Of a stretch of DNA of 55,500 nt, positions 1-55,500 are shown one piece after another. Under the pieces are notes generated by a model. It made no database searches, was not told the origin of the DNA, and worked only from the letters and a program-made list of their open reading frames with translations. Numbering within the stretch: the stretch's first letter is position 1; every line of letters begins with the position of its first letter. A program made the translations under genes and the position numbers. The DNA is taken from contig JAKAVV010000018.1 of the NCBI GenBank assembly GCA_021817145.1, positions 1 through 55,500 on the forward strand, read 5' to 3'. The stretch comes from a bacterium (lineage in GTDB: Bacteria > Vulcanimicrobiota > JABDET01).

Positions 1-476
1 ATGAGATTAATACCATGGTTGAATTAGGAGGAGGAACAGGAGCCATTACCCATGCTCTTGTCAAAAACAAAAAAAGAAAAACGAAACTTCTTGTTTTTGA
101 ACCCGATGATCAATTCTTCCTTCTGCTTAAAAAAAAGTTCTCTGGCGACAAGAATACAACGATTTTAAAAGAAAAAGCGGAAAATTTAGATACCATTTTA
201 AAAAAATTCAATCTTCAATCCCCTGAATGCATTGTTTGCAGTCTTCCTTTTGTTTCATTGGGTAGGGAAAAAACAGATAAAATACTGAGAGAAGTAAAAA
301 AGTGCATGAATCGCGAGAGCCAATTTATTTTTTTTCAGTACACCCCGCTCATGCTCCCTTTTTTCTTAAAACAATTTGAAATCAAAAAGATCTCTTATGT
401 TCTTTTCAATGTCCCTCCTGCTCTTTTGTTTTCCTGTGTTCCTCGTGGAAAGAGAACCCTTTCAGAGAAGAGCTGA
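1..476 (+). CDS. SAM-dependent methyltransferase, 5'-truncated by window edge
   Basis: The reading frame is open from the first base, so the gene starts upstream; the ATG at position 15 is internal. Just after it lies the SAM-binding motif I (MVELGGGTGAIT), followed by an acidic residue in FEPD that would hold the SAM ribose, and later VCSLPFVSLG at the motif IV position. This arrangement resembles the phospholipid N-methyltransferase / rRNA dimethylase group of class I methyltransferases. Membrane-lipid methylation is possible but not shown. The 3' end runs about 70 bases into the convergent glycosyltransferase gene, so the two genes share a tail-to-tail overlap. The family is clear; the substrate is not. 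Confidence 0.75.
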   Translation, partial: EINTMVELGGGTGAITHALVKNKKRKTKLLVFEPDDQFFLLLKKKFSGDKNTTILKEKAENLDTILKKFNLQSPECIVCSLPFVSLGREKTDKILREVKKCMNRESQFIFFQYTPLMLPFFLKQFEIKKISYVLFNVPPALLFSCVPRGKRTLSEKS

Positions 477-1935
477 AAAGATAGAGATGGATTTGGTCCA
501 TTTTTGCCATGCTGCGCAGTTTATAAGAGAGCAGTAGTTTCTGATGACTTAAAAACCATTTAGAAATTTTCAGATGGTGATCCACAAGAGAAGCTTGACA
601 TAAAACAAGCCATACCAGCCCTCCGCTTTTTTCTTTCACTTTTACATAATTTTCTACTCCTGGGAGGCTGCTGGTTGATACTGGGATAACAAAAGTAAAC
701 CGCTTGCTTGGTTTTTCAATAATGAAATATCGCCGCTGCACTCCAATCCACCGAGTAGGAAAATAACGAACAAGATAACACCACAATGGATAAATTGACA
801 TGGGGGACTCCACAAAAACAACGTTTACATTTTTCATGTTCTTCACCATTATCTTTGCCGCTTCCCTCCAATTCTGCCTCTGAAAGGCCGGACCTGTAAG
901 AAATAAAACCCAAATTGATACATTCATAAACAGCAGCGCCCCATAAACCGGATAAGCAGTCATTCCAGGAAGACTGAAAACCCCATACACAAATAAAAGA
1001 AAAAAATACGGAGCAAATAAAACAACATAACGAAAAATAAAGATATGCCGCGGAGTAAAATAGGAAATGCAAAAAGGAACCACAAAAGGAACCCAAAAAA
1101 GCAGCAGCAAAAAAATAGCCTCTTCCCTTTTCTTCTTAAACAAAAGAATAGATCCAAAAATTAATGCCGCAAGAGAAAAAATAGAACTTAAATCAACAAG
1201 AAAATGGCGGATCATAAAATACCTCAAGTTCAAAAGCATTCCAAAATAAATGAAAGAAGCGTACCAGGTGGCTCGCGGCATATGAGTGTCAATGGCATGA
1301 AAAAACTGAAAGAAAAAGATAGGGGTCCAGAGAGAAAAAATTAACGTTAAAATTAAGGGAACCCATACCGCCTCCTTCCACCTCTTCCGAGTTAAAAGAA
1401 ATATCCACTGCGCCATGATAATAAACCCTGTATAATAATGCGTATAAAGAGAAAGAGAAGCAAACAAATAATATAAAACCCAACTCCTCTTTCCCCCCTC
1501 CTTATACGCTCTCCAAAACCAGTAAGTGGAAAGCAGAGCAAAACAAGTCGCATAAGCATACATCCGAATCTCAGTATCCACATTCAGAGATTCCATGGCG
1601 CAAGCCCAAAAAACAGCCGCTAAAATCCCCTGCTTCTCCCCTAACAACTCTTTTCCAAGAGCATAAACCACTAAACAACTCATAACACCACAAATCACAG
1701 AAGGAAATCGAAGATAAGCCGCGCTGTCCCCTCCTTTCATCCAGTAATGCAAAAATACATAAAAAATAAAGGGATGGGCATCATAAGGGATCAATTTCAT
1801 GAGAACAGGAAGAGGATGAGAAGCCATCCAAACACTAAACCCTTCATCCATCCACAAAGACTGCTTCCCCAAAAACAAAATGCGCAGCAAAAAAGCTGAC
1901 AGCCCAATTAAAAAATAGTTCCGAAATCTTTTCAT
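406..1935 (-). CDS. GT39/ArnT-like membrane glycosyltransferase, copy A
   Basis: This is a polytopic membrane protein of about 509 residues with roughly ten hydrophobic segments. Near the N-terminus is the acidic pair in WMDEGFS, in the first extracytoplasmic loop, typical of C-type (GT39/PMT/ArnT) transferases that use polyprenyl-phosphate sugars. THYYTGF and TPRHIFIFRY also match the family layout. I place the start at MKRF because the neighbouring copy starts there; an ATG eight codons upstream would overlap that neighbour. It is the last gene of a minus-strand glycan operon. Compared with copy B it is nearly the same over the first ~370 residues and diverges towards the C-terminus. The likely role is glycosylation of a cell-surface molecule; donor and acceptor are unknown. 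Confidence 0.8.
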   Translation of the reverse strand: MKRFRNYFLIGLSAFLLRILFLGKQSLWMDEGFSVWMASHPLPVLMKLIPYDAHPFIFYVFLHYWMKGGDSAAYLRFPSVICGVMSCLVVYALGKELLGEKQGILAAVFWACAMESLNVDTEIRMYAYATCFALLSTYWFWRAYKEGGKRSWVLYYLFASLSLYTHYYTGFIIMAQWIFLLTRKRWKEAVWVPLILTLIFSLWTPIFFFQFFHAIDTHMPRATWYASFIYFGMLLNLRYFMIRHFLVDLSSIFSLAALIFGSILLFKKKREEAIFLLLLFWVPFVVPFCISYFTPRHIFIFRYVVLFAPYFFLLFVYGVFSLPGMTAYPVYGALLFMNVSIWVLFLTGPAFQRQNWREAAKIMVKNMKNVNVVFVESPMSIYPLWCYLVRYFPTRWIGVQRRYFIIEKPSKRFTFVIPVSTSSLPGVENYVKVKEKSGGLVWLVLCQASLVDHHLKISKWFLSHQKLLLSYKLRSMAKMDQIHLYLFSSSLKGFSFHEEHRKTKEQEGH

Positions 1936-1948
1936 CTCAAATCGCGCT

Positions 1949-3457
1949 TTACTTTCCAAAATCCCTTGGCATCTGTTCTGGCTTCTTAGAACTCATAAGA
2001 TAAAGATAAATTATACCTATTTTTGTAATGCTTCGCAATTTATAAAAATGCAGCACTTTCTGATGACTTAAAAACCATTTTGGAACCTCTAACCGGTGAT
2101 CCACTAGATAAGGCTCGCATAGAACAAGCCATTCTCTTTTACCTGCTTTTTTCCCCAATCTTATATAATTTTTCACACCAGGCAGGGAAGCTGCAGATAC
2201 AGCGTAAACTGGAACAAAGCGTTTACTGCGCTTTTCAATAAAATAAGACAGCTGCTGCTCCCCTATCCAGCGGACAGGGAAATATTGAGAAAGATAATAC
2301 CATAAGGGATAAATAGACATATTCTGCTCCACAAAAACAACATTTACCTTTTTCATGTTCTTCTCGATAATATGAGCTGCTTCCCTCCAATTCTGCCTTT
2401 GAAACGCAGGACCTGTAAGAAATAAAATCCAAATTGATAAGTTCATAAACAACAGCGCCCCATAAATCGGATAAGCTGTCATCCCAGGAAAACTGAAAAC
2501 CCCATACACAAATAAAAGAAAAAAATAAGGAGCAAATAAAACAACATAACGAAAAATAAAAATATGCCGAGGAGTAAAATGGGAAATGCAAAAAGGAACC
2601 ACAAAAGGAACCCAAAAAAGCAGCATTAAAAAAATAGCCTCTTCCCTTTTCTTCTTAAACAAAATAACAGACCCAAAAATTAAAACCAAAATAGAAAAAA
2701 TAGAACTTGCATCAACGAAAAGATGGCCGCTCATAAAATACCCTCTGGCATTTAAAAACATTCCCAAAAAAGCAAAGGAAGCATACCAGGTGATCCGGGG
2801 CATACCTTCATCAATCGCATGAAAAAACTGCAGGAAGAACACAGGAGTCCAGGGGGAAAAAATTAAAGTCAAAATTAAGGGAACCCATACCGCCTCCCTC
2901 CACCTCTTCCGAGCTAGAAGAAAAACCCACTGCGCCATTATAATAAACCCTGTATAATAATGTGTATAAAGAGAAAGAGAAGCAAACAAATAATATAAAA
3001 ACCAATTTTTCTTCCCCCCCTGCTTATACGCTTTCCAAAACCAAAAAGTGGAAAGCAGAGCAAAGCAAGTCGCATAAGCATACATTCGAATCTCTGTATC
3101 GGCATAAAGAGATTCCATTGCGCAAGCCCAAAAAACAGCGGTTAAAACCCCTTGCTTCTCCCCTAACAACTCTTTCCCAAGAGCGTAAATTGCAAGACAG
3201 CTGATCACTCCGCAAATCACAGATGGAAATCGAAGATAAGCGGTTCCACGTCCCCATTTCATCCAATAATGCAAAAAAAGGTAAAAAATAAAGGGATGGG
3301 CATCCTGAGAAATTAATTTCATCAGTACAGGAAGCTTGTGGGAAGCCATCCAAACACTGAACCCTTCATCCATCCACAAAGACTGCTTCCCTAGAAACAA
3401 AATGCGCAGCAAAAAAGCTGACAGCCCAATCCAAAAATAGTTCCGAAATCTTTTCAT
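1949..3457 (-). CDS. GT39/ArnT-like membrane glycosyltransferase, copy B
   Basis: This 502-residue polytopic membrane protein begins MKRFRNYF and carries WMDEGFS with the catalytic-type Asp-Glu pair of lipid-phosphate-sugar-dependent transferases. It is a close tandem copy of the next gene downstream (406-1935): long stretches match at both protein and nucleotide level, which points to recent duplication. The C-terminal ~130 residues differ more (for example VDHRLEVPKWFLSHQK against VDHHLKISKWFLSHQK), suggesting the periplasmic domain is diversifying. Its ATG overlaps the stop of the upstream gene by 4 bases, so translation is probably coupled. Family assignment is firm; substrate is unknown. 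Confidence 0.82.
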   Translation of the reverse strand: MKRFRNYFWIGLSAFLLRILFLGKQSLWMDEGFSVWMASHKLPVLMKLISQDAHPFIFYLFLHYWMKWGRGTAYLRFPSVICGVISCLAIYALGKELLGEKQGVLTAVFWACAMESLYADTEIRMYAYATCFALLSTFWFWKAYKQGGKKNWFLYYLFASLSLYTHYYTGFIIMAQWVFLLARKRWREAVWVPLILTLIFSPWTPVFFLQFFHAIDEGMPRITWYASFAFLGMFLNARGYFMSGHLFVDASSIFSILVLIFGSVILFKKKREEAIFLMLLFWVPFVVPFCISHFTPRHIFIFRYVVLFAPYFFLLFVYGVFSFPGMTAYPIYGALLFMNLSIWILFLTGPAFQRQNWREAAHIIEKNMKKVNVVFVEQNMSIYPLWYYLSQYFPVRWIGEQQLSYFIEKRSKRFVPVYAVSAASLPGVKNYIRLGKKAGKREWLVLCEPYLVDHRLEVPKWFLSHQKVLHFYKLRSITKIGIIYLYLMSSKKPEQMPRDFGK

Positions 3458-4926
3458 CTCAAATTAAGCCTCTTAAAAAAGAAAACGTAAATATCACTCT
3501 CTGGGTTCAAATCGCGAATTCGATAAGAAAGGGTCTGGTGATCATGATTCGTTAAATAAGCATAAATTCTTGCCTTTGGATCAGTAACCTGATACTGGCA
3601 CATCACCAAACAAATTCTTCTTGAATCGCGAATGACTTCTTTTACAAGAGGAAGAGAACGGTCTCCTGAAACACCATACCAAGTTAAATTAGATTTTTCG
3701 GGATCCACAGGATCAACATACCTTCCTTCTTTCCATTTTATTTTCAATTCTCCAGGAAGATAATATGCCAGAGGAAACAGCGATCCGATCTGCTCAACCA
3801 AAATAATAGTCCCTGGTTTTAAAGAGTTCCGCAGTTTCTGGGCAGCCAATCTGAAATTCTGTCTCTGGTAAACAGGGCTGGTAAGATATAAACTTGAGAC
3901 AAACAAATTGATGACGAGAAAACAGGTTAAAAAAGGAAGCCATACAGCAAATGTCAATTTTGAGAATCCTTTCAAAATAGGGAAAACAAAATAAGGAAGA
4001 AACACAATAGCATATCGATCGGAAAAAATGTGTAATGGAGTGACTTTGGTTATGGTCAGCGGGAACAAAAAGGGAACACTAAACAAGAGAAAGAACAAAA
4101 GAGCTTTTTCTTTTTCATTTTTTACCCAAAACACGAATCCAATAAACCATGCCAAGAGATCAAGAGATCCTAAAATAAAAAACCACGGGCGACTCTGAAA
4201 AATATGTGTTGTCCAGAAAAGATCGGCAAGAACAGTAAAAGGGGTTATTGTGGAAACCGCTGGAAATGCCTGAGAAACTTTATGTCCAATTTGGAAAAAG
4301 AAAACAGGAAACCATGGGAGATAAGCGACTGCGATACATATCAAACCCCATGAAGCTTCTCTCCATCTTTTATTGAAAAGAAGAAAAATCCAGTGGGCGA
4401 GTAAAATAAAAGCCGTATAATAATGGGTATAGATTGAGAGAACAGCAAAAATAAAATATTTTCCCCATGACTTTAAAGATGGCTGTTTAAAAGCTTTCCA
4501 GAAGAACCATGTTGCAGCCAAAGAGAAGGTCTCAGCTGGGGCATACATCCGACACCAGGACTCGTATTTTAAAGCATAAAATGCAAGAGCCCATATTCCC
4601 CCTGTAAAATATCCCATTCCACTTCCTAAAAACTCTTCACCCATAAAATAAAGAATAAGGATGTTGACAACCCCGAAGAGAGCAAAAGGGATCCTTAAAT
4701 AAGCAGCTGAATTACCTCCCATTTCCCAAAAATGCAAAAACGTGTAAAAAAGCGGGGGATGAGCATCATAATGAAGAATATTCACAATTCGAGACAAAGA
4801 ATGAACCGCCACCCAATAGCTAAAACCTTCGTCTAGTCCAACGCTCTGCCTTCCTAAAAAGAGAAAACGAGTTCCGAAAGCAATGGAAGCAAGCAGAAAA
4901 TATTGAACGATCTTCTTCGATTTCAT
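3454..4926 (-). CDS. GT39/ArnT-like membrane glycosyltransferase, copy C (diverged)
   Basis: A third member of the tandem glycosyltransferase set, about 490 residues and polytopic. It has VGLDEGFSYWV at the position of the catalytic Asp-Glu pair, IYTHYYTAF, and TPLHIFSDRYAIVF matching the segment before the late membrane helices. It is clearly related to copies A and B but much more diverged, so it is the older paralogue. I choose the ATG at 4926 (MKSKKIVQYF) because it gives a 4-base ATGA overlap with the upstream YfhO-like gene and aligns with the other copies; a longer frame reaching 4998 would lie inside that neighbour. It probably transfers a sugar from a polyprenyl-phosphate carrier at the outer face of the inner membrane. 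Confidence 0.8.
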   Translation of the reverse strand: MKSKKIVQYFLLASIAFGTRFLFLGRQSVGLDEGFSYWVAVHSLSRIVNILHYDAHPPLFYTFLHFWEMGGNSAAYLRIPFALFGVVNILILYFMGEEFLGSGMGYFTGGIWALAFYALKYESWCRMYAPAETFSLAATWFFWKAFKQPSLKSWGKYFIFAVLSIYTHYYTAFILLAHWIFLLFNKRWREASWGLICIAVAYLPWFPVFFFQIGHKVSQAFPAVSTITPFTVLADLFWTTHIFQSRPWFFILGSLDLLAWFIGFVFWVKNEKEKALLFFLLFSVPFLFPLTITKVTPLHIFSDRYAIVFLPYFVFPILKGFSKLTFAVWLPFLTCFLVINLFVSSLYLTSPVYQRQNFRLAAQKLRNSLKPGTIILVEQIGSLFPLAYYLPGELKIKWKEGRYVDPVDPEKSNLTWYGVSGDRSLPLVKEVIRDSRRICLVMCQYQVTDPKARIYAYLTNHDHQTLSYRIRDLNPESDIYVFFFKRLNLR

Positions 4927-7694
4927 GACTTCTTTATCCACATGAAATGCGCGCCAATCCCTGCAGCACACAAAATACAGACAGCTGCGGCTATCCAAAA
5001 TAACAACTTTATGCTTAGAGGATCATATCGAAATACAAGAAGATGGGATCCGGGAGGGATCATCACACCTTGCAGCAGCCCATCTGTTCGATAAATAGAA
5101 ACTCTTTTTCCGTCAATGAAGGCTTTCCAGCCAGGATAATACTGATCTGATAAAATCACAAAGCCGGTTTTTTGAAACTCTGTTTTTGCGGCAATTCGCT
5201 CTGTGCCATATCTTGTAATAACAATCTTTCCCGATGAAAATCGAGAACGTCCAATCTGTGATAAAATTTTGGGATAAACAAAAGCTGTTCGAGCAGGATT
5301 GAATTCCAGCATAAAAAGTTTCTTTCTAAACTCTTGTAAACTTTTTACTTCTTCAAGTCTTTTTATCGAAAAAATCCGAGGAAGGGAATTGAGGTTTTTA
5401 TAAATAGAAAATCTACCTTCCTGAAATACCTTTCGATAAAGTAAAGTAGATTCTGCTGAATGGGATATGTTCCTTTTTCTCCCCAAAAAAATAGGAACAT
5501 ATTTTTTAAACCAAAGTATTTGAGGATTTTTAACTAAAATAGGAGTTTTTGAAAACGTATAAATTCTAATATAAGCTTCATTTCTATTGCTGTGTCCGAA
5601 GTACTTATTCTGTATATAGTAGAAAACAGAGAAAGTTTTAAAATGCCTTGAAACCTCCCTTGGAAAGATCCACATTACTCTCCGATGAATGTGAAAATTC
5701 TTTCCGTTTTCAGAAATATCAAGCACAAGATTTGAGGAAGGTATTTGCGGAGCCTTAACTTGAAGAGAAAAAAGATATATGCCTTCTGGATGAATTTTTA
5801 TTTTTTTACTCAACAAACTTCCCTTATTCCCTTTTGATATTAACACGTAAATGCCGCGAGTTTTGAATGCCGAATAAGATTTCCAGTCCTCTTTTAAAAC
5901 CTCTTCCTTTTTTTGATTTGCCAATGGATCGACTTTCATTTTTAGAATGGAAGTTTTCAGGATACCAGGAACCAGCAGATATTTTACATTCAATAAACTC
6001 AAAAGCAAACTGTTTTTAAGCAGAACTGGCCATTGATCCCCGTATGGCATGTATTCAATCCCTGTCAACTTGCAAAAACTTGAAGAAACTAAAGGATCAT
6101 ACCCGTTTAACAGATTGAGGCGCGCGGGAACATTAGCCAGAGGAAAAATCACGGTATTGGTGAAAGTGTGTTGTTGAACTACAGCATAACGGTTCAGCCC
6201 TGAATTAATCTTTAAAAAGTGAAAAAGCGGCAGGCGAGGAAGTTTATTTAATGTCGAAATTTTCATTCCAGTCCTGCCAATAAAAGCGGAAAAAGAAAAC
6301 GCTTCCGCAAAAACAGCTGCGCAGAGTAAAATAAGGATAAAGGTTTGCTGTCTCTGAAACCGGTACAATAAAAAAAGAATCAATAAATAAGCGCACGCGA
6401 AAAAAATCGGAACAAAAAAAGAGGGGTCGCCAAAAGAAAATTTCAATAACAGAAGAGGCTTCACTGCAAGAAGAATGAAACCCAGAATACAAATTAAAAT
6501 CAAGCCCAGTCCAACTTGAAGAAAGTTCTTCTTTCTTTCTCGATCCTCATCCATCAATTTTTGAATTCCGAATGCAAACAAAATAGCTGTGGCAAAATCG
6601 AATTCAAACCAGTTCCTGGAAGGAATCCTGAACAAACTAAAGGGTGGAATATGGAATAAAGGAATCGCCAGTGGATTATATGTTCCAAAAACGAGAAACA
6701 AAGAAAAATAAGCTGCAATTCCCCAAAAACCAACTTGAAAATTAACTTTATAATTTCGCAAGAAAATCCAGACAGAGAAAACCAGCGGTAAACTTCCCGT
6801 AAAGCCAGAATTTTCAAGCACAAAAAGGGTCGTTTTAGGGAAATGGCCTCCATACCCTCCTCCAAATGAAAAGGGGAAAACCAACATTGGCAGAGTATAA
6901 GGAGGCAGCCCTTTAGATGAAAAAAAATACTTGGATGCAATGAGATGGTAAGAGTGGAAAAGCAGCTGCGCTGTGGCAAAGAGTTGAGGAAGAGCAATCA
7001 AAACTCCAAGAATAACAGGAAGCGCGCAGAGAATCAGAAACCTGAACCTTTTCCCTTTCTCCTGATAAAATATGAAAAAAAGAGTAAACAGCCCCAAAAC
7101 AAAAGTGGTATAAACACAAATCTGAGTATGTCCTGCCAACTGCTGAACCCCTGCCGCAATCCCTGCCCAAAGGGCATCTCGAAATTTTAAATCCCTTCGA
7201 ATCTTCTCGTAAAAATACAAAAGAAGCGGCAGCCAGACCCCCGCATTCTGCATATTAATCGTTTGTTGATGCGCCATCATGAACCCGGACAACCCAAACA
7301 CCATCCCTGCTAGAAAAGCGGGAATATCGCGCAGCCCTAAAAGCCGAACATACAAATAAGTAAAAAAACCAGCGAGAGCATAATGAACAATTAAACTCCA
7401 ATTAAACCCATACGCTATATCTTTTGCAGGAAGAAAAAAGTAAAACCAGTTCAAGGGGTACAAAATTCCAGTCTGAAGGGTCCCCAAAAAAGGGAGTCCT
7501 AAAAATTCATAAGGCAGCCACCAGTGAAATCCATGATGCCAGAAACTGGTGGCATAGTACAGCTTCAATGGATAAAAATACTGCAGCGCATCCCCTGAAG
7601 CAATCAATCTTCCCTGAAGAAGGGCGCGGTAAAAACAGATACAAGAAAGAAATAAATATAAAAGAAAGATAAACGGAAGTTTTAAACGCTTCAT
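4923..7694 (-). CDS. YfhO-family large membrane protein (GT-C fold)
   Basis: This 923-residue protein has an N-terminal multi-spanning part of about 470 residues, then a long soluble, probably extracytoplasmic part, and a final hydrophobic helix before the tail. Features typical of the YfhO family are LIASGDALQYFYPLK in the first loop, the MVFGLSGFMMAHQQ segment, and near the C-terminus VILSDQYYPGWKAFIDG with a following PPGSHLLVFRYDP. The Bacillus YfhO protein takes part in lipoteichoic-acid glycosylation, and the fold is the GT-C glycosyltransferase type. It overlaps both its neighbours by 4 bases, between a methyltransferase and a GT39-like gene, which supports a shared role in surface glycan assembly. 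The exact reaction is unknown. Confidence 0.82.
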   Translation of the reverse strand: MKRLKLPFIFLLYLFLSCICFYRALLQGRLIASGDALQYFYPLKLYYATSFWHHGFHWWLPYEFLGLPFLGTLQTGILYPLNWFYFFLPAKDIAYGFNWSLIVHYALAGFFTYLYVRLLGLRDIPAFLAGMVFGLSGFMMAHQQTINMQNAGVWLPLLLYFYEKIRRDLKFRDALWAGIAAGVQQLAGHTQICVYTTFVLGLFTLFFIFYQEKGKRFRFLILCALPVILGVLIALPQLFATAQLLFHSYHLIASKYFFSSKGLPPYTLPMLVFPFSFGGGYGGHFPKTTLFVLENSGFTGSLPLVFSVWIFLRNYKVNFQVGFWGIAAYFSLFLVFGTYNPLAIPLFHIPPFSLFRIPSRNWFEFDFATAILFAFGIQKLMDEDRERKKNFLQVGLGLILICILGFILLAVKPLLLLKFSFGDPSFFVPIFFACAYLLILFLLYRFQRQQTFILILLCAAVFAEAFSFSAFIGRTGMKISTLNKLPRLPLFHFLKINSGLNRYAVVQQHTFTNTVIFPLANVPARLNLLNGYDPLVSSSFCKLTGIEYMPYGDQWPVLLKNSLLLSLLNVKYLLVPGILKTSILKMKVDPLANQKKEEVLKEDWKSYSAFKTRGIYVLISKGNKGSLLSKKIKIHPEGIYLFSLQVKAPQIPSSNLVLDISENGKNFHIHRRVMWIFPREVSRHFKTFSVFYYIQNKYFGHSNRNEAYIRIYTFSKTPILVKNPQILWFKKYVPIFLGRKRNISHSAESTLLYRKVFQEGRFSIYKNLNSLPRIFSIKRLEEVKSLQEFRKKLFMLEFNPARTAFVYPKILSQIGRSRFSSGKIVITRYGTERIAAKTEFQKTGFVILSDQYYPGWKAFIDGKRVSIYRTDGLLQGVMIPPGSHLLVFRYDPLSIKLLFWIAAAVCILCAAGIGAHFMWIKKS

Positions 7695-8413
7695 TTCTCA
7701 CACACCGAGATAAGTGAGACCCCAAAAGGGAAAGAAAATCTCCCAAGGAAAAACCGCTCGCTCCCAAAGAATTCTTTTAACATGAAATTCAAAAATTTAG
7801 GGGGCAGCCAGAGATCATCTTCTAAGCTGCTGCTCTTTTTTCTCAATAAGCGGAAAAAAAGAATGGGCAGAAACAGCGAAACATTAAAATAACTCATATA
7901 TTTTACCTTAAACCCAGCTTTCTGCGCTTTTTCTTTCAATTCTCGGAGTGTATAGCGTCTTTTATGAGAATTCGCCACATCATGGCTTGACCAGAGGAAA
8001 GAGAAGGCAGGAACTGTAATCAAAAGATACCCTTCAGGCTTAAGAAGACTGTAAAGGGTATGAAGGGCTGCTTCATCTTCATCTAGATGTTCCAATACAT
8101 CCAGAAGAGTGATGAGATGGAAAGAGTTTTCTGGAAATGGAACTGAATGAGGAAACCCCCCTTTCACAACTGAGCAGCCTTTTCCCTGAGCCAATCGAAG
8201 GGCTGTTTCATCAGCATCCATTCCAACAACATGTCCTAATTTACTCAGTAAACGGCAGTTTCCTCCTGTTCCGCATCCAGCATCTAAAATTTGAGCGGGA
8301 AATGGAATCTTTATTTTCTTCTGGATCACAGAAAAAACAATCTGCTGCCGCGACAAAAACCACCAGTGTTTATCTTCAAGCTCTGCCATTTTTTCAAAAA
8401 GAGCGGGTTTCAT
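7691..8413 (-). CDS. Class I SAM-dependent methyltransferase
   Basis: This 240-residue soluble protein has a full class I methyltransferase core: motif I ILDAGCGTGGNCRLL at about residue 40, an acidic ribose-binding residue in VGMDAD, LITLLDVLEHLDED as motif IV, and LLKPEGYLLITVPA as motif V/VI. This is the Methyltransf_11/12 pattern common in polysaccharide and quinone biosynthesis loci. A C-terminal hydrophobic stretch (YFNVSLFLPILFFRLL) suggests membrane association. It lies between a GT2 transferase and the YfhO-like gene, with a 4-base overlap to the latter, so it likely methylates a glycan or lipid-linked intermediate. The specificity is not visible. Confidence 0.85.
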   Translation of the reverse strand: MKPALFEKMAELEDKHWWFLSRQQIVFSVIQKKIKIPFPAQILDAGCGTGGNCRLLSKLGHVVGMDADETALRLAQGKGCSVVKGGFPHSVPFPENSFHLITLLDVLEHLDEDEAALHTLYSLLKPEGYLLITVPAFSFLWSSHDVANSHKRRYTLRELKEKAQKAGFKVKYMSYFNVSLFLPILFFRLLRKKSSSLEDDLWLPPKFLNFMLKEFFGSERFFLGRFSFPFGVSLISVCEK

Positions 8414-8438
8414 TTTTCCTCAAAGAGACTGGATTCCA

Positions 8439-9416
8439 TTATTTTTCGACCTGAACTTCAGGATTGTCAAATCCATAGGTTTTATGAATGACATAAAGAG
8501 GGCGCTGTTTGACTTCATCATATATCCGCCCAATATACTCTCCAAGAATTCCAAGGGTCAGCAGCTGAATACCTCCCAGGAAAAGCACAGCAGCCATTAA
8601 AGAAGCATATCCAGGAACAGCAATTCCATGGAGCAGTTTAAAGACAATGATAAATACCCCGTAAAAAAAAGCGAAAACAGACACCAGAAGACCGAGATAA
8701 GAAGCTGCTTGAAGAGGAATATAACTAAAAGAAGTAATCCCTTCTATCGCAAAATTCCATAATTTCCAGTAGTTCCACTTTGTCTTCCCCGAATAACGAG
8801 GATCTCTTTCAAAAAACACAGCGGTCTGCTTAAACCCAACCCAGGTAAAAAGCCCTTTCATAAAGCGGTGTCTTTCTCTCAGGCGTTTTAACTGCTCTAC
8901 CGCTGCGCGAGAGAGCAAACGGTAATCTCCAGCATCCTCAGGGATATCAATGTTTGTCATTTTTGCGATAAGACGATAGAAAAGGGATGCAGTCCACCGC
9001 TTCAGCCAGCTCTCTCCCATTCTTTTGGTTCGTTTAGCATAAACAACATCATATCCTGCTTTCCATTTTTCAATAAGAGAAGGGATCAATTCAGGAGGGT
9101 CCTGTAAATCCGCGTCAATCGGAATAGCTGCTTTTCCTTCTGCCAGATCAAGCCCTGCGCTCACTGCGATTTCTTTCCCGAAATTTCGAGAAAATTGAAC
9201 CACTTTAACCTTTGAATCTCTTCCACGGATTTCTAAAAGTTTTTCAAGTGAATCATCTTTACTCCCGTCATCAATAAATAAAATTTCATAAGAAACGTTT
9301 AAAGGTTTCAAAACTTTTAAAACTCTTTCATAAAAAAGATCAAGGTTCGAAGATTCATTGTAAACGGGAACAATCAAGCTTAATTGGGGGGGAAATTCAG
9401 ATTGAATGCCATTCAA
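8439..9416 (-). CDS. GT2 glycosyltransferase, DPM1/GtrB-like with two C-terminal TM helices
   Basis: This is a polyprenyl-phosphate glycosyltransferase of about 325 residues. The GT-A domain shows LIVPVYNESSNL, ILFIDDGSKDDS, IDADLQDPPE (the DxD-type metal site) and RDPRYSGKTKW. Two hydrophobic helices follow near residues 240-300, and the C-terminus has GEYIGRIYDEVKQRP, diagnostic of the GtrB/DPM1-like branch. It would make undecaprenyl-phosphate-sugar at the cytoplasmic face, the donor that the three GT39-like transferases of the same operon could use. The frame is open to 9482, but I favour the TTG at 9416: it has an AGAGGA ribosome-binding site nine bases upstream, and the added N-terminal residues overlap an Uma2 remnant and do not look like family sequence. 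Confidence 0.85.
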   Translation of the reverse strand: MNGIQSEFPPQLSLIVPVYNESSNLDLFYERVLKVLKPLNVSYEILFIDDGSKDDSLEKLLEIRGRDSKVKVVQFSRNFGKEIAVSAGLDLAEGKAAIPIDADLQDPPELIPSLIEKWKAGYDVVYAKRTKRMGESWLKRWTASLFYRLIAKMTNIDIPEDAGDYRLLSRAAVEQLKRLRERHRFMKGLFTWVGFKQTAVFFERDPRYSGKTKWNYWKLWNFAIEGITSFSYIPLQAASYLGLLVSVFAFFYGVFIIVFKLLHGIAVPGYASLMAAVLFLGGIQLLTLGILGEYIGRIYDEVKQRPLYVIHKTYGFDNPEVQVEK

Positions 9417-9435
9417 GCGAACAATTCCTCTAAAT

Positions 9436-9624
9436 TCATAAAAAAACCATCCGTTTCTTATCTCCAGAGGAAAGGATCTCAATCACAAGGTCAGGAGCTC
9501 CCTGAACATTGGCTTCTGTCAGGATTGATTTCCTTTCGTAATCCAGAACCTCTGCCCGAACTTCATCAGGGAGCTGGCAGTAATCCTGATAGGTGTATTT
9601 CTTCTTTTCATGAAGAACTCTCAT
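9436..9624 (-). pseudogene. Uma2-family (PD-(D/E)XK-like) gene remnant, internally deleted
   Basis: The 62-codon frame joins two non-adjacent parts of an Uma2-family protein. The first part is the N-terminus, YTYQDYCQLPDEVR, where family members read YTxEDYxxLP. Directly after VRAEVLDYER comes a fragment like the family core near VxGAPDLVIEILS (here VQGAPDLVIEILSSGDKKR). The usual segment of 60-90 residues between them is missing, and the C-terminal catalytic part is lost. A good AAGGAG ribosome-binding site still precedes the ATG. The family is widespread, often in many copies, and of uncertain role. The remnant sits immediately upstream of the GT2 gene. Confidence 0.65.
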
Positions 9625-9660
9625 CGATTTTCATCTCCTTTCTATCTTAACAGACCCCTG

Positions 9661-9726
9661 CGCTCCCTCCTGAATGCAGAAAGTCTTTCGGATGCCGATT
9701 CGGTATCGAGCATGCAGGGGGGAGCG
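9661..9726. repeat. 66-bp imperfect inverted repeat upstream of the Uma2 remnant
   Basis: The outer arms CGCTCCCTCCTGAATGCAG (9661-9679) and CATGCAGGGGGGAGCG (9711-9726) pair with a few mismatches. The centre holds a second near-palindrome, GATGCCGATTCGGTATC. On the minus strand the element lies between a TTGACA-like box and a TGTTAAGATAG box that are close together upstream of the coiled-coil gene at 12725-13090. It may be a miniature mobile element or a regulatory hairpin. Confidence 0.45.
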
Positions 9727-9851
9727 AAAAAATCTGTCAAATTTTTCACTTTATTCTCCTCTTATCTTATCATAAAAGAAATGGAAACTCAAGGGAAAAG
9801 AGAGCTTGGCCAAAAGATGAATGTTGGATTCGCTCAAAGACATTAAAAAGT

Positions 9852-10151
9852 TTAATGATTTCTTTTATCAATCAGAATAGCAAAAATCTGGTCGAGTCTC
9901 ATGTTCAGCTGGGTCAAACTATTCTCAAGTTTTTCGAACCGATGAGTGGTTTCAGCTCTAAATTCTTGAAACTCCCGCCTCATTCCTGTTTCGAACTTTT
10001 CGATTCTCTGATTCGTTTCAATTTTATGCTCTTTAAATTCTTCTTTAATCTCTTTGGTCCGCTGATCGATAAAGTCATAAACCAGTTCAAGAGTTACTTT
10101 TTTGGCAAACCCCACAACTCTTCCAGTAATGCCACTTGTTATTTTTTCCAT
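9852..10151 (-). CDS. Small coiled-coil protein, unknown function
   Basis: A 99-residue soluble protein with no recognised family. From about residue 30 onward it is almost entirely charged heptad-like sequence (TKEIKEEFKEHKIETNQRIEKFE, then RFEKLENSLTQLNMRLDQIF), which predicts a long coiled coil. The first 25 residues, containing GRVVGFAKK, are less charged. The heptad pattern makes this minus-strand frame more believable than the overlapping plus-strand frame. Small coiled-coil proteins of this kind often lie near Uma2-type genes, and the Uma2 remnant is about 230 bases downstream; that link is only suggestive. No function can be stated. Confidence 0.6.
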   Translation of the reverse strand: MEKITSGITGRVVGFAKKVTLELVYDFIDQRTKEIKEEFKEHKIETNQRIEKFETGMRREFQEFRAETTHRFEKLENSLTQLNMRLDQIFAILIDKRNH

Positions 10152-10259
10152 TTCATCTCACTTGATTTAAATTCAAGAGAAAAAGCAAGTTTTCCTTGAT
10201 CTTGCGCGGCTCATTTCGCATGAAGGAAAACAATCAAAAAAAAAGAAACTAAAATCCCT

Positions 10260-11105
10260 ATGCGAAAACTAAAGATTTTTATGACTCTGTGGATGATTTT
10301 CCTTGCGGCAAAAATTTCTTATGCTGCCCCGTATTTGCAGCAGAAAACGACAGATTCAAAAACAAAAAAAGTGATAAAAGACCCGCGCCCTGTCACTCCA
10401 ACTGGTTTAGGGTTTTCTCTTGGAGTTTGGATGAACCCGAATTTTTCAGGAATCACGCAAACAGGAGGGGGAACCTTAATTTCATTAAATCACAATCTCG
10501 GGTTCGCGAATCAAACTCTTTTTATCCCCAAAATATGGTACCGCTGGCGGCATGGGCAGATCCTGGATTTAAGTTATGCGGAGATCCAGCAGACAGTAGC
10601 CCAAAAGTTAAATGCCCCTGAAACTTTTCAAGGGCTCTCTTTCCCAGAAGGAGAACCAGAAACCTCAAACATGGATATTAAATGGGCAGATTTAACTTAT
10701 GAATATCCTATTTATTATGATACTTATCCCCCTGTGAATCGTTACTTGAATGTTGTGCTGGACATGAAATATTTACAAGGGGCATTCAATATGACCAATT
10801 CCTTGGGGGAAACCTCTGCCCATCCTCCTATCTATGTTGTGTTTCCTTTAATCGGGCTTCACGGAAAATTTAAAATAGCGAAAAGAACCACTGCTGAATT
10901 CAAAACAGAAGGGATTATGGCTGGGTTCGAAGATGCGGTCGGATACTCCTATGATCTGCAGGCAGGATTAACTTACCGTTTTGCAAAACAGGTAGGACTC
11001 AGCGCAAAATATCGAAATTTTGATTTTTACAATCGGGATGCAAGTGACAACATTTTCTCTTTCAGGCTTTATGGTCCAGAGATCAATCTGGTGGTTGATT
11101 TTTAA
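10260..11105 (+). CDS. Outer-membrane beta-barrel protein with signal peptide
   Basis: The 281-residue product opens with a clear Sec signal peptide (MRKLKIFMTLWMIFLAAK, cleavage near SYAAP). The rest alternates polar and aromatic residues in strands typical of an outer-membrane barrel (for example WYRWRHGQILDLSYAEI, YDLQAGLTYRFAKQVGLSAKYRNF), and it ends in LVVDF with the terminal phenylalanine recognised by the BAM machinery. Gly-rich turns and paired Tyr/Trp residues fit a small 8-12 stranded barrel. The GMC oxidoreductase starts 12 bases downstream and is probably co-transcribed. No specific family or substrate is recognised. Confidence 0.7.
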   Translation: MRKLKIFMTLWMIFLAAKISYAAPYLQQKTTDSKTKKVIKDPRPVTPTGLGFSLGVWMNPNFSGITQTGGGTLISLNHNLGFANQTLFIPKIWYRWRHGQILDLSYAEIQQTVAQKLNAPETFQGLSFPEGEPETSNMDIKWADLTYEYPIYYDTYPPVNRYLNVVLDMKYLQGAFNMTNSLGETSAHPPIYVVFPLIGLHGKFKIAKRTTAEFKTEGIMAGFEDAVGYSYDLQAGLTYRFAKQVGLSAKYRNFDFYNRDASDNIFSFRLYGPEINLVVDF

Positions 11106-11117
11106 GGAGCAGAAAGT

Positions 11118-12686
11118 TTGAACCACTATGACATCATTATTATAGGAACAGGAGCAGGAGGAGGGACTCTTGCGTATCAACTCGCCCCTTCAGGCAAGAA
11201 AATTCTGATATTAGAAAGAGGGGAGTTTCTGCCTCGAGAAAAAGATAACTGGAGTTCTAAGTCTGTTTTTGTGGATGCTAAATATCAAGCAGATGAAACC
11301 TGGTATGACAAGAGCGGCAGCCCTTTTCATCCCGGAATTCATTATTTTGTCGGAGGGAACACGAAATTTTATGGAGCCGCGTTATTCCGCCTTCGAAAAG
11401 AAGATTTTGGAGAGATTAAACATAAAGACGGAATTTCTCCCGCCTGGCCCCTTTCTTATGAAGAGTTTGAACCGTTTTACTCAAAGGCTGAACAATTGTA
11501 TCATGTCCATGGGAAATCTGGTTTAGATCCAACTGAACCCCAGAGAAGCTCCCCTTATCCTTATCCACCAGTCAGCCATGAACCCCGAATCCAAGAATTG
11601 GAAGAAGAGTTTAAAAAAGCGGGCTGCCGACCATTCCCTCTGCCATTAGGCATTCTGCTGAAAGAAGAAAATGGGAAGCCAATCCCTGAATCCCCTTGTA
11701 TCAGATGCAGCACGTGTGATGGATTCCCCTGCCTTGTCAACGCGAAAGCAGACTCCCATATTATTGGGATTAATACTGCCCTCACCTACCCCAACGTCAC
11801 TCTTTTAACCCATGCTTATGTTTCAAAATTAGAAACCGACCCATCAGGGAAAACCGTTAAAGTTGCGCATGTGGAACGAAATGGAGAATCAGAAGCTTAC
11901 TCTGCCGATATCATTGTGGTCTCCTGCGGCGCAATTAACTCAGCTCTTCTTCTGCTTCGCTCTGCAAATGAAACCCATCCCAATGGACTGGCAAACAGTT
12001 CAGGAGTTGTCGGAAGACATTATATGAGACACACCAACTCCGCTTTTATGGCAGTTTCCGCAAAACCAAATCTAACCATTTTTCAAAAAACCCTTGCTTT
12101 AACCGATTTTTATTTTGGTTCAAAAGATTGGGAATACCCCATGGGTTCTATCCAGATGTTAGGGAAATCCGATGGAGAAATGATACGGGCTGAAGCTTCA
12201 GGATGGAGAGGAATCTTAACCCGAATGGCTCCTGAACTGGCTCTTGAAGAGATGGCAGAACATGCAATTGATTTCTGGCTGACAACAGAAGATCTTCCCC
12301 TGACGGAAAATCGAGTTGAATTAACCAGAGATGGAAAAGTTGCCCTGCATTTAAAAGAAACCAATCTGGAAGAGCATGAAAGATTAACGGAAAAGCTGAA
12401 ATCTCTTTTAACCCAGTCAGGCTGTAAAACCGAACTGCTCCGTCATGCTCTTTACATGGGGCAGAAAATTCCGATTGCTGGAACAGCGCATCAATGCGGA
12501 ACCATCCGATTTGGGACTGACCCAAAAACTTCGGCTCTGGATTTAAACTGCAGAGCTCATGATCTGGATAATCTTTATGTGGTGGATGGAAGTTTTATGG
12601 TCTCTTCAGGAGCGGTTAATCCCAGTTTAACCATTATGGCAAATGCTCTTCGAGTAGGCGAACATTTGCTAAAACGAACATCCTGA
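11118..12686 (+). CDS. GMC-family FAD-dependent oxidoreductase
   Basis: This 522-residue flavoprotein starts at TTG, eight bases after an AAGGAG site. The N-terminus has the FAD-binding Rossmann motif IIIGTGAGGGTLAYQL, and residues about 70-95 (HYFVGGNTKFYGAALFRLR) match the second GMC motif. The GMC C-terminal domain shows IAGTAHQCGT, with the histidine expected to act as base, followed by YVVDGSFMVSSGAVNPSLTIMANALR. A cysteine cluster (CIRCSTCDGFPC) occurs near residues 194-205, as in some GMC members linked to cytochrome or sugar oxidation. It probably oxidises an alcohol or sugar; the substrate is unknown. It follows the outer-membrane barrel gene closely. Confidence 0.88.
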   Translation: MNHYDIIIIGTGAGGGTLAYQLAPSGKKILILERGEFLPREKDNWSSKSVFVDAKYQADETWYDKSGSPFHPGIHYFVGGNTKFYGAALFRLRKEDFGEIKHKDGISPAWPLSYEEFEPFYSKAEQLYHVHGKSGLDPTEPQRSSPYPYPPVSHEPRIQELEEEFKKAGCRPFPLPLGILLKEENGKPIPESPCIRCSTCDGFPCLVNAKADSHIIGINTALTYPNVTLLTHAYVSKLETDPSGKTVKVAHVERNGESEAYSADIIVVSCGAINSALLLLRSANETHPNGLANSSGVVGRHYMRHTNSAFMAVSAKPNLTIFQKTLALTDFYFGSKDWEYPMGSIQMLGKSDGEMIRAEASGWRGILTRMAPELALEEMAEHAIDFWLTTEDLPLTENRVELTRDGKVALHLKETNLEEHERLTEKLKSLLTQSGCKTELLRHALYMGQKIPIAGTAHQCGTIRFGTDPKTSALDLNCRAHDLDNLYVVDGSFMVSSGAVNPSLTIMANALRVGEHLLKRTS

Positions 12687-12724
12687 GAAGCGAACTCTAA
12701 TCCCCTTTTTTGCTGTTAAATCAC

Positions 12725-13090
12725 TTAACGTTTAAAAAGAATAGTGAGCATGATGGTAAGCCATCCCAAAAATCCAGTTCCAATCATCCACTTCTGCCAG
12801 CCTAGAAAGACCATAAACTGTTCCCTCATTTCCTTACGTAGTTCAGCGATTTCTTTTTGGAGCAGCTCAAATTTGCCGTTCATCTCCTGACGGAGTTCAG
12901 TGTGTTCCTGGTGATTCAGCTCAAATTTGCTGTTCATCTCCTGGCGGAGCTGAGCGTGTTCCTGGCGAAGTTGGGTAAACCTGTCCCTCAACTCCTCATA
13001 GAGCTGATTCAACTTCTCTCGAATAAACTGAAGTGTTTGTTCCAAAAGCATTACTCTTTCCGGTAAATCTTGTGGATTAGGAACTGCCAT
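12725..13090 (-). CDS. Coiled-coil protein with C-terminal membrane anchor
   Basis: The 121-residue product is a long coiled coil ending in one transmembrane helix (WMIGTGFLGWLTIMLTILF) and a KR tail. The coiled coil contains a duplicated unit: QEHAQLRQEMNSKFEL is followed by QEHTELRQEMNGKFEL. The layout recalls small tail-anchored coiled-coil proteins (DUF1640/CCDC90-like), but I do not claim homology. A strong AAAGGAGG site precedes the ATG. Its upstream region shares short boxes (TTGACA and TGTTAGGATAG) with the region before the Uma2 remnant. Function unknown. Confidence 0.65.
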   Translation of the reverse strand: MAVPNPQDLPERVMLLEQTLQFIREKLNQLYEELRDRFTQLRQEHAQLRQEMNSKFELNHQEHTELRQEMNGKFELLQKEIAELRKEMREQFMVFLGWQKWMIGTGFLGWLTIMLTILFKR

Positions 13091-13287
13091 AATGATTCCT
13101 CCTTTAAGTTTTCTTGATGAGATTTATTTCTCCCCTCTATCCTAACACAGGAGGGATCAAAAAAGTGTCAAAAATAAGAGAGATTTTGCGCAAATAATGC
13201 TGCATTTCAAGAGAAAATTATAATTTTTTCGCTGAAGCGCAGCGCCAGAAAAGGGAATTGCTTTCTATCTTTTAGGGAGACCATTTC

Positions 13288-13761
13288 TCAGATCTCCACT
13301 TTTGCAAGCATTTCGGCAAAACCGCCGATTTTAGGAAGTTTAAATCTCATACCATGATAAGCTTGAACCGCGCAGAGAACTGATAAAACAACATAACCCA
13401 GATCAAGAAAATAAACATAAACGTTATAAAGCGAGCTAACTAAAGAAATACCAAGGAGCGAACATAAAAGAGAAACAACAAATCTAACTCCAATATACCC
13501 AATGGTTAAACAAACAGACTGCCAGGCATGGAATCGAACTGAAAAGTTTTTGTTGTAGGGGTTTAAAAGAAGAAAAACAAGGGCGGGAAGAATGGTTATA
13601 TAAGACAAAGCAGAGATCAAATTCTGCGGAATTTCAGGAGCAGGATGATTTGAATCAGAAGTATTGTCAGCGTCAGAAGGCTTGATGTCAGAGAGGCTCT
13701 TCCCGCAGGAAGGGCAAAATTTCCCCCCTTCAGGAATTTCAGATCCGCAGGCGCACTTCAT
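13288..13761 (-). CDS. Zinc-ribbon plus multi-helix membrane protein (DUF4870/Tic20-like)
   Basis: This 157-residue protein has an N-terminal zinc ribbon (CACGSEIPEGGKFCPSCGKSL, four cysteines), a short polar linker, then a membrane domain of three or four helices. The stretch LNPYNKNFSVRFHAWQSVCLTIGYIGV matches the pattern of small Tic20/DUF4870-type membrane proteins (N-P-Y...F-H-A-x-Q). Its start overlaps the ruvB stop by 4 bases, so it is the last gene of the yebC-ruvCAB operon and translationally coupled. Its role is unknown; no link to Holliday-junction processing is evident beyond position. Confidence 0.75.
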   Translation of the reverse strand: MKCACGSEIPEGGKFCPSCGKSLSDIKPSDADNTSDSNHPAPEIPQNLISALSYITILPALVFLLLNPYNKNFSVRFHAWQSVCLTIGYIGVRFVVSLLCSLLGISLVSSLYNVYVYFLDLGYVVLSVLCAVQAYHGMRFKLPKIGGFAEMLAKVEI

Positions 13762-14738
13762 AAGTCACCAGCCAGGGCTTTTGCAGCCATTCTTCCTCTT
13801 GGAGTTCTTTGTATAAATCCCTGCTGCAAAAGATAAGGCTCGCAGATTTCCTCAAGAGTTTCAGAATCTTCGCCAAGAGCGCTTGCCATGGTTTCAAGCC
13901 CAACCGGTCCTCCTCCAAATTTCTCCATTAAAAAGTTCAAATACTTTCGATCCAGATCATCCAGTCCTTGAGCATCCACTGATAAGGCGGTCAAAGATTC
14001 TTTGGCAATTTGTTCACTGATGCTTTCCACCTGCCTCACAGTCGCAAAATCACGAACCCTTTTTAAAAGACGGTTGCAGATTCGAGGAGTCCCCCTGGAA
14101 CGGGCGGCAATTTCCATTAAAGCAGCCTCTTCTGCTTTCACTCCAAGGATGCGAGCCGTTCGAATTAAAATTTGAAAAAGTTCTTCTTTTAAATAAAAAT
14201 CCAGATGGAACATGATCCCGAATCGATCCCTTAATGGAGGGGCAATTAATCCCGCTCTTGTTGTCGCGGCAATTAAAGTAAAATGAGGAAGTTGAATGGT
14301 TGCAGCAGAAGAGGCAAGCCCTTTTTGAATGACTCGGTGGAAAACGAAATCTTCCATTGCGGGGTACAAAATCTCTTCAATCGGTCGTTTTAAGCGATGA
14401 ATTTCATCAATAAATAAAATATCGTTGGGTTTTAAAGATTTTAAAACGATCAAAAGATCAATCGCTCTTTCTAAAGCAGGACCAGAAGTGATTTTCAAGT
14501 TCACACCTAATTCGTACGCGATCACGCAGGCAAGAGTGGTTTTGCCAAGCCCTGGAGGCCCATAAAGAAGAATATGATCCAGAGGCTCGTTCCGAGTTCT
14601 GGCAGCCTGAAGAAAAACCGATAATTGATCTTTTATTTTACTCTGTCCTTTATACTCTTTTAAACTCTGAGGCCTGATCTTTTCTTCATAAGGTTTTTCC
14701 CCTGAAATGGTTTCTCTGGTTAAAAGGGTCTCACTCAT
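13758..14738 (-). CDS. ruvB: Holliday junction branch migration helicase RuvB
   Basis: The 326-residue protein is the hexameric AAA+ motor that drives branch migration with RuvA. Visible motifs are RPQSLKEYKGQ near the N-terminus, Walker A GPPGLGKTTLA, Walker B LFIDEIHRL, sensor 1 LIAATTRAGLI and the arginine-finger region in APPLRDRFGI. The C-terminal winged-helix DNA-binding domain holds KFGGGPVGLETMASALGE and QQGFIQRTPRGR, as in the family. Its length is normal. It overlaps ruvA by 4 bases and the zinc-ribbon gene by 4 bases, in the usual ruvC-ruvA-ruvB order. Confidence 0.97.
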   Translation of the reverse strand: MSETLLTRETISGEKPYEEKIRPQSLKEYKGQSKIKDQLSVFLQAARTRNEPLDHILLYGPPGLGKTTLACVIAYELGVNLKITSGPALERAIDLLIVLKSLKPNDILFIDEIHRLKRPIEEILYPAMEDFVFHRVIQKGLASSAATIQLPHFTLIAATTRAGLIAPPLRDRFGIMFHLDFYLKEELFQILIRTARILGVKAEEAALMEIAARSRGTPRICNRLLKRVRDFATVRQVESISEQIAKESLTALSVDAQGLDDLDRKYLNFLMEKFGGGPVGLETMASALGEDSETLEEICEPYLLQQGFIQRTPRGRMAAKALAGDL

Positions 14739-15325
14739 TTTGGAGATTCTCCAAGTTTTTTCAAGCTCAAATTTACCAGATCATCCACAGAATGATTCTG
14801 TGATCCGAAACTTTTGACAGCAGTCCAGGCTTTCTCTTGATCCAGTCCTAAATCCACTAAAATTTCAATGGCTTGAGATTCTGGTTTAGCAAAAGTTTGA
14901 GTGTCTGATTTGTCAGAATATTCAATGACAAATTTTGCGGCTTTTTCTTTTAAATCTCCGATCAATCTTTGGGCCAGTTTTTTCCCTACGCCAGGAATCT
15001 TTTCAAGAGCTTTGGAATTTCCTGATTGAATTAGAAAAGCCATTTCAGGAATAGGCATAAATCCTACAATTGAAAGGGCTAATTTAGGACCAACACCTGG
15101 AACAGTTAAAACTTGATGGAAAAAAAGCTTCTCTATCTCTGAAGCAAACCCATACAGAACCATGTTTTCTTCTCGGATAAAAAGGGAGGTGAACAATTTG
15201 ATCTCGGAATGAACAGATGGATGAAAAGACAAAGGAACCGCGATTTCGAGAACAGCAGGTCCAACTTCCAGCAGAAGTTTTCCTGGTTCATGAAGAAGAA
15301 CTTTCCCTTTTATTCCTGCCAGCAT
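14735..15325 (-). CDS. ruvA: Holliday junction DNA-binding protein RuvA
   Basis: The 196-residue protein binds four-way junctions as a tetramer and loads RuvB. It begins MLAGIKGKVL, followed by the OB-fold domain. Two helix-hairpin-helix motifs follow (VLTVPGVGPKLALSIVG and LEKIPGVGKKLAQRLIGDLKEK), and a C-terminal UBA-like domain that contacts RuvB (AIEILVDLGLDQEKAWTAV). Its length and domain order are normal. It starts one base after the ruvC stop and overlaps the ruvB start by 4 bases. Confidence 0.96.
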   Translation of the reverse strand: MLAGIKGKVLLHEPGKLLLEVGPAVLEIAVPLSFHPSVHSEIKLFTSLFIREENMVLYGFASEIEKLFFHQVLTVPGVGPKLALSIVGFMPIPEMAFLIQSGNSKALEKIPGVGKKLAQRLIGDLKEKAAKFVIEYSDKSDTQTFAKPESQAIEILVDLGLDQEKAWTAVKSFGSQNHSVDDLVNLSLKKLGESPK

Positions 15326-15326
15326 C

Positions 15327-15800
15327 TTATAATCCTAAAGATTCAAAAGTTAAATGGCAGTAAGCAACCGCTAAAGCATCAGCAGCATCATCATGCCCTT
15401 TGATCTCTTGATTAAAAAAAAGTTCAAGCATTCCTTTAATCTCATGTTTTTTGGCTCTGCCGCTTCCTGCCAGGACCTCTTTTACCTGCAGAGGAGTGTA
15501 CTCAGCGACTGGAACAGAAGCCTGATATGCAGCCAGCAGAACCACTCCAATCGCTTCTCCTACAGCCATGGCTGTTTTAAGATTCTTATTAAAAAAAAGT
15601 TTTTCAAGAGCCATGAGATCCGGCTTGTGAATATGGAGAAGATTCGAAACTTCGGAATGGATTCTTGAAAGTCTTTCCTGTCGTTCCACTTTCGGCGTTG
15701 TGATCGTGCCGTAATCCACCAGCAGAAAATCTGAATCTTTATCAATCACTCCAAACCCGATTCTCCCAACCCCTGGATCGATCCCTAAAATTCTGGTCAT
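15327..15800 (-). CDS. ruvC: Crossover junction endodeoxyribonuclease RuvC
   Basis: The 157-residue RNase H-fold nuclease resolves Holliday junctions by paired nicks. The four acidic catalytic residues are visible: Asp in ILGIDPGVGRIGFGV, Glu in MALEKLFFNKN, and the two aspartates of HDDAADALAVAYCH at the C-terminus. SGRAKKHEIKGML matches the basic junction-contacting region. Its start overlaps the yebC stop by 4 bases, so the yebC-ruvC-ruvA-ruvB cluster is translationally coupled. Confidence 0.96.
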   Translation of the reverse strand: MTRILGIDPGVGRIGFGVIDKDSDFLLVDYGTITTPKVERQERLSRIHSEVSNLLHIHKPDLMALEKLFFNKNLKTAMAVGEAIGVVLLAAYQASVPVAEYTPLQVKEVLAGSGRAKKHEIKGMLELFFNQEIKGHDDAADALAVAYCHLTFESLGL

Positions 15801-16549
15801 GAAGAAACAAGCTCTTCCAAAAGAGCATCTTCTATCTCGAAATTAGAATGCACTTTTTGGACATCTTCATGTTCTTCAAGAATATTTAAGAGTTTAATCA
15901 ACTGACCGGCTGCTTGGCGATTCAAAGTAATAGAAGATTGTGGAACCATGGTCAGCTCATAACTGGAAGGAATAAACTTTTTCCCTTCCAGCTCTTTTTT
16001 TACTTTCTCAAAATCGGATGGAAGAGTATAAACCTCCAAAGTTTCCCCATCTTTTTTTAAATCCAGAGCCCCTGCTTCAAGAGCTGCTGACAGCAGTTCA
16101 TCTTCATTCGTGGTTTCAGAATCAAAATACAGGATCCCTTTTTTCTCAAACATCCAGGCAACACACCCGGATTCTCCTAAATTTCCGCCGTGTTTCGAAA
16201 AAAGAGAACGAAGATCCCCGGCTGTCCGATTTCGGTTATCTGTGGCAATTTCCATTAAAACAGCGACTCCACCTGGACCATACCCTTCATAAAGCATCTC
16301 TTCATACCCTTCCTCTGATCCCTGTCCACTACCTTTTTGAATCGCCCTCTCAATATTATCTTTCGGCATATTGACTTCTTTAGCTTTAATCAAAGCCAAT
16401 CTCAATCTGAAGTTAGCCTCAGGATTTCCTCCCCCTTGACGGGCAGCCATCATGATTTCTCGAGCGATCTTGGTGAAAGCTTTCCCTTTAACCGCATCCA
16501 CTTTCGATTTTTTTTCGCGAATATTGTGCCATTTAGAATGACCTGACAT
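15797..16549 (-). CDS. yebC: YebC/PmpR family protein (TACO1-like)
   Basis: The 250-residue protein is a full-length YebC-family member. It has the diagnostic N-terminus MSGHSKWHNIREKKSKVDAV, then KAFTKIAREIMMAARQGGGNP, NMPKDNIERAIQKGSG and LYEGYGPGGVAVLMEIATDNRNRT. Family members act as ribosome-associated factors that help translate proline-rich stretches, or have been described as transcriptional regulators; which applies here cannot be told. It is the first gene of the ruv operon. The upstream gap of about 210 bases is shared with the divergent MGG-type repeat gene. Confidence 0.96.
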   Translation of the reverse strand: MSGHSKWHNIREKKSKVDAVKGKAFTKIAREIMMAARQGGGNPEANFRLRLALIKAKEVNMPKDNIERAIQKGSGQGSEEGYEEMLYEGYGPGGVAVLMEIATDNRNRTAGDLRSLFSKHGGNLGESGCVAWMFEKKGILYFDSETTNEDELLSAALEAGALDLKKDGETLEVYTLPSDFEKVKKELEGKKFIPSSYELTMVPQSSITLNRQAAGQLIKLLNILEEHEDVQKVHSNFEIEDALLEELVSS

Positions 16550-16687
16550 AAAACACCTCTTCTTTCATTTCTGCATTCATGATGAAAATCTTTCTAGAAA
16601 TTAAACTATGCCAATTCAAAAAATTATTCCAGCGGTTTACATTTTTTTTACAAATTGTTCACTTTTCAGCAGCGATACAGCATATTT

Positions 16688-16720
16688 AAGATATATTTCT
16701 AATCTTGAATATGATATCTT
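16688..16720. promoter_or_regulatory. Imperfect inverted repeat upstream of first MGG-type gene
   Basis: AAGATATATTTC and GAATATGATATCTT form an A/T-rich imperfect inverted repeat about 45 bases before the ATG of the 11-mer repeat gene, in the divergent gap with yebC. It may be an operator or a 5'-UTR hairpin; no clear -35/-10 pair was found beside it. Confidence 0.3.
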
Positions 16721-16763
16721 ATCCTTAAGAGCAGTAAAAATTCAATTATCAGGAGGAGAAAAA

Positions 16764-17615
16764 ATGGGTGGAGTCGGAAGCGTATTAAACAATATCGGAT
16801 CATCAGTTTCAAATGCCGTTAACACAGCAGGACAGGCTGTGAGCGGCGGACTGAATACTGCAGGACAGGATGTCAGCGGCGGACTGAACACAGCAGGACA
16901 GGATGTCAGCGGCGGACTGAACACAGCAGGACAGGATGTCAGCGGCGGACTGAATACTGCAGGACAGGATGTCAGCGGCGGACTGAACACAGCAGGACAG
17001 GATGTCAGCGGCGGACTGAACACAGCAGGACAGGATGTCAGCGGCGGACTGAACACAGCAGGACAGGATCTTGCAAATGGAAGCAATTGGGTTCAGAACG
17101 AAACGGATTCAGGAACGCAGTGGCTTAATCAAGGCGCGGATCAAAGAATTGATGGATTTGAAAATTCTTCTATTGGCAACAATGTGGCAGGTCATGCCCT
17201 TGGGACCGTTGCTAAGACTTGGGTCGGGTTTAATACCGGAAGTATTGCAGGTTTGGTTTCAACAGGAACTTCGATGGGTGAATTTGTAGGCGCAGGTTTG
17301 GAAGCAGGAAGCGGACACGGTTGGCACCCACTTTCAGGCGAGGTTGGAAAACTCCCAGGTGATTTACAAAAAGATCCCGCCTATGCGTTTGGAGATGGCG
17401 CAGGCATGATTGCAGGAGCGTTACTGACAGGTGACATTGGAGATATCGGAGATATCGGAGACGTAGGAGACGCCGTAGATGCCCTTAATTATGCACAATT
17501 AGGCACAGACAGCATTACTGCAGGGATAAATATAGGGCAATCCATCATGAATGGAGCTTTGAACATCACACAAATGGGAACTGATGGATTTTCAATTATT
17601 ACAGATCTTGCCTAA
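16764..17615 (+). CDS. MGG-type protein with eight 11-residue repeats, unknown function
   Basis: I do not recognise this 283-residue protein. The start is the ATG at 16764, eight bases after a consensus AGGAGG; an upstream extension to 16608 has no such site. After MGGVGSVLNNIGSSVSNA come eight tandem 11-mers, consensus LNTAGQDVSGG. Hydrophobic residues at positions 1, 5 and 8 would line one face of an 11/3 helix, as in synuclein, LEA and perilipin repeats. The rest is Gly/Ala-rich with helices such as VAGHALGTVAKTWVGF and FGDGAGMIAGALL, and a GDI/GDV run. No signal peptide or cysteine is seen. A paralogue follows at 17867, and a third gene at 32247 has the same start. The frame stays open for 24 codons beyond the TAA. 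Membrane or lipid binding is a guess from the repeat. Confidence 0.6.
   Translation: MGGVGSVLNNIGSSVSNAVNTAGQAVSGGLNTAGQDVSGGLNTAGQDVSGGLNTAGQDVSGGLNTAGQDVSGGLNTAGQDVSGGLNTAGQDVSGGLNTAGQDLANGSNWVQNETDSGTQWLNQGADQRIDGFENSSIGNNVAGHALGTVAKTWVGFNTGSIAGLVSTGTSMGEFVGAGLEAGSGHGWHPLSGEVGKLPGDLQKDPAYAFGDGAGMIAGALLTGDIGDIGDIGDVGDAVDALNYAQLGTDSITAGINIGQSIMNGALNITQMGTDGFSIITDLA
16818..17081 (+). repeat. 33-bp in-frame tandem repeat, eight copies
   Basis: Eight head-to-tail 33-bp units encode the 11-residue repeats. The first (16818-16850) and last (17049-17081) copies are diverged. Copies 2-4 and 5-7 form two identical 99-bp blocks: each begins with a unit containing AATACTG, followed by two containing AACACAG. 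The last expansion was therefore a 99-bp duplication, and the copy number could change by slippage or recombination. Confidence 0.9.
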
Positions 17616-17627
17616 GGCGTATGTGGA

Positions 17628-17654
17628 GCAATTAAAGCAATTAAAGCAATTAAA
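17628..17654 (+). repeat. 9-bp tandem repeat, three copies
   Basis: GCAATTAAA is repeated three times, in the same frame as the preceding gene but after its stop codon. Read through, it would encode Ala-Ile-Lys repeats. Confidence 0.7.
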
Positions 17655-17758
17655 GAAGGAAGGGTAGGAGAAAGTAGCAGAGTGTGTTGAGAGATTGGGA
17701 AAAATTTGTGACTTTTTATCAATTTCCAAAAGTGCATTGGAAACATTTAAGAACCTAC

Positions 17759-17787
17759 GTGACGAGAGCTCAAAATAGATCTATAAT
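17759..17787 (+). promoter_or_regulatory. Putative sigma70-type promoter of second MGG-type gene
   Basis: GTGACG (17759-17764, four of six matches to TTGACA) is separated by 17 bases from a perfect TATAAT (17782-17787). It would give a 5' leader of about 70 bases before the ATG at 17867, suggesting the second repeat gene has its own promoter. Confidence 0.5.
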
Positions 17788-17866
17788 AAACATAGAGAAT
17801 CACCCGAAAATCACCTTGTGACGGGAAACTTAGAAGACAATATTAAAAAATAAGGAGGAGAAAAAA

Positions 17867-18298
17867 ATGGGTGGAATAGCAAACGCAGTCAGCGGCGCAT
17901 TAAACACAGCAGGACAAGATATAAACAGTGGGCTGAACACGGCAGGACAGGATATAAGTGGTGGACTAAATACCGTGGCACAAGGAGCGAATTTTGGAGG
18001 CGATATCATTGGGAATACGTTCAGCACTGTAGGGGATGCCTTGGATAGTGATGTCGGAGACTGCTTAAGCACAGCTGGTGATTCTTTAAGCACAGTGGGG
18101 GATGTATTAAGTAGTAATCTTGCTGGAATGCTGAGTGATGCTGGATCCCTTGGAGAGGATGCAGCAGCCCTGGCTCCAGATGCTGTGGATCTTGGATGTG
18201 ATGCAGTAGGAGGAATTTCAGGTTTTGGAGGGATCATTATGTACGATCTGGCTGGACTATCAGGTGTAAACCCGAACAATCCTAATCCGACAGCATAA
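17867..18298 (+). CDS. MGG-type protein with degenerate 11-residue repeats, unknown function
   Basis: A paralogue of the preceding gene. The 143-residue product begins MGGIANAVSGA after an AAGGAGG site and has LNTAGQDINSG, LNTAGQDISGG and LNTVAQGANFG, then a looser continuation of the same period (FSTVGDALDSD, LSTAGDSLSTVGDVLSSNLAG). Hydrophobic residues every three to four positions fit an amphipathic helix. The C-terminal third is Ala/Gly/Asp-rich with an uncharged stretch (ISGFGGIIMYDLAGL) and ends in NPNNPNPTA. Two cysteines are present; there is no signal peptide or long membrane helix. The tandem position and shared repeats indicate local duplication. Function unknown. Confidence 0.6.
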   Translation: MGGIANAVSGALNTAGQDINSGLNTAGQDISGGLNTVAQGANFGGDIIGNTFSTVGDALDSDVGDCLSTAGDSLSTVGDVLSSNLAGMLSDAGSLGEDAAALAPDAVDLGCDAVGGISGFGGIIMYDLAGLSGVNPNNPNPTA

Positions 18299-18337
18299 AA
18301 ATTTTCATGTCAGAACGCAAACATGTTTTGTCGTGCC

Positions 18338-18886
18338 CTATGAAGAAAGCCATTCGGGAATTCCGAGGAGCCCAACAGCAGGTCTGCAGATAATATTCGC
18401 CTGCTCAGATTTCTCTCCATTATCACGGCTTCTGGTCCATGCTGATATTTTGATGAAATTGTCGCCTATGGTTCCTGAAATCGTTTTTTCAGAGGGATTG
18501 TAATTCCATATCATTCGTTTTCTCTTTTTGTGAATTTGCACAATAATGTATATGTTTCCGTACTCCATTAACTCAATATCTCCATCACTGGGCTTATATC
18601 CATCCCTTTCCAATTTGCGATAAGGATGAGAATGAAAATCTCCTAAGGTGCTTAAATAAGGCATGTACTCCTTTAGAAACCGCTCCATCTCCTTATAAAC
18701 TTTATCCCTCGGATAAAAAACTTCATTCGTCGTTCTTTCCGCTGTTTGAAAAACAACAGCCTGATTGATAACAAATTTTTCTCTACCTTTTGTTCCAACG
18801 AGCAGTCCAAGGCATTCTTTTGGGAAGACCTCGATTGAAGACATCATTAAGCTGAAAAAAGCGTTTTCAAGAATATAGACATTCAT
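18338..18886 (-). CDS. JAMM/MPN-domain metalloprotease-like protein
   Basis: The 182-residue protein has the JAMM zinc-protease signature: a glutamate in FPKECLGLLVG, then HSHP in STLGDFHSHPYRK and the serine and aspartate of KPSDGD, fitting E...HxH...SxxD. All metal ligands and the catalytic Glu are therefore present. Bacterial JAMM proteins cleave isopeptide-like or small-protein C-termini, or process sulfur-carrier proteins; no ubiquitin-like partner or E1-like gene is visible here. It overlaps the upstream M61 peptidase gene by 4 bases (ATGA), so the two are translationally coupled. The last ~40 residues are not part of the JAMM core. Catalytic activity is likely; the target is unknown. 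Confidence 0.8.
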   Translation of the reverse strand: MNVYILENAFFSLMMSSIEVFPKECLGLLVGTKGREKFVINQAVVFQTAERTTNEVFYPRDKVYKEMERFLKEYMPYLSTLGDFHSHPYRKLERDGYKPSDGDIELMEYGNIYIIVQIHKKRKRMIWNYNPSEKTISGTIGDNFIKISAWTRSRDNGEKSEQANIICRPAVGLLGIPEWLSS

Positions 18887-20664
18887 TGCGGCGCATGAAT
18901 TAAGGGTGAATCTGTTTTATCCTCCTTAATCTTTGTTGTTCCAATCCAGAGATTCAGGAGCTCAAGAGCGCGAGAATCAGCGTTATCCATCTGCTCAATT
19001 TTCCATTCAGCAGGTTTTTCTCCAACCACAACAACAACTTCTTCCCACTTCTCCTGCCGAAAAAGATGAATAATATGCGCGCTTCCAGGTTTTGCTTCTT
19101 TAATTCTTTCAGGCAGGGTTTGGGCATAAACTCGAAACCCATCCCATGCCACAATTTCATCTTCAGGGGAAATCCCAGCATGAAAAGCAGGGGTATTCCA
19201 GGGGACAGAAGCAGCAATCGCTCGCTTCTCCTCTTTTTTTAATTCAATTCCCAGATATCCGACCCCAGTCTCTTTATCCCTTTTAGAAACCAAATTCAAC
19301 CCCGCCAATTTAAGATACTCATCCAAATTAAATTCTTTTGAGCCCTCAATATGCTGAGCAAAAAATTCATCAAAGGATTTCCCTGACAGCTCCTGACAGA
19401 CATATTTAAAATCTTCGAGCGTATAACCTGTAAAAGAGCGGAGATAAGTCTTATGATACAATTCGCGAAGGACATGATCAAGAGTTACTTTGTTCTCTGT
19501 TGAATGGCGGAGCAGCAGATCAAGAGCCAACCCGATCAAAGCTCCTTTAATATAATAAGAAATCGTTAAGTTTCGAAAAGACTCGGCAAGTCTTAATTGA
19601 TAAAATTTTATCCAGGAGTCGAAACTGGATTCACAGACAGATTGTACTCCTCTCCCAGGTGTTTGAAGGTATTCTTTATAAACTTGAGCAGCAGATTCAA
19701 AATACTGCGCAGGGGTAGAGAGCCCTGCTCTTAAAAGAATTAAATCCTGATAATAACTGGTAATCCCTTCTGCAGCCCATAATAAATCCGTGTAATTTTC
19801 CTTTGTGTAATCAAAATGAATGAGTGTCTTAGGAGCCAGCCTTTTCACATTCCAGAGGTGGAAGAACTCATGCGCGACAAGTGAAAGTATTTTTCGATAC
19901 TCTTCTTCTGGGGAGAATTTCCAGCGATTCACCTGGATTAAAGTTGAATTGCGATGCTCTAACCCTCCTCCTCTTTGAGGAAGCAGCTGAATAATAAAAG
20001 TATAATGTTTATAAGGGACATGATCAAAAACCAGAATCGCTTTCTCAACAATGGCTTGAATATCTTTTTTGAATTTCTCAGGCTCCACGTTTCCTTTTCC
20101 ATAAAGAGCAATATGATGAGGAATCCCCTGGACATCAAAACTTAAAATCTGATGATTTCCGATCTCTATGGGAGAGTCAAGCAGTTCATGATAACTGTTT
20201 GCTTTAAAAACCCGATCAGCTCCTGAAACAGGTTCAAGACCTGTAGAAACTTTTTCCCAGAACGCCGGAAATTTTAAAGAGAGCTGGCAGGGGAATTCTT
20301 CTCCTCCAGAAGGATAAACAAAAAGAGAAGGTCCATGAAGACTGGCATGAGAATGATCCACAAAACTGGAGCTTGTGCCAATATCATGGCAGTGGACTTG
20401 ATAAGAAAAACAGCAGAATTTAGACTTAATCCCTTCTATCTGCCAAATATTTTTAGCTGTTTTACGGCAGGGCAGAGAATTCCCTTTTTCGTCTTTTGCT
20501 TCTGCTTTCACAACGCTTTTGGCATAATCCCGAATCAAGTAAGACCCAGGAGACCAGGAAGGAAAAATCAGTTCAAGCTTATCAGACTCAAGATCTCGGA
20601 AGATTACCGAAATATCAATGAGATGGGACTCAGGATGAGCGATCTTTAATTCGTATTCAATCAT
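18883..20664 (-). CDS. M61-family peptidase (glycyl aminopeptidase-like) with PDZ domain
   Basis: The 593-residue product matches M61 peptidases. It has an N-terminal beta-rich domain (LIFPSWSPGSYLIRDYAK), a central gluzincin domain with the zinc motif VAHEFFHLWNVKR and the downstream glutamate in WAAEGITSYYQD, and a C-terminal PDZ domain (GYLGIELKKEE...AGISPEDEIVAWDGF). The family removes N-terminal residues, notably glycine or alanine, or cuts cell-wall-related peptides. No signal peptide is seen, so it is probably cytoplasmic. It is the first gene of a two-gene unit with the JAMM gene, suggesting a joint proteolytic task. Confidence 0.9.
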   Translation of the reverse strand: MIEYELKIAHPESHLIDISVIFRDLESDKLELIFPSWSPGSYLIRDYAKSVVKAEAKDEKGNSLPCRKTAKNIWQIEGIKSKFCCFSYQVHCHDIGTSSSFVDHSHASLHGPSLFVYPSGGEEFPCQLSLKFPAFWEKVSTGLEPVSGADRVFKANSYHELLDSPIEIGNHQILSFDVQGIPHHIALYGKGNVEPEKFKKDIQAIVEKAILVFDHVPYKHYTFIIQLLPQRGGGLEHRNSTLIQVNRWKFSPEEEYRKILSLVAHEFFHLWNVKRLAPKTLIHFDYTKENYTDLLWAAEGITSYYQDLILLRAGLSTPAQYFESAAQVYKEYLQTPGRGVQSVCESSFDSWIKFYQLRLAESFRNLTISYYIKGALIGLALDLLLRHSTENKVTLDHVLRELYHKTYLRSFTGYTLEDFKYVCQELSGKSFDEFFAQHIEGSKEFNLDEYLKLAGLNLVSKRDKETGVGYLGIELKKEEKRAIAASVPWNTPAFHAGISPEDEIVAWDGFRVYAQTLPERIKEAKPGSAHIIHLFRQEKWEEVVVVVGEKPAEWKIEQMDNADSRALELLNLWIGTTKIKEDKTDSPLIHAPQ

Positions 20665-20801
20665 AATTTCATTTCAGATAACAATCGGCTTTCGCAGTTT
20701 CTCCCAGAGAGCTGTGCTGAACATAACAGAATATTCATGAAAATTCGTTAAACTCCTACTCTTTTACCTTAAAAGTTATGCGGAGCCGCAGGTGGACAAG
20801 C

Positions 20802-22064
20802 TCATTTTGCATGAATCACTTCTTTTGCAGCCAGTAAAACCCCCAGTTTCCCATGAATCGCAGAAAGGCTTCCTTGTAAATAAACAGCATAAGGGGGGCG
20901 CATAGGAGCATCACAGGACAGCTCCAGGCTTCCCCCTTGAACAAAGGTTCCTCCCGCCATTAAGATTTGATCCTGATACCCTGCCATTAAAGAAGGTTCT
21001 GGAATTGAAAAATGGTCTAAGGGTCCTGCTTCTTGTATTCCTTTTGCAAAAGCTAAAACTTTTTCAGGGGTTTTCAACTCAATAGCTTGAATAATATCGC
21101 TTCTTTTGTCCTCTGGTTCAGGAAGGACTCGATACCCTAATTCTTTAAAAAGGCGGCTGGCAAAAACAGCGGTTTTTAAAGCTGCAGCCACAATTTCAGG
21201 AGCAAAAAAAACTCCCATTAGAAAAGATCGTGTCATTCCTAAAGAAGGACCAACTGACTGTCCTAATCCAGGAGCAGTGAATTGAGCAGCGGCTTTTTCC
21301 ACGGCAGCCGAACTGCCCGCCAAATACCCTCCTGTTAAAACCATTCCCCCTCCTGGATTTTTAATCAGAGAACCTGCGATTAAATCTGCTCCAATCTCAG
21401 ATGGCTCTTTTTCTTCCACAAACTCCCCATAACAATTGTCAACCACAATCTGAAGGTTGGGCTGCTTCGTTTTTAGATGCGAAATTAACGCTTCTATTTC
21501 AGAGACAGAAATAGAGTTTTTCCAGGAATAACCTTTTGATCTCTGGATGAAAACCACTTTTATTTTAGAATTTAATCCAATCTTATCCGATAAAATTTCT
21601 TGCGGATCAGCATATAAAACTGAAATATCCCACTCTCTTAAAGAGCCTTCTGATTTTCTCAAACCCAAAAGGGGATAAAGAGTATCGTAAGGAGGATCAG
21701 GAACCACTAAAACCGTGTCTCCTGGTCTCAAGAGGCTAAATAAAGCGGTTTTAAGAGCATGAGTTCCTGAAACAAACTGATGTCTGACAAGAGCTTTTTC
21801 AGCCCCAAAGCTGGAAGCAAAAACACGATCCACAACCTCTCTGCCCAAATCATGGTACCCATATCCTGAAGAAGCCTGTAAATGGAACTCCTGAACTCCT
21901 GCTTCGCGGAAAGCTTTCAGGATCTTTAATTTTTTCTTCTCTGCTGCAATTTGAAAAGACTCCTCTTGACTCTGGTTCTCTTTTTCACAAGAAGAAGCGA
22001 TATCCAGAAGAGTTTGAGGGATCCCCCACTCTTTTTTTAAGAGGGAAGAGATTCTTCCGACCAT
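20802..22064 (-). CDS. Methionine gamma-lyase-like PLP enzyme (aluminium-resistance protein family)
   Basis: This 420-residue fold-type I PLP protein belongs to the family annotated as aluminium-resistance or methionine gamma-lyase-like proteins (PF06838). Characteristic segments are FHLQASSGYGYHDLGREVVDRVFA, RHQFVSGTHALKTALFSLLRPGD, DPPYDTLYPLLG, VDNCYGEFVEEKEP, and GADLIAGSLIKNPGGG with the PLP-binding lysine. The physiological reaction is uncertain despite the name; a C-S or amino-acid lyase role is plausible. Its start lies 28 bases inside the EIIC-like gene, an unusually long overlap, so its translation probably depends on that gene. It ends the long minus-strand operon. Confidence 0.85.
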   Translation of the reverse strand: MVGRISSLLKKEWGIPQTLLDIASSCEKENQSQEESFQIAAEKKKLKILKAFREAGVQEFHLQASSGYGYHDLGREVVDRVFASSFGAEKALVRHQFVSGTHALKTALFSLLRPGDTVLVVPDPPYDTLYPLLGLRKSEGSLREWDISVLYADPQEILSDKIGLNSKIKVVFIQRSKGYSWKNSISVSEIEALISHLKTKQPNLQIVVDNCYGEFVEEKEPSEIGADLIAGSLIKNPGGGMVLTGGYLAGSSAAVEKAAAQFTAPGLGQSVGPSLGMTRSFLMGVFFAPEIVAAALKTAVFASRLFKELGYRVLPEPEDKRSDIIQAIELKTPEKVLAFAKGIQEAGPLDHFSIPEPSLMAGYQDQILMAGGTFVQGGSLELSCDAPMRPPYAVYLQGSLSAIHGKLGVLLAAKEVIHAK

Positions 22065-23350
22065 TTGGGATGAGTTAAATTAAAATTTAAATCCGAATCT
22101 TCTTTCTGGGTTTCTTCAGTATGTTTTTCTTGTTCAATGACACTTCTCTCAAAAGCGCGGTAAAAAGGGTAATACAAAAATCCTAAAATCGAGATTTGGA
22201 CAAAAGCAGTGATCCCGCTTTTCCAGGAGCCAGATACAACCACTAAGTCAAGCAAGTGTTTTAAGGCAAGAAAAGAACGGGGGAAGAAGAATCCAGGAGT
22301 AGTAGCCACCACTGCAAGCAGAGGAGATGGCAAATAGTAAACCCCTGGAATAAAATAAGAGAAATTAGGCATTAAACCCCATTTTATGGCATAGTAAGTG
22401 GAAGCTACTGTAAACAAAGGCCCTAAAAAAAAGGGGACTGCCAATTCCAGATTGGCGACAAGAGGCAAAAAGTAAATTAAAGTCTCGTTCACATTGAAAA
22501 AACAGGGGAATAAACTAATCTTGGCTAAAACTCGAAGTCTTTTTGATTTTGATCTGAGCATGAAAAAAGGGAGGAGAATCGTTGTCCCTGCTCCTCCAAT
22601 AAAAACATAATTAAAAAAAGCAAGAGTTACAATATGAGGGAGAGGATGCCCAAGTTGAGCTGCCTGCATATTATCATAAATAAGTTGGGCATACACCCCT
22701 GCTGTAAAACTTCCAATGATCGCGGATCCTTGAAGTCCAAAAAACCAGAGGAGATTCGTTAAAAAAACAATCACTATTCCCGCATAAAGGCTGTCTGCTG
22801 TGGTGATGTGATTTCCAATAAAAACTCGAATCGCGCGGTGAATATCAAAATGATACCATTGAACAGCTGCAATCATAAAAAAACCTGCTAAGAGCCCAAG
22901 AGCTTCTGCCCCGTATTTTAAACGAGGAAACCTTATTTTTAACGCCACGACCCCTCCTCCTAAAAACAAGGCAAGGAAAAAGCCGACAAAAGAACCACTG
23001 ACAAAAGTATGATTGAGAAGAATCACAACTTGGTTTAAAGTATGGGGGAAAAAAGGCAGAAGAGACAAATAAACAGCAAGAGCCACCCACCCCGCGAAAC
23101 TTTTAACATGGTATGCCTTTGAAAGAAATTGCCCAATCAATAAAGAACAAGCAGGTCCCATCATTCCTAAAGCAGCCAGATACACATTCATCACTCTTAA
23201 GCCCCAGTCTTTCTCGCTTCCAAGAAGATAATAAAGAGGAACCATGGCAAGCCCAACAGGTAGGATGCTCCACATCACCCCATATCTTAAACTGAAAAAT
23301 ACAGGGTGGTCTCGCAGCTTCTCAATAGAAGAGAGCCAGGAGCGAGTCAT
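22037..23350 (-). CDS. PTS EIIC (lactose/cellobiose-type)-like membrane protein
   Basis: The 437-residue polytopic protein has about ten hydrophobic segments and resembles the EIIC subunit of cellobiose-type PTS permeases. LLWFFGLQGSAIIG matches the family region that usually reads FGxHG, and LFPCFFNVNETLIYFLPLV matches the xFNxNEPxIFGxP signature with its glutamate kept. No EIIA, EIIB, HPr or EI gene is in the window, and the usual histidine of FGxHG is Gln. It may transport a substrate without phosphorylation. Its ATG directly follows the cheC stop codon, and it overlaps the PLP-enzyme gene by 28 bases, so the pair may act together. The C-terminal tail is acidic and polar. Confidence 0.7.
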   Translation of the reverse strand: MTRSWLSSIEKLRDHPVFFSLRYGVMWSILPVGLAMVPLYYLLGSEKDWGLRVMNVYLAALGMMGPACSLLIGQFLSKAYHVKSFAGWVALAVYLSLLPFFPHTLNQVVILLNHTFVSGSFVGFFLALFLGGGVVALKIRFPRLKYGAEALGLLAGFFMIAAVQWYHFDIHRAIRVFIGNHITTADSLYAGIVIVFLTNLLWFFGLQGSAIIGSFTAGVYAQLIYDNMQAAQLGHPLPHIVTLAFFNYVFIGGAGTTILLPFFMLRSKSKRLRVLAKISLFPCFFNVNETLIYFLPLVANLELAVPFFLGPLFTVASTYYAIKWGLMPNFSYFIPGVYYLPSPLLAVVATTPGFFFPRSFLALKHLLDLVVVSGSWKSGITAFVQISILGFLYYPFYRAFERSVIEQEKHTEETQKEDSDLNFNLTHPKWSEESLPS

Positions 23351-23956
23351 TTAATGAACGCCAATAGCGGCTAAAATAAGAGGGAGAGCATTCAGATCAG
23401 GGAGAAGAATAACCTGAAAAGAGATCTTTGTTCCCTCAATGTTCAATTCATTTAAAATAAACAATGCGCGGGTCAATCCGGGGTTCTCTTTTAAAAGATG
23501 TTGAATCATTAAATGGGTAAAGTCAATGGTCAAATGAGGAACAGAAGGCATAAAAAAGAAGTTGGTCATTTTAGCCAGAGTGGTAAAATAAGCGCCAGAA
23601 GTGATATTGGCAAGCTCTCTTAACAGATCTTCGTCCTGAATTTCGAGTATTTTACCGCTTCCTTTCTTGTTAGGAAACACCATTTCAATTAAATCAGCCG
23701 CGCTCTGCTTTGGAAACACAATTAAAATACTTCCTGATGCCTGTCCTAAAATTTTCTGATATAACCCAATTTTGATCTCTTCATCTTTAAAACTTTGTTC
23801 CAATTCTTGAATCGAAAAAACAGAAACCTGCGGCACATTCATATTGATTTTTTTCCCAACAATTTGAGAAAACGCGGTTGCCGCATTTCCCGCTGAAATA
23901 TTCCCCACTTCTTTTAAAGCATCCAACTCGGTTTGTGAAAAGGATAATCGTTCCAA
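23351..23956 (-). CDS. cheC: CheC-family CheY-phosphatase
   Basis: The 201-residue protein has two copies of the CheC/CheX/FliY phosphatase motif: DALKEVGNISAGNAATAFSQ near the N-terminus and LLRELANITSGAYFTTLAK in the middle, each with the Glu-x-x-Asn pair that removes phosphate from CheY-P. The pseudo-twofold layout and length match CheC rather than CheX. It is 8 bases from the cheY stop and in the same operon as cheR and cheY, so a closed receiver/phosphatase pair is likely. No CheA, CheW or receptor gene is present in the window. Confidence 0.88.
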   Translation of the reverse strand: MERLSFSQTELDALKEVGNISAGNAATAFSQIVGKKINMNVPQVSVFSIQELEQSFKDEEIKIGLYQKILGQASGSILIVFPKQSAADLIEMVFPNKKGSGKILEIQDEDLLRELANITSGAYFTTLAKMTNFFFMPSVPHLTIDFTHLMIQHLLKENPGLTRALFILNELNIEGTKISFQVILLPDLNALPLILAAIGVH

Positions 23957-23964
23957 AATGCCTC

Positions 23965-24324
23965 CTAAGTGAATTTACGTAAAGTTTCTACCACTTTTGC
24001 GGGGGAAAAAGGTTTAATGATAAAATCTTTAGCCCCTGCCCCCATTGCCTCAATCACTAAAGCCTGCTGTCCCATTGCCGTGCACATAATAATTTTTGCG
24101 TTTGGATCAGAAGTCATAATGCTTTTGACCGCTGTGATCCCATCCATTTCAGGCATCACAATATCCATGGTAACGAGATCCGGTTTCAATTCTTTGTATT
24201 TTTGGATAGCTTGAACCCCATTTTCAGCCTCTCCTACGACTTCAAACCCATGTTTCGTCAGAATATCTTTTAACATTAAGCGCATGAACATCGCATCATC
24301 GGTAACTAACACTCGTTTTCCCAC
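23965..24324 (-). CDS. cheY: CheY-type response regulator
   Basis: A stand-alone receiver domain of 119 residues. It shows the acidic pocket DD (VLVTDDAMFMR), the phosphorylated aspartate in LVTMDIVMPEMDG, a Thr in IIMCTAMG and the conserved lysine in AKDFIIKPF. FMRLMLKDIL is typical of CheY. There is no output domain, so it signals by protein binding, for example to a flagellar or pilus motor. It overlaps cheR by 19 bases and precedes cheC, its probable phosphatase. Confidence 0.93.
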   Translation of the reverse strand: MGKRVLVTDDAMFMRLMLKDILTKHGFEVVGEAENGVQAIQKYKELKPDLVTMDIVMPEMDGITAVKSIMTSDPNAKIIMCTAMGQQALVIEAMGAGAKDFIIKPFSPAKVVETLRKFT

Positions 24325-25142
24325 TTCTTTCCCCCCTTTATCGCGCGTCTTTTTTGATAAATTCTTCCCGAAAGGCTGACCGGCGTGAATAAAGACGCTG
24401 CCTCTGCCAGCATGAGTTCGCTTCTTCCAAGGACAAGAAATCCAAAATCTGAAAGATTGTTAACAAACTTAAAAACAAGATTTTTCTGAGCTTCTCGATT
24501 CAAATAAATGAACACATTTCGACAAAAAATCACGTCCTGTCCTGGAAATCCATCGCTTTTTAGAAGATCGTGTTTTTGAAATTTCATCCAATTTTTTAAA
24601 AAAATCTTTATCTCAAAGCTCCTTCCATCTACGCTTTTAAAGAATTTTTCAAGAAGAGCGGAGTTAACCCCTTCTACTTCTTTGAGAGAATATTTTCCGC
24701 CTGCGGCTTTTTCTAAAAATTTTTCATTCATATCCGTTCCTAAAATTTCAATATCCCAACGCTTTTTTTCTTTTTCAAGAGCTTTGCGCAGCAGTATAGC
24801 AATAGAATAAGCTTCTTCTCCTGTAGCGCATCCCGCGCTCCAAATTTTCAATTTTCCATCTTTTTTCTTTAAAAGTTCAGGGATAACCAGAGTTTCAAAA
24901 TCTCGAAAAGGAGCAGAATCTCGAAAAAATGAAGTCACCTTAATCGAGATGGAATCCAGGAAATTTTGAAGCTCTTCAGGGTGATTTTTGAGATAGAAGG
25001 GATACTGCTCAATCTGCTTCATTCCTATCCACTTTGCTCTAGATTCCAGATGGCGCATTAAAAAAGAAGAACGATAAGCTTTCAGATCAACTCCTTTTTC
25101 CATCAAAATATTTTCAATGCGTGAAAGAATGAATTTTTCCAG
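24306..25142 (-). CDS. cheR: CheR-family protein-glutamate methyltransferase
   Basis: The protein of about 278 residues has the CheR N-terminal helical domain (YRSSFLMRHLESRAKWIG) and the SAM-binding domain with KIWSAGCATGEEAYSIAI, EILGTDMNEKFLEKA and DVIFCRNVFIYLNREAQ. It methylates glutamates on chemoreceptors. No ATG precedes the N-terminal domain. The family's first helix (LEKFILSRIENIL) is encoded upstream of the first ATG/TTG, and a CTG at 25142, eight bases after AAGGA, is my preferred start; a TTG at 25106 is the alternative. It lies just after the plsY stop and overlaps cheY. Confidence 0.85.
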   Translation of the reverse strand: MEKFILSRIENILMEKGVDLKAYRSSFLMRHLESRAKWIGMKQIEQYPFYLKNHPEELQNFLDSISIKVTSFFRDSAPFRDFETLVIPELLKKKDGKLKIWSAGCATGEEAYSIAILLRKALEKEKKRWDIEILGTDMNEKFLEKAAGGKYSLKEVEGVNSALLEKFFKSVDGRSFEIKIFLKNWMKFQKHDLLKSDGFPGQDVIFCRNVFIYLNREAQKNLVFKFVNNLSDFGFLVLGRSELMLAEAASLFTPVSLSGRIYQKRRAIKGGKKWENEC

Positions 25143-25146
25143 GTTA

Positions 25147-25785
25147 TTATTCCTTTTTCGACTTGCTGAAAGATAATTTTTTTTCTTTACCTGTTAATAA
25201 ACGGGCAATATTGGAGCGATGAGTGTAAACAATCAAAAGAAAAGCCAGAGAAGCAAAAACAGTGTAAGGAAAAGGGAGATGGAAGAAGTACATGCAAATC
25301 GGCAGAGCGAGAGAAGCAGCCAAAGAGGCTAAAGAAGCAAACCCGGTTAAAACCAGGAGGATTCCCCATAAACTGAAAGCAGTCAATGTGGCTTTCCAGG
25401 ATATAAAGAAAAAAACTCCTGCTGTTGTGGCTACCCCTTTTCCTCCTTTAAACTTTAAGTAAAGGGAATAATTATGCCCTAATATAGCGGATAAACCAAT
25501 AAGGATATAAACCAGAGGAGGAGATAGATCAAACAAAAAAGGGTGAGAAAAGGATAGAAAATAGCGAGGAATCATTAAAGACACAACCCCTTTTAGGAGA
25601 TCCCCTAACAAAACAAAAACGCCAAGAACAGGACCGAGAATTCGAAAAGCATTGGCTGCTCCAATATTGCCGCTCCCCTCTTTTTGCAAATCAATCCCTT
25701 TAAACAGCTTCCCAAACACCACTCCGAAAGGGATGGAGCCAATAAGATAGGCAAGAAAAGAAAAAATTAAAAGCTTTTCAACCAT
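25147..25785 (-). CDS. plsY: Acyl-phosphate glycerol-3-phosphate acyltransferase PlsY
   Basis: The 212-residue integral membrane enzyme makes lysophosphatidic acid from acyl-phosphate and glycerol-3-phosphate. The three conserved motifs are GSIPFGVVFGKLFKGIDLQKEGSGNIGAAN (signature serine and Gly-rich turn), GHNYSLYLKFKGGKGVATTAG (motif 2, the phosphate-binding loop) and VYTHRSNIARLLTGKE near the C-terminus. About five membrane helices are seen. Its start overlaps the end of der by 19 bases. Confidence 0.95.
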   Translation of the reverse strand: MVEKLLIFSFLAYLIGSIPFGVVFGKLFKGIDLQKEGSGNIGAANAFRILGPVLGVFVLLGDLLKGVVSLMIPRYFLSFSHPFLFDLSPPLVYILIGLSAILGHNYSLYLKFKGGKGVATTAGVFFFISWKATLTAFSLWGILLVLTGFASLASLAASLALPICMYFFHLPFPYTVFASLAFLLIVYTHRSNIARLLTGKEKKLSFSKSKKE

Positions 25786-27071
25786 TTGACCTTAAAAGGA
25801 GAACCTGTTAAATCAAAAACCTCTCTTATTTTCCCCTCCACTGCTCTCTGGAAAGAAAAATGAACTTCTTTTCTGCTCTTGACTTTAATTTGAAGGGCAG
25901 GAGGGCGCTTCCCTAAAACACGAATGCTTTGAACCATTCCCTTGAAAAAAAACCGAAACTCTTTTACCAGGCTTTTCAGTTTTGCGGCATCCAGTTCCTG
26001 ACTCCAGCATTGGAACACATGCTGAACCTCTGGCATGATTTTGTTCAATCCATAATTGGTTAATGCTGAAACAGGCAGAATAGGGGCATAAGAGATAAAA
26101 TACAATTCTTTCTGTATATACTGACGGAATTTTTCAATGCGATGCTTTTCACTCCCTGGAACAAGGTCCCACTTGTTGGCGAGAATAATAACCCCTTTCC
26201 CAAACTCTGAAATCTCGCCCGCAATCTTTTTGTCCTGAAGCGTTATTCCTTCGTCAGCAGAAATGACCAGGAGAGCAATTTGAGATTTTCGCAAAGCTTG
26301 AATCGTCCTTGTTCTTGAATAGAATTCGATACTATGGTTTGCTTTAGAGCGCTTTCTCAATCCAGCAGTGTCAATCATAGAGAAAAGGGCCCCCTCATGA
26401 CTAAACTGGATATCTACTGAATCTCGCGTTGTGCCTGGTTCATCATGAACAATCACTCTTGATTCTCCAAGAATATGATTTAAAATCGAACTTTTCCCGA
26501 CATTGGGCCGTCCGATTAAGCAAAGGGTCAGAGAGGATTCGGCGATTTCAGCGTTTCTTTTCTCCAGGCGAGCAGTCACAGCATCTAGAAGATCCCCTGA
26601 TCCGATTCCATGAAGAGCGGAAACAGGATAAGGAAAATCAAAACCCAATCTGCAAAAATCAGAAATCAGAGCCTCATCTTTAGGGTGATCCACTTTATTG
26701 GCAACCAGCAGAACAGGTTTCCCTTTAAATTTTACCCTTAAGCTGCGAGCCACCTCTTCTTCTTCAATTCCAACTTCTTTTTTTGCGTCTAAAACAAAAA
26801 GAATTAAACTGGCGCGGCTAACAGCGTTATCCACCTGTTCCATGACTTTTGCGCCAAGGGGAAGATTGGATGTTGAAATCCCTCCTGTATCCATTAAAAT
26901 AAACGAAATCCCCCTCCAGGAGCAAACAGCCTCTAAAAAATCTCGAGTCACTCCAGGTTCTTTTTCAACAATGCTCTTTTGTTCTCCCAAAAGGCGATTG
27001 AAAAGAGAGGACTTACCCGCATTAGGAGATCCGATTAAAACAACTCTTGGCAGCTCTTTCTCATCGGTCAT
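25767..27071 (-). CDS. der: Ribosome-assembly GTPase Der (EngA)
   Basis: The 434-residue protein has two tandem GTPase domains. The first shows VVLIGSPNAGKSSLFNRL, DTGG and VANKVDHP; the second shows LIGRPNVGKSSILNHI, DTAGLRKRSK and LANKWDLV. The C-terminal KH-like domain ends with KGMVQSIRVLGKRPPALQIK. Der takes part in 50S subunit maturation. The tandem G domains, normal length and motif order make the call secure. It overlaps the upstream M16-like gene by 4 bases and plsY by 19. Confidence 0.96.
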   Translation of the reverse strand: MTDEKELPRVVLIGSPNAGKSSLFNRLLGEQKSIVEKEPGVTRDFLEAVCSWRGISFILMDTGGISTSNLPLGAKVMEQVDNAVSRASLILFVLDAKKEVGIEEEEVARSLRVKFKGKPVLLVANKVDHPKDEALISDFCRLGFDFPYPVSALHGIGSGDLLDAVTARLEKRNAEIAESSLTLCLIGRPNVGKSSILNHILGESRVIVHDEPGTTRDSVDIQFSHEGALFSMIDTAGLRKRSKANHSIEFYSRTRTIQALRKSQIALLVISADEGITLQDKKIAGEISEFGKGVIILANKWDLVPGSEKHRIEKFRQYIQKELYFISYAPILPVSALTNYGLNKIMPEVQHVFQCWSQELDAAKLKSLVKEFRFFFKGMVQSIRVLGKRPPALQIKVKSRKEVHFSFQRAVEGKIREVFDLTGSPFKVKWLKSF

Positions 27072-28378
27072 TGCACAGAGATCAAAATGTAGTTTTGGAG
27101 GTATTTTCGGGACACTTTCCGCACCATCTGAGGAGTCACTTTTCGAATTTCAGAAATGTATTTTTTATAAAAATCAATTCCTTTTCCCATTAAATCGCTC
27201 CATGCCAGATACTTTGCCTGAGCCGAATTGGTCTCAAGTTTCAGAATGAAATGACCAATCACTTCTCTTTTCCCCTCATCCAGCCTTTTTTCTGTTAACT
27301 GCTTCTGCTGCAGCAGAGAGATCTGTTTCAGAAAATGGAAGCGGCTTTTATTGAGCTCTGTCGGTCTGGTAATCACGTAGGCGATAAAATGGCTTGGTCC
27401 TTCTCTTGCCGAGTATTGAGAGCTCAATTCATAAGCAAGCCCCCTTTTTTCGCGAATCGCATTCCAGAGTCTGGAACCAATACTTGAACCAAGGACTGCA
27501 TTAATCACCTGCATTGTCGCATAATTTCGACTGCTTAAACGAGGGGCTGAAAACCCTGCAAAAATCCAGGATATATTTCCGGGAGCCTGCAGATGGATCT
27601 GTTTCCCATAAGACAAAACAGGCTGATAATAAATATTTTGAGGAGGAAGAGGTTTTGACTCCAACTTTAAAAACCCTTGACTCACATCTTGAATCACCCT
27701 GTCAGCGCTGACATTCCCAACCACTGCTAAGACCATGTTGTTAGGAACATAATAAGCTTCAAAATATTTTTCAAGTTCTTGGGGAGTAATATTCTTTACA
27801 GCAAGGGTCGTTCCTGAGACAGGTTCTCGATAAGGATGGAAAGCGTAAAATTGGCGCAGAAAAATTCCATACAAAGCTTGAAAAGCATTGTCTCTAGAAC
27901 TTTTAATACTGCCGAGCATCTCTTTTTTTATTTGATTGAAACGTTTAATATTGATTTTTCCCCCTTGAAACAAAGAAGATAAAATTTTTACGGCAAAAGG
28001 GAAAACTTTTGGAGAAACCAGCATGTTAAGAGAAGAATTATCAGGTCCGCTTTCAGCGCCAGCAAGCCCCCCTTTTCGTTCAATGGCAGACACTGCGTCA
28101 TGATAATGACTAACCGGTACAGCCATCAAATAATGCTGCATAAAATCAGTTATCCCTGTATCTTTTTCGCTTTCTGTTATCTGCCCAGCTCCAATCATCA
28201 AAGTGAGAGCAACATTATGGGTGTGTTCCCTTTTAACCACAAGAAGTCTTAATCCATTAGGAAAAATCACCTGGATAACAGGGGGAAGAGTAAGGTTCAG
28301 CTGCTGCGCAGCGCTCGCAGATCCAGTAAAAACCCATAAAAAGACGATAAAAAAAAGAAAAGCGGTTTTTAATTTCAT
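27068..28378 (-). CDS. M16-family peptidase-like protein, probably non-catalytic partner
   Basis: The 436-residue protein has a signal peptide (MKLKTAFLFFIVFLWVFTGSASA) and an M16 fold, but where active members have HxxEH it reads TDFMQHYLM, so the zinc site is lost. The C-terminal half keeps the M16 region (SRLWNAIREKRGLAYELSSQYS). Paired active and inactive M16 subunits are known in bacteria and mitochondria and form a functional heterodimer. The gene overlaps the active M16 gene upstream and der downstream by 4 bases each. Its likely place is the periplasm. Confidence 0.88.
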   Translation of the reverse strand: MKLKTAFLFFIVFLWVFTGSASAAQQLNLTLPPVIQVIFPNGLRLLVVKREHTHNVALTLMIGAGQITESEKDTGITDFMQHYLMAVPVSHYHDAVSAIERKGGLAGAESGPDNSSLNMLVSPKVFPFAVKILSSLFQGGKINIKRFNQIKKEMLGSIKSSRDNAFQALYGIFLRQFYAFHPYREPVSGTTLAVKNITPQELEKYFEAYYVPNNMVLAVVGNVSADRVIQDVSQGFLKLESKPLPPQNIYYQPVLSYGKQIHLQAPGNISWIFAGFSAPRLSSRNYATMQVINAVLGSSIGSRLWNAIREKRGLAYELSSQYSAREGPSHFIAYVITRPTELNKSRFHFLKQISLLQQKQLTEKRLDEGKREVIGHFILKLETNSAQAKYLAWSDLMGKGIDFYKKYISEIRKVTPQMVRKVSRKYLQNYILISVQ

Positions 28379-29823
28379 TCAGGATGACCCCATTTCCCGC
28401 CCTTTTTGGTGTTTTTATTCGGTTTTTTCTTGAATTTAAGGGGCTTCTTTTTTGTTTTTTTGAAAGGATAGAACACAACTTCAACATAATTGTTTTTCAA
28501 ATATTCGTCAGCGATTTTTTGAACCTGTTTTAAGGTTACTTTTTTAATATGATCCGCATAAGTCGCCGCAAATTCAGGGTTTCCCATAATAGCGTAAAAC
28601 CCAATGGTTGAAGCGAATCCTGAATCGCTTTCATTTCCCAAATTATAAACCCCAATCAAAAGCCTTTTAGCAAGCCTTAATTCCTCTGGAGTAACCTTTC
28701 CCTCTTTGACGCGAGCAATAATACCCAAAATTTTATTTTTGCATTTTTCCACATCCCCATGATGACAAACAGCAACAATCTGAAGGGTTCCAGGATAAGG
28801 TTGAGTTAAAAAATTCGCGCTGATACTTTGAACCAGGTGATCTTTTTGCTTCAATTCTTTATTTAACAAACTGAATTGACCATATCCTAATAAAAAAGTC
28901 AACACATCCGTGGGGTAAATTTGATGGGGGGTGTTTAATCCAGGAACCAAATAACCAAGAGCCAAATAGGGGTGTCCAATATTTTTCTTAACTTCCTCTA
29001 CGACAACAGGGGCAGTATGAGGGGTTTGAGGCCGAAACACAGGAGGTTTAAAGGGAAGATCAGGAACCCCTTTTAAGAGATCTGCCACTTGTTTTCTAAT
29101 GGCGCGAGGATGAATATCTCCAACCACAACCAGAACCGCGTTAGCGGGAACATAAAATCGTTTATGCCAGGCTAAAAGATCCGCTCGGGTGATGTTTTTA
29201 ACTGTGGAAGGGAATCCTTCAACAGGCATACTGTAAGGAAAATCCGTAAACATCTCTTTTTGAAACAATTCTATGAGCTGCCGCTGGGGATTTGCTTTGT
29301 CTAAGCTCACTTCATCTAAAACAGGCTTTCGTTCCAGATGCAGCATACTCTGCAAAAGAGTCGCGTGCAAAAAACCGTCCATTAAATACCAGACAGCTTT
29401 AGAGGTGTAAACCGAAGGGATATTGGCGATGAATTCAGTATAGTCCTGATAAGTTTCTCCATTAATTTGACCTCCATAATTTTCAATATAAGACTTCATT
29501 TGGAGGTCATTCATAGTCGTTGTCCCTCTAAAAAACATATGTTCTGACAAATGGGAGATCCCGTTTATTTTCGGATTCTCATTCACCGACCCATCTCTGA
29601 CAAGAAGGCGGCAGGCAGCCACTGGATAATCTTTAACCACCTTTGTAATCAGAGTAAACCCATCGGGATAGTGATATATTTCAAAAGTCAGCTTTGAAGC
29701 AAAGCTTTTTGAAAAAGAAAGAAAGAGAAACAAAAGCAAAAAGACAAAATATTTCTTTAACCGGAAAGATCTATTCTGCGCATATTTTTCCCCTGCTGAG
29801 GTTTGTTTTATCTGCTGCGGCAT
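28375..29823 (-). CDS. M16-family zinc peptidase, catalytic subunit
   Basis: The product of about 482 residues has a hydrophobic signal segment (KKYFVFLLLFLFLSFSKSF), then the M16 zinc motif GISHLSEHMFFRG (HxxEH) and, downstream, the glutamate-containing helix with KPVLDEVSLDKANP. The second half has a matching domain without the motif. I choose the ATG at 29823 (MPQQ); a longer frame would run up to the 3' end of tRNA-Glu. It is the active partner of the next, inactive M16-like gene. Periplasmic peptide degradation or protein processing is the likely role. Confidence 0.9.
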   Translation of the reverse strand: MPQQIKQTSAGEKYAQNRSFRLKKYFVFLLLFLFLSFSKSFASKLTFEIYHYPDGFTLITKVVKDYPVAACRLLVRDGSVNENPKINGISHLSEHMFFRGTTTMNDLQMKSYIENYGGQINGETYQDYTEFIANIPSVYTSKAVWYLMDGFLHATLLQSMLHLERKPVLDEVSLDKANPQRQLIELFQKEMFTDFPYSMPVEGFPSTVKNITRADLLAWHKRFYVPANAVLVVVGDIHPRAIRKQVADLLKGVPDLPFKPPVFRPQTPHTAPVVVEEVKKNIGHPYLALGYLVPGLNTPHQIYPTDVLTFLLGYGQFSLLNKELKQKDHLVQSISANFLTQPYPGTLQIVAVCHHGDVEKCKNKILGIIARVKEGKVTPEELRLAKRLLIGVYNLGNESDSGFASTIGFYAIMGNPEFAATYADHIKKVTLKQVQKIADEYLKNNYVEVVFYPFKKTKKKPLKFKKKPNKNTKKGGKWGHPE

Positions 29824-29882
29824 AATCTCAATATCTACCTGTCTATTAACTTTTCTCTTTTTAACGCAAGAACCCCTTTCCA

Positions 29883-29958
29883 TGGTAGCCCCAACCGGAG
29901 TCGAACCGGTGTCTTCGGACTGAGAACCCGACGTCCTGGGCCTCTAGACGATGGGGCC
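29883..29958 (-). tRNA. tRNA-Glu (anticodon CTC)
   Basis: Read on the minus strand, GGCCCCA pairs with TGGGGCT in the acceptor stem (first pair G-U), followed by A and an encoded CCA. The anticodon stem TCGGG/TCCGA frames the loop TTCTCAG, anticodon CTC. The T arm contains GGTTCGACTCC. Length is 76 nt. Confidence 0.95.
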
Positions 29959-29962
29959 ATGG

Positions 29963-30041
29963 TGGTGGGCCTTTGTGGAGTCGAACCACAGACCTCGCCC
30001 TTATCAGGGGCGCGCTCTAACCACATCTGAGCTAAAGGCCC
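29963..30041 (-). tRNA. tRNA-Ile (anticodon GAT)
   Basis: On the minus strand GGGCCTT pairs with AAGGCCC, followed by A and an encoded CCA. The anticodon stem CGCCC/GGGCG frames CTGATAA, anticodon GAT. The T arm contains GGTTCGACTCC. Length is 79 nt. The gene begins one base after the rnc stop codon and is 4 bases from tRNA-Glu. Confidence 0.95.
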
Positions 30042-30042
30042 A

Positions 30043-30789
30043 TCATTCTCTTGACAAAAGGGATAAAGCCTGGTGCGCTGCTTTCATTTCTGCCTCTTTC
30101 TTGCTTTTTCCTACTCCTACGCCAAAAATTTTTCCACGAAACAAAACATTCACCTCAAAAGTTTTAGAATGATCAGGTCCATATTCTGCGGCAAGGCGAT
30201 AAACTGGCTGAGATTTATATTTCCTCTGAAGCAGTTCCTGCAGTTGACCTTTATGATTTTCATAATTATCTTCTTCTTTTTCGGAGTCCTTCAAATGGGA
30301 CCGAAATATTTTTTTAATCCAGAGGAACGCTTTTTCATACCCCTGATCCAGATAAATGGATCCAATTAAAGCCTCCAGGGCATCAGCCATCATACTGGAA
30401 GTTGGCAGTCCTGTCACTCTTCCTTTCCCAATCTGCAAAAATTGTCGGAGATCCAGCTTTTCAGCAATTTCGGCTAAAAATTTTGTGCTTACAAGATGGC
30501 TTTTCATTTGACTCAAGATTCCTTCATCTGCTTGAGGATTTTTCTCATAAAGCAAATGACTGATCGCAAGTCCAAGGAATGAATCTCCAAGAAATTCAAG
30601 CCTTTCATTGTGAGCATCTTTTTTGTTTCCCTTTTGATTTTCATGGGCATAAGAAGGATGAGTCAAAGCCAGAAGTAAAAGCTTTTTATTTTTAAAAACA
30701 ATATCTATCTTTTTTTCCAGAGAAAGCGATTCTGCTGGTTTGTCGGGCTTTCTATTTTTTTGATTTTTTTTAGGAGGGAGCTTATTCAT
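30043..30789 (-). CDS. rnc: Ribonuclease III
   Basis: The 248-residue double-strand-specific RNase has an extra basic N-terminal stretch of about 20 residues, then the catalytic domain with [20 protein letters not shown] (signature motif with the metal-binding Glu/Asp) and [20 protein letters not shown]. The C-terminal dsRNA-binding domain shows [14 protein letters not shown] and [16 protein letters not shown]. It overlaps fabF by 8 bases. Its stop codon is separated by one base from tRNA-Ile, so the tRNAs probably share its transcript. Confidence 0.96.
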
Positions 30790-32032
30790 CTTCTTTAAAC
30801 TTTTTTAAGACGACAACCGCATTATGCCCTCCGAATCCAAAAGAATTGCTCATGGCGACATTGACTTTTTGCTCACGGGCTTTGTTCGGCACATAATCCA
30901 GATCGCACTCAGGATCAGGATACTCGTAATTAATCGTAGGAGGGATAATATTATGTTTAATCGTTAAAGCGGTAGCAATAAGTTCAAGAGCTCCAGTAGC
31001 GCCTAAAACATGCCCAGTCATGCTTTTAATAGAACTGACTGCCAGTTTGTAAGCATGGTCTTTAAACACATTCTTAATGGCTTTTGTCTCAACTTTATCA
31101 TTGATTTCTGTTGATGTGCCATGGGCATTAATATAGGCGATATCTTCAGGATTCAATTTTGCGCTGGACAAAGCTTTCCTCATGGCATCAGTGGCTCCTC
31201 TCCCATCTGGATCAGGAGCTGTTATATGGTAAGCGTCAGCCGTCATCCCATACCCTGCAACTTCAGCGTAAATCACGGCTTTCCGTTCTAAGGCATGTTC
31301 CAGTTCCTCAAGAACCAAAATCCCCGCCCCTTCTGCCAGAACAAACCCATCTCGCAGTTTATCAAAAGGTCTGGAAGCTTTTTGAGGCTCATCATTTCGC
31401 GTAGAAAGAGCCTTCATGGCTGAAAACCCTCCAATTGCCAGAGGAGCAACCGCTGCTTCAGTTCCTCCTGCCAACATTATTTTTGCATCCCCTCTTTTAA
31501 TCATTAAAGCCGCATCTCCTACAGCATGACAGCCTGTTGCGCAAGCGGTCACAACACAGGTATTAGGACCTTTTGCTCCCATCACAATTGAAACCACTCC
31601 GCTTGCCATGTTGGTAATGAGCATCGGAATAAAGAACGGGGACATTCGATCCGGTCCATTTTGGAGTAAAACTTTATGCTGTTCTTCAATGGTATTGATC
31701 CCTCCAATCCCTGAACCAATTAAAACTCCGACATCATACCTATTGGTATCATCAATAGTTAATTTGGCATCTTCAACCGCTAATTTTGCCGCAGCTATGG
31801 AAAACTGAACAAATCGATCGTTTTTGCGAACCTCTTTCTTTGACAAAAATTGCAGAGGATCAAAGTTTCTTACCTCTCCTGCAATTCGAGAGGGGTATTT
31901 AGAAGCATCAAAAGCTGTAATTGGTCCGATTCCGCTTTTTCCTGATATTAAACTATCCCAAAAAGCTTCTCTTCCTATCCCAATAGGGGTAACAGCTCCC
32001 ATTCCAGTAATAACAATTCTTTTTTCAGACAT
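30782..32032 (-). CDS. fabF: Beta-ketoacyl-ACP synthase II FabF
   Basis: The thiolase-fold enzyme of about 416 residues elongates acyl-ACP with malonyl-ACP. I start it at [18 protein letters not shown]; a longer frame adds 21 basic residues that the family lacks. The catalytic triad is present: Cys in [15 protein letters not shown], His in [12 protein letters not shown] and His in [13 protein letters not shown]. The C-terminus is [17 protein letters not shown]. The usual neighbour acpP is not beside it; the upstream gene is the divergent MGG-type gene. The fabF-rnc order is common. Confidence 0.95.
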
Positions 32033-32246
32033 ATTTCTCGTAAAGTCAGTTCGTTTAAGATTTGTTTTATTCCTTTTCTTCCTGGTGGATTTCATAGAAT
32101 CTATCCCAAAAATCCAGAAACATTAACATCCTGCTGCGTTTCTGTTAAATGATTGTGAATTTTCACTTTTGCCGCTAGACCATTTATTTTTATGTGGGAT
32201 AATCATAACAATAGAAATAACAAAACATCATGAGGAGGTGTTCGTT

Positions 32247-32498
32247 ATGGGTGGTATCGCAAATTTAGTGGGAAGCGCAATTAGTGGAGTGACTCAATTA
32301 GCTGAAGCTCCTTTACAGCTTTTATCAGGAGGGGGAAGTGGTGGAGGAGGTTCTGCTCTGCCAGGATTAGGCGCTGTCGCAGGGGTCGCAGGAGATTTAT
32401 TTGGAGGGGCTGGAGCAGCAGCTGGGGCTGGTGGAGCAGCAGCTGGTATTGGCGGCATCCTTTCAGATGTCCTACCTGCTGTTTTAGCTTTCTTGTAA
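32247..32498 (+). CDS. Third MGG-type small protein, Gly/Ala-rich, unknown function
   Basis: This 83-residue protein starts MGGIANLVGSAISGV after a GAGGAGG site, the same start and spacing style as the two repeat genes at 16764 and 17867. It then has a Gly/Ser linker (LSGGGSGGGGSALPG) and a long Gly/Ala-rich stretch ending in LSDVLPAVLAFL. It lacks cysteines and is nearly uncharged. The stop codon is followed at once by the 72-bp repeat array. Its composition resembles small membrane-active or secreted peptides, but no family is recognised. It could be a short relative of the 11-mer proteins sharing only an N-terminal module. Function unknown. Confidence 0.55.
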   Translation: MGGIANLVGSAISGVTQLAEAPLQLLSGGGSGGGGSALPGLGAVAGVAGDLFGGAGAAAGAGGAAAGIGGILSDVLPAVLAFL

Positions 32499-32499
32499 A

Positions 32500-32708
32500 C
32501 ATCCTGTCGGTTCTTGTTCGGAGAGGAGTTCGGCTTCCATGCCTCAAATCCAATCCCGAATAAGAACCTGACATCCTGTCGGTTCTTGTTCGGAGAGGAG
32601 TTCGACATCCATGCCTCAAATCCAATCCCGAATAAGAACCTGACATCCTGTCGGTTCTTGTTCGGAGAGGAGTTCGACATCCATGCCTCAAATCCAATCC
32701 CGAATAAG
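32500..32708. repeat. 72-bp tandem repeat, three copies, each with inverted arms
   Basis: Units start at 32500, 32572 and 32644 and are almost identical; the last is cut after GAATAAG. Within each unit GTCGGTTCTTGTTCGG pairs with the reverse complement of CCGAATAAGAACCTGAC, and GAGG/CCTC can pair inside, so each can fold into a long hairpin. The period is a multiple of three, so several frames remain open across it without being genes. It begins one base after the stop of the third MGG-type gene. Confidence 0.9.
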
Positions 32709-32754
32709 ATGGACAAAATAGAGGAAATAGTAAAAAGCTCAAAAAAAGAGAGAC

Positions 32755-34026
32755 ATGCCTGCTGAACGGAAAGAGGGCATGCCTCTCTTTGATTCATTAC
32801 TGGAGATTGTTGGAGCTGTTAAGAACAAAACAGCTCCACAAAGTGAACTCGAAAACCGCCTCATCTCTTTTGAGGCAATGATCCAGAACGCTCGCCAAGA
32901 AATCCAACGCGAAGCTTTACCCGAACTTGCGCAAGAAGTCGAGCAGATTGAATCTTCACTCCTTCTCTTCGAAAAAGGGGTTGACCAAATTAAAAAATAC
33001 CTCGAAAATGGAAAGGAGAGCTGCCTCAATTCTGGGGTTGAAGAAATCCAACATTCACTCCAAGAAATGAAAACAGGCGCCATAAAATTTGCGCGCAAAA
33101 AAAATGGGCTTAAACCTTCTCGAGAGCAGTCATTCAACCTGATGTTTAACTATTTTCAATTTTTCCAGGAAGGAAAATGCCCTGAAGAAACCTTTCAGGA
33201 AATGGCTCAACTGCATGAAACTCACTTTACCAAAATGGAACACGCAGTGCGAAGACTGAATAAAAATCAAAACCTGCGCCATGAACTTTTGCAGAAGCTG
33301 GATGAATTAAATCAAAATCTCCCAGCAGCTAAAGAAGCGCTCCAGCAGTTTATGCTCTCTGCTTCACAAAAATCTTATCCAGGACTTGCTGATAAACTCC
33401 ATGCTCTTCATCTTTACTGGGATCTTTATCACGATTTTTTAGGGAAAAAAGCTGAACTCGACCAGAAGATCGAGCTGCAGGGGAAAATTTGTCCTAGATG
33501 TCAGACCCAAAACCATTTTTTAGCGCAAAACTGCAAAACATGCTCCTTTATTTTTCCTCAAATAGAACCCTCAGCAATTCACTTTGATTTATCTGAAGAA
33601 TCAGCAAAAAACCCTCTTTTTGACGAAATTTTTGAAACCTTGGAAAATGCTGTTGAAGATTATGCGGACAGCCTCATCACCAGAGACTCCTTTTGCAGTA
33701 CTTTAGATTGGATAAACGAGAAAGTGAATCTGTTTAGGGGAAAACTGCAAGCTGTTCCGCAGCTCTCCGAGCAGCCTGTAACCAGTGATCCAGAATTAGA
33801 AGAAGAATTAAAAAGAATTTTCATGCTGGCAATGGACAAATACTCAAAAGGACTTGAAGAAGCAGAAAATGGGCTCTCTCTTCTTTATCAATGGGCAGAT
33901 TCAGGGCTTCAGCATGACTGCTCCACAGGGATGGAAATTTTCTCCGAAGGAGCAGAAAAAATACAAGAAGCAACATCTCTTGTCAAAACTCGCCTCACCC
34001 CGAATCTTCCTAAAGGTTTTTCATAA
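32755..34026 (+). CDS. Large helical protein with central zinc ribbon, unknown function
   Basis: The 423-residue soluble protein is not recognised. It is mostly helical and rich in Glu, Gln and Lys, with probable coiled coils (ELENRLISFEAMIQNARQEI, ELAQEVEQIESSLLLFEKGV). Near residues 245-262 is a zinc-ribbon-like motif, CPRCQTQNHFLAQNCKTC, that divides the protein into two helical halves. The second half (FDEIFETLENAVEDYADSL, EELKRIFMLAMDKYSKGLEEAENGL) resembles the first in style and may be an ancient duplicate. The start could be 32755 or MPLF at 32779, the latter preceded by GGAAAGAGGG. It is 46 bases before trxB. No signal peptide. A structural or scaffold role is possible. Confidence 0.7.
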   Translation: MPAERKEGMPLFDSLLEIVGAVKNKTAPQSELENRLISFEAMIQNARQEIQREALPELAQEVEQIESSLLLFEKGVDQIKKYLENGKESCLNSGVEEIQHSLQEMKTGAIKFARKKNGLKPSREQSFNLMFNYFQFFQEGKCPEETFQEMAQLHETHFTKMEHAVRRLNKNQNLRHELLQKLDELNQNLPAAKEALQQFMLSASQKSYPGLADKLHALHLYWDLYHDFLGKKAELDQKIELQGKICPRCQTQNHFLAQNCKTCSFIFPQIEPSAIHFDLSEESAKNPLFDEIFETLENAVEDYADSLITRDSFCSTLDWINEKVNLFRGKLQAVPQLSEQPVTSDPELEEELKRIFMLAMDKYSKGLEEAENGLSLLYQWADSGLQHDCSTGMEIFSEGAEKIQEATSLVKTRLTPNLPKGFS

Positions 34027-34072
34027 GAGAATAAAGTATAGATCATTGGTTTAAAGATCAAGGAGGAACTCG

Positions 34073-34993
34073 ATGGAAAAAGTTTTAATCATTGGAGCAG
34101 GACCAGCAGGGTACACAGCAGCCATTTATGCGGCAAGAGCTAATTTAACCCCATTGGTCATTGCAGGACCTCTCCCTGGCGGACAGCTTATGTTAACCAG
34201 CGATGTGGAAAATTACCCTGGATTTATTGACCCGATTCCAGGACCAGAACTCATGGAAGCGATGAGACAGCAGTCTGAACGAATAGGAGCAGCCTACAAT
34301 TATGCTCAGGTGACAGAAGTTGACCTCTCAAAACCTCCTTTCAAAGTCTGGACAGACAGTGACGAAATGATTGAATCCCAAACGGTTATTGTATGCACAG
34401 GAGCGAGTTCTAGAATGCTCGATCTGCCGGGGGAAAAAGAATTAGTGGGAAGGGGAATTTCAACCTGCGCGGTTTGCGATGGGTTCTTCTACAAGGGAAA
34501 AGATGTCCTTGTTGTAGGGGGAGGAGATTCAGCTCTTGAAGAGGCTTCTTATCTCGCTAAAATCGCCAATACAGTAACCTTGATTCACCGTAGAGAGAAA
34601 TTCAGGGGATCTAAAGTCATGCAGGACCGAGTTTTAAGTTTTAAAAATGTTGCCGTTATATGGAATACAGCAATTGATGAAATCCTGACTTTGCCGGACG
34701 GAAAATTAAACGGGGTCATATTGAAAGACCTTGGAAATGGAAGAAAAAGTGAAAAGTCTTGTGATGGAGTATTTGTTGCCATTGGACATATTCCTGGAAC
34801 AGAACTCTTTAAAAAATGGCTGGATCTGGATGAAGAAGGGTACATTAAAGTCCAGAATGGGACAAGAACCAATATCCCTGGCGTTTTTGCTGCAGGGGAC
34901 TGCGTAGATAGAGTTTATCGCCAAGCAGTTACAGCAGCTGGAATGGGATGTATGGCTGCCCTGGACTGTGAACGATACCTAAGTTTTATCTAG
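34073..34993 (+). CDS. trxB: Thioredoxin reductase
   Basis: The 306-residue FAD/NADPH enzyme reduces thioredoxin. FAD binding is shown by IIGAGPAGYTAAIYAARANL, the redox centre by STCAVCDGFF (CxxC), NADPH binding by VVGGGDSALEEA, and the C-terminal FAD site by GVFAAGDCVD. An AAGGAGG site lies six bases before the ATG. Length is normal. Its TAG stop lies in a CTAG palindrome shared with the stop of the convergent ilvE-like gene. Confidence 0.95.
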   Translation: MEKVLIIGAGPAGYTAAIYAARANLTPLVIAGPLPGGQLMLTSDVENYPGFIDPIPGPELMEAMRQQSERIGAAYNYAQVTEVDLSKPPFKVWTDSDEMIESQTVIVCTGASSRMLDLPGEKELVGRGISTCAVCDGFFYKGKDVLVVGGGDSALEEASYLAKIANTVTLIHRREKFRGSKVMQDRVLSFKNVAVIWNTAIDEILTLPDGKLNGVILKDLGNGRKSEKSCDGVFVAIGHIPGTELFKKWLDLDEEGYIKVQNGTRTNIPGVFAAGDCVDRVYRQAVTAAGMGCMAALDCERYLSFI

Positions 34994-35958
34994 CCTACTC
35001 CTACTTTTTTATCCGGATAAACAGGCGTTTCCTGATAACGAGCAGCATAATCACGATAAGTTTTGAGAATCTGCAGGGTCGTCTGTCCAGGAGCTCCATT
35101 CCCGATTTTTCTTCCATCCACTTCAACAACAGGAATGATTTCAGCCCCTGTCCCTGTTAAAAAAAGCTCGCTGCAGGTATATAAATCATAAGAATTTAAC
35201 AGAGCTTCTTCAGCCCGAAATCCTATCTCAGCAGCCAAACCCATAACAACTCCTCTGGTAATTCCTTCCAGGGCTCCCAGATAACAAGGTGGGGTTAACA
35301 ATTTTCTGTCCTTAACCACAAAAACGTTTTCAGCTGTTCCTTCAACCACATACCCCTCATGATTCAGCATAATGGCTTCATCTAATCCTGCTCTAATATG
35401 TTCCAATTTTGCCAAAATGTTATTTAAATAATTTAAACTTTTAATTCTTCCGTTCAGGGAATCTGGAGGATTTCTTCGAGTGGATGCGATCATGACTTTA
35501 ATTCCGGTTTTATACAGTTCTTCAGGATACAGGTTGATTTTATCTGCCAGGATCATAACAGTTGGTTCTTTGCATTTTCTCGGATCAATCCCTAAATCCC
35601 CTGCACCCCTTGAAATAACCAATCTGATGTAAGATTCTTTAAGCCCATTTTTCCGAACAGTCTCAATAATTAAATCCTCCATTTCATCAGGGGAATGAGG
35701 AATGGTTAAATCAATCGCTGCTGCGCTGGCATAAAGACGATTTAAATGCTCTTTTAGTTTAAAAACATATCCCTTATACACCCGAATCCCTTCAAAAATA
35801 CCGTCTCCATAAAGAAATCCGTGATCCCAAATCGAAACCTTAGCCTCTTGTTTAGGCAGCCACGTCCCATTGACATAAACTAGAAGAGTTGAATTCTTAT
35901 TCGCTTCAGATGGATTCGGTGAAACATGGTTCATATTTTCTTTCATATTTTCTTTCAT
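34990..35958 (-). CDS. ilvE: Branched-chain amino-acid aminotransferase, class IV
   Basis: The PLP enzyme of about 322 residues belongs to the class IV (BCAT/D-amino-acid aminotransferase) group. It has YVNGTWLPKQEAKVSIWDHGFLYGDGIFEGIRVYKG, then GRIKSLNYLNNILAKLE with the PLP lysine, the substrate-side region DEAIMLNHEGYVVEGTAENVFVV, and LTGTGAEIIPVVEVDGRKIG. I place the start at 35958, after a GGAGG site; a 9-residue extension is possible. The N-terminus carries two MKEN repeats. IlvE activity is the best guess; a D-amino-acid or aminodeoxychorismate role is less likely. Confidence 0.88.
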   Translation of the reverse strand: MKENMKENMNHVSPNPSEANKNSTLLVYVNGTWLPKQEAKVSIWDHGFLYGDGIFEGIRVYKGYVFKLKEHLNRLYASAAAIDLTIPHSPDEMEDLIIETVRKNGLKESYIRLVISRGAGDLGIDPRKCKEPTVMILADKINLYPEELYKTGIKVMIASTRRNPPDSLNGRIKSLNYLNNILAKLEHIRAGLDEAIMLNHEGYVVEGTAENVFVVKDRKLLTPPCYLGALEGITRGVVMGLAAEIGFRAEEALLNSYDLYTCSELFLTGTGAEIIPVVEVDGRKIGNGAPGQTTLQILKTYRDYAARYQETPVYPDKKVGVG

Positions 35959-36010
35959 ATTTTCCCTCCAGTTTTTAACTTTCATTTTTCCAATGACGGA
36001 GCTGATCGAA

Positions 36011-36775
36011 CTACTGCTTTCTAAGAGCCCCCATAAATTCTTTTAAAATATCCACAGGGACAGGGAAAATGATCGTATTGGTTTTATCAGAAGAGATCTC
36101 GGCAAGCATCTGCAAATACCGGAGCGAAACACTGATAGGCTGACTGGCAAGAGTTTGGGCTGCTTGAGTCAGCTTTTCCGCAGATTGAAACTCTCCATCC
36201 GCATTAATGATTTTAGCTCTTCTATCTCTTTCTGCTTCAGCCTGTTTAGCAATCGCTCTTAACATGTTTTGAGGAAGTTCAACATCTTTAATTTCTACTG
36301 TATTCACCTTGACTCCATACGATTCAGTTGATTCATCAATCACTTTCTGCAGATCTAAATTAATCTTATCCCTTTGAGCAAGAATTTCATCCAATTCATG
36401 CTGCCCTAAAACACTTCTTAAAGTTGTTTGAGCTCTTTGAAACGTGTAAGCATAATAATTCTCGACTTTTACAATCACATCAATCGGGTTAACCACCTGA
36501 AAATAAACGACTGCTGTCACTTTAATTGCCACGTTGTCTTTTGTGATGACCTCTTGAGGAGGTATTTCAACGGTTTTCACACGAAGATCCACAATGTGAA
36601 CTTTTTGAATTCCCGGCGCAACCCAAAACAGTCCTGGTCCTCTTTCAGGAGGGGCAAGCCATCCTAAACTAAAAACAACCCCTCTTTGATACGGATTTGC
36701 CCTTCGAATTCCGGCAACAATATAAACAATGACTGCAAGAACGATATAAACAATGACTGGTGTGGCAGCAGACAT
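36011..36775 (-). CDS. Slipin (stomatin/prohibitin SPFH-domain) membrane protein
   Basis: The 254-residue protein starts with one membrane helix (VIVYIVLAVIVYIVAGIRR) followed by an SPFH domain: RANPYQRGVVFSLG, RGPGLFWVAPGIQKVHIVDLRV, EVITKDNVAIKVTAVVYFQV. Then come LRSVLGQHELDEILAQRDKIN and the coiled segment RAIAKQAEAERDRRAKI, typical of bacterial slipins. It lies 24 bases downstream of an NfeD-family gene; the slipin/NfeD pair is a conserved operon in which NfeD proteases act on stomatin-like proteins. A role in membrane microdomains is likely. Confidence 0.92.
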   Translation of the reverse strand: MSAATPVIVYIVLAVIVYIVAGIRRANPYQRGVVFSLGWLAPPERGPGLFWVAPGIQKVHIVDLRVKTVEIPPQEVITKDNVAIKVTAVVYFQVVNPIDVIVKVENYYAYTFQRAQTTLRSVLGQHELDEILAQRDKINLDLQKVIDESTESYGVKVNTVEIKDVELPQNMLRAIAKQAEAERDRRAKIINADGEFQSAEKLTQAAQTLASQPISVSLRYLQMLAEISSDKTNTIIFPVPVDILKEFMGALRKQ

Positions 36776-36799
36776 AAATCCCCCTTTAATTTATATTTT

Positions 36800-38134
36800 T
36801 TAATTGGCCTCTACTTTTTTAACATATAAAATCAAATTTTCCACTTTTACAACAGACACCTTTTCACCTTCATTAACCGGTCCATTATCCACTACTGCTT
36901 TCCAGTAAGTTCCATCAAGAGCAATATATCCCTGAGGATTTAAAGCTGTTTTAACCACTCCTATTTTCCCTACAATTCCCTCTCTTCCTGTATTGGGCTT
37001 AAGTCTTGCAGCTTCCCAAACTTTCTTTACCGCCACAAGAAAAAAAACCAGAGTTAAAAAAACGCTGGCAGCCACAGCAGAAAGATATCCTGCCGTGTAA
37101 GTAATATTGGATTCAAACAAAAGCAGAGATCCCATAATCAAAGAAACAATTCCTCCAATGGTTAAAGTTCCATGCGCCTGCAGTTTTAAATCCAGGAGAA
37201 ACAAAACAAAACTCAAAACAATCAAAAAGACTCCAGCATAATTCACGGACAGAGTGCCCATGGCATAAAAAGCTAAAATCAAACAGATCGCTCCAACCAC
37301 ACCTGGCAGAACCCCGCCTGGAGATAAAAGTTCAAATAACAGACCATAAGAGCCCAGCATGAACAAAATTAAAACGACTTCGGGATTGGTAATGGTCATT
37401 AAAAACCGCTCCACAGAAGTCATGGGAGCTTTTTTCACAAGCGCATTTTTAGTCTTTAGAATAATAGTATGATTTAAAACTTTTACTTTTCTTCCATTGA
37501 TTTTCCCCAGCAAATCTTTCAGGTTATCTGCTTCCAGATCCACAATCTTTAACTTAACCGCTTCTCCAACTGTAGCTGAAACCGATTTTCGAACCGCTTC
37601 TTCAACCCATTTTACATTTCTCCCATATCGTCGGGCATGAGTTGCCGCAATGGCCGCAAAAGTATTGGTGATTTTTTTCTTCAAATCGCTTTGAATGTTC
37701 CCTCCGCTTGCTGTCACAGGATGAGCAGCACCAATGGTTGTTTCAGGAGCCATAGCCGCAATTTGAGCTGCTTCTGTAATGTACATCCCTGCTGAAGCAG
37801 CCATTGCTCCTCTTGGGTAAACAAACACGCAGATCGGAACATGCGAATTGTCAAAAGTTTGGACAATATCCAGCATTGCCTGTCCTGCTCCCCCTGGAGT
37901 GTCTAATTCAAGCACAACCAGCTCGGCTTTTTCTTTTTCCCCTGCTGCAACCCCTCTCTCAATATAAGAAGCTGAAGCAGCAGAGATCGCTCCCTTCAAT
38001 TTCATAACAAGAACCAGAGGTCTTTTTCTTTTTACAGGCTTTACAGATAAGGATGAAAGAGGTTTAGAAAAGGAGGTTCCAACCAAGAAAAACGCGAAAA
38101 TCACCCATCCAATTATTGAAAAACGCTTTTGCAT
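36800..38134 (-). CDS. NfeD-family membrane-bound serine protease (ClpP-like), long form
   Basis: This protein of about 444 residues has a signal/anchor (RFSIIGWVIFAFFLVGTSFS) and a ClpP-class protease domain with GGAGQAMLDIVQTF and the catalytic serine region YPRGAMAASAGMYITEAA. Then come four to six membrane helices and a C-terminal OB-like NfeD domain (GKIGVVKTALNPQGYIALDGTYWKAV). This is the long NfeD1b architecture. I choose the ATG at 38134 after AAGGA; the upstream TTG is weaker. It pairs with the slipin gene. Confidence 0.92.
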   Translation of the reverse strand: MQKRFSIIGWVIFAFFLVGTSFSKPLSSLSVKPVKRKRPLVLVMKLKGAISAASASYIERGVAAGEKEKAELVVLELDTPGGAGQAMLDIVQTFDNSHVPICVFVYPRGAMAASAGMYITEAAQIAAMAPETTIGAAHPVTASGGNIQSDLKKKITNTFAAIAATHARRYGRNVKWVEEAVRKSVSATVGEAVKLKIVDLEADNLKDLLGKINGRKVKVLNHTIILKTKNALVKKAPMTSVERFLMTITNPEVVLILFMLGSYGLLFELLSPGGVLPGVVGAICLILAFYAMGTLSVNYAGVFLIVLSFVLFLLDLKLQAHGTLTIGGIVSLIMGSLLLFESNITYTAGYLSAVAASVFLTLVFFLVAVKKVWEAARLKPNTGREGIVGKIGVVKTALNPQGYIALDGTYWKAVVDNGPVNEGEKVSVVKVENLILYVKKVEAN

Positions 38135-38244
38135 AACTGTCCTTACCAAAAGATTTCAACTGAAAAAAAACAAATCCTCCGCTTTGAGTACTGAATGGAT
38201 CCCTCCTGCAGAGGATTGTTTTATCCAATCAAGAAAAAAACCGC

Positions 38245-39828
38245 ATGTCCAAAATCTTTTATGTGACAACTCCGATTTATTATCCGAATGGAATTCCTCA
38301 TGTTGGAACAGCTTACACAACCATTGCTGCTGACATATTAGCCCGATGGCACAAATTCAGACAGGGAAGATCTTTTTTCCTGACAGGGACGGATGAACAT
38401 GGGCAAAAAGTGGAAAAAGCGGCAAAATCCAGAAATCTGCCTATACAGGAACATGTCAATGAAATGGTTCAAAACTTTAAAAAAGCTTGGGAAAAATTAA
38501 ATATCCAGTACGATGATTTTATTCGAACAACAGAAAACAGGCACACCCAAGTCGCGGTAAAAATATTCAAAACCCTTCTGGACAAAGGGGAAATTTATAA
38601 AGGGGAATATGAAGGATGGTACTGCGTATCCTGTGAGACCTTCTGGATTGAAAGCCAGGTTGTTGAGAAAAAGTGCCCTAATTCTGAATGCGGGAGAGTT
38701 GTGGAATGGGTAAAAGCTGAGGAATACTTTTTTAAACTTTCAAATTATCAGAAAAAACTTTTAGAGTATTATGATTCACATCCCAATTTCGTTCAGCCCA
38801 CTGTTAGATTCAATGAAGTTAAAAGTTTAGTAACCCGAGGACTTCTGGATATCTGTGTTTCCCGAAAAGGCTTAGAATGGGGGATTCCTGTGCCAGGAGA
38901 TCCTGAACGATCCATCTATGTCTGGATTGACGCTCTGACAAATTACATTTCAGCCATTGGTTATGACCCTGAACAAAGCGCAAGCTCTGAACTTTTTCGA
39001 AATCTCTGGCCAGCAGATGTCCATCTGGTTGGAAAAGATATTTTAAGATTCCATGCTGTTATCTGGCCAGCCATTCTCATGGCTTTAAACCTTCCTCTGC
39101 CCCAAACCCTTTATGTTCATGGCTGGTTAACCATGAGTGGCTCTAAAATTTCGAAAAGTAGAGGTGGATACCGGGATTTAATGGAGTTATTGGAGATTTA
39201 TGGACCGGATCCCCTGCGGTATTTTCTCATGCGGGAAACCCCTTTTGGACAAGACCTGGATTTCTCTGAAGAAGGAATCATCAGAAGGTTAAACACAGAT
39301 TTAGCCAATGATCTTGGGAATTTAGCGCATCGAGTATTAAGTATGATCCACCGCTATTTTAATGGAGAGATTCCTGCGCCTGAAACCCTTGAACCCCTGG
39401 ATCTAAAACTGAAAGAAGAAGCCAACAACCTGCCAGAAACCATTGAAAAATTCTTATCCTCGCTCCAATTTAGAGAAGCTTTAATGTCCATCAATGACTT
39501 GATCGTTTTAGGAAATAAATATGTGGATGAAACAGCCCCCTGGAAACTGAAAAAAGAAGGAAAAGAAAAAAGGCTTGGAACGGTTTTATATCTTATGGCA
39601 GACCTCTGCCGAATGACAGCTCTTGCTCTTTCCCCTTTTCTGCCTGCAGCTGCTTCTAACCTGTGGCGCCAGTTGAATCTTGAGGGGGATGTTCATCTCC
39701 AGCCTTTTTCAGAGTTCTCTTCTGGAAAACTTGTTTCTGGGAGAAAGATTGGGGAACCATCCCCCTTGTTTCAGAAGATTGCTGAGAAGAAGGATGCGAG
39801 TTCAAAGGAAGAGATTTCGAATGTCTAA
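38245..39828 (+). CDS. metG: Methionyl-tRNA synthetase
   Basis: The 527-residue class I synthetase charges tRNA-Met. Motifs are TPIYYPNGIPHVGTAY (HIGH-type), the connective zinc knuckle CVSCETFW...KKCPNSECG, WIDALTNY, and KISKSRGG (KMSKS-type). The C-terminal tRNA-binding (EMAP-like) domain found in some MetRS is absent, so it probably acts as the monomeric short form. The 3' 173 bases overlap an opposite-strand gene. It is divergent from nfeD across about 110 bases. Confidence 0.96.
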   Translation: MSKIFYVTTPIYYPNGIPHVGTAYTTIAADILARWHKFRQGRSFFLTGTDEHGQKVEKAAKSRNLPIQEHVNEMVQNFKKAWEKLNIQYDDFIRTTENRHTQVAVKIFKTLLDKGEIYKGEYEGWYCVSCETFWIESQVVEKKCPNSECGRVVEWVKAEEYFFKLSNYQKKLLEYYDSHPNFVQPTVRFNEVKSLVTRGLLDICVSRKGLEWGIPVPGDPERSIYVWIDALTNYISAIGYDPEQSASSELFRNLWPADVHLVGKDILRFHAVIWPAILMALNLPLPQTLYVHGWLTMSGSKISKSRGGYRDLMELLEIYGPDPLRYFLMRETPFGQDLDFSEEGIIRRLNTDLANDLGNLAHRVLSMIHRYFNGEIPAPETLEPLDLKLKEEANNLPETIEKFLSSLQFREALMSINDLIVLGNKYVDETAPWKLKKEGKEKRLGTVLYLMADLCRMTALALSPFLPAAASNLWRQLNLEGDVHLQPFSEFSSGKLVSGRKIGEPSPLFQKIAEKKDASSKEEISNV

Positions 39829-40513
39829 AATGACTCGCCAATTTTCCCAGTTTTTTTCGAAACTTTGAGTTGTTTAAATAGAGCATCCTTATGCTTCTGG
39901 TCAAACCGGCAGCAAGAGCAGCAGGAGCGACAGCAACCCCTGTCAACATCGCGACTCCTGTCCAACTGGTTAACATTTTAAAAGTCGAATTAGCTCTTTG
40001 AACAGAAGACATCTTTCTTGAGAAAGCGAGAACGCATTCAGCAATCCCAACTCCAATCGCCACCCCAATAGCAGGGACTCCAAGTCCTGCTATCGCCAAA
40101 GGAAAAACAGAACTGGCGGCTAAGTCAAGAACTCCCATTCCCACAAGAGAATAGCTGTGGGTTTTTGATCCTGCCCATATTTCTGAAAGTCCAACTGAAG
40201 CCCCTAATGCTGTCGTAACCCCCATGCTTCCATCAACAAGCAGCCCTGCTGTTCCTGAAGAATGAAACAGGACATGGGATATTTTTTCAGCCCCACTGGA
40301 TACGTCACCTGGATTCAAGCCGGTAATTCCATGTCCGACCGCATCAAGAGCCCCTAAAAATGCGGTATGATCAAGAGCAAAACCGCTGACTATTCCAACA
40401 GCCACTGGCAGCAGCCCTGCAAAAGAAGAGCGAGCTTTTAAAGTATCAGCCACCTGCTTGGGGTTCTGATCTTTAAAAGAATTCTTGACTGAATGGACCG
40501 GCGCAATCTTCAT
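39656..40513 (-). CDS. Hydrophobic Gly/Ala-rich membrane protein, unknown
   Basis: A protein of about 285 residues with no recognised family. It has several non-polar segments of helix length (LLPVAVGIVSGFALDHTAF, GMGVLDLAASSVFPLAIAGLG, VAIGVGIAECVLAF, MLTGVAVAPAALAAGLT) and a polar, Ser/Gln-rich C-terminal tail. I prefer the ATG at 40513 over a TTG three codons earlier. The C-terminal ~57 codons are antisense to metG, an unusually large convergent overlap. The repeated Gly-Ala-hydrophobic pattern suggests an inner-membrane or membrane-inserting protein. Codon-level support for the tail is not visible. Confidence 0.6.
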   Translation of the reverse strand: MKIAPVHSVKNSFKDQNPKQVADTLKARSSFAGLLPVAVGIVSGFALDHTAFLGALDAVGHGITGLNPGDVSSGAEKISHVLFHSSGTAGLLVDGSMGVTTALGASVGLSEIWAGSKTHSYSLVGMGVLDLAASSVFPLAIAGLGVPAIGVAIGVGIAECVLAFSRKMSSVQRANSTFKMLTSWTGVAMLTGVAVAPAALAAGLTRSIRMLYLNNSKFRKKLGKLASHFRHSKSLPLNSHPSSQQSSETRGMVPQSFSQKQVFQKRTLKKAGDEHPPQDSTGATG

Positions 40514-40561
40514 CCCATCCAAGTATAAAACAGATGAGATAAGGTGTCTATGAAAAAACTG

Positions 40562-41650
40562 TTAAATTTCCAAAATATGAGGGAGACTTGTCAGAACCTG
40601 ACATCCTGATTCTGTTACAAGAACATCATCCTCAAGTCTCATTCCGAACTTGCCTGGGATATACACCCCTGGTTCAACAGTAATAACCATTCCTGCTTCT
40701 AAAACCTGATCACCTGTTTTTCTAATGGAAGGAGCCTCATGAACCTCAAGCCCAATGCCATGACCTAACCCATGGCTGAAATAATCTCCAAAACCAGCAT
40801 CCTGTATCACTTTGCGAGCAGCCCAGTCAACATCTTTTGCAATGACTCCTGGACGGATTGCTTTATAAGCGGCTTCTTGAGCTTTTTGCAGCAAGGCAAA
40901 AATATTTTTCGCCTCATCAGAAGGTTTACCCAGGCAGACAGTTCGCGTAATGTCTGAGTAATATCCTTCCCAAACAGCCCCCATATCAATGACAACAATA
41001 TCCCCCATTTGAATCTTTCTATTTGTTGGACGTCCGTGGGGCATGGCTGACCGCTCTCCAGAAGCGGCAATTGTATCAAATGCCGTTTTTAAGCCTTTTC
41101 GGCTTAAAAAGCTTAAAATTTCGTGAGCAATCATGATTTCTTCTACCCCTGACTGAACCGCTTCTATTCCTTTTTGATAAGCTTCTTCAGCAGTGGAAAT
41201 CGCTGCCTTAAGTTTTTGTATTTCATCCTCGGTTTTCTTTATCCGAAGCCCTTCAATCCATCCTGTTGTTGAAACAAGAATGATTCCTCCAGCTTCTTCC
41301 TCAATTCTCCTGGATTCCAACAAAGTCATCTGATGAGCTTCAATTCCCAATCTCTTGATTTTTAATTGATGTAAAACTGAAGGAAGCTCTTTTGGAAAAC
41401 CATCTAAATAATCGCTGATCTGAACTCTTTCAATAAGGGAAGGAGATTCTTCTTCCGCCTGAACAGTATAACGGCCATCTACCAAGATCAAGCATTTGCT
41501 TTGAGTAACAATCACCCAACTGGTCGATCCAGAAAAATTCGTTAAGTATCGTTTATTTTCAAATCGAGTTACCAGAAAACCATCCAGGTTTTCTTTGTTC
41601 AGTCTTTCCTGAACTTTTTTAATTCGACTTTCTAGATTTGCGAGCAGCAT
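40562..41650 (-). CDS. M24B aminopeptidase P / Xaa-Pro peptidase
   Basis: The 362-residue enzyme has a creatinase N-terminal domain (ENLDGFLVTRFENKRYLTNFSG) and the pita-bread M24 domain. Metal ligands can be seen: aspartates in VVIDMGAVWEGYYSDITRT, His in SHGLGHGIGLEVHEAP, and glutamates in ITVEPGVYIPGKFGMRLEDD. This is the Xaa-Pro aminopeptidase/dipeptidase (PepP/PepQ) pattern. Its start overlaps the upstream pseudouridine synthase by 32 bases, so it is translationally coupled. Cytoplasmic degradation of proline peptides is likely. Confidence 0.93.
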   Translation of the reverse strand: MLLANLESRIKKVQERLNKENLDGFLVTRFENKRYLTNFSGSTSWVIVTQSKCLILVDGRYTVQAEEESPSLIERVQISDYLDGFPKELPSVLHQLKIKRLGIEAHQMTLLESRRIEEEAGGIILVSTTGWIEGLRIKKTEDEIQKLKAAISTAEEAYQKGIEAVQSGVEEIMIAHEILSFLSRKGLKTAFDTIAASGERSAMPHGRPTNRKIQMGDIVVIDMGAVWEGYYSDITRTVCLGKPSDEAKNIFALLQKAQEAAYKAIRPGVIAKDVDWAARKVIQDAGFGDYFSHGLGHGIGLEVHEAPSIRKTGDQVLEAGMVITVEPGVYIPGKFGMRLEDDVLVTESGCQVLTSLPHILEI

Positions 41651-42344
41651 ATTTTTTTAAAGCTTGAATCTCTTCTTTTGTCAAAGAACGTAATTTTCCT
41701 GGTTCCAAACCAAAAACAGTGAGAGGGCCAATCCTTGTTCTTTTAAGAGAAAGAATGCCAAGCCCAAAAGATTCCATCATTCTGCGAATTTCTCTTTTTT
41801 TCCCTTCCTGCAGCTTTATTTCCAGGATCGCTTTGTCAGGGGCTTTCTTGAGTATTCTTATTTTGCATGGAGCTGTTATTCCATCTTCAAGAAGAATCCC
41901 TTTCTCGATCCTTTTAAGAGTTTCTCGAGAAACAGATCCCTTCACTATAACCTCGTAAACCTTATCAATCCCAAACTTGGGATGAGTCATACAATACGCC
42001 AAATCTCCATTGTTCGTTAAAAAAATCAATCCTTCTGAGTCTTTATCCAATCTTCCGACAGGATAAACTCTATTTTTAATATTGACCAGATCCAGGATTG
42101 TTTTTCTTCCATGAGGATCCGATACAGTGGAAAGATAACCTCTAGGTTTATACAGGATCCAACACTGTTCAGCATCTGGTTTTACAAAAGCCCCATTCAC
42201 CTCAATTCGATCTGTGTCAGGATTAACTTTCTGCCCGAGGAAAGCTAACTTTCCATTAACCCTAACTTTTTTCTCCTGGATCAGGAGTTCGCATTTTCTT
42301 CTGCTGCCCAAACTCGCCAGGGCAAGAAACTGCTGCAGTCTCAC
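41619..42344 (-). CDS. 23S/16S rRNA pseudouridine synthase, RluB/RsuA family
   Basis: The 241-residue protein has an N-terminal S4 RNA-binding domain (MRLQQFLALASLGSRRKCELLIQEKKVRVNG) and a pseudouridine synthase domain with the catalytic aspartate in YPVGRLDKDSEGLIFLTNNGDLA. The KEGKKREIRRMMESFGLGILSLKRTRIGP motif is typical of RluB/RsuA. Its stop lies inside the following peptidase gene, and its start overlaps the cvpA-like gene by 4 bases. Whether it modifies 23S or 16S rRNA cannot be told. Confidence 0.93.
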   Translation of the reverse strand: MRLQQFLALASLGSRRKCELLIQEKKVRVNGKLAFLGQKVNPDTDRIEVNGAFVKPDAEQCWILYKPRGYLSTVSDPHGRKTILDLVNIKNRVYPVGRLDKDSEGLIFLTNNGDLAYCMTHPKFGIDKVYEVIVKGSVSRETLKRIEKGILLEDGITAPCKIRILKKAPDKAILEIKLQEGKKREIRRMMESFGLGILSLKRTRIGPLTVFGLEPGKLRSLTKEEIQALKKYAARKSRKSN

Positions 42345-42907
42345 TTCTTCTTTTTCTTAAACTGTTTCTGTCTCATTAAAAAATTTGAATTTTTAATCAG
42401 AGGATGAAGAAAGCGGTAAGCTCGTGGAGATGCAGCTGCATGAAAAAATTCATTCATCACAGGATTTAATTTCTGGACAATTTTCACGCTCTCTGAACCT
42501 GAAAAAAACTTCAGTCCATTGGGGCTGTAAGGAATTAAGCTTAAAATCAGAAGAAGATACCAGGCGATTAAAGCTCCTTTTGCAAAACCAAATACCGCGC
42601 CTCCTAAACGACTGCCGCTGTGAGAAGGCGGAATATTCGCTGCAGCCTCTGCTTTCCCTGACAAAACCCATACAGCAAAAGCAAGTATTAAAAAAAGAAT
42701 GAAGCAGCACAAAACACTGGATGTCATGACAGGAAGATGAAGATATTTTGCGATTAAATCGCTTAAAGGTCCATAAAACCAGGAGCAGATTAAGACATTC
42801 ACCGTCAAAATTAAAAACTCAAAAAACTCTTTAATAATCCCCCTTTGATATCCTACCCATAAAAAGAAAAGGAGAATAAAAAAAAGGAAAAGATCGGCTC
42901 CTGTCAT
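42341..42907 (-). CDS. CvpA-family membrane protein
   Basis: The 188-residue protein has four membrane helices, beginning MTGADLFLFFILLFFLWVGYQRGIIKEFFEF, matching the CvpA/colicin V production protein pattern (D-x-x-x-x-x-x-x-x-x-x-GxxxGxxxEx). A helix with RLGGAVFGFAKGALIAWYLLLIL follows, as in the family. The C-terminus is basic. It overlaps cutA and the pseudouridine synthase by 4 bases each. CvpA proteins affect envelope integrity; the molecular role is unclear. Confidence 0.82.
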   Translation of the reverse strand: MTGADLFLFFILLFFLWVGYQRGIIKEFFEFLILTVNVLICSWFYGPLSDLIAKYLHLPVMTSSVLCCFILFLILAFAVWVLSGKAEAAANIPPSHSGSRLGGAVFGFAKGALIAWYLLLILSLIPYSPNGLKFFSGSESVKIVQKLNPVMNEFFHAAASPRAYRFLHPLIKNSNFLMRQKQFKKKKK

Positions 42908-43224
42908 GATACACTATCCTTTATCCACTGAGCATAAGGTTTTGAGCGCTCTGAAATGGGGATCCCAATAATTTCAGGCACAGAGTATGAGTGATTTTTT
43001 CTGACAAAAGATTCCAATTTTTCCCACTCTTTTTTCATGGTTTTTATCATTAACAAAGTTTCCCCATTATTCTCGATTTTCCCCTCCCACCAGTAAAAAG
43101 ACTCTACTTGTGGAATGAGATTCACACAGGCGGCAAGCTTCTGCTCCAGCAGTTTTTTTGCCAGATCCCTCCCTTCAGCAAGATTGGGAGCTGTAACAAA
43201 AACCAGCAAAATTTCATCGTTCAT
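42904..43224 (-). CDS. cutA: CutA-family divalent-ion tolerance protein
   Basis: The 106-residue trimeric ferredoxin-like protein has VTAPNLAEGRDLAKKLLEQKLAACVNLIPQVESFYWWEGKIE and ETLLMIKTMKKEWEKLESFVRKNHSYSVPEIIGIPI, the full CutA1 signature. Some family members affect copper tolerance, but the function in most bacteria is unknown. It overlaps the cvpA-like start by 4 bases and belongs to the operon that begins with the Crp/Fnr gene. Confidence 0.93.
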   Translation of the reverse strand: MNDEILLVFVTAPNLAEGRDLAKKLLEQKLAACVNLIPQVESFYWWEGKIENNGETLLMIKTMKKEWEKLESFVRKNHSYSVPEIIGIPISERSKPYAQWIKDSVS

Positions 43225-43251
43225 AAAACCTCATCTTATTTGCTTCCGCGC

Positions 43252-44052
43252 TCATTTTCGAATTTTGCCTAAAAACTTCTGATACAGTTCTAAAGAAAGT
43301 TCCGCTAATAATCGATCTGTTTTCAATTCATCTTTTAATTCCTTTGTTAAAAAACAAAGAATCAACTTTCTTCTGCCTTTTATGATAACCCCGCAGTCAT
43401 GGCGCGCCCCTGATATTTCTCCGGTTTTATGAGCAACTTTGAGATTTTGAGGGAGCAGAAGGGGGATTTTTTCGTTATACTGCTGCCTTGACAAAATATC
43501 CAGGGCAAGATTCATGTATTTTCTTGAAAGGATCTTTCCTGAAAGAAGCTCTTGAAAAAGGAGAAACATATCGTATGGCGTTGTGAAATTAGCAGGAGGG
43601 GCATCAGGAGCCACCATCAATTTCCTCCCCAAAATCGTGTGTTTCAAACCATATTTTATAATCTTTTTTTGAATGGCAGAAATTCCCATTCGATCAATTA
43701 AGAGATTGGTTGCCGTATTGTCACTGACAACAATCATTAAAGTAGCTAAATCTAAAAGGGTTAATAGAATCTCATCATGGAGTTCAAAAAGAATGCCAGA
43801 TCCCCCGACTTTATCTTTCTTTTTCAAAAAGATTGTTTCAGAAAATTTAAGATTTCCGCTCTCCAGCTCTTGAAGAAAAACGATTAAAATCGGAATTTTA
43901 ATCAAACTCGCGGCGGGAAAAACTTCTCGAGAATTATATTCCAGAATCTCTGCATCAGGGCTGCCAGCCACAGCTCCAAAAATGCCAGGGATTTTCGAAA
44001 TTATCGGAGCTGCTCTTCTCATATCGCCTATTTTGCGGATCGTTTTTTGCAT
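43252..44052 (-). CDS. Class A beta-lactamase-like serine hydrolase, cytoplasmic
   Basis: The 266-residue protein has the three serine-hydrolase motifs: SLIK (FPAASLIKIPIL), SDN (MIVVSDNTATN) and KTG (VAHKTGE). It belongs to the beta-lactamase2/class A fold, but the omega-loop ExxLN is not seen (APDAPPANFTTP instead), so it may not hydrolyse beta-lactams well. No signal peptide is present. It could act as a peptidase or esterase on amide bonds. It sits between the Crp/Fnr regulator and cutA, 6 bases from the former. Confidence 0.85.
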   Translation of the reverse strand: MQKTIRKIGDMRRAAPIISKIPGIFGAVAGSPDAEILEYNSREVFPAASLIKIPILIVFLQELESGNLKFSETIFLKKKDKVGGSGILFELHDEILLTLLDLATLMIVVSDNTATNLLIDRMGISAIQKKIIKYGLKHTILGRKLMVAPDAPPANFTTPYDMFLLFQELLSGKILSRKYMNLALDILSRQQYNEKIPLLLPQNLKVAHKTGEISGARHDCGVIIKGRRKLILCFLTKELKDELKTDRLLAELSLELYQKFLGKIRK

Positions 44053-44058
44053 AAGCCC

Positions 44059-44709
44059 CTAAAGATACTTCTCAAGTTCAGAAATGTCTAAAATAGAAAT
44101 TCCAGATCGTTCCAGTTTTAAAATCTTATTTTTTTCAAAAAAATTGAGGGATCTTGTTACTGTTTCACGAGCTGTGCCAATCATTTCAGACAATTCCTGG
44201 TGTGTCGCTGATACGGGAACAGCCCCGTTTCGAGACATTTCCAAAAGCCGCGCAGCCAGACGGCCTTTGGAATCCTGAAAGGAAAGGGATTCGATCCGAT
44301 CATTTGTTTTTCGGATCATTAAACTCATGGCTTTCAGGATCGCTAAAGAAGCTTGAAGATTTTCTTTTAAGAATTCTTTAAACGCATGTTTTTCGAGGAC
44401 ATAAAGAATCGTATTTTCAATCGCAGCAGCTCCTGCGGATCGAGGCAGCCCGTCTAAAAGAGAAAACTCTCCAAAATAATCGTAAGGCTTTAAAACCGTT
44501 AAAGTCATTTCCCGCCCATCAGGATAAAGGCGAAAAATTTTTACTTTTCCTTCAGTCACAATAAAGAGTTCATTTCCAGCGTCCCCCTCCTGAAAAATTA
44601 AACGATTTTTCAGGAGGGGTTTCTGATAGAATTTGGCAAATAACTTTTCTAGCTTTATTTCAGAAAGCTCGGAGAAAAAAGAAACTTGCTTAAGATCAGA
44701 TGCCTTCAC
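44059..44709 (-). CDS. Crp/Fnr-family transcriptional regulator
   Basis: The 216-residue regulator has an N-terminal cyclic-nucleotide-binding domain (EGDAGNELFIVTEGKVKIF, YFGEFSLLDGLPRSAGAAA) and a C-terminal Crp-type winged helix (VSATHQELSEMIGTARETVTRSLNFFE). The absence of cysteines argues against an iron-sulfur oxygen sensor, and the PRSA segment fits a nucleotide-binding type. It is the first gene of a seven-gene operon and could control it or distant targets. The aspartyl protease gene is divergent to it. Confidence 0.92.
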   Translation of the reverse strand: MKASDLKQVSFFSELSEIKLEKLFAKFYQKPLLKNRLIFQEGDAGNELFIVTEGKVKIFRLYPDGREMTLTVLKPYDYFGEFSLLDGLPRSAGAAAIENTILYVLEKHAFKEFLKENLQASLAILKAMSLMIRKTNDRIESLSFQDSKGRLAARLLEMSRNGAVPVSATHQELSEMIGTARETVTRSLNFFEKNKILKLERSGISILDISELEKYL

Positions 44710-44869
44710 TTTATTTTGGGATTAGACTGAAGAACAAGATGTCCTTCCTCCTCTCTCTTTTTGGGGGCGTGTATCTGGATTACATCTGGGGAACTTGATG
44801 CCAAGTCGAATTTCAAACAGGAGTCGAGTTTTAACCAGGAAATGGATGCAGCGGCGCGAAAAATAACCA

Positions 44870-45760
44870 ATGATGAAGATTAAAAAGCGTTTAATTAAAA
44901 TAGGATTATTTTTCCCCCTCACCTTCTTCTTCTTGATGAACTTTTATCTCGCTGCAGCCCAAAATCAAGGCAGGATATCCCTCCCCTTTACAACAGCTGC
45001 TGGAGGGACCATTCTTGTGAATATAAAAATCATGGGAGAACCCATCACCTGTATCGTGGACACAGGAACCCCTTATTTCATGGTTCTAGATGAAACGATC
45101 GCGCAAAATCTTCAACTTAAACAAACCCCTTTAAGCTCAAGCTTAAAATTTTTCATTGAAAGACAAGGGGAAAGAACAACGCGGGTCATTATTCCAAAAC
45201 TGCAGATCGGTTCTCTAACCTACCATAACACATCTGCTGTAACAGCAGGGGATATTCGCATGATAACAGGAGGAGCAAGCTCCCTAACTTTTCCCAATTT
45301 TAGAGCTCAAGGAATTTTAGGAATGGGGTTTTTCCATGCCTTTGACATGATCATCAATTATCCTGAGCAGAAAATACAACTTTACCCTTCCAACTCTTCC
45401 CCCTCATTTATTGATTTCTCTCGCCCTATCATAGAAGTAAAAGGAAATGGAAATGAATTTCCCTTTCTTTTAGACACTGGATCTAGTTATTCTGTTGTTT
45501 CAGAAGATGTTGTAAAACCATTAGGGATGAGGAGTTATCTTTCGAAAAATCCGAACCCTCCTTTCAGTGGAATTGCAAAAGCCCGAAGGATTAAAATTGA
45601 CAGCGTTCCATTCAGGCATATTACACTGGCTGTTTCTCAAGATTTCTCAAGTTATTCAGGATCTTACGAGCTGAAAGGAATTATTGGGTACGATCTCCTG
45701 AGAAGTTTTATTTTAAACATGAATTTCCCTGAAGGGAAGATTAGATTAAAAAGACCTTAA
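44870..45760 (+). CDS. Periplasmic retropepsin-like aspartyl protease with two DTG motifs
   Basis: The 296-residue product starts with a signal peptide (KIGLFFPLTFFFLMNFYLAAA) and has two aspartyl-protease halves: CIVDTGTPYFMVL near residue 64 and FLLDTGSSYSVVS near residue 203. Each half carries a later hydrophobic-hydrophobic-Gly segment (GILGMGFF, GIIGYDLL) typical of pepsin-type lobes. Two DTG motifs in one chain suggest an intramolecular dimer, unlike single-motif bacterial retropepsins. The start could be the second ATG (44873). No ribosome-binding site is obvious. The target is unknown. Confidence 0.78.
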   Translation: MMKIKKRLIKIGLFFPLTFFFLMNFYLAAAQNQGRISLPFTTAAGGTILVNIKIMGEPITCIVDTGTPYFMVLDETIAQNLQLKQTPLSSSLKFFIERQGERTTRVIIPKLQIGSLTYHNTSAVTAGDIRMITGGASSLTFPNFRAQGILGMGFFHAFDMIINYPEQKIQLYPSNSSPSFIDFSRPIIEVKGNGNEFPFLLDTGSSYSVVSEDVVKPLGMRSYLSKNPNPPFSGIAKARRIKIDSVPFRHITLAVSQDFSSYSGSYELKGIIGYDLLRSFILNMNFPEGKIRLKRP

Positions 45761-45795
45761 CACAGCCATTCTTACTATAGCACTTTTCTTTTTTT

Positions 45796-46851
45796 TCAAC
45801 CATCTTGCGCAGGAGGCAGGACTGTTTTTTTGAAAGCGGCTAAAAGGCTCGGATCATAAGCTGTTCCAAATCGAGACAAGAATTTTTCGTAAAATCTCAT
45901 TTTTTCCTCTTTTGATTCCAGAGCGCTGAATTGTTCATCAAAGTCTTCAGCAGCGGACAAAATTCTTGCTCCAAAAGGGATTGATTCACCCTTTAATCGA
46001 TCAGGGAAACCCGTGCCGTCAAATTTTTCATGATGATGACGAATCATAGGAATCACATCTTTAAACATGCGGATTGGCTCCAGCATTTGAGCCCCAAATA
46101 CAGGATGCAGGGTGTCATTCAAAAGAACAGAGGGGAGTTTTAATTTTCCAAGATCATGCAAATATGCCGCGTAAAACAACTTTTCATATTCGCTTTTGCC
46201 TAGTCCTAGTTCTCTTGCCATTCCTGTGGCTATTCGCGCCACCCGAACAGAATGCCCTTTTAAAGCTGGGGAATGTTCATCCATTAATTGAATTAATAAA
46301 TCAACGGAATGCGCAAAAAAGTTCCTTAAATCTCCAATCAGGCGAGTGGTATTTAAAGCCACTGCGACTTGACTTGCGAGGAGATTCAAAAAAGTCTCGT
46401 CTTCTTCTGAAAAACCCCCTTCTTTTTTATTTACAGCTTCAATGACCCCTAATACTTTCTCCTGCCAGATGACAGGAGAAGCCAGAATAGAACGGGTTAC
46501 AAAACCTGACTTCTTATCCGCTTCTTTTGAATGTCTGGGGTCAGTTTGAACCTCATTAATGACTTGTGATTGACGATGAACAGCCACCCATCCTGCAATA
46601 CTGGAAGACTCGGACAAAGGAATTCGGATCTGTTTTACAACTTCCCCTTTTTCTCCAGCAGCTTCTTTAAAATAAAGCTCTTTATTCTTCTCGTCCAGCA
46701 GTAAAACAGAACTTCCCTCAGAATCGCAGATCTCTTTGATTGCCGCCATAATTCTTTTCAGAATCATATCTAAATCTTCAAGGGTAACGAGATCCTGACC
46801 TACTTGATGCAGCATCAGCAGCTTTTTAGCTCCACCTTCAATTTTCAACAT
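45796..46851 (-). CDS. GAF-HD-GYP domain protein, probable c-di-GMP phosphodiesterase
   Basis: This protein of about 351 residues starts at ATG 46851 (AAGGAG six bases upstream), with a GAF domain (residues ~20-170, including VLGVIEAVNKKEGGFSEEDETFLNLLASQVAVAL) and a C-terminal HD-GYP domain: HSVRVARIATGMARELG, YAAYLHDLGKLKLP and HHEKFDGTGFPDRLKGESIP. The GYP triad reads GFP, a known variant, and the HD metal ligands are present. It follows the GspE/PilB gene with a short gap, suggesting control of pili or secretion by c-di-GMP. Activity is probable but the variant leaves some doubt. Confidence 0.88.
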   Translation of the reverse strand: MLKIEGGAKKLLMLHQVGQDLVTLEDLDMILKRIMAAIKEICDSEGSSVLLLDEKNKELYFKEAAGEKGEVVKQIRIPLSESSSIAGWVAVHRQSQVINEVQTDPRHSKEADKKSGFVTRSILASPVIWQEKVLGVIEAVNKKEGGFSEEDETFLNLLASQVAVALNTTRLIGDLRNFFAHSVDLLIQLMDEHSPALKGHSVRVARIATGMARELGLGKSEYEKLFYAAYLHDLGKLKLPSVLLNDTLHPVFGAQMLEPIRMFKDVIPMIRHHHEKFDGTGFPDRLKGESIPFGARILSAAEDFDEQFSALESKEEKMRFYEKFLSRFGTAYDPSLLAAFKKTVLPPAQDG

Positions 46852-46877
46852 GATTCGCTCCTTAGTTTCAACATAAG

Positions 46878-48461
46878 TCACGCCTTGGAAGTTACTCGGC
46901 ACAGCTCTTCATAAGTTGTAATCCCTTGAGCAACCTTTTTGAGCCCGTCTTCATAAAGAGTTGCCAGGCCATCTTCAAAAGCTTTTTTTTCTAAAATATC
47001 TTCACTGGATCCTTTACTGATTAAGCTTTTAGCCTGGGGAGTAGGAATATAAAGTTCACAAATTCCAACCCTTCCTTTAAAGCCTGTTTCAGCGCAAACC
47101 TGACATCCTTTCCCTTTAAATAAGCGATAATCCTTAAATCCTCTTTCTTTCAATAAATTTAAAAGAGCTTCTGGCGGATTTTCAAGAGGAGACTTGCAGT
47201 TCTGGCAGATCACTCGAACCAGTCTCTGGGCTAAGACACCTAACAAAGTGGCTGAAATCAGAAAAGGCTCAATTCCCATGTCCAAAAGCCGAGTAATAGC
47301 CCCCACAGCAGTATTGGTATGAAGGGTGCTTAAAACCAGATGTCCTGTTAAAGCAGATTCAATGGCAATTGTGGCTGTTTCTTTGTCTCGAATTTCGCCG
47401 ACCATCATAATATCAGGATCCTGTCTCAAAAAAGCGCGAAGACCTGTGGCAAAAGTCAATCCCACTTTTGGATTAACTTGAACTTGATTGATCCCTTTCA
47501 AAGAATATTCGATTGGGTCTTCGATCGTCACGATCTTGACTTCAGGAGAGTTTAAAATATTCAAAGTGGCATAAATCGTTGTGGATTTTCCAGATCCTGT
47601 TGGTCCAGTCACCAAAATAAAACCGTAAGGATGGGCTGTCAATTCTTTCCAATTGGCGAGCATTTTTTCCTCTAATCCCAGGGTATTCAAATCCACTTTC
47701 ATACTCTGTCGATCCAACAGCCTCATGACAACAGATTCGCCAAACAAAGTCGGAAGTGTGGCAACTCGAATATCTAGATCCCTGTTCAACTCTTTAATCA
47801 ACATGTGAATTCTTCCGTCTTGAGGGATTCGTTTTTCATCAATTTTCAAACTGCTCATAATTTTAATTCTAGAAACCATGGCAGGCAGGAGATTTTTAGG
47901 AGCGCTCATAATCTCATGCAAGACCCCGTCAATTCGGTAGCGCACCAAAATCTCTTTTTCAGAAGGTTCGATATGAATATCAGAGACACGTTTTTCAGCC
48001 GCTTTATAAATGATCTGATTCACCATTTTAATAATCGGTGTGTCAATAATCACCTCTTTTTCATCTTCATCCGATTCTTTCAAGAATTCCACTGCATCAG
48101 CGGCATCCATGGCTTCTTTTACCGCTTCTTGAATCGAGGTTTGATCCCCATAAACCACGGGAATCGCTTTTTCAACAGCATCTGGATCGGCTAAAACTGG
48201 GATAACATCAAGATGAGTTCGAAGCCGCACATCATCAATCGCAAAAATGTCATTGGGATCAGCCATGGCTAAAGTGATTTTTTTGTCCAATTTTCCAATG
48301 CAAACCATTCTGGATCTTCTTGCCATTGCTTCAGGAATCATCTGTCCAATCTCTTTATCCAATTTCAAAGAAGATAAATCCACATATTCCAGATGAAGCT
48401 CCCTGGCTTTTTCACGAAGCTCTTTTTCAGCAAGAGGCTGAGGAGAGGATACGCTCTGCAT
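46878..48461 (-). CDS. Type II secretion / type IV pilus assembly ATPase (GspE/PilB)
   Basis: The 527-residue protein has an N-terminal MshEN-like domain (LHLEYVDLSSLKLDKEIGQMIPEAMARR), a linker and the secretion ATPase core: ASDIHIEP-type KRVSDIHIEPSEKE, Walker A VTGPTGSGKSTTIY, Asp box IEDPIEYSLKGINQVQVN, Walker B MMVGEIRDKETA and the His box LSTLHTNTAVGAI. The zinc-binding tetracysteine is CQNCKSP...CQVCAETG. No other pilus or secretion genes are near. MshEN domains of related ATPases bind c-di-GMP, and an HD-GYP gene follows directly, a suggestive pairing. Confidence 0.93.
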   Translation of the reverse strand: MQSVSSPQPLAEKELREKARELHLEYVDLSSLKLDKEIGQMIPEAMARRSRMVCIGKLDKKITLAMADPNDIFAIDDVRLRTHLDVIPVLADPDAVEKAIPVVYGDQTSIQEAVKEAMDAADAVEFLKESDEDEKEVIIDTPIIKMVNQIIYKAAEKRVSDIHIEPSEKEILVRYRIDGVLHEIMSAPKNLLPAMVSRIKIMSSLKIDEKRIPQDGRIHMLIKELNRDLDIRVATLPTLFGESVVMRLLDRQSMKVDLNTLGLEEKMLANWKELTAHPYGFILVTGPTGSGKSTTIYATLNILNSPEVKIVTIEDPIEYSLKGINQVQVNPKVGLTFATGLRAFLRQDPDIMMVGEIRDKETATIAIESALTGHLVLSTLHTNTAVGAITRLLDMGIEPFLISATLLGVLAQRLVRVICQNCKSPLENPPEALLNLLKERGFKDYRLFKGKGCQVCAETGFKGRVGICELYIPTPQAKSLISKGSSEDILEKKAFEDGLATLYEDGLKKVAQGITTYEELCRVTSKA

Positions 48462-48493
48462 GCTCTTTAATAAGCCTCCTTATGGGTCATGTA

Positions 48494-48527
48494 TAAAAAA
48501 AAAGCCATCTGCTTTCAGCAGATGGCT
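48494..48527 (-). terminator. Rho-independent terminator of the lipoprotein cytochrome gene
   Basis: AGCCATCTGCT (48503-48513) and AGCAGATGGCT (48517-48527) form a perfect 11-bp stem with a 3-base loop. On the minus strand it is followed by a run of eight or more T. It lies 11 bases beyond the cytochrome stop codon. Confidence 0.92.
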
Positions 48528-48537
48528 CGATTAATTC

Positions 48538-49005
48538 TCAATATCCTTTAGGAACCTGGCTGGCAGGAGGCAGCTGATAAGGTTTCACTTTCTGCCAGTT
48601 AGATGCTGTAAACTGCTGCAAAATTTCAGTTTTTCTCTGAGTGTGGTCGTATTTTACAAACTTCAAAATTTCGGGAACTTGAGAAGCAGTTACAGGGGAA
48701 CCTGGTCTGGTTGCCATTTTATAAACGATTCTATTCCATGTTTTTCCTTTAAAATAAGGGGCGTATAAATAACGAGCAATCGGATGGCAGGCAGAACATT
48801 CGGTTTTCATGGTTTTAAAATAAATATTTTTCATTTTGGCGGGGTATTTTGCAATAATGGCTTCAGGACCGGCAACATCCCCTGAATCCCATGAGAAAGT
48901 TATCACACCTGGGGTAGGGGTTGTAGCCGCTGGTTTTTTTGAACAGGAGGCTAAGATCAAAGCTCCTGTAACAGCGCATAAAACTGAGAGAAAAATACGT
49001 TTCAC
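48538..49005 (-). CDS. c-type cytochrome-like lipoprotein, single CxxCH
   Basis: The 155-residue protein begins at GTG after AGGAGGT and has a lipoprotein signal (MKRIFLSVLCAVTGALILASC, lipobox LASC). It has one haem-binding motif, CSACHPI, in MKTECSACHPIARYLYAPYF. A later methionine in KMATRP could be the distal ligand. The rest is short, with a Pro-rich C-terminus. It is likely attached to a membrane and periplasmic, transferring electrons or sensing. It is divergent to the FHA-type exoprotein gene, with a palindrome between them. The partner redox system is unknown. Confidence 0.85.
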   Translation of the reverse strand: MKRIFLSVLCAVTGALILASCSKKPAATTPTPGVITFSWDSGDVAGPEAIIAKYPAKMKNIYFKTMKTECSACHPIARYLYAPYFKGKTWNRIVYKMATRPGSPVTASQVPEILKFVKYDHTQRKTEILQQFTASNWQKVKPYQLPPASQVPKGY

Positions 49006-49090
49006 GACAGACCTCCTAAAATTAAAATTTTAAACCTTTTGGAGGTTCGAGTGTAAAAAAAAAAATCCTTCTGATGATTTTATCTAAATT

Positions 49091-49106
49091 GTAAAGAATT
49101 CTTTAC
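49091..49106. promoter_or_regulatory. Perfect 16-bp palindrome between divergent genes
   Basis: GTAAAGAATTCTTTAC is a perfect inverted repeat ending four bases before the TTGACA of the FHA promoter. It also lies where the -35/-10 spacer of a promoter for the cytochrome gene could be (TTGTAA and GATAAA on the minus strand). It is a good candidate operator controlling both genes. Confidence 0.6.
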
Positions 49107-49110
49107 AAAG

Positions 49111-49139
49111 TTGACATTTAACGTATCCTCTGCTACCAT
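49111..49139 (+). promoter_or_regulatory. Sigma70-type promoter of the FHA-like exoprotein gene
   Basis: A perfect TTGACA (49111-49116) and TACCAT (49134-49139) are separated by 17 bases. An AAGGAGG ribosome-binding site follows just before the ATG at 49171, so the leader is short. Confidence 0.75.
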
Positions 49140-49170
49140 AAAATCGTCTCCCTAATATTAAGGAGGAAAC

Positions 49171-52100
49171 ATGATTAAAGAAAAGAGGAACCAGTTTTCC
49201 CTAGAAATTTGGGTTTTCCTCCTTTTCCTTTGGATCTCTTTTTTCTCATACCAATATGCCTGGGGATCTCCACAAGGTGGAACTGTTTCTGCAGGTCAGG
49301 CTGTTATTAGCCAGAGCGGGGGAACAACCATGATTCAGGAGTTAACGAACAGCGCGATTATTAACTGGAACAGTTTTAATATTGGGGCTGGTCAGCTGGT
49401 TCAATTTTTACAGCCAGGGGCTTTATCTGCCATTTTAAACCGAGTGATTGGGGGGAACCCTTCTCTGATTTTCGGAACTTTGAAATCCAATGGAATAATT
49501 TTTTTAATTAACCCGAACGGAATTTTGTTTGGTCAAGGATCAGAGATTGACACAGGCTCTTTTATCTCCTCAACTTTAAATATAACCAATCAAGATTTTT
49601 TAAACAGAGATTATACTTTTAATCAGATTTCAACACTCCCAGCCTCTTTTATTGTGAATCAAGGAACGATACAGGCTAGGGATGGTGGTTCTGTGGTCTT
49701 ATTGGCTCCATTCGTGTATAATGGGGGGACGATTATTGCGAATTTAGGGGATATTGGATTAGGGGCAGCCACTCATGCTGTATTAAGTTATGATAAGGAA
49801 GGATTAATGAATTTAGTGTTGAGTAATCCCGCTGGAGTGCCTCAGAATGTAACGATGACTCAGCAAGCTTATACAGCGATTTTGCAGCAAGTAGTGAATG
49901 ACAAAGGGCTTCTTCCTGCCACTCAAGTGAAAGAAGTGAAAGGGAAAATTGAGCTGAGGACCGCGAACAAGAGCTGGATGAAAAGAGATGTCGAGAATAG
50001 ATTTGGGGCTGTGGGTAGAAACAGAGTGAGTACTGGGTTATGGGATACAAGCGGGGGGATCGTTATACCGAATACAAGTGGGACTCTTGTGAATGCTGGA
50101 ATCATTGAAGCGAATGGAGCTTCGAATCTGAATGCTGGGAGCATTACTCTTAATTCCACCCAGGCCACAGATCTCCTGACCAACAGCTTGATTTCAGCGA
50201 ATGGGGAAGGGAGCGATTCCAATGGAGGCAGCATTACAGTCAATTCCCAAGGAAGAACGAATTTTGAGTCAGGGGCAGAAATTGAAGCAGAAGGAGGGGC
50301 AAGCGGGAATGGAGGGACAGTAGAAGTCAGTGATAAAACAGGGGGGATAATTAATGGGAACGTCAATACAGAAGCCCCTGATGGAACAATAGGGACATTT
50401 TTAATCGACCCCACTGATTTAGTGATAACAGATTCTTCAGCAGGTTCAGGAGATCAAGATTCCAACCTTCCCTGTATTCTATTTTCAACCCCTGATACCA
50501 CGAACAACACGGTTTCAGTCGGTTCGCTTGAATCTCAAACCAGCAGCATTGTTCTCCAGGCAGCCAGCTCTATTACCATTGACAATCTTTCAAATACACC
50601 AGCCAATGGATCGATCACTCTTCAGCCCAACGTTTCCCTTACCCTGCAAACTGAAACAGGAAACATCACGTTTAATAACACAGGAAATTCAATTGTAACA
50701 AGTGGAACAGGCAGCATCACAATTGAAGCAGGTGAACAAAGTGGTTCAGGAGGAGCAGCAGCATTGGGAAACCTCACTACATCTAATCAAAATGTTACAG
50801 TAAGCGCATCGGGAAATATTAGTTTTAGCGCTATTTCAGCAGGAACAGGAACAGTTTCTATCTCCTCTTCTGAAGGAGCGATTCAAAGCGGAACCATTAC
50901 TGCCAATAAGTTAATTCTTCAAGCAGCTGATGGAATTGGAACCAGTGGAGCCCCGCTGACCACAACAGTCTCTATGCTCCAAGCCTACAATACCCTTTCT
51001 AATGGAATCTTTATTAACAATACGGGAAATTTAACTCTTGATGATTATTCATTAGGGAATGGCGCGGGAATTGAAAATATTGGAACAGGGGGGATTTCCT
51101 TAAACAATTCAGGATCAGTGGATTTTCCAGGGTCAACCAGCTTTTTCGGGCTGTACGCCCCAAATGGAGGGAATATCACGGTAAATGCAGCGGGATCCAC
51201 ATCGAACATCACTTCTTGTGATGGAACAGCCTGTACAGGAATGATAACCGCTGAATCAGATGGAGGAAGTATCAGTTTTACAGCAGGGGGTGGAATTAAT
51301 CTTGGAGTGAATGGATTTGCCGATATTCATACTGATTATTCCAATGCTTCTGGAGATAATGGGGGATCCATTACTATAAATGCTTCTGGTGGAGATCTGA
51401 ACATTGAAAATGGAACTTATCTTGGAACCAATACAGGAAACCTTTCTCTGACTGCCAGTGGAAATATTGGAATAACCGGGGGATCTCAAATTTACACTGA
51501 AACCACAGGAACTATTTCTTTGAATTCTGGAGGGGGGATCACTCTTGACAATACTTCCAACATCTATTCACAAGGGAGTGGAGAGATTAATTTAAATACA
51601 GGTGGAGCCATCAGCCTGGCTAACACCATTTACAACAGCGCAAATGGAAATATAAATATTACAGGGTCTTCTCTTTTTACCCCTACTGTTTTACCTCCTG
51701 GTGTTCCTGCTGTGGCTGCTTATGGAGGAACAGTTACTCTAACTGCCACAGGTTCAGGGGGGATTGGTTCAAGCTCAAATTACTTCCCTGTTCAAGCATC
51801 TTCCTTGAATTTGACAGCAAGTTCCTCTGGAGCGCCAATCTATCTTAATGATAATTCTTTATCAGAGCCAGTTACTTCTTTTTCTGTGACAACTAATAAT
51901 GGTCCTGTGGGAATAACAGCTTTTAATGTTTCAAGCCCTGTTTGTTTTAATGCTGCAGGATGCGCGGGAGATGCTTTAAGCGCTGCTTTTACCAGTGGAT
52001 TGAATAATTTTTCATTTGACAATACCGGCGGAAATATTATTTTAAATTCAGCCATTAATGCTGGAACAGGAACAGTTTCTCTAACCGCTTCTTCCGGCTA

Positions 52101-52854
52101 TATTGCCAATGGAACAACTCCTGGAACCATTACAGCCAATACCCTTACTCTTTCTTCTGCCAATGGAATCGGATGGAATGGAACAACCGCCTCCTCAATA
52201 TCCACCAATGCAGCCAATCTCACCCTTACCACCACAACCGCTAACACCGCTCAAATGAATGTGGCTGACACCAATTCACTGTCTAATTTGTCTGTTACCA
52301 CAAACAACAGCTCTGCTGGGATTACAGCTTCCAACATTTCTGGCTCCTTTGCTTTCAGCGAAAGCGCAGACAACTTAAATGCGCAGTTTACAGGATCCGC
52401 TTTGTCCAGTTTTCTGTTTGACAACACAGGTGGAAATATCATTTTAAACGCTAATATTAATGCTGGGACAGGAACTGCCACTTTAACTGCTTCTTCCGGC
52501 TATATTGCCAATGGAACAACTCCTGGAACCATTACAGCCAATACCCTTACTCTTTCTTCTGCCAATGGAATCGGATGGAATGGAACAACCGCCTCCTCAA
52601 TCTCCACCAATGCAGCCAATCTCACCCTTACCACCACAACACTTAACACTGCCCAAATCAATCTGGCTGACTCTGGGTCACTATCCAGCCTCTCTGTTAC
52701 TACCAACAATAGTTCAGCCGGAATTACTGCCTCTAATATCAATGGAACCTTAAGTTTTGCAGGGGGATCAGGAGCAAGTAATCTTTTAAGCGTCAATTTT
52801 ACCAGTGGATTAACCAACTTTTTATTTGACAATACGGGTGGAAATATTGTTTAA
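49171..52854 (+). CDS. FHA/TPS-type giant exoprotein, N-terminal part, ends at a frameshift
   Basis: This 1227-codon frame begins with a long signal peptide (IWVFLLFLWISFFSYQYAWG) and the TPS secretion domain of two-partner exoproteins: GTVSAGQAVISQSGGTTMI, NSFNIGAGQLVQFLQPG, LKSNGIIFLINPNGILFGQGSEIDTGSF. After residue ~400 it becomes long Gly/Ser/Thr/Asn-rich beta-helix repeats with GNI and TITAN motifs. No TpsB partner is in the window. The frame stops at TAA 52852-52854 because one T is missing from a T run at 52850-52852; the protein continues in the next frame to the window end. It is probably a cell-surface adhesin or biofilm protein, expressed from its own promoter. Confidence 0.9.
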   Translation: MIKEKRNQFSLEIWVFLLFLWISFFSYQYAWGSPQGGTVSAGQAVISQSGGTTMIQELTNSAIINWNSFNIGAGQLVQFLQPGALSAILNRVIGGNPSLIFGTLKSNGIIFLINPNGILFGQGSEIDTGSFISSTLNITNQDFLNRDYTFNQISTLPASFIVNQGTIQARDGGSVVLLAPFVYNGGTIIANLGDIGLGAATHAVLSYDKEGLMNLVLSNPAGVPQNVTMTQQAYTAILQQVVNDKGLLPATQVKEVKGKIELRTANKSWMKRDVENRFGAVGRNRVSTGLWDTSGGIVIPNTSGTLVNAGIIEANGASNLNAGSITLNSTQATDLLTNSLISANGEGSDSNGGSITVNSQGRTNFESGAEIEAEGGASGNGGTVEVSDKTGGIINGNVNTEAPDGTIGTFLIDPTDLVITDSSAGSGDQDSNLPCILFSTPDTTNNTVSVGSLESQTSSIVLQAASSITIDNLSNTPANGSITLQPNVSLTLQTETGNITFNNTGNSIVTSGTGSITIEAGEQSGSGGAAALGNLTTSNQNVTVSASGNISFSAISAGTGTVSISSSEGAIQSGTITANKLILQAADGIGTSGAPLTTTVSMLQAYNTLSNGIFINNTGNLTLDDYSLGNGAGIENIGTGGISLNNSGSVDFPGSTSFFGLYAPNGGNITVNAAGSTSNITSCDGTACTGMITAESDGGSISFTAGGGINLGVNGFADIHTDYSNASGDNGGSITINASGGDLNIENGTYLGTNTGNLSLTASGNIGITGGSQIYTETTGTISLNSGGGITLDNTSNIYSQGSGEINLNTGGAISLANTIYNSANGNINITGSSLFTPTVLPPGVPAVAAYGGTVTLTATGSGGIGSSSNYFPVQASSLNLTASSSGAPIYLNDNSLSEPVTSFSVTTNNGPVGITAFNVSSPVCFNAAGCAGDALSAAFTSGLNNFSFDNTGGNIILNSAINAGTGTVSLTASSGYIANGTTPGTITANTLTLSSANGIGWNGTTASSISTNAANLTLTTTTANTAQMNVADTNSLSNLSVTTNNSSAGITASNISGSFAFSESADNLNAQFTGSALSSFLFDNTGGNIILNANINAGTGTATLTASSGYIANGTTPGTITANTLTLSSANGIGWNGTTASSISTNAANLTLTTTTLNTAQINLADSGSLSSLSVTTNNSSAGITASNINGTLSFAGGSGASNLLSVNFTSGLTNFLFDNTGGNIV

Positions 52855-53240
52855 ATTCAGGGATCAATGCAGGGGCAGGAACAGTTTCTCTCCTCTCCCC
52901 TTCCGGCTATATTGCCAATGGAACAACTCCTGGAACCATTACAGCCAATACCCTTACTCTTTCTTCTGCCAATGGAATCGGATGGAATGGAACAACCGCC
53001 TCCTCAATCTCCACCAATGCAGCCAATCTCATCCTTACAACCACAACACTTAACACTGCCCAAATCAATGCAGCTGACTCTGGTTCACTATCCAGCCTCT
53101 CTGTTACTACAAACAACAGCTCTGCTGGAATTACTGCCTCTAATATCAATGGAACCTTAAGTTTTGCAGGAGGATCAGGAGCAAGTAATCTCTTGAAAGC
53201 CCAATTTACAGGTTCAGCTCTTACCACTTTTTCCTTTGAC
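52018..53240 (+). repeat. Three ~134-137-codon beta-helix repeat units in the FHA-like gene
   Basis: The marker FDNTGGNI-type sequence begins units at 52018, 52420 and 52828, and a fourth, diverged unit begins at 53238. Spacing is 402, 408 and 410 bases. Within the units, blocks such as TTCCGGCTATATTGCCAATG and GGAATCGGATGGAATGGAAC are nearly identical, indicating recent duplication. The 410-base spacing, one base short of a codon multiple, marks the frameshift in the third unit. Confidence 0.85.
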
Positions 53241-55500
53241 AACACAGGAGGGAATATTGCGTTTAATGCAGTAACAACAGGAAGGGGCAGCAGAAGAACC
53301 ACAACATATTACGACGTCAATTTAGGAACTAATTCTTCTTCAACAGCCAATCTTACAGCATCAGGAAATATTTCAAATGGCGCAGGAGCCAGCACTCCCA
53401 TAACAGCCAGCACCATCAATTTAAGCGCAGGAACTTTTATTGGAGCAGGAGGAACAAATACCCTGATTTACACGATTTCAACTCTTGTGAATGCCAATGC
53501 CAATAATGGAGGGGTTTATCTCTCTAATTCAGGAACCGGATCTTTTACCATTGGAACAGTCACTGCTTCGGGGTCTGGGAATACGATTCGAATCCTTAAT
53601 AATTCTGGGAATATTCTAGCGGGAACGATCAGTGGAGGGGCTGTTACCTTAATTACAAAAGGGGCTGGAGGAGGAGCCATTTTAAATTCCAGCAGTTCAA
53701 GTTTAATTACAGCTGCTGCCTCTTTAACCATGACTGCCATTACAGGAATCGGAACAGCAGCAGCCCCTGTTAATACAAATACTCCTTTACTCACCCTTTC
53801 CACCACAACTGCCAATACAGCAGGAATCTATGTGTCCGACACCAGCGCATTAACCGGGCTTAATCTTACTGCTGCAAACAGTTCTTTTGGAATCACAGCA
53901 GGAAATATCAATGGGACTGCCTCTTTTGTAGGCGGATCAGGTGGAAGCGATCTCTTGAATGCTTCTTTCAGCGGGGCTTTACTAACTAACTTCACTTTTA
54001 ACAACACAGCAGGAAACATCTCTTTTGATGCTTCAGATTCATTAAATGCTGGAACAGCTGCAGCGGTTTTACTTGCGTCAGGTGGGATCACAAGCTCAAG
54101 TTCAACCACCACCAATATTACAGCCAATGAATTGGTCCTTCAAGCAGCTAATGGGATTGGCGCAAGCGCAGACCCTCTTACTTCCGCAGTCTCAAAACTC
54201 ACAGCTTACAACACCAGTTCAGGGAATATTGTGATCAATAATACCGGTTTTCTGACTGTGGATGATTATTATTTCAATCAAGGGTTTGGAATTGAAAATG
54301 CGGCCGCCAATGGAAGTATAACCCTGAACAATAATGGAACGATTGATGTTCCTTTTACCCTGGCTACACCAAATGGTTATCTAGGAGTTGATTGTACAAT
54401 TGCAGGGGTATGCCCTAATGGTATTGGATTTTACACACCCAGCGGGGGGAATATTACCGTTAATGCCAATGGTTCTACATCCAATCTTATTGCCGGAGAT
54501 TCGAATTATGGGGAACTGGCAGAAGCAGATGGAGGGAGCATATCCCTTGCTGCAGGACAAAATATTGATCTCGGAGTAGGGAACAATATTTTGTATGCCG
54601 ATATTTACACCATTCTTGGAAATGGGAGCCTAACTTTAGCTGCTGGCAACAGCATCATTATTACAGGTTACTCAAGCATTATTACCAATTCAGGAACTTT
54701 AACCCTAACAGCAGGGAACAACATTGATACAACTGCAAACAATGCTTTGGGAAGCTCAAACACTCCAATTTCTTCTGGAACAACTCAACCCTGCTGCGGT
54801 GGAACAACAGGATCAGCTGCCATCAATATTACCGCAGGGAACAATGTCAATATTGCCAATATTTCGACAGCGGGAACTGTCTCTATTAAGGCAACCAATG
54901 GAAATATCACAGATTCAGCAGGTTTAACCTCAAACACCAATGGATGTGGATCAGGAGGAGCTTGTGATGTTGTGGCAGGCACTTTAAACTTAACAGCAGG
55001 AGGAAATGTTGGGGTGGATCAAGGGACAGGGGATCCTGCTTTTACCAATCCTCCTCCATCTGATGATCAGCCCCTTTGGACAAGTGTTGGCACCCTAAAT
55101 ACAACGATTACAGGCAGTCTTTCTCTCATTAATTATGGAACCCTTACCCTTGGCACGGTTACTGTAGGAGGGGACACAGATATAGGGGCTAATGGAACGG
55201 TTCTGATGGATGGGATCGTTTCAAACGGAAATGTAGAACTGACTGCCACAGGTTCTATCTTGAACATTCTAAATGGAACAGGGAGTGATCTCACCGCTCC
55301 TTCTGCCACTTTAATTTCGGGTGGAACCATTGGAACAGCGGCCGATCCTGTTACCGTGAATATACTAAATGGATCTTTAACAGCAGCAGCCACGAATGGA
55401 GGGATTGATCTGTCGAATTCAGGAAATCTCCTGATTTCAAGCGCTTGTGCAGCAGGAACTGGAAATAATGTTGTGATCAGCGCCACAGGAAACCTCACTA
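52855..55500 (+). CDS. FHA-like exoprotein, continuation after the frameshift, 3' end off window
   Basis: From about 52854 the +/- one-base-shifted frame (codons starting at positions divisible by three) stays open to the window end and continues the same repeat: NSGINAGAGTVSL, SGYIANGTTPGTITAN, then LQAANGIGASADPLTSAV and further GNITVNANGS-type units. It lacks its own start or ribosome-binding site, so it is one gene with 49171-52854. Whether the shift is real, phase-variable or an assembly error cannot be told from sequence alone. The remainder of the gene, including any C-terminal region, lies beyond 55500. Confidence 0.8.

Follow-up and report, generated by a model that had tools for sequence, protein, structure and literature searches.

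The window analysed here, a 55,500-nucleotide stretch of contig JAKAVV010000018.1, includes two adjacent genes, P1 and P2, that code for proteins starting with MGG and carrying repeats of the LNTAGQDVSGG type, each located behind an AGGAGG site. This arrangement, described in an earlier sequence-only reading of the region, was confirmed by the open reading frames, TRF analysis, and reading of the repeats. A third MGG protein, M3, is encoded elsewhere in the window. In what follows G000 is the source genome, G001 is that of a congener, and L numbers designate loci of relatives or paralogues. The relevant features are:

16751-16756, plus strand: Shine-Dalgarno-like AGGAGG of P1, from the sequence.
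16764-17615, plus strand: P1, a probable toxin-less carrier paralogue; ORF of 283 amino acids with an ATG start and an MGG N-terminus, located beside yebC as is L005.
16818-17081, plus strand: P1 hendecad array, eight 11-residue units (amino acids 19-106) within the helix predicted for amino acids 2-110.
17076-17468, plus strand: P1 carrier-homologous region (amino acids ~105-235), which matches the N-terminal carrier of toxin-bearing paralogues.
17469-17612, plus strand: P1 C-terminal tail (amino acids 236-283), located where the paralogues have their toxin domains; low-confidence helix.
17616-17866, plus strand: P1-P2 intergenic region, searched by tblastn.
17853-17858, plus strand: Shine-Dalgarno-like AGGAGG of P2, from the sequence.
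17867-18298, plus strand: P2, MGG protein of 143 amino acids with P1-like N-terminal 11-mers and an L005-like C-terminus.
32247-32498, plus strand: M3, an 83-amino-acid MGG protein, rich in Gly and Ala and lacking Lys and Arg, that starts with MGGIANLV; it is syntenic in G001 with 88% identity.

Neither an intrinsic terminator nor a convincing promoter was found around P1 and P2. The Shine-Dalgarno arrangement ahead of P1 is also present ahead of L005, its homologue in G001. No toxin or immunity gene adjoins the two genes, tblastn detected zero remnant of known toxin or immunity sequences between or within them, and the P1 tail (amino acids 236-283) has no domain recognisable in Pfam, NCBIfam, PHROGs or the PDB. 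The minus strand of the P1 repeats includes a mirrored ORF of 114 amino acids. Elsewhere in the window, the minus strand between nucleotides 406 and 4998 codes for three membrane proteins, adjacent and paralogous to one another and each about 500 amino acids long, that by eye resemble glycosyltransferases.

TRF defined a 33-nt (11-amino-acid) array at 16821-17069 with 7.5 copies, a 95% match, and a score of 456. Six of the eight 11-mers of P1 are exactly LNTAGQDVSGG, and P2 includes only two clear 11-mers (amino acids 12-33) together with looser ones. A 33-residue higher-order unit can be distinguished in P1 as a 99-nt duplication at the DNA level. Because this unit shows only in silent codon changes (AAT ACT / AAC ACA / AAC ACA, found twice), it suggests a segmental DNA duplication and not a functional unit of 33 residues. 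For the repeats of P1 the hydrophobic moment has its maximum at 98 degrees, as in an 11/3 helix, with a value of 0.32, and the mean hydrophobicity is 0.17; since about 9% of within-unit shuffles match this value, the moment by itself is suggestive, modest evidence for an amphipathic helix. Stronger evidence comes from L005, a repeat protein of the same genus whose moment likewise peaks at 98 degrees, and from four toxin-bearing carriers that are divergent and lack exact repeats, in which the peak lies at 99-100 degrees and the lag-11 autocorrelation of hydrophobicity is 0.34-0.50. AlphaFold2 predicted a single helix for amino acids 2-110 of P1, limited evidence in view of the mere five sequences in the alignment, with pLDDT values of 80-93 in the initial 50 residues and of 42-56 in the others; confidence is low beyond the first 60 residues of the protein, and a Foldseek search with the model returned no match. 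The proposal of 11-residue amphipathic helical repeats is thus supported by the 11/3 peak in P1, L005, and the divergent carriers as well as by the predicted helix.

Searches with P1 and P2 of Pfam, NCBIfam, and PHROGs, and of the PDB with P1 only, gave no credible match, in agreement with the earlier view that the family is an unrecognised one. Library matches of P1 and P2 to MSP1b, collagen-middle, and tape measure models were discarded as being of the composition type only, and the PDB entry 9rkv (E 0.06-0.11) was dismissed for the same reason. Phage, plasmid, and viral-contig searches found nothing real, the single phage match (E 0.07) being a tape-measure protein. When the non-repeat part of P1 was used as query, a paralogue was found in its own genome (L016, 3.4e-11), and the G001 search yielded L012 (3.4e-14) and L017 (6e-10) in addition to weaker matches. 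A profile that included P1 (A1) added L029 and L030 and located the family in four of the 149 genomes of the phylum that were searched. Homologous carriers occur in the source genome, in its congener, and in two genomes of the phylum that are less closely related. The genomes of the relatives include the MAG ACE_ERE1, deposited as Candidatus Eremiobacterota, and the MAG FK4.bin95, of the same genus. Matches of a profile built on the repeats (A3) in other genomes of the phylum look, on reading, like low-complexity or wrong-frame sequences. In such genomes L051:919-1782 and L057:994-1917 represent an unrelated family with amphipathic, hendecad-like arrays at the C-terminus, such as GIASGAKYVGNGIASGAKHVG.

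To control for composition, a profile made from six homologues without P1 was compared with P1 and with 991 shuffles of the same residues. Amino acids 105-283 of P1 scored 69.1 bits against a best of 15.2 for the shuffles (n=991), and this homology is to the carriers of polymorphic toxins. P2 scored 9.4 bits with the carrier profile, inside its own shuffle range (up to 11.0); its link to P1 lies in the shared repeats and in L005, the form with a single gene, and does not involve the carrier domain. In the full-length carriers a hendecad helix is joined to a helical region rich in Ala and Gly that Pfam does not match, and the carrier domain has as motifs ..W(V)xN..D..xDxFExSxxGxNxxG.. and ..KDPAxxxGxxAGxxGxxxLTGG... 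The sequence-only reading had named homologues within a known family of different fold as a result that would refute it. No such result was obtained in that form: the homologues fall into a known type of system, that of toxins, but into no curated family of carriers. The MGG start is supported as a family feature that extends to toxin-bearing members of the genus. In L012/L033, L016, and L017/L032 it is specified by TTG, GTG, and TTG start codons, respectively, followed by GGN GGN and preceded by AGGAG-like sites, and L029/L030 have (M)SWWGGI. A DNA pattern combining the Shine-Dalgarno site with MGG, applied to the source genome, had its spacing fixed too strictly and missed even P1 and P2.

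The C-termini of the homologous carriers are of the RNase A, PI3/PI4-kinase-like or DnaJ type, or unassigned. Polymorphic toxins are marked by the pairing of a single homologous N-terminal region with C-terminal domains of several kinds (PMC3482391), and the family as a whole has this organization, a conserved N-terminal region followed by variable C-terminal domains of toxin type. The whole RNAse_A_bac model was matched by L030 (2e-5), L029/L035 (1.1e-4), and L012/L033 (2.8e-3), in all cases under the Pfam cut-off (25.8 versus 27 bits for the best). The AlphaFold model of L035, confident in the RNase domain only, had 5E3E as its top Foldseek match (E 1.5e-4, prob 1.00). This structure is the CdiA-CT of Yersinia kristensenii, a member of the RNase A superfamily described as an RNase A toxin (PMC9086364). 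L030, L033, and L035 resemble this CDI effector in carrying an RNAse_A_bac C-terminal domain, with the fold match obtained for L035, and in having a small ORF where an immunity gene would be expected. They differ from CDI in that the carrier is not the filamentous-haemagglutinin protein CdiA and the immunity candidates are dissimilar in sequence to the CdiI of 5E3E. The small ORFs directly 3' of the three RNase-type toxins are homologous to one another, and a conserved small ORF also follows the kinase-type loci; from their position these ORFs may have an immunity role. A profile of the RNase-type candidates showed no convincing match to a solved structure.

The kinase-type members, L016 and L017/L032, matched PI3_PI4_kinase (6e-10) and TIGR03843 (7e-19). 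Beside the kinase-type locus, L032:9857-11122 has a weak Peptidase_Mx match (9.7e-4) and may share the island. L014:997-2253, on the minus strand, is a carrier homologue with weak N-terminal LysM and C-terminal DnaJ matches, and the C-terminus of L013/L034 has no assigned domain. L031, in G001, is a short carrier fragment (1456-1734, minus strand), apparently without an MGG start, that adjoins a PLD-like protein (1803-3158, plus strand; PF13091 6.6e-20); it is possibly a decayed toxin locus. As for P1 and P2, no toxin domain was matched in Pfam, NCBIfam, or PHROGs, nor in the PDB, which was searched with P1 only. Because of this, and because there is no remnant downstream, P1 was classified as a toxin-less paralogue rather than as a toxin; it seems to be the common MGG/hendecad helix in an expanded form, with no recognised toxin.

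In G001 the place of P1 and P2 is taken by a single syntenic gene, L005, beside yebC. L005 aligns to P1 in its N-terminal repeats and in the region upstream of the gene, and to P2 in its C-terminal half, and it keeps an open frame and eight repeats in spite of nucleotide divergence. From the comparison of these two genomes, its structure would be explained by a deletion in which the P1 repeats recombined with those of P2, or by the reverse expansion. M3 has in common with P1 and P2 only the start MGG[IV]xxx[VL] and does not resemble the carrier profile; placing it in the same system is a guess. Directly 3' of M3 there is a 72-nt tandem repeat with 2.9 copies (32499-32709).

A signal peptide is not evident by eye in P1, P2, or the carriers, and none of them matched WXG/LXG, PAAR, FHA/TPS, DUF4157 or other known export domains in Pfam. 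In the source genome, a draft that is 97% complete, searches with a single marker for each system gave no match to VipB (T6SS), Phage_sheath_1 (contractile systems), WXG100 (WXG-type T7SS), or VirB4 (T4SS), and the matches to the HlyB model (T1SS) were far under the cut-off and missed its N-terminal part, with no full-length HlyB-type exporter among them. Since there is neither an evident signal peptide nor any of these five export-system markers, the delivery step is left without a known machine. The TPS domain is absent from the carriers, although one exoprotein of the window (49171-53191, plus strand) has it (PF05860 2e-28); the 3' part of this gene includes three copies of a 407-bp tandem repeat. 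A secreted role, raised earlier as a possibility for P1 and P2, is supported as such.

With a probability of about 0.5, we interpret P1 and P2 as toxin-less members of a lineage-specific polymorphic-toxin family that work beside the toxin-bearing paralogues. The N-terminal part of the family, i.e. MGG in the genus, the hendecad helix, and the carrier in full-length forms, is common to proteins with different C-termini; since it is shared by proteins whose payloads differ, it may serve export or surface docking and self-association. Self-association would also agree with the composition of the hendecad helices, as small residues (Ala, Gly, Ser, Thr) suit helix-helix packing. P1 and P2 would then be extra docking or scaffold units next to the toxin-bearing paralogues, and their repeats could act as a substrate for recombination, L005 resembling the N-terminus of P1 fused to the C-terminus of P2. 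Lineage-specific N-terminal domains of polymorphic toxins have been described before, namely MafB-N of Neisseria, Microscilla-N, and APD1/APD2 of Amoebophilus, for which surface anchoring or homotypic clustering was proposed (Zhang et al. 2012, PMC3482391). The P1 family is like them in having a lineage-restricted constant N-terminal module with C-termini of different types. Unlike them, it has an MGG start with no evident signal instead of a signal peptide or lipobox, a carrier without a Pfam match, and repeat-expanded toxin-less forms.

P1 could instead be an orphaned polymorphic toxin whose toxin-immunity cassette was lost, with P1 and P2 persisting by chance or as acceptors of new cassettes and without a present function, a possible but less favoured history. 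Displacement of cassettes is typical of polymorphic toxins (PMC3482391), P1 has no toxin, and the L031 fragment shows that decay happens; however, the frames of both genes are open behind strong Shine-Dalgarno sites, the repeats are uniform at the protein level, the syntenic L005 has kept its frame and eight repeats while its nucleotides diverged, and no cassette remnant was found by tblastn. We regard as tentative, and rather doubtful, a more specific proposal in which the MGG start and the hendecad helix are the export and docking signal of an undescribed, signal-peptide-independent route for antibacterial toxins, with P1, P2, L005, and perhaps M3 as structural parts rather than cargo. That P1 and P2 are themselves small membrane-active or pore-forming effectors, with the amphipathic helices and C-terminal tails as the toxin, seems very improbable: helical Gly/Ala-rich tails do sit where the paralogues have toxin domains, but a downstream immunity gene is absent, the proteins are strongly acidic, and neither Pfam nor NCBIfam gave a toxin match. 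The mirrored minus-strand ORF could also suggest a low-complexity repeat that arose by chance, or an artefactual ORF on the opposite strand. This idea is hardly credible given the Shine-Dalgarno sites, the MGG start conserved across paralogues, and the synteny and open frame in G001, and it is refuted by the homology far above composition-matched shuffles (69.1 versus 15.2 bits).

The sequence-only reading had drawn an analogy to synuclein, LEA, and perilipin-4 repeats, from which P1 and P2 might coat a lipid droplet, a storage granule or a membrane. The repeats of P1 and those of perilipin 4 and synuclein are alike in the 11/3 period, small residues, low hydrophobicity, and a 33-residue unit, the latter at the DNA level only in P1, and perilipin 4 too binds through many weak 11-mers (PMC5889406). 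The 11/3 amphipathic period, with its mean moment of 0.32 and mean hydrophobicity of 0.17, and the helix predicted by AlphaFold2 would fit such a coat, but nothing apart from this geometry speaks for it. The chemistry is different: basic residues and a favourable charge on the polar face are missing, as the P1 repeats include no Lys or Arg and have a net charge of -7 over 88 residues, and a HeliQuest-style discriminant was <=0 in every segment scored. Plin4 lost its droplet targeting when the net charge of each 33-mer was reversed, +1 becoming -1, except where hydrophobicity was increased (PMC5889406), which argues against the coat in P1. Moreover, the LEA families of Pfam were not matched by P1 or P2, and the homology of P1 is to bacterial toxin carriers. 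The likeness to these lipid binders was therefore not borne out in kinship or chemistry, and a lipid coat is unlikely; P1 and P2 more probably belong to a bacterial weapon system than to the lipid-coating or storage proteins.

As toxin-less members of a polymorphic-toxin family, P1 and P2 would no longer be seemingly low-complexity proteins with a possible lipid-coat function but part of a family for toxin delivery, in a bacterial lineage that has been little studied. No curated model exists for the carrier, which occurs in a small number of the phylum's genomes and is present in a host genome without recognised machinery for the export of signal-less toxins; it could therefore provide a handle on how these toxins exit the cell. 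For the forms with expanded repeats and no toxin, a role as structural partners is suggested.
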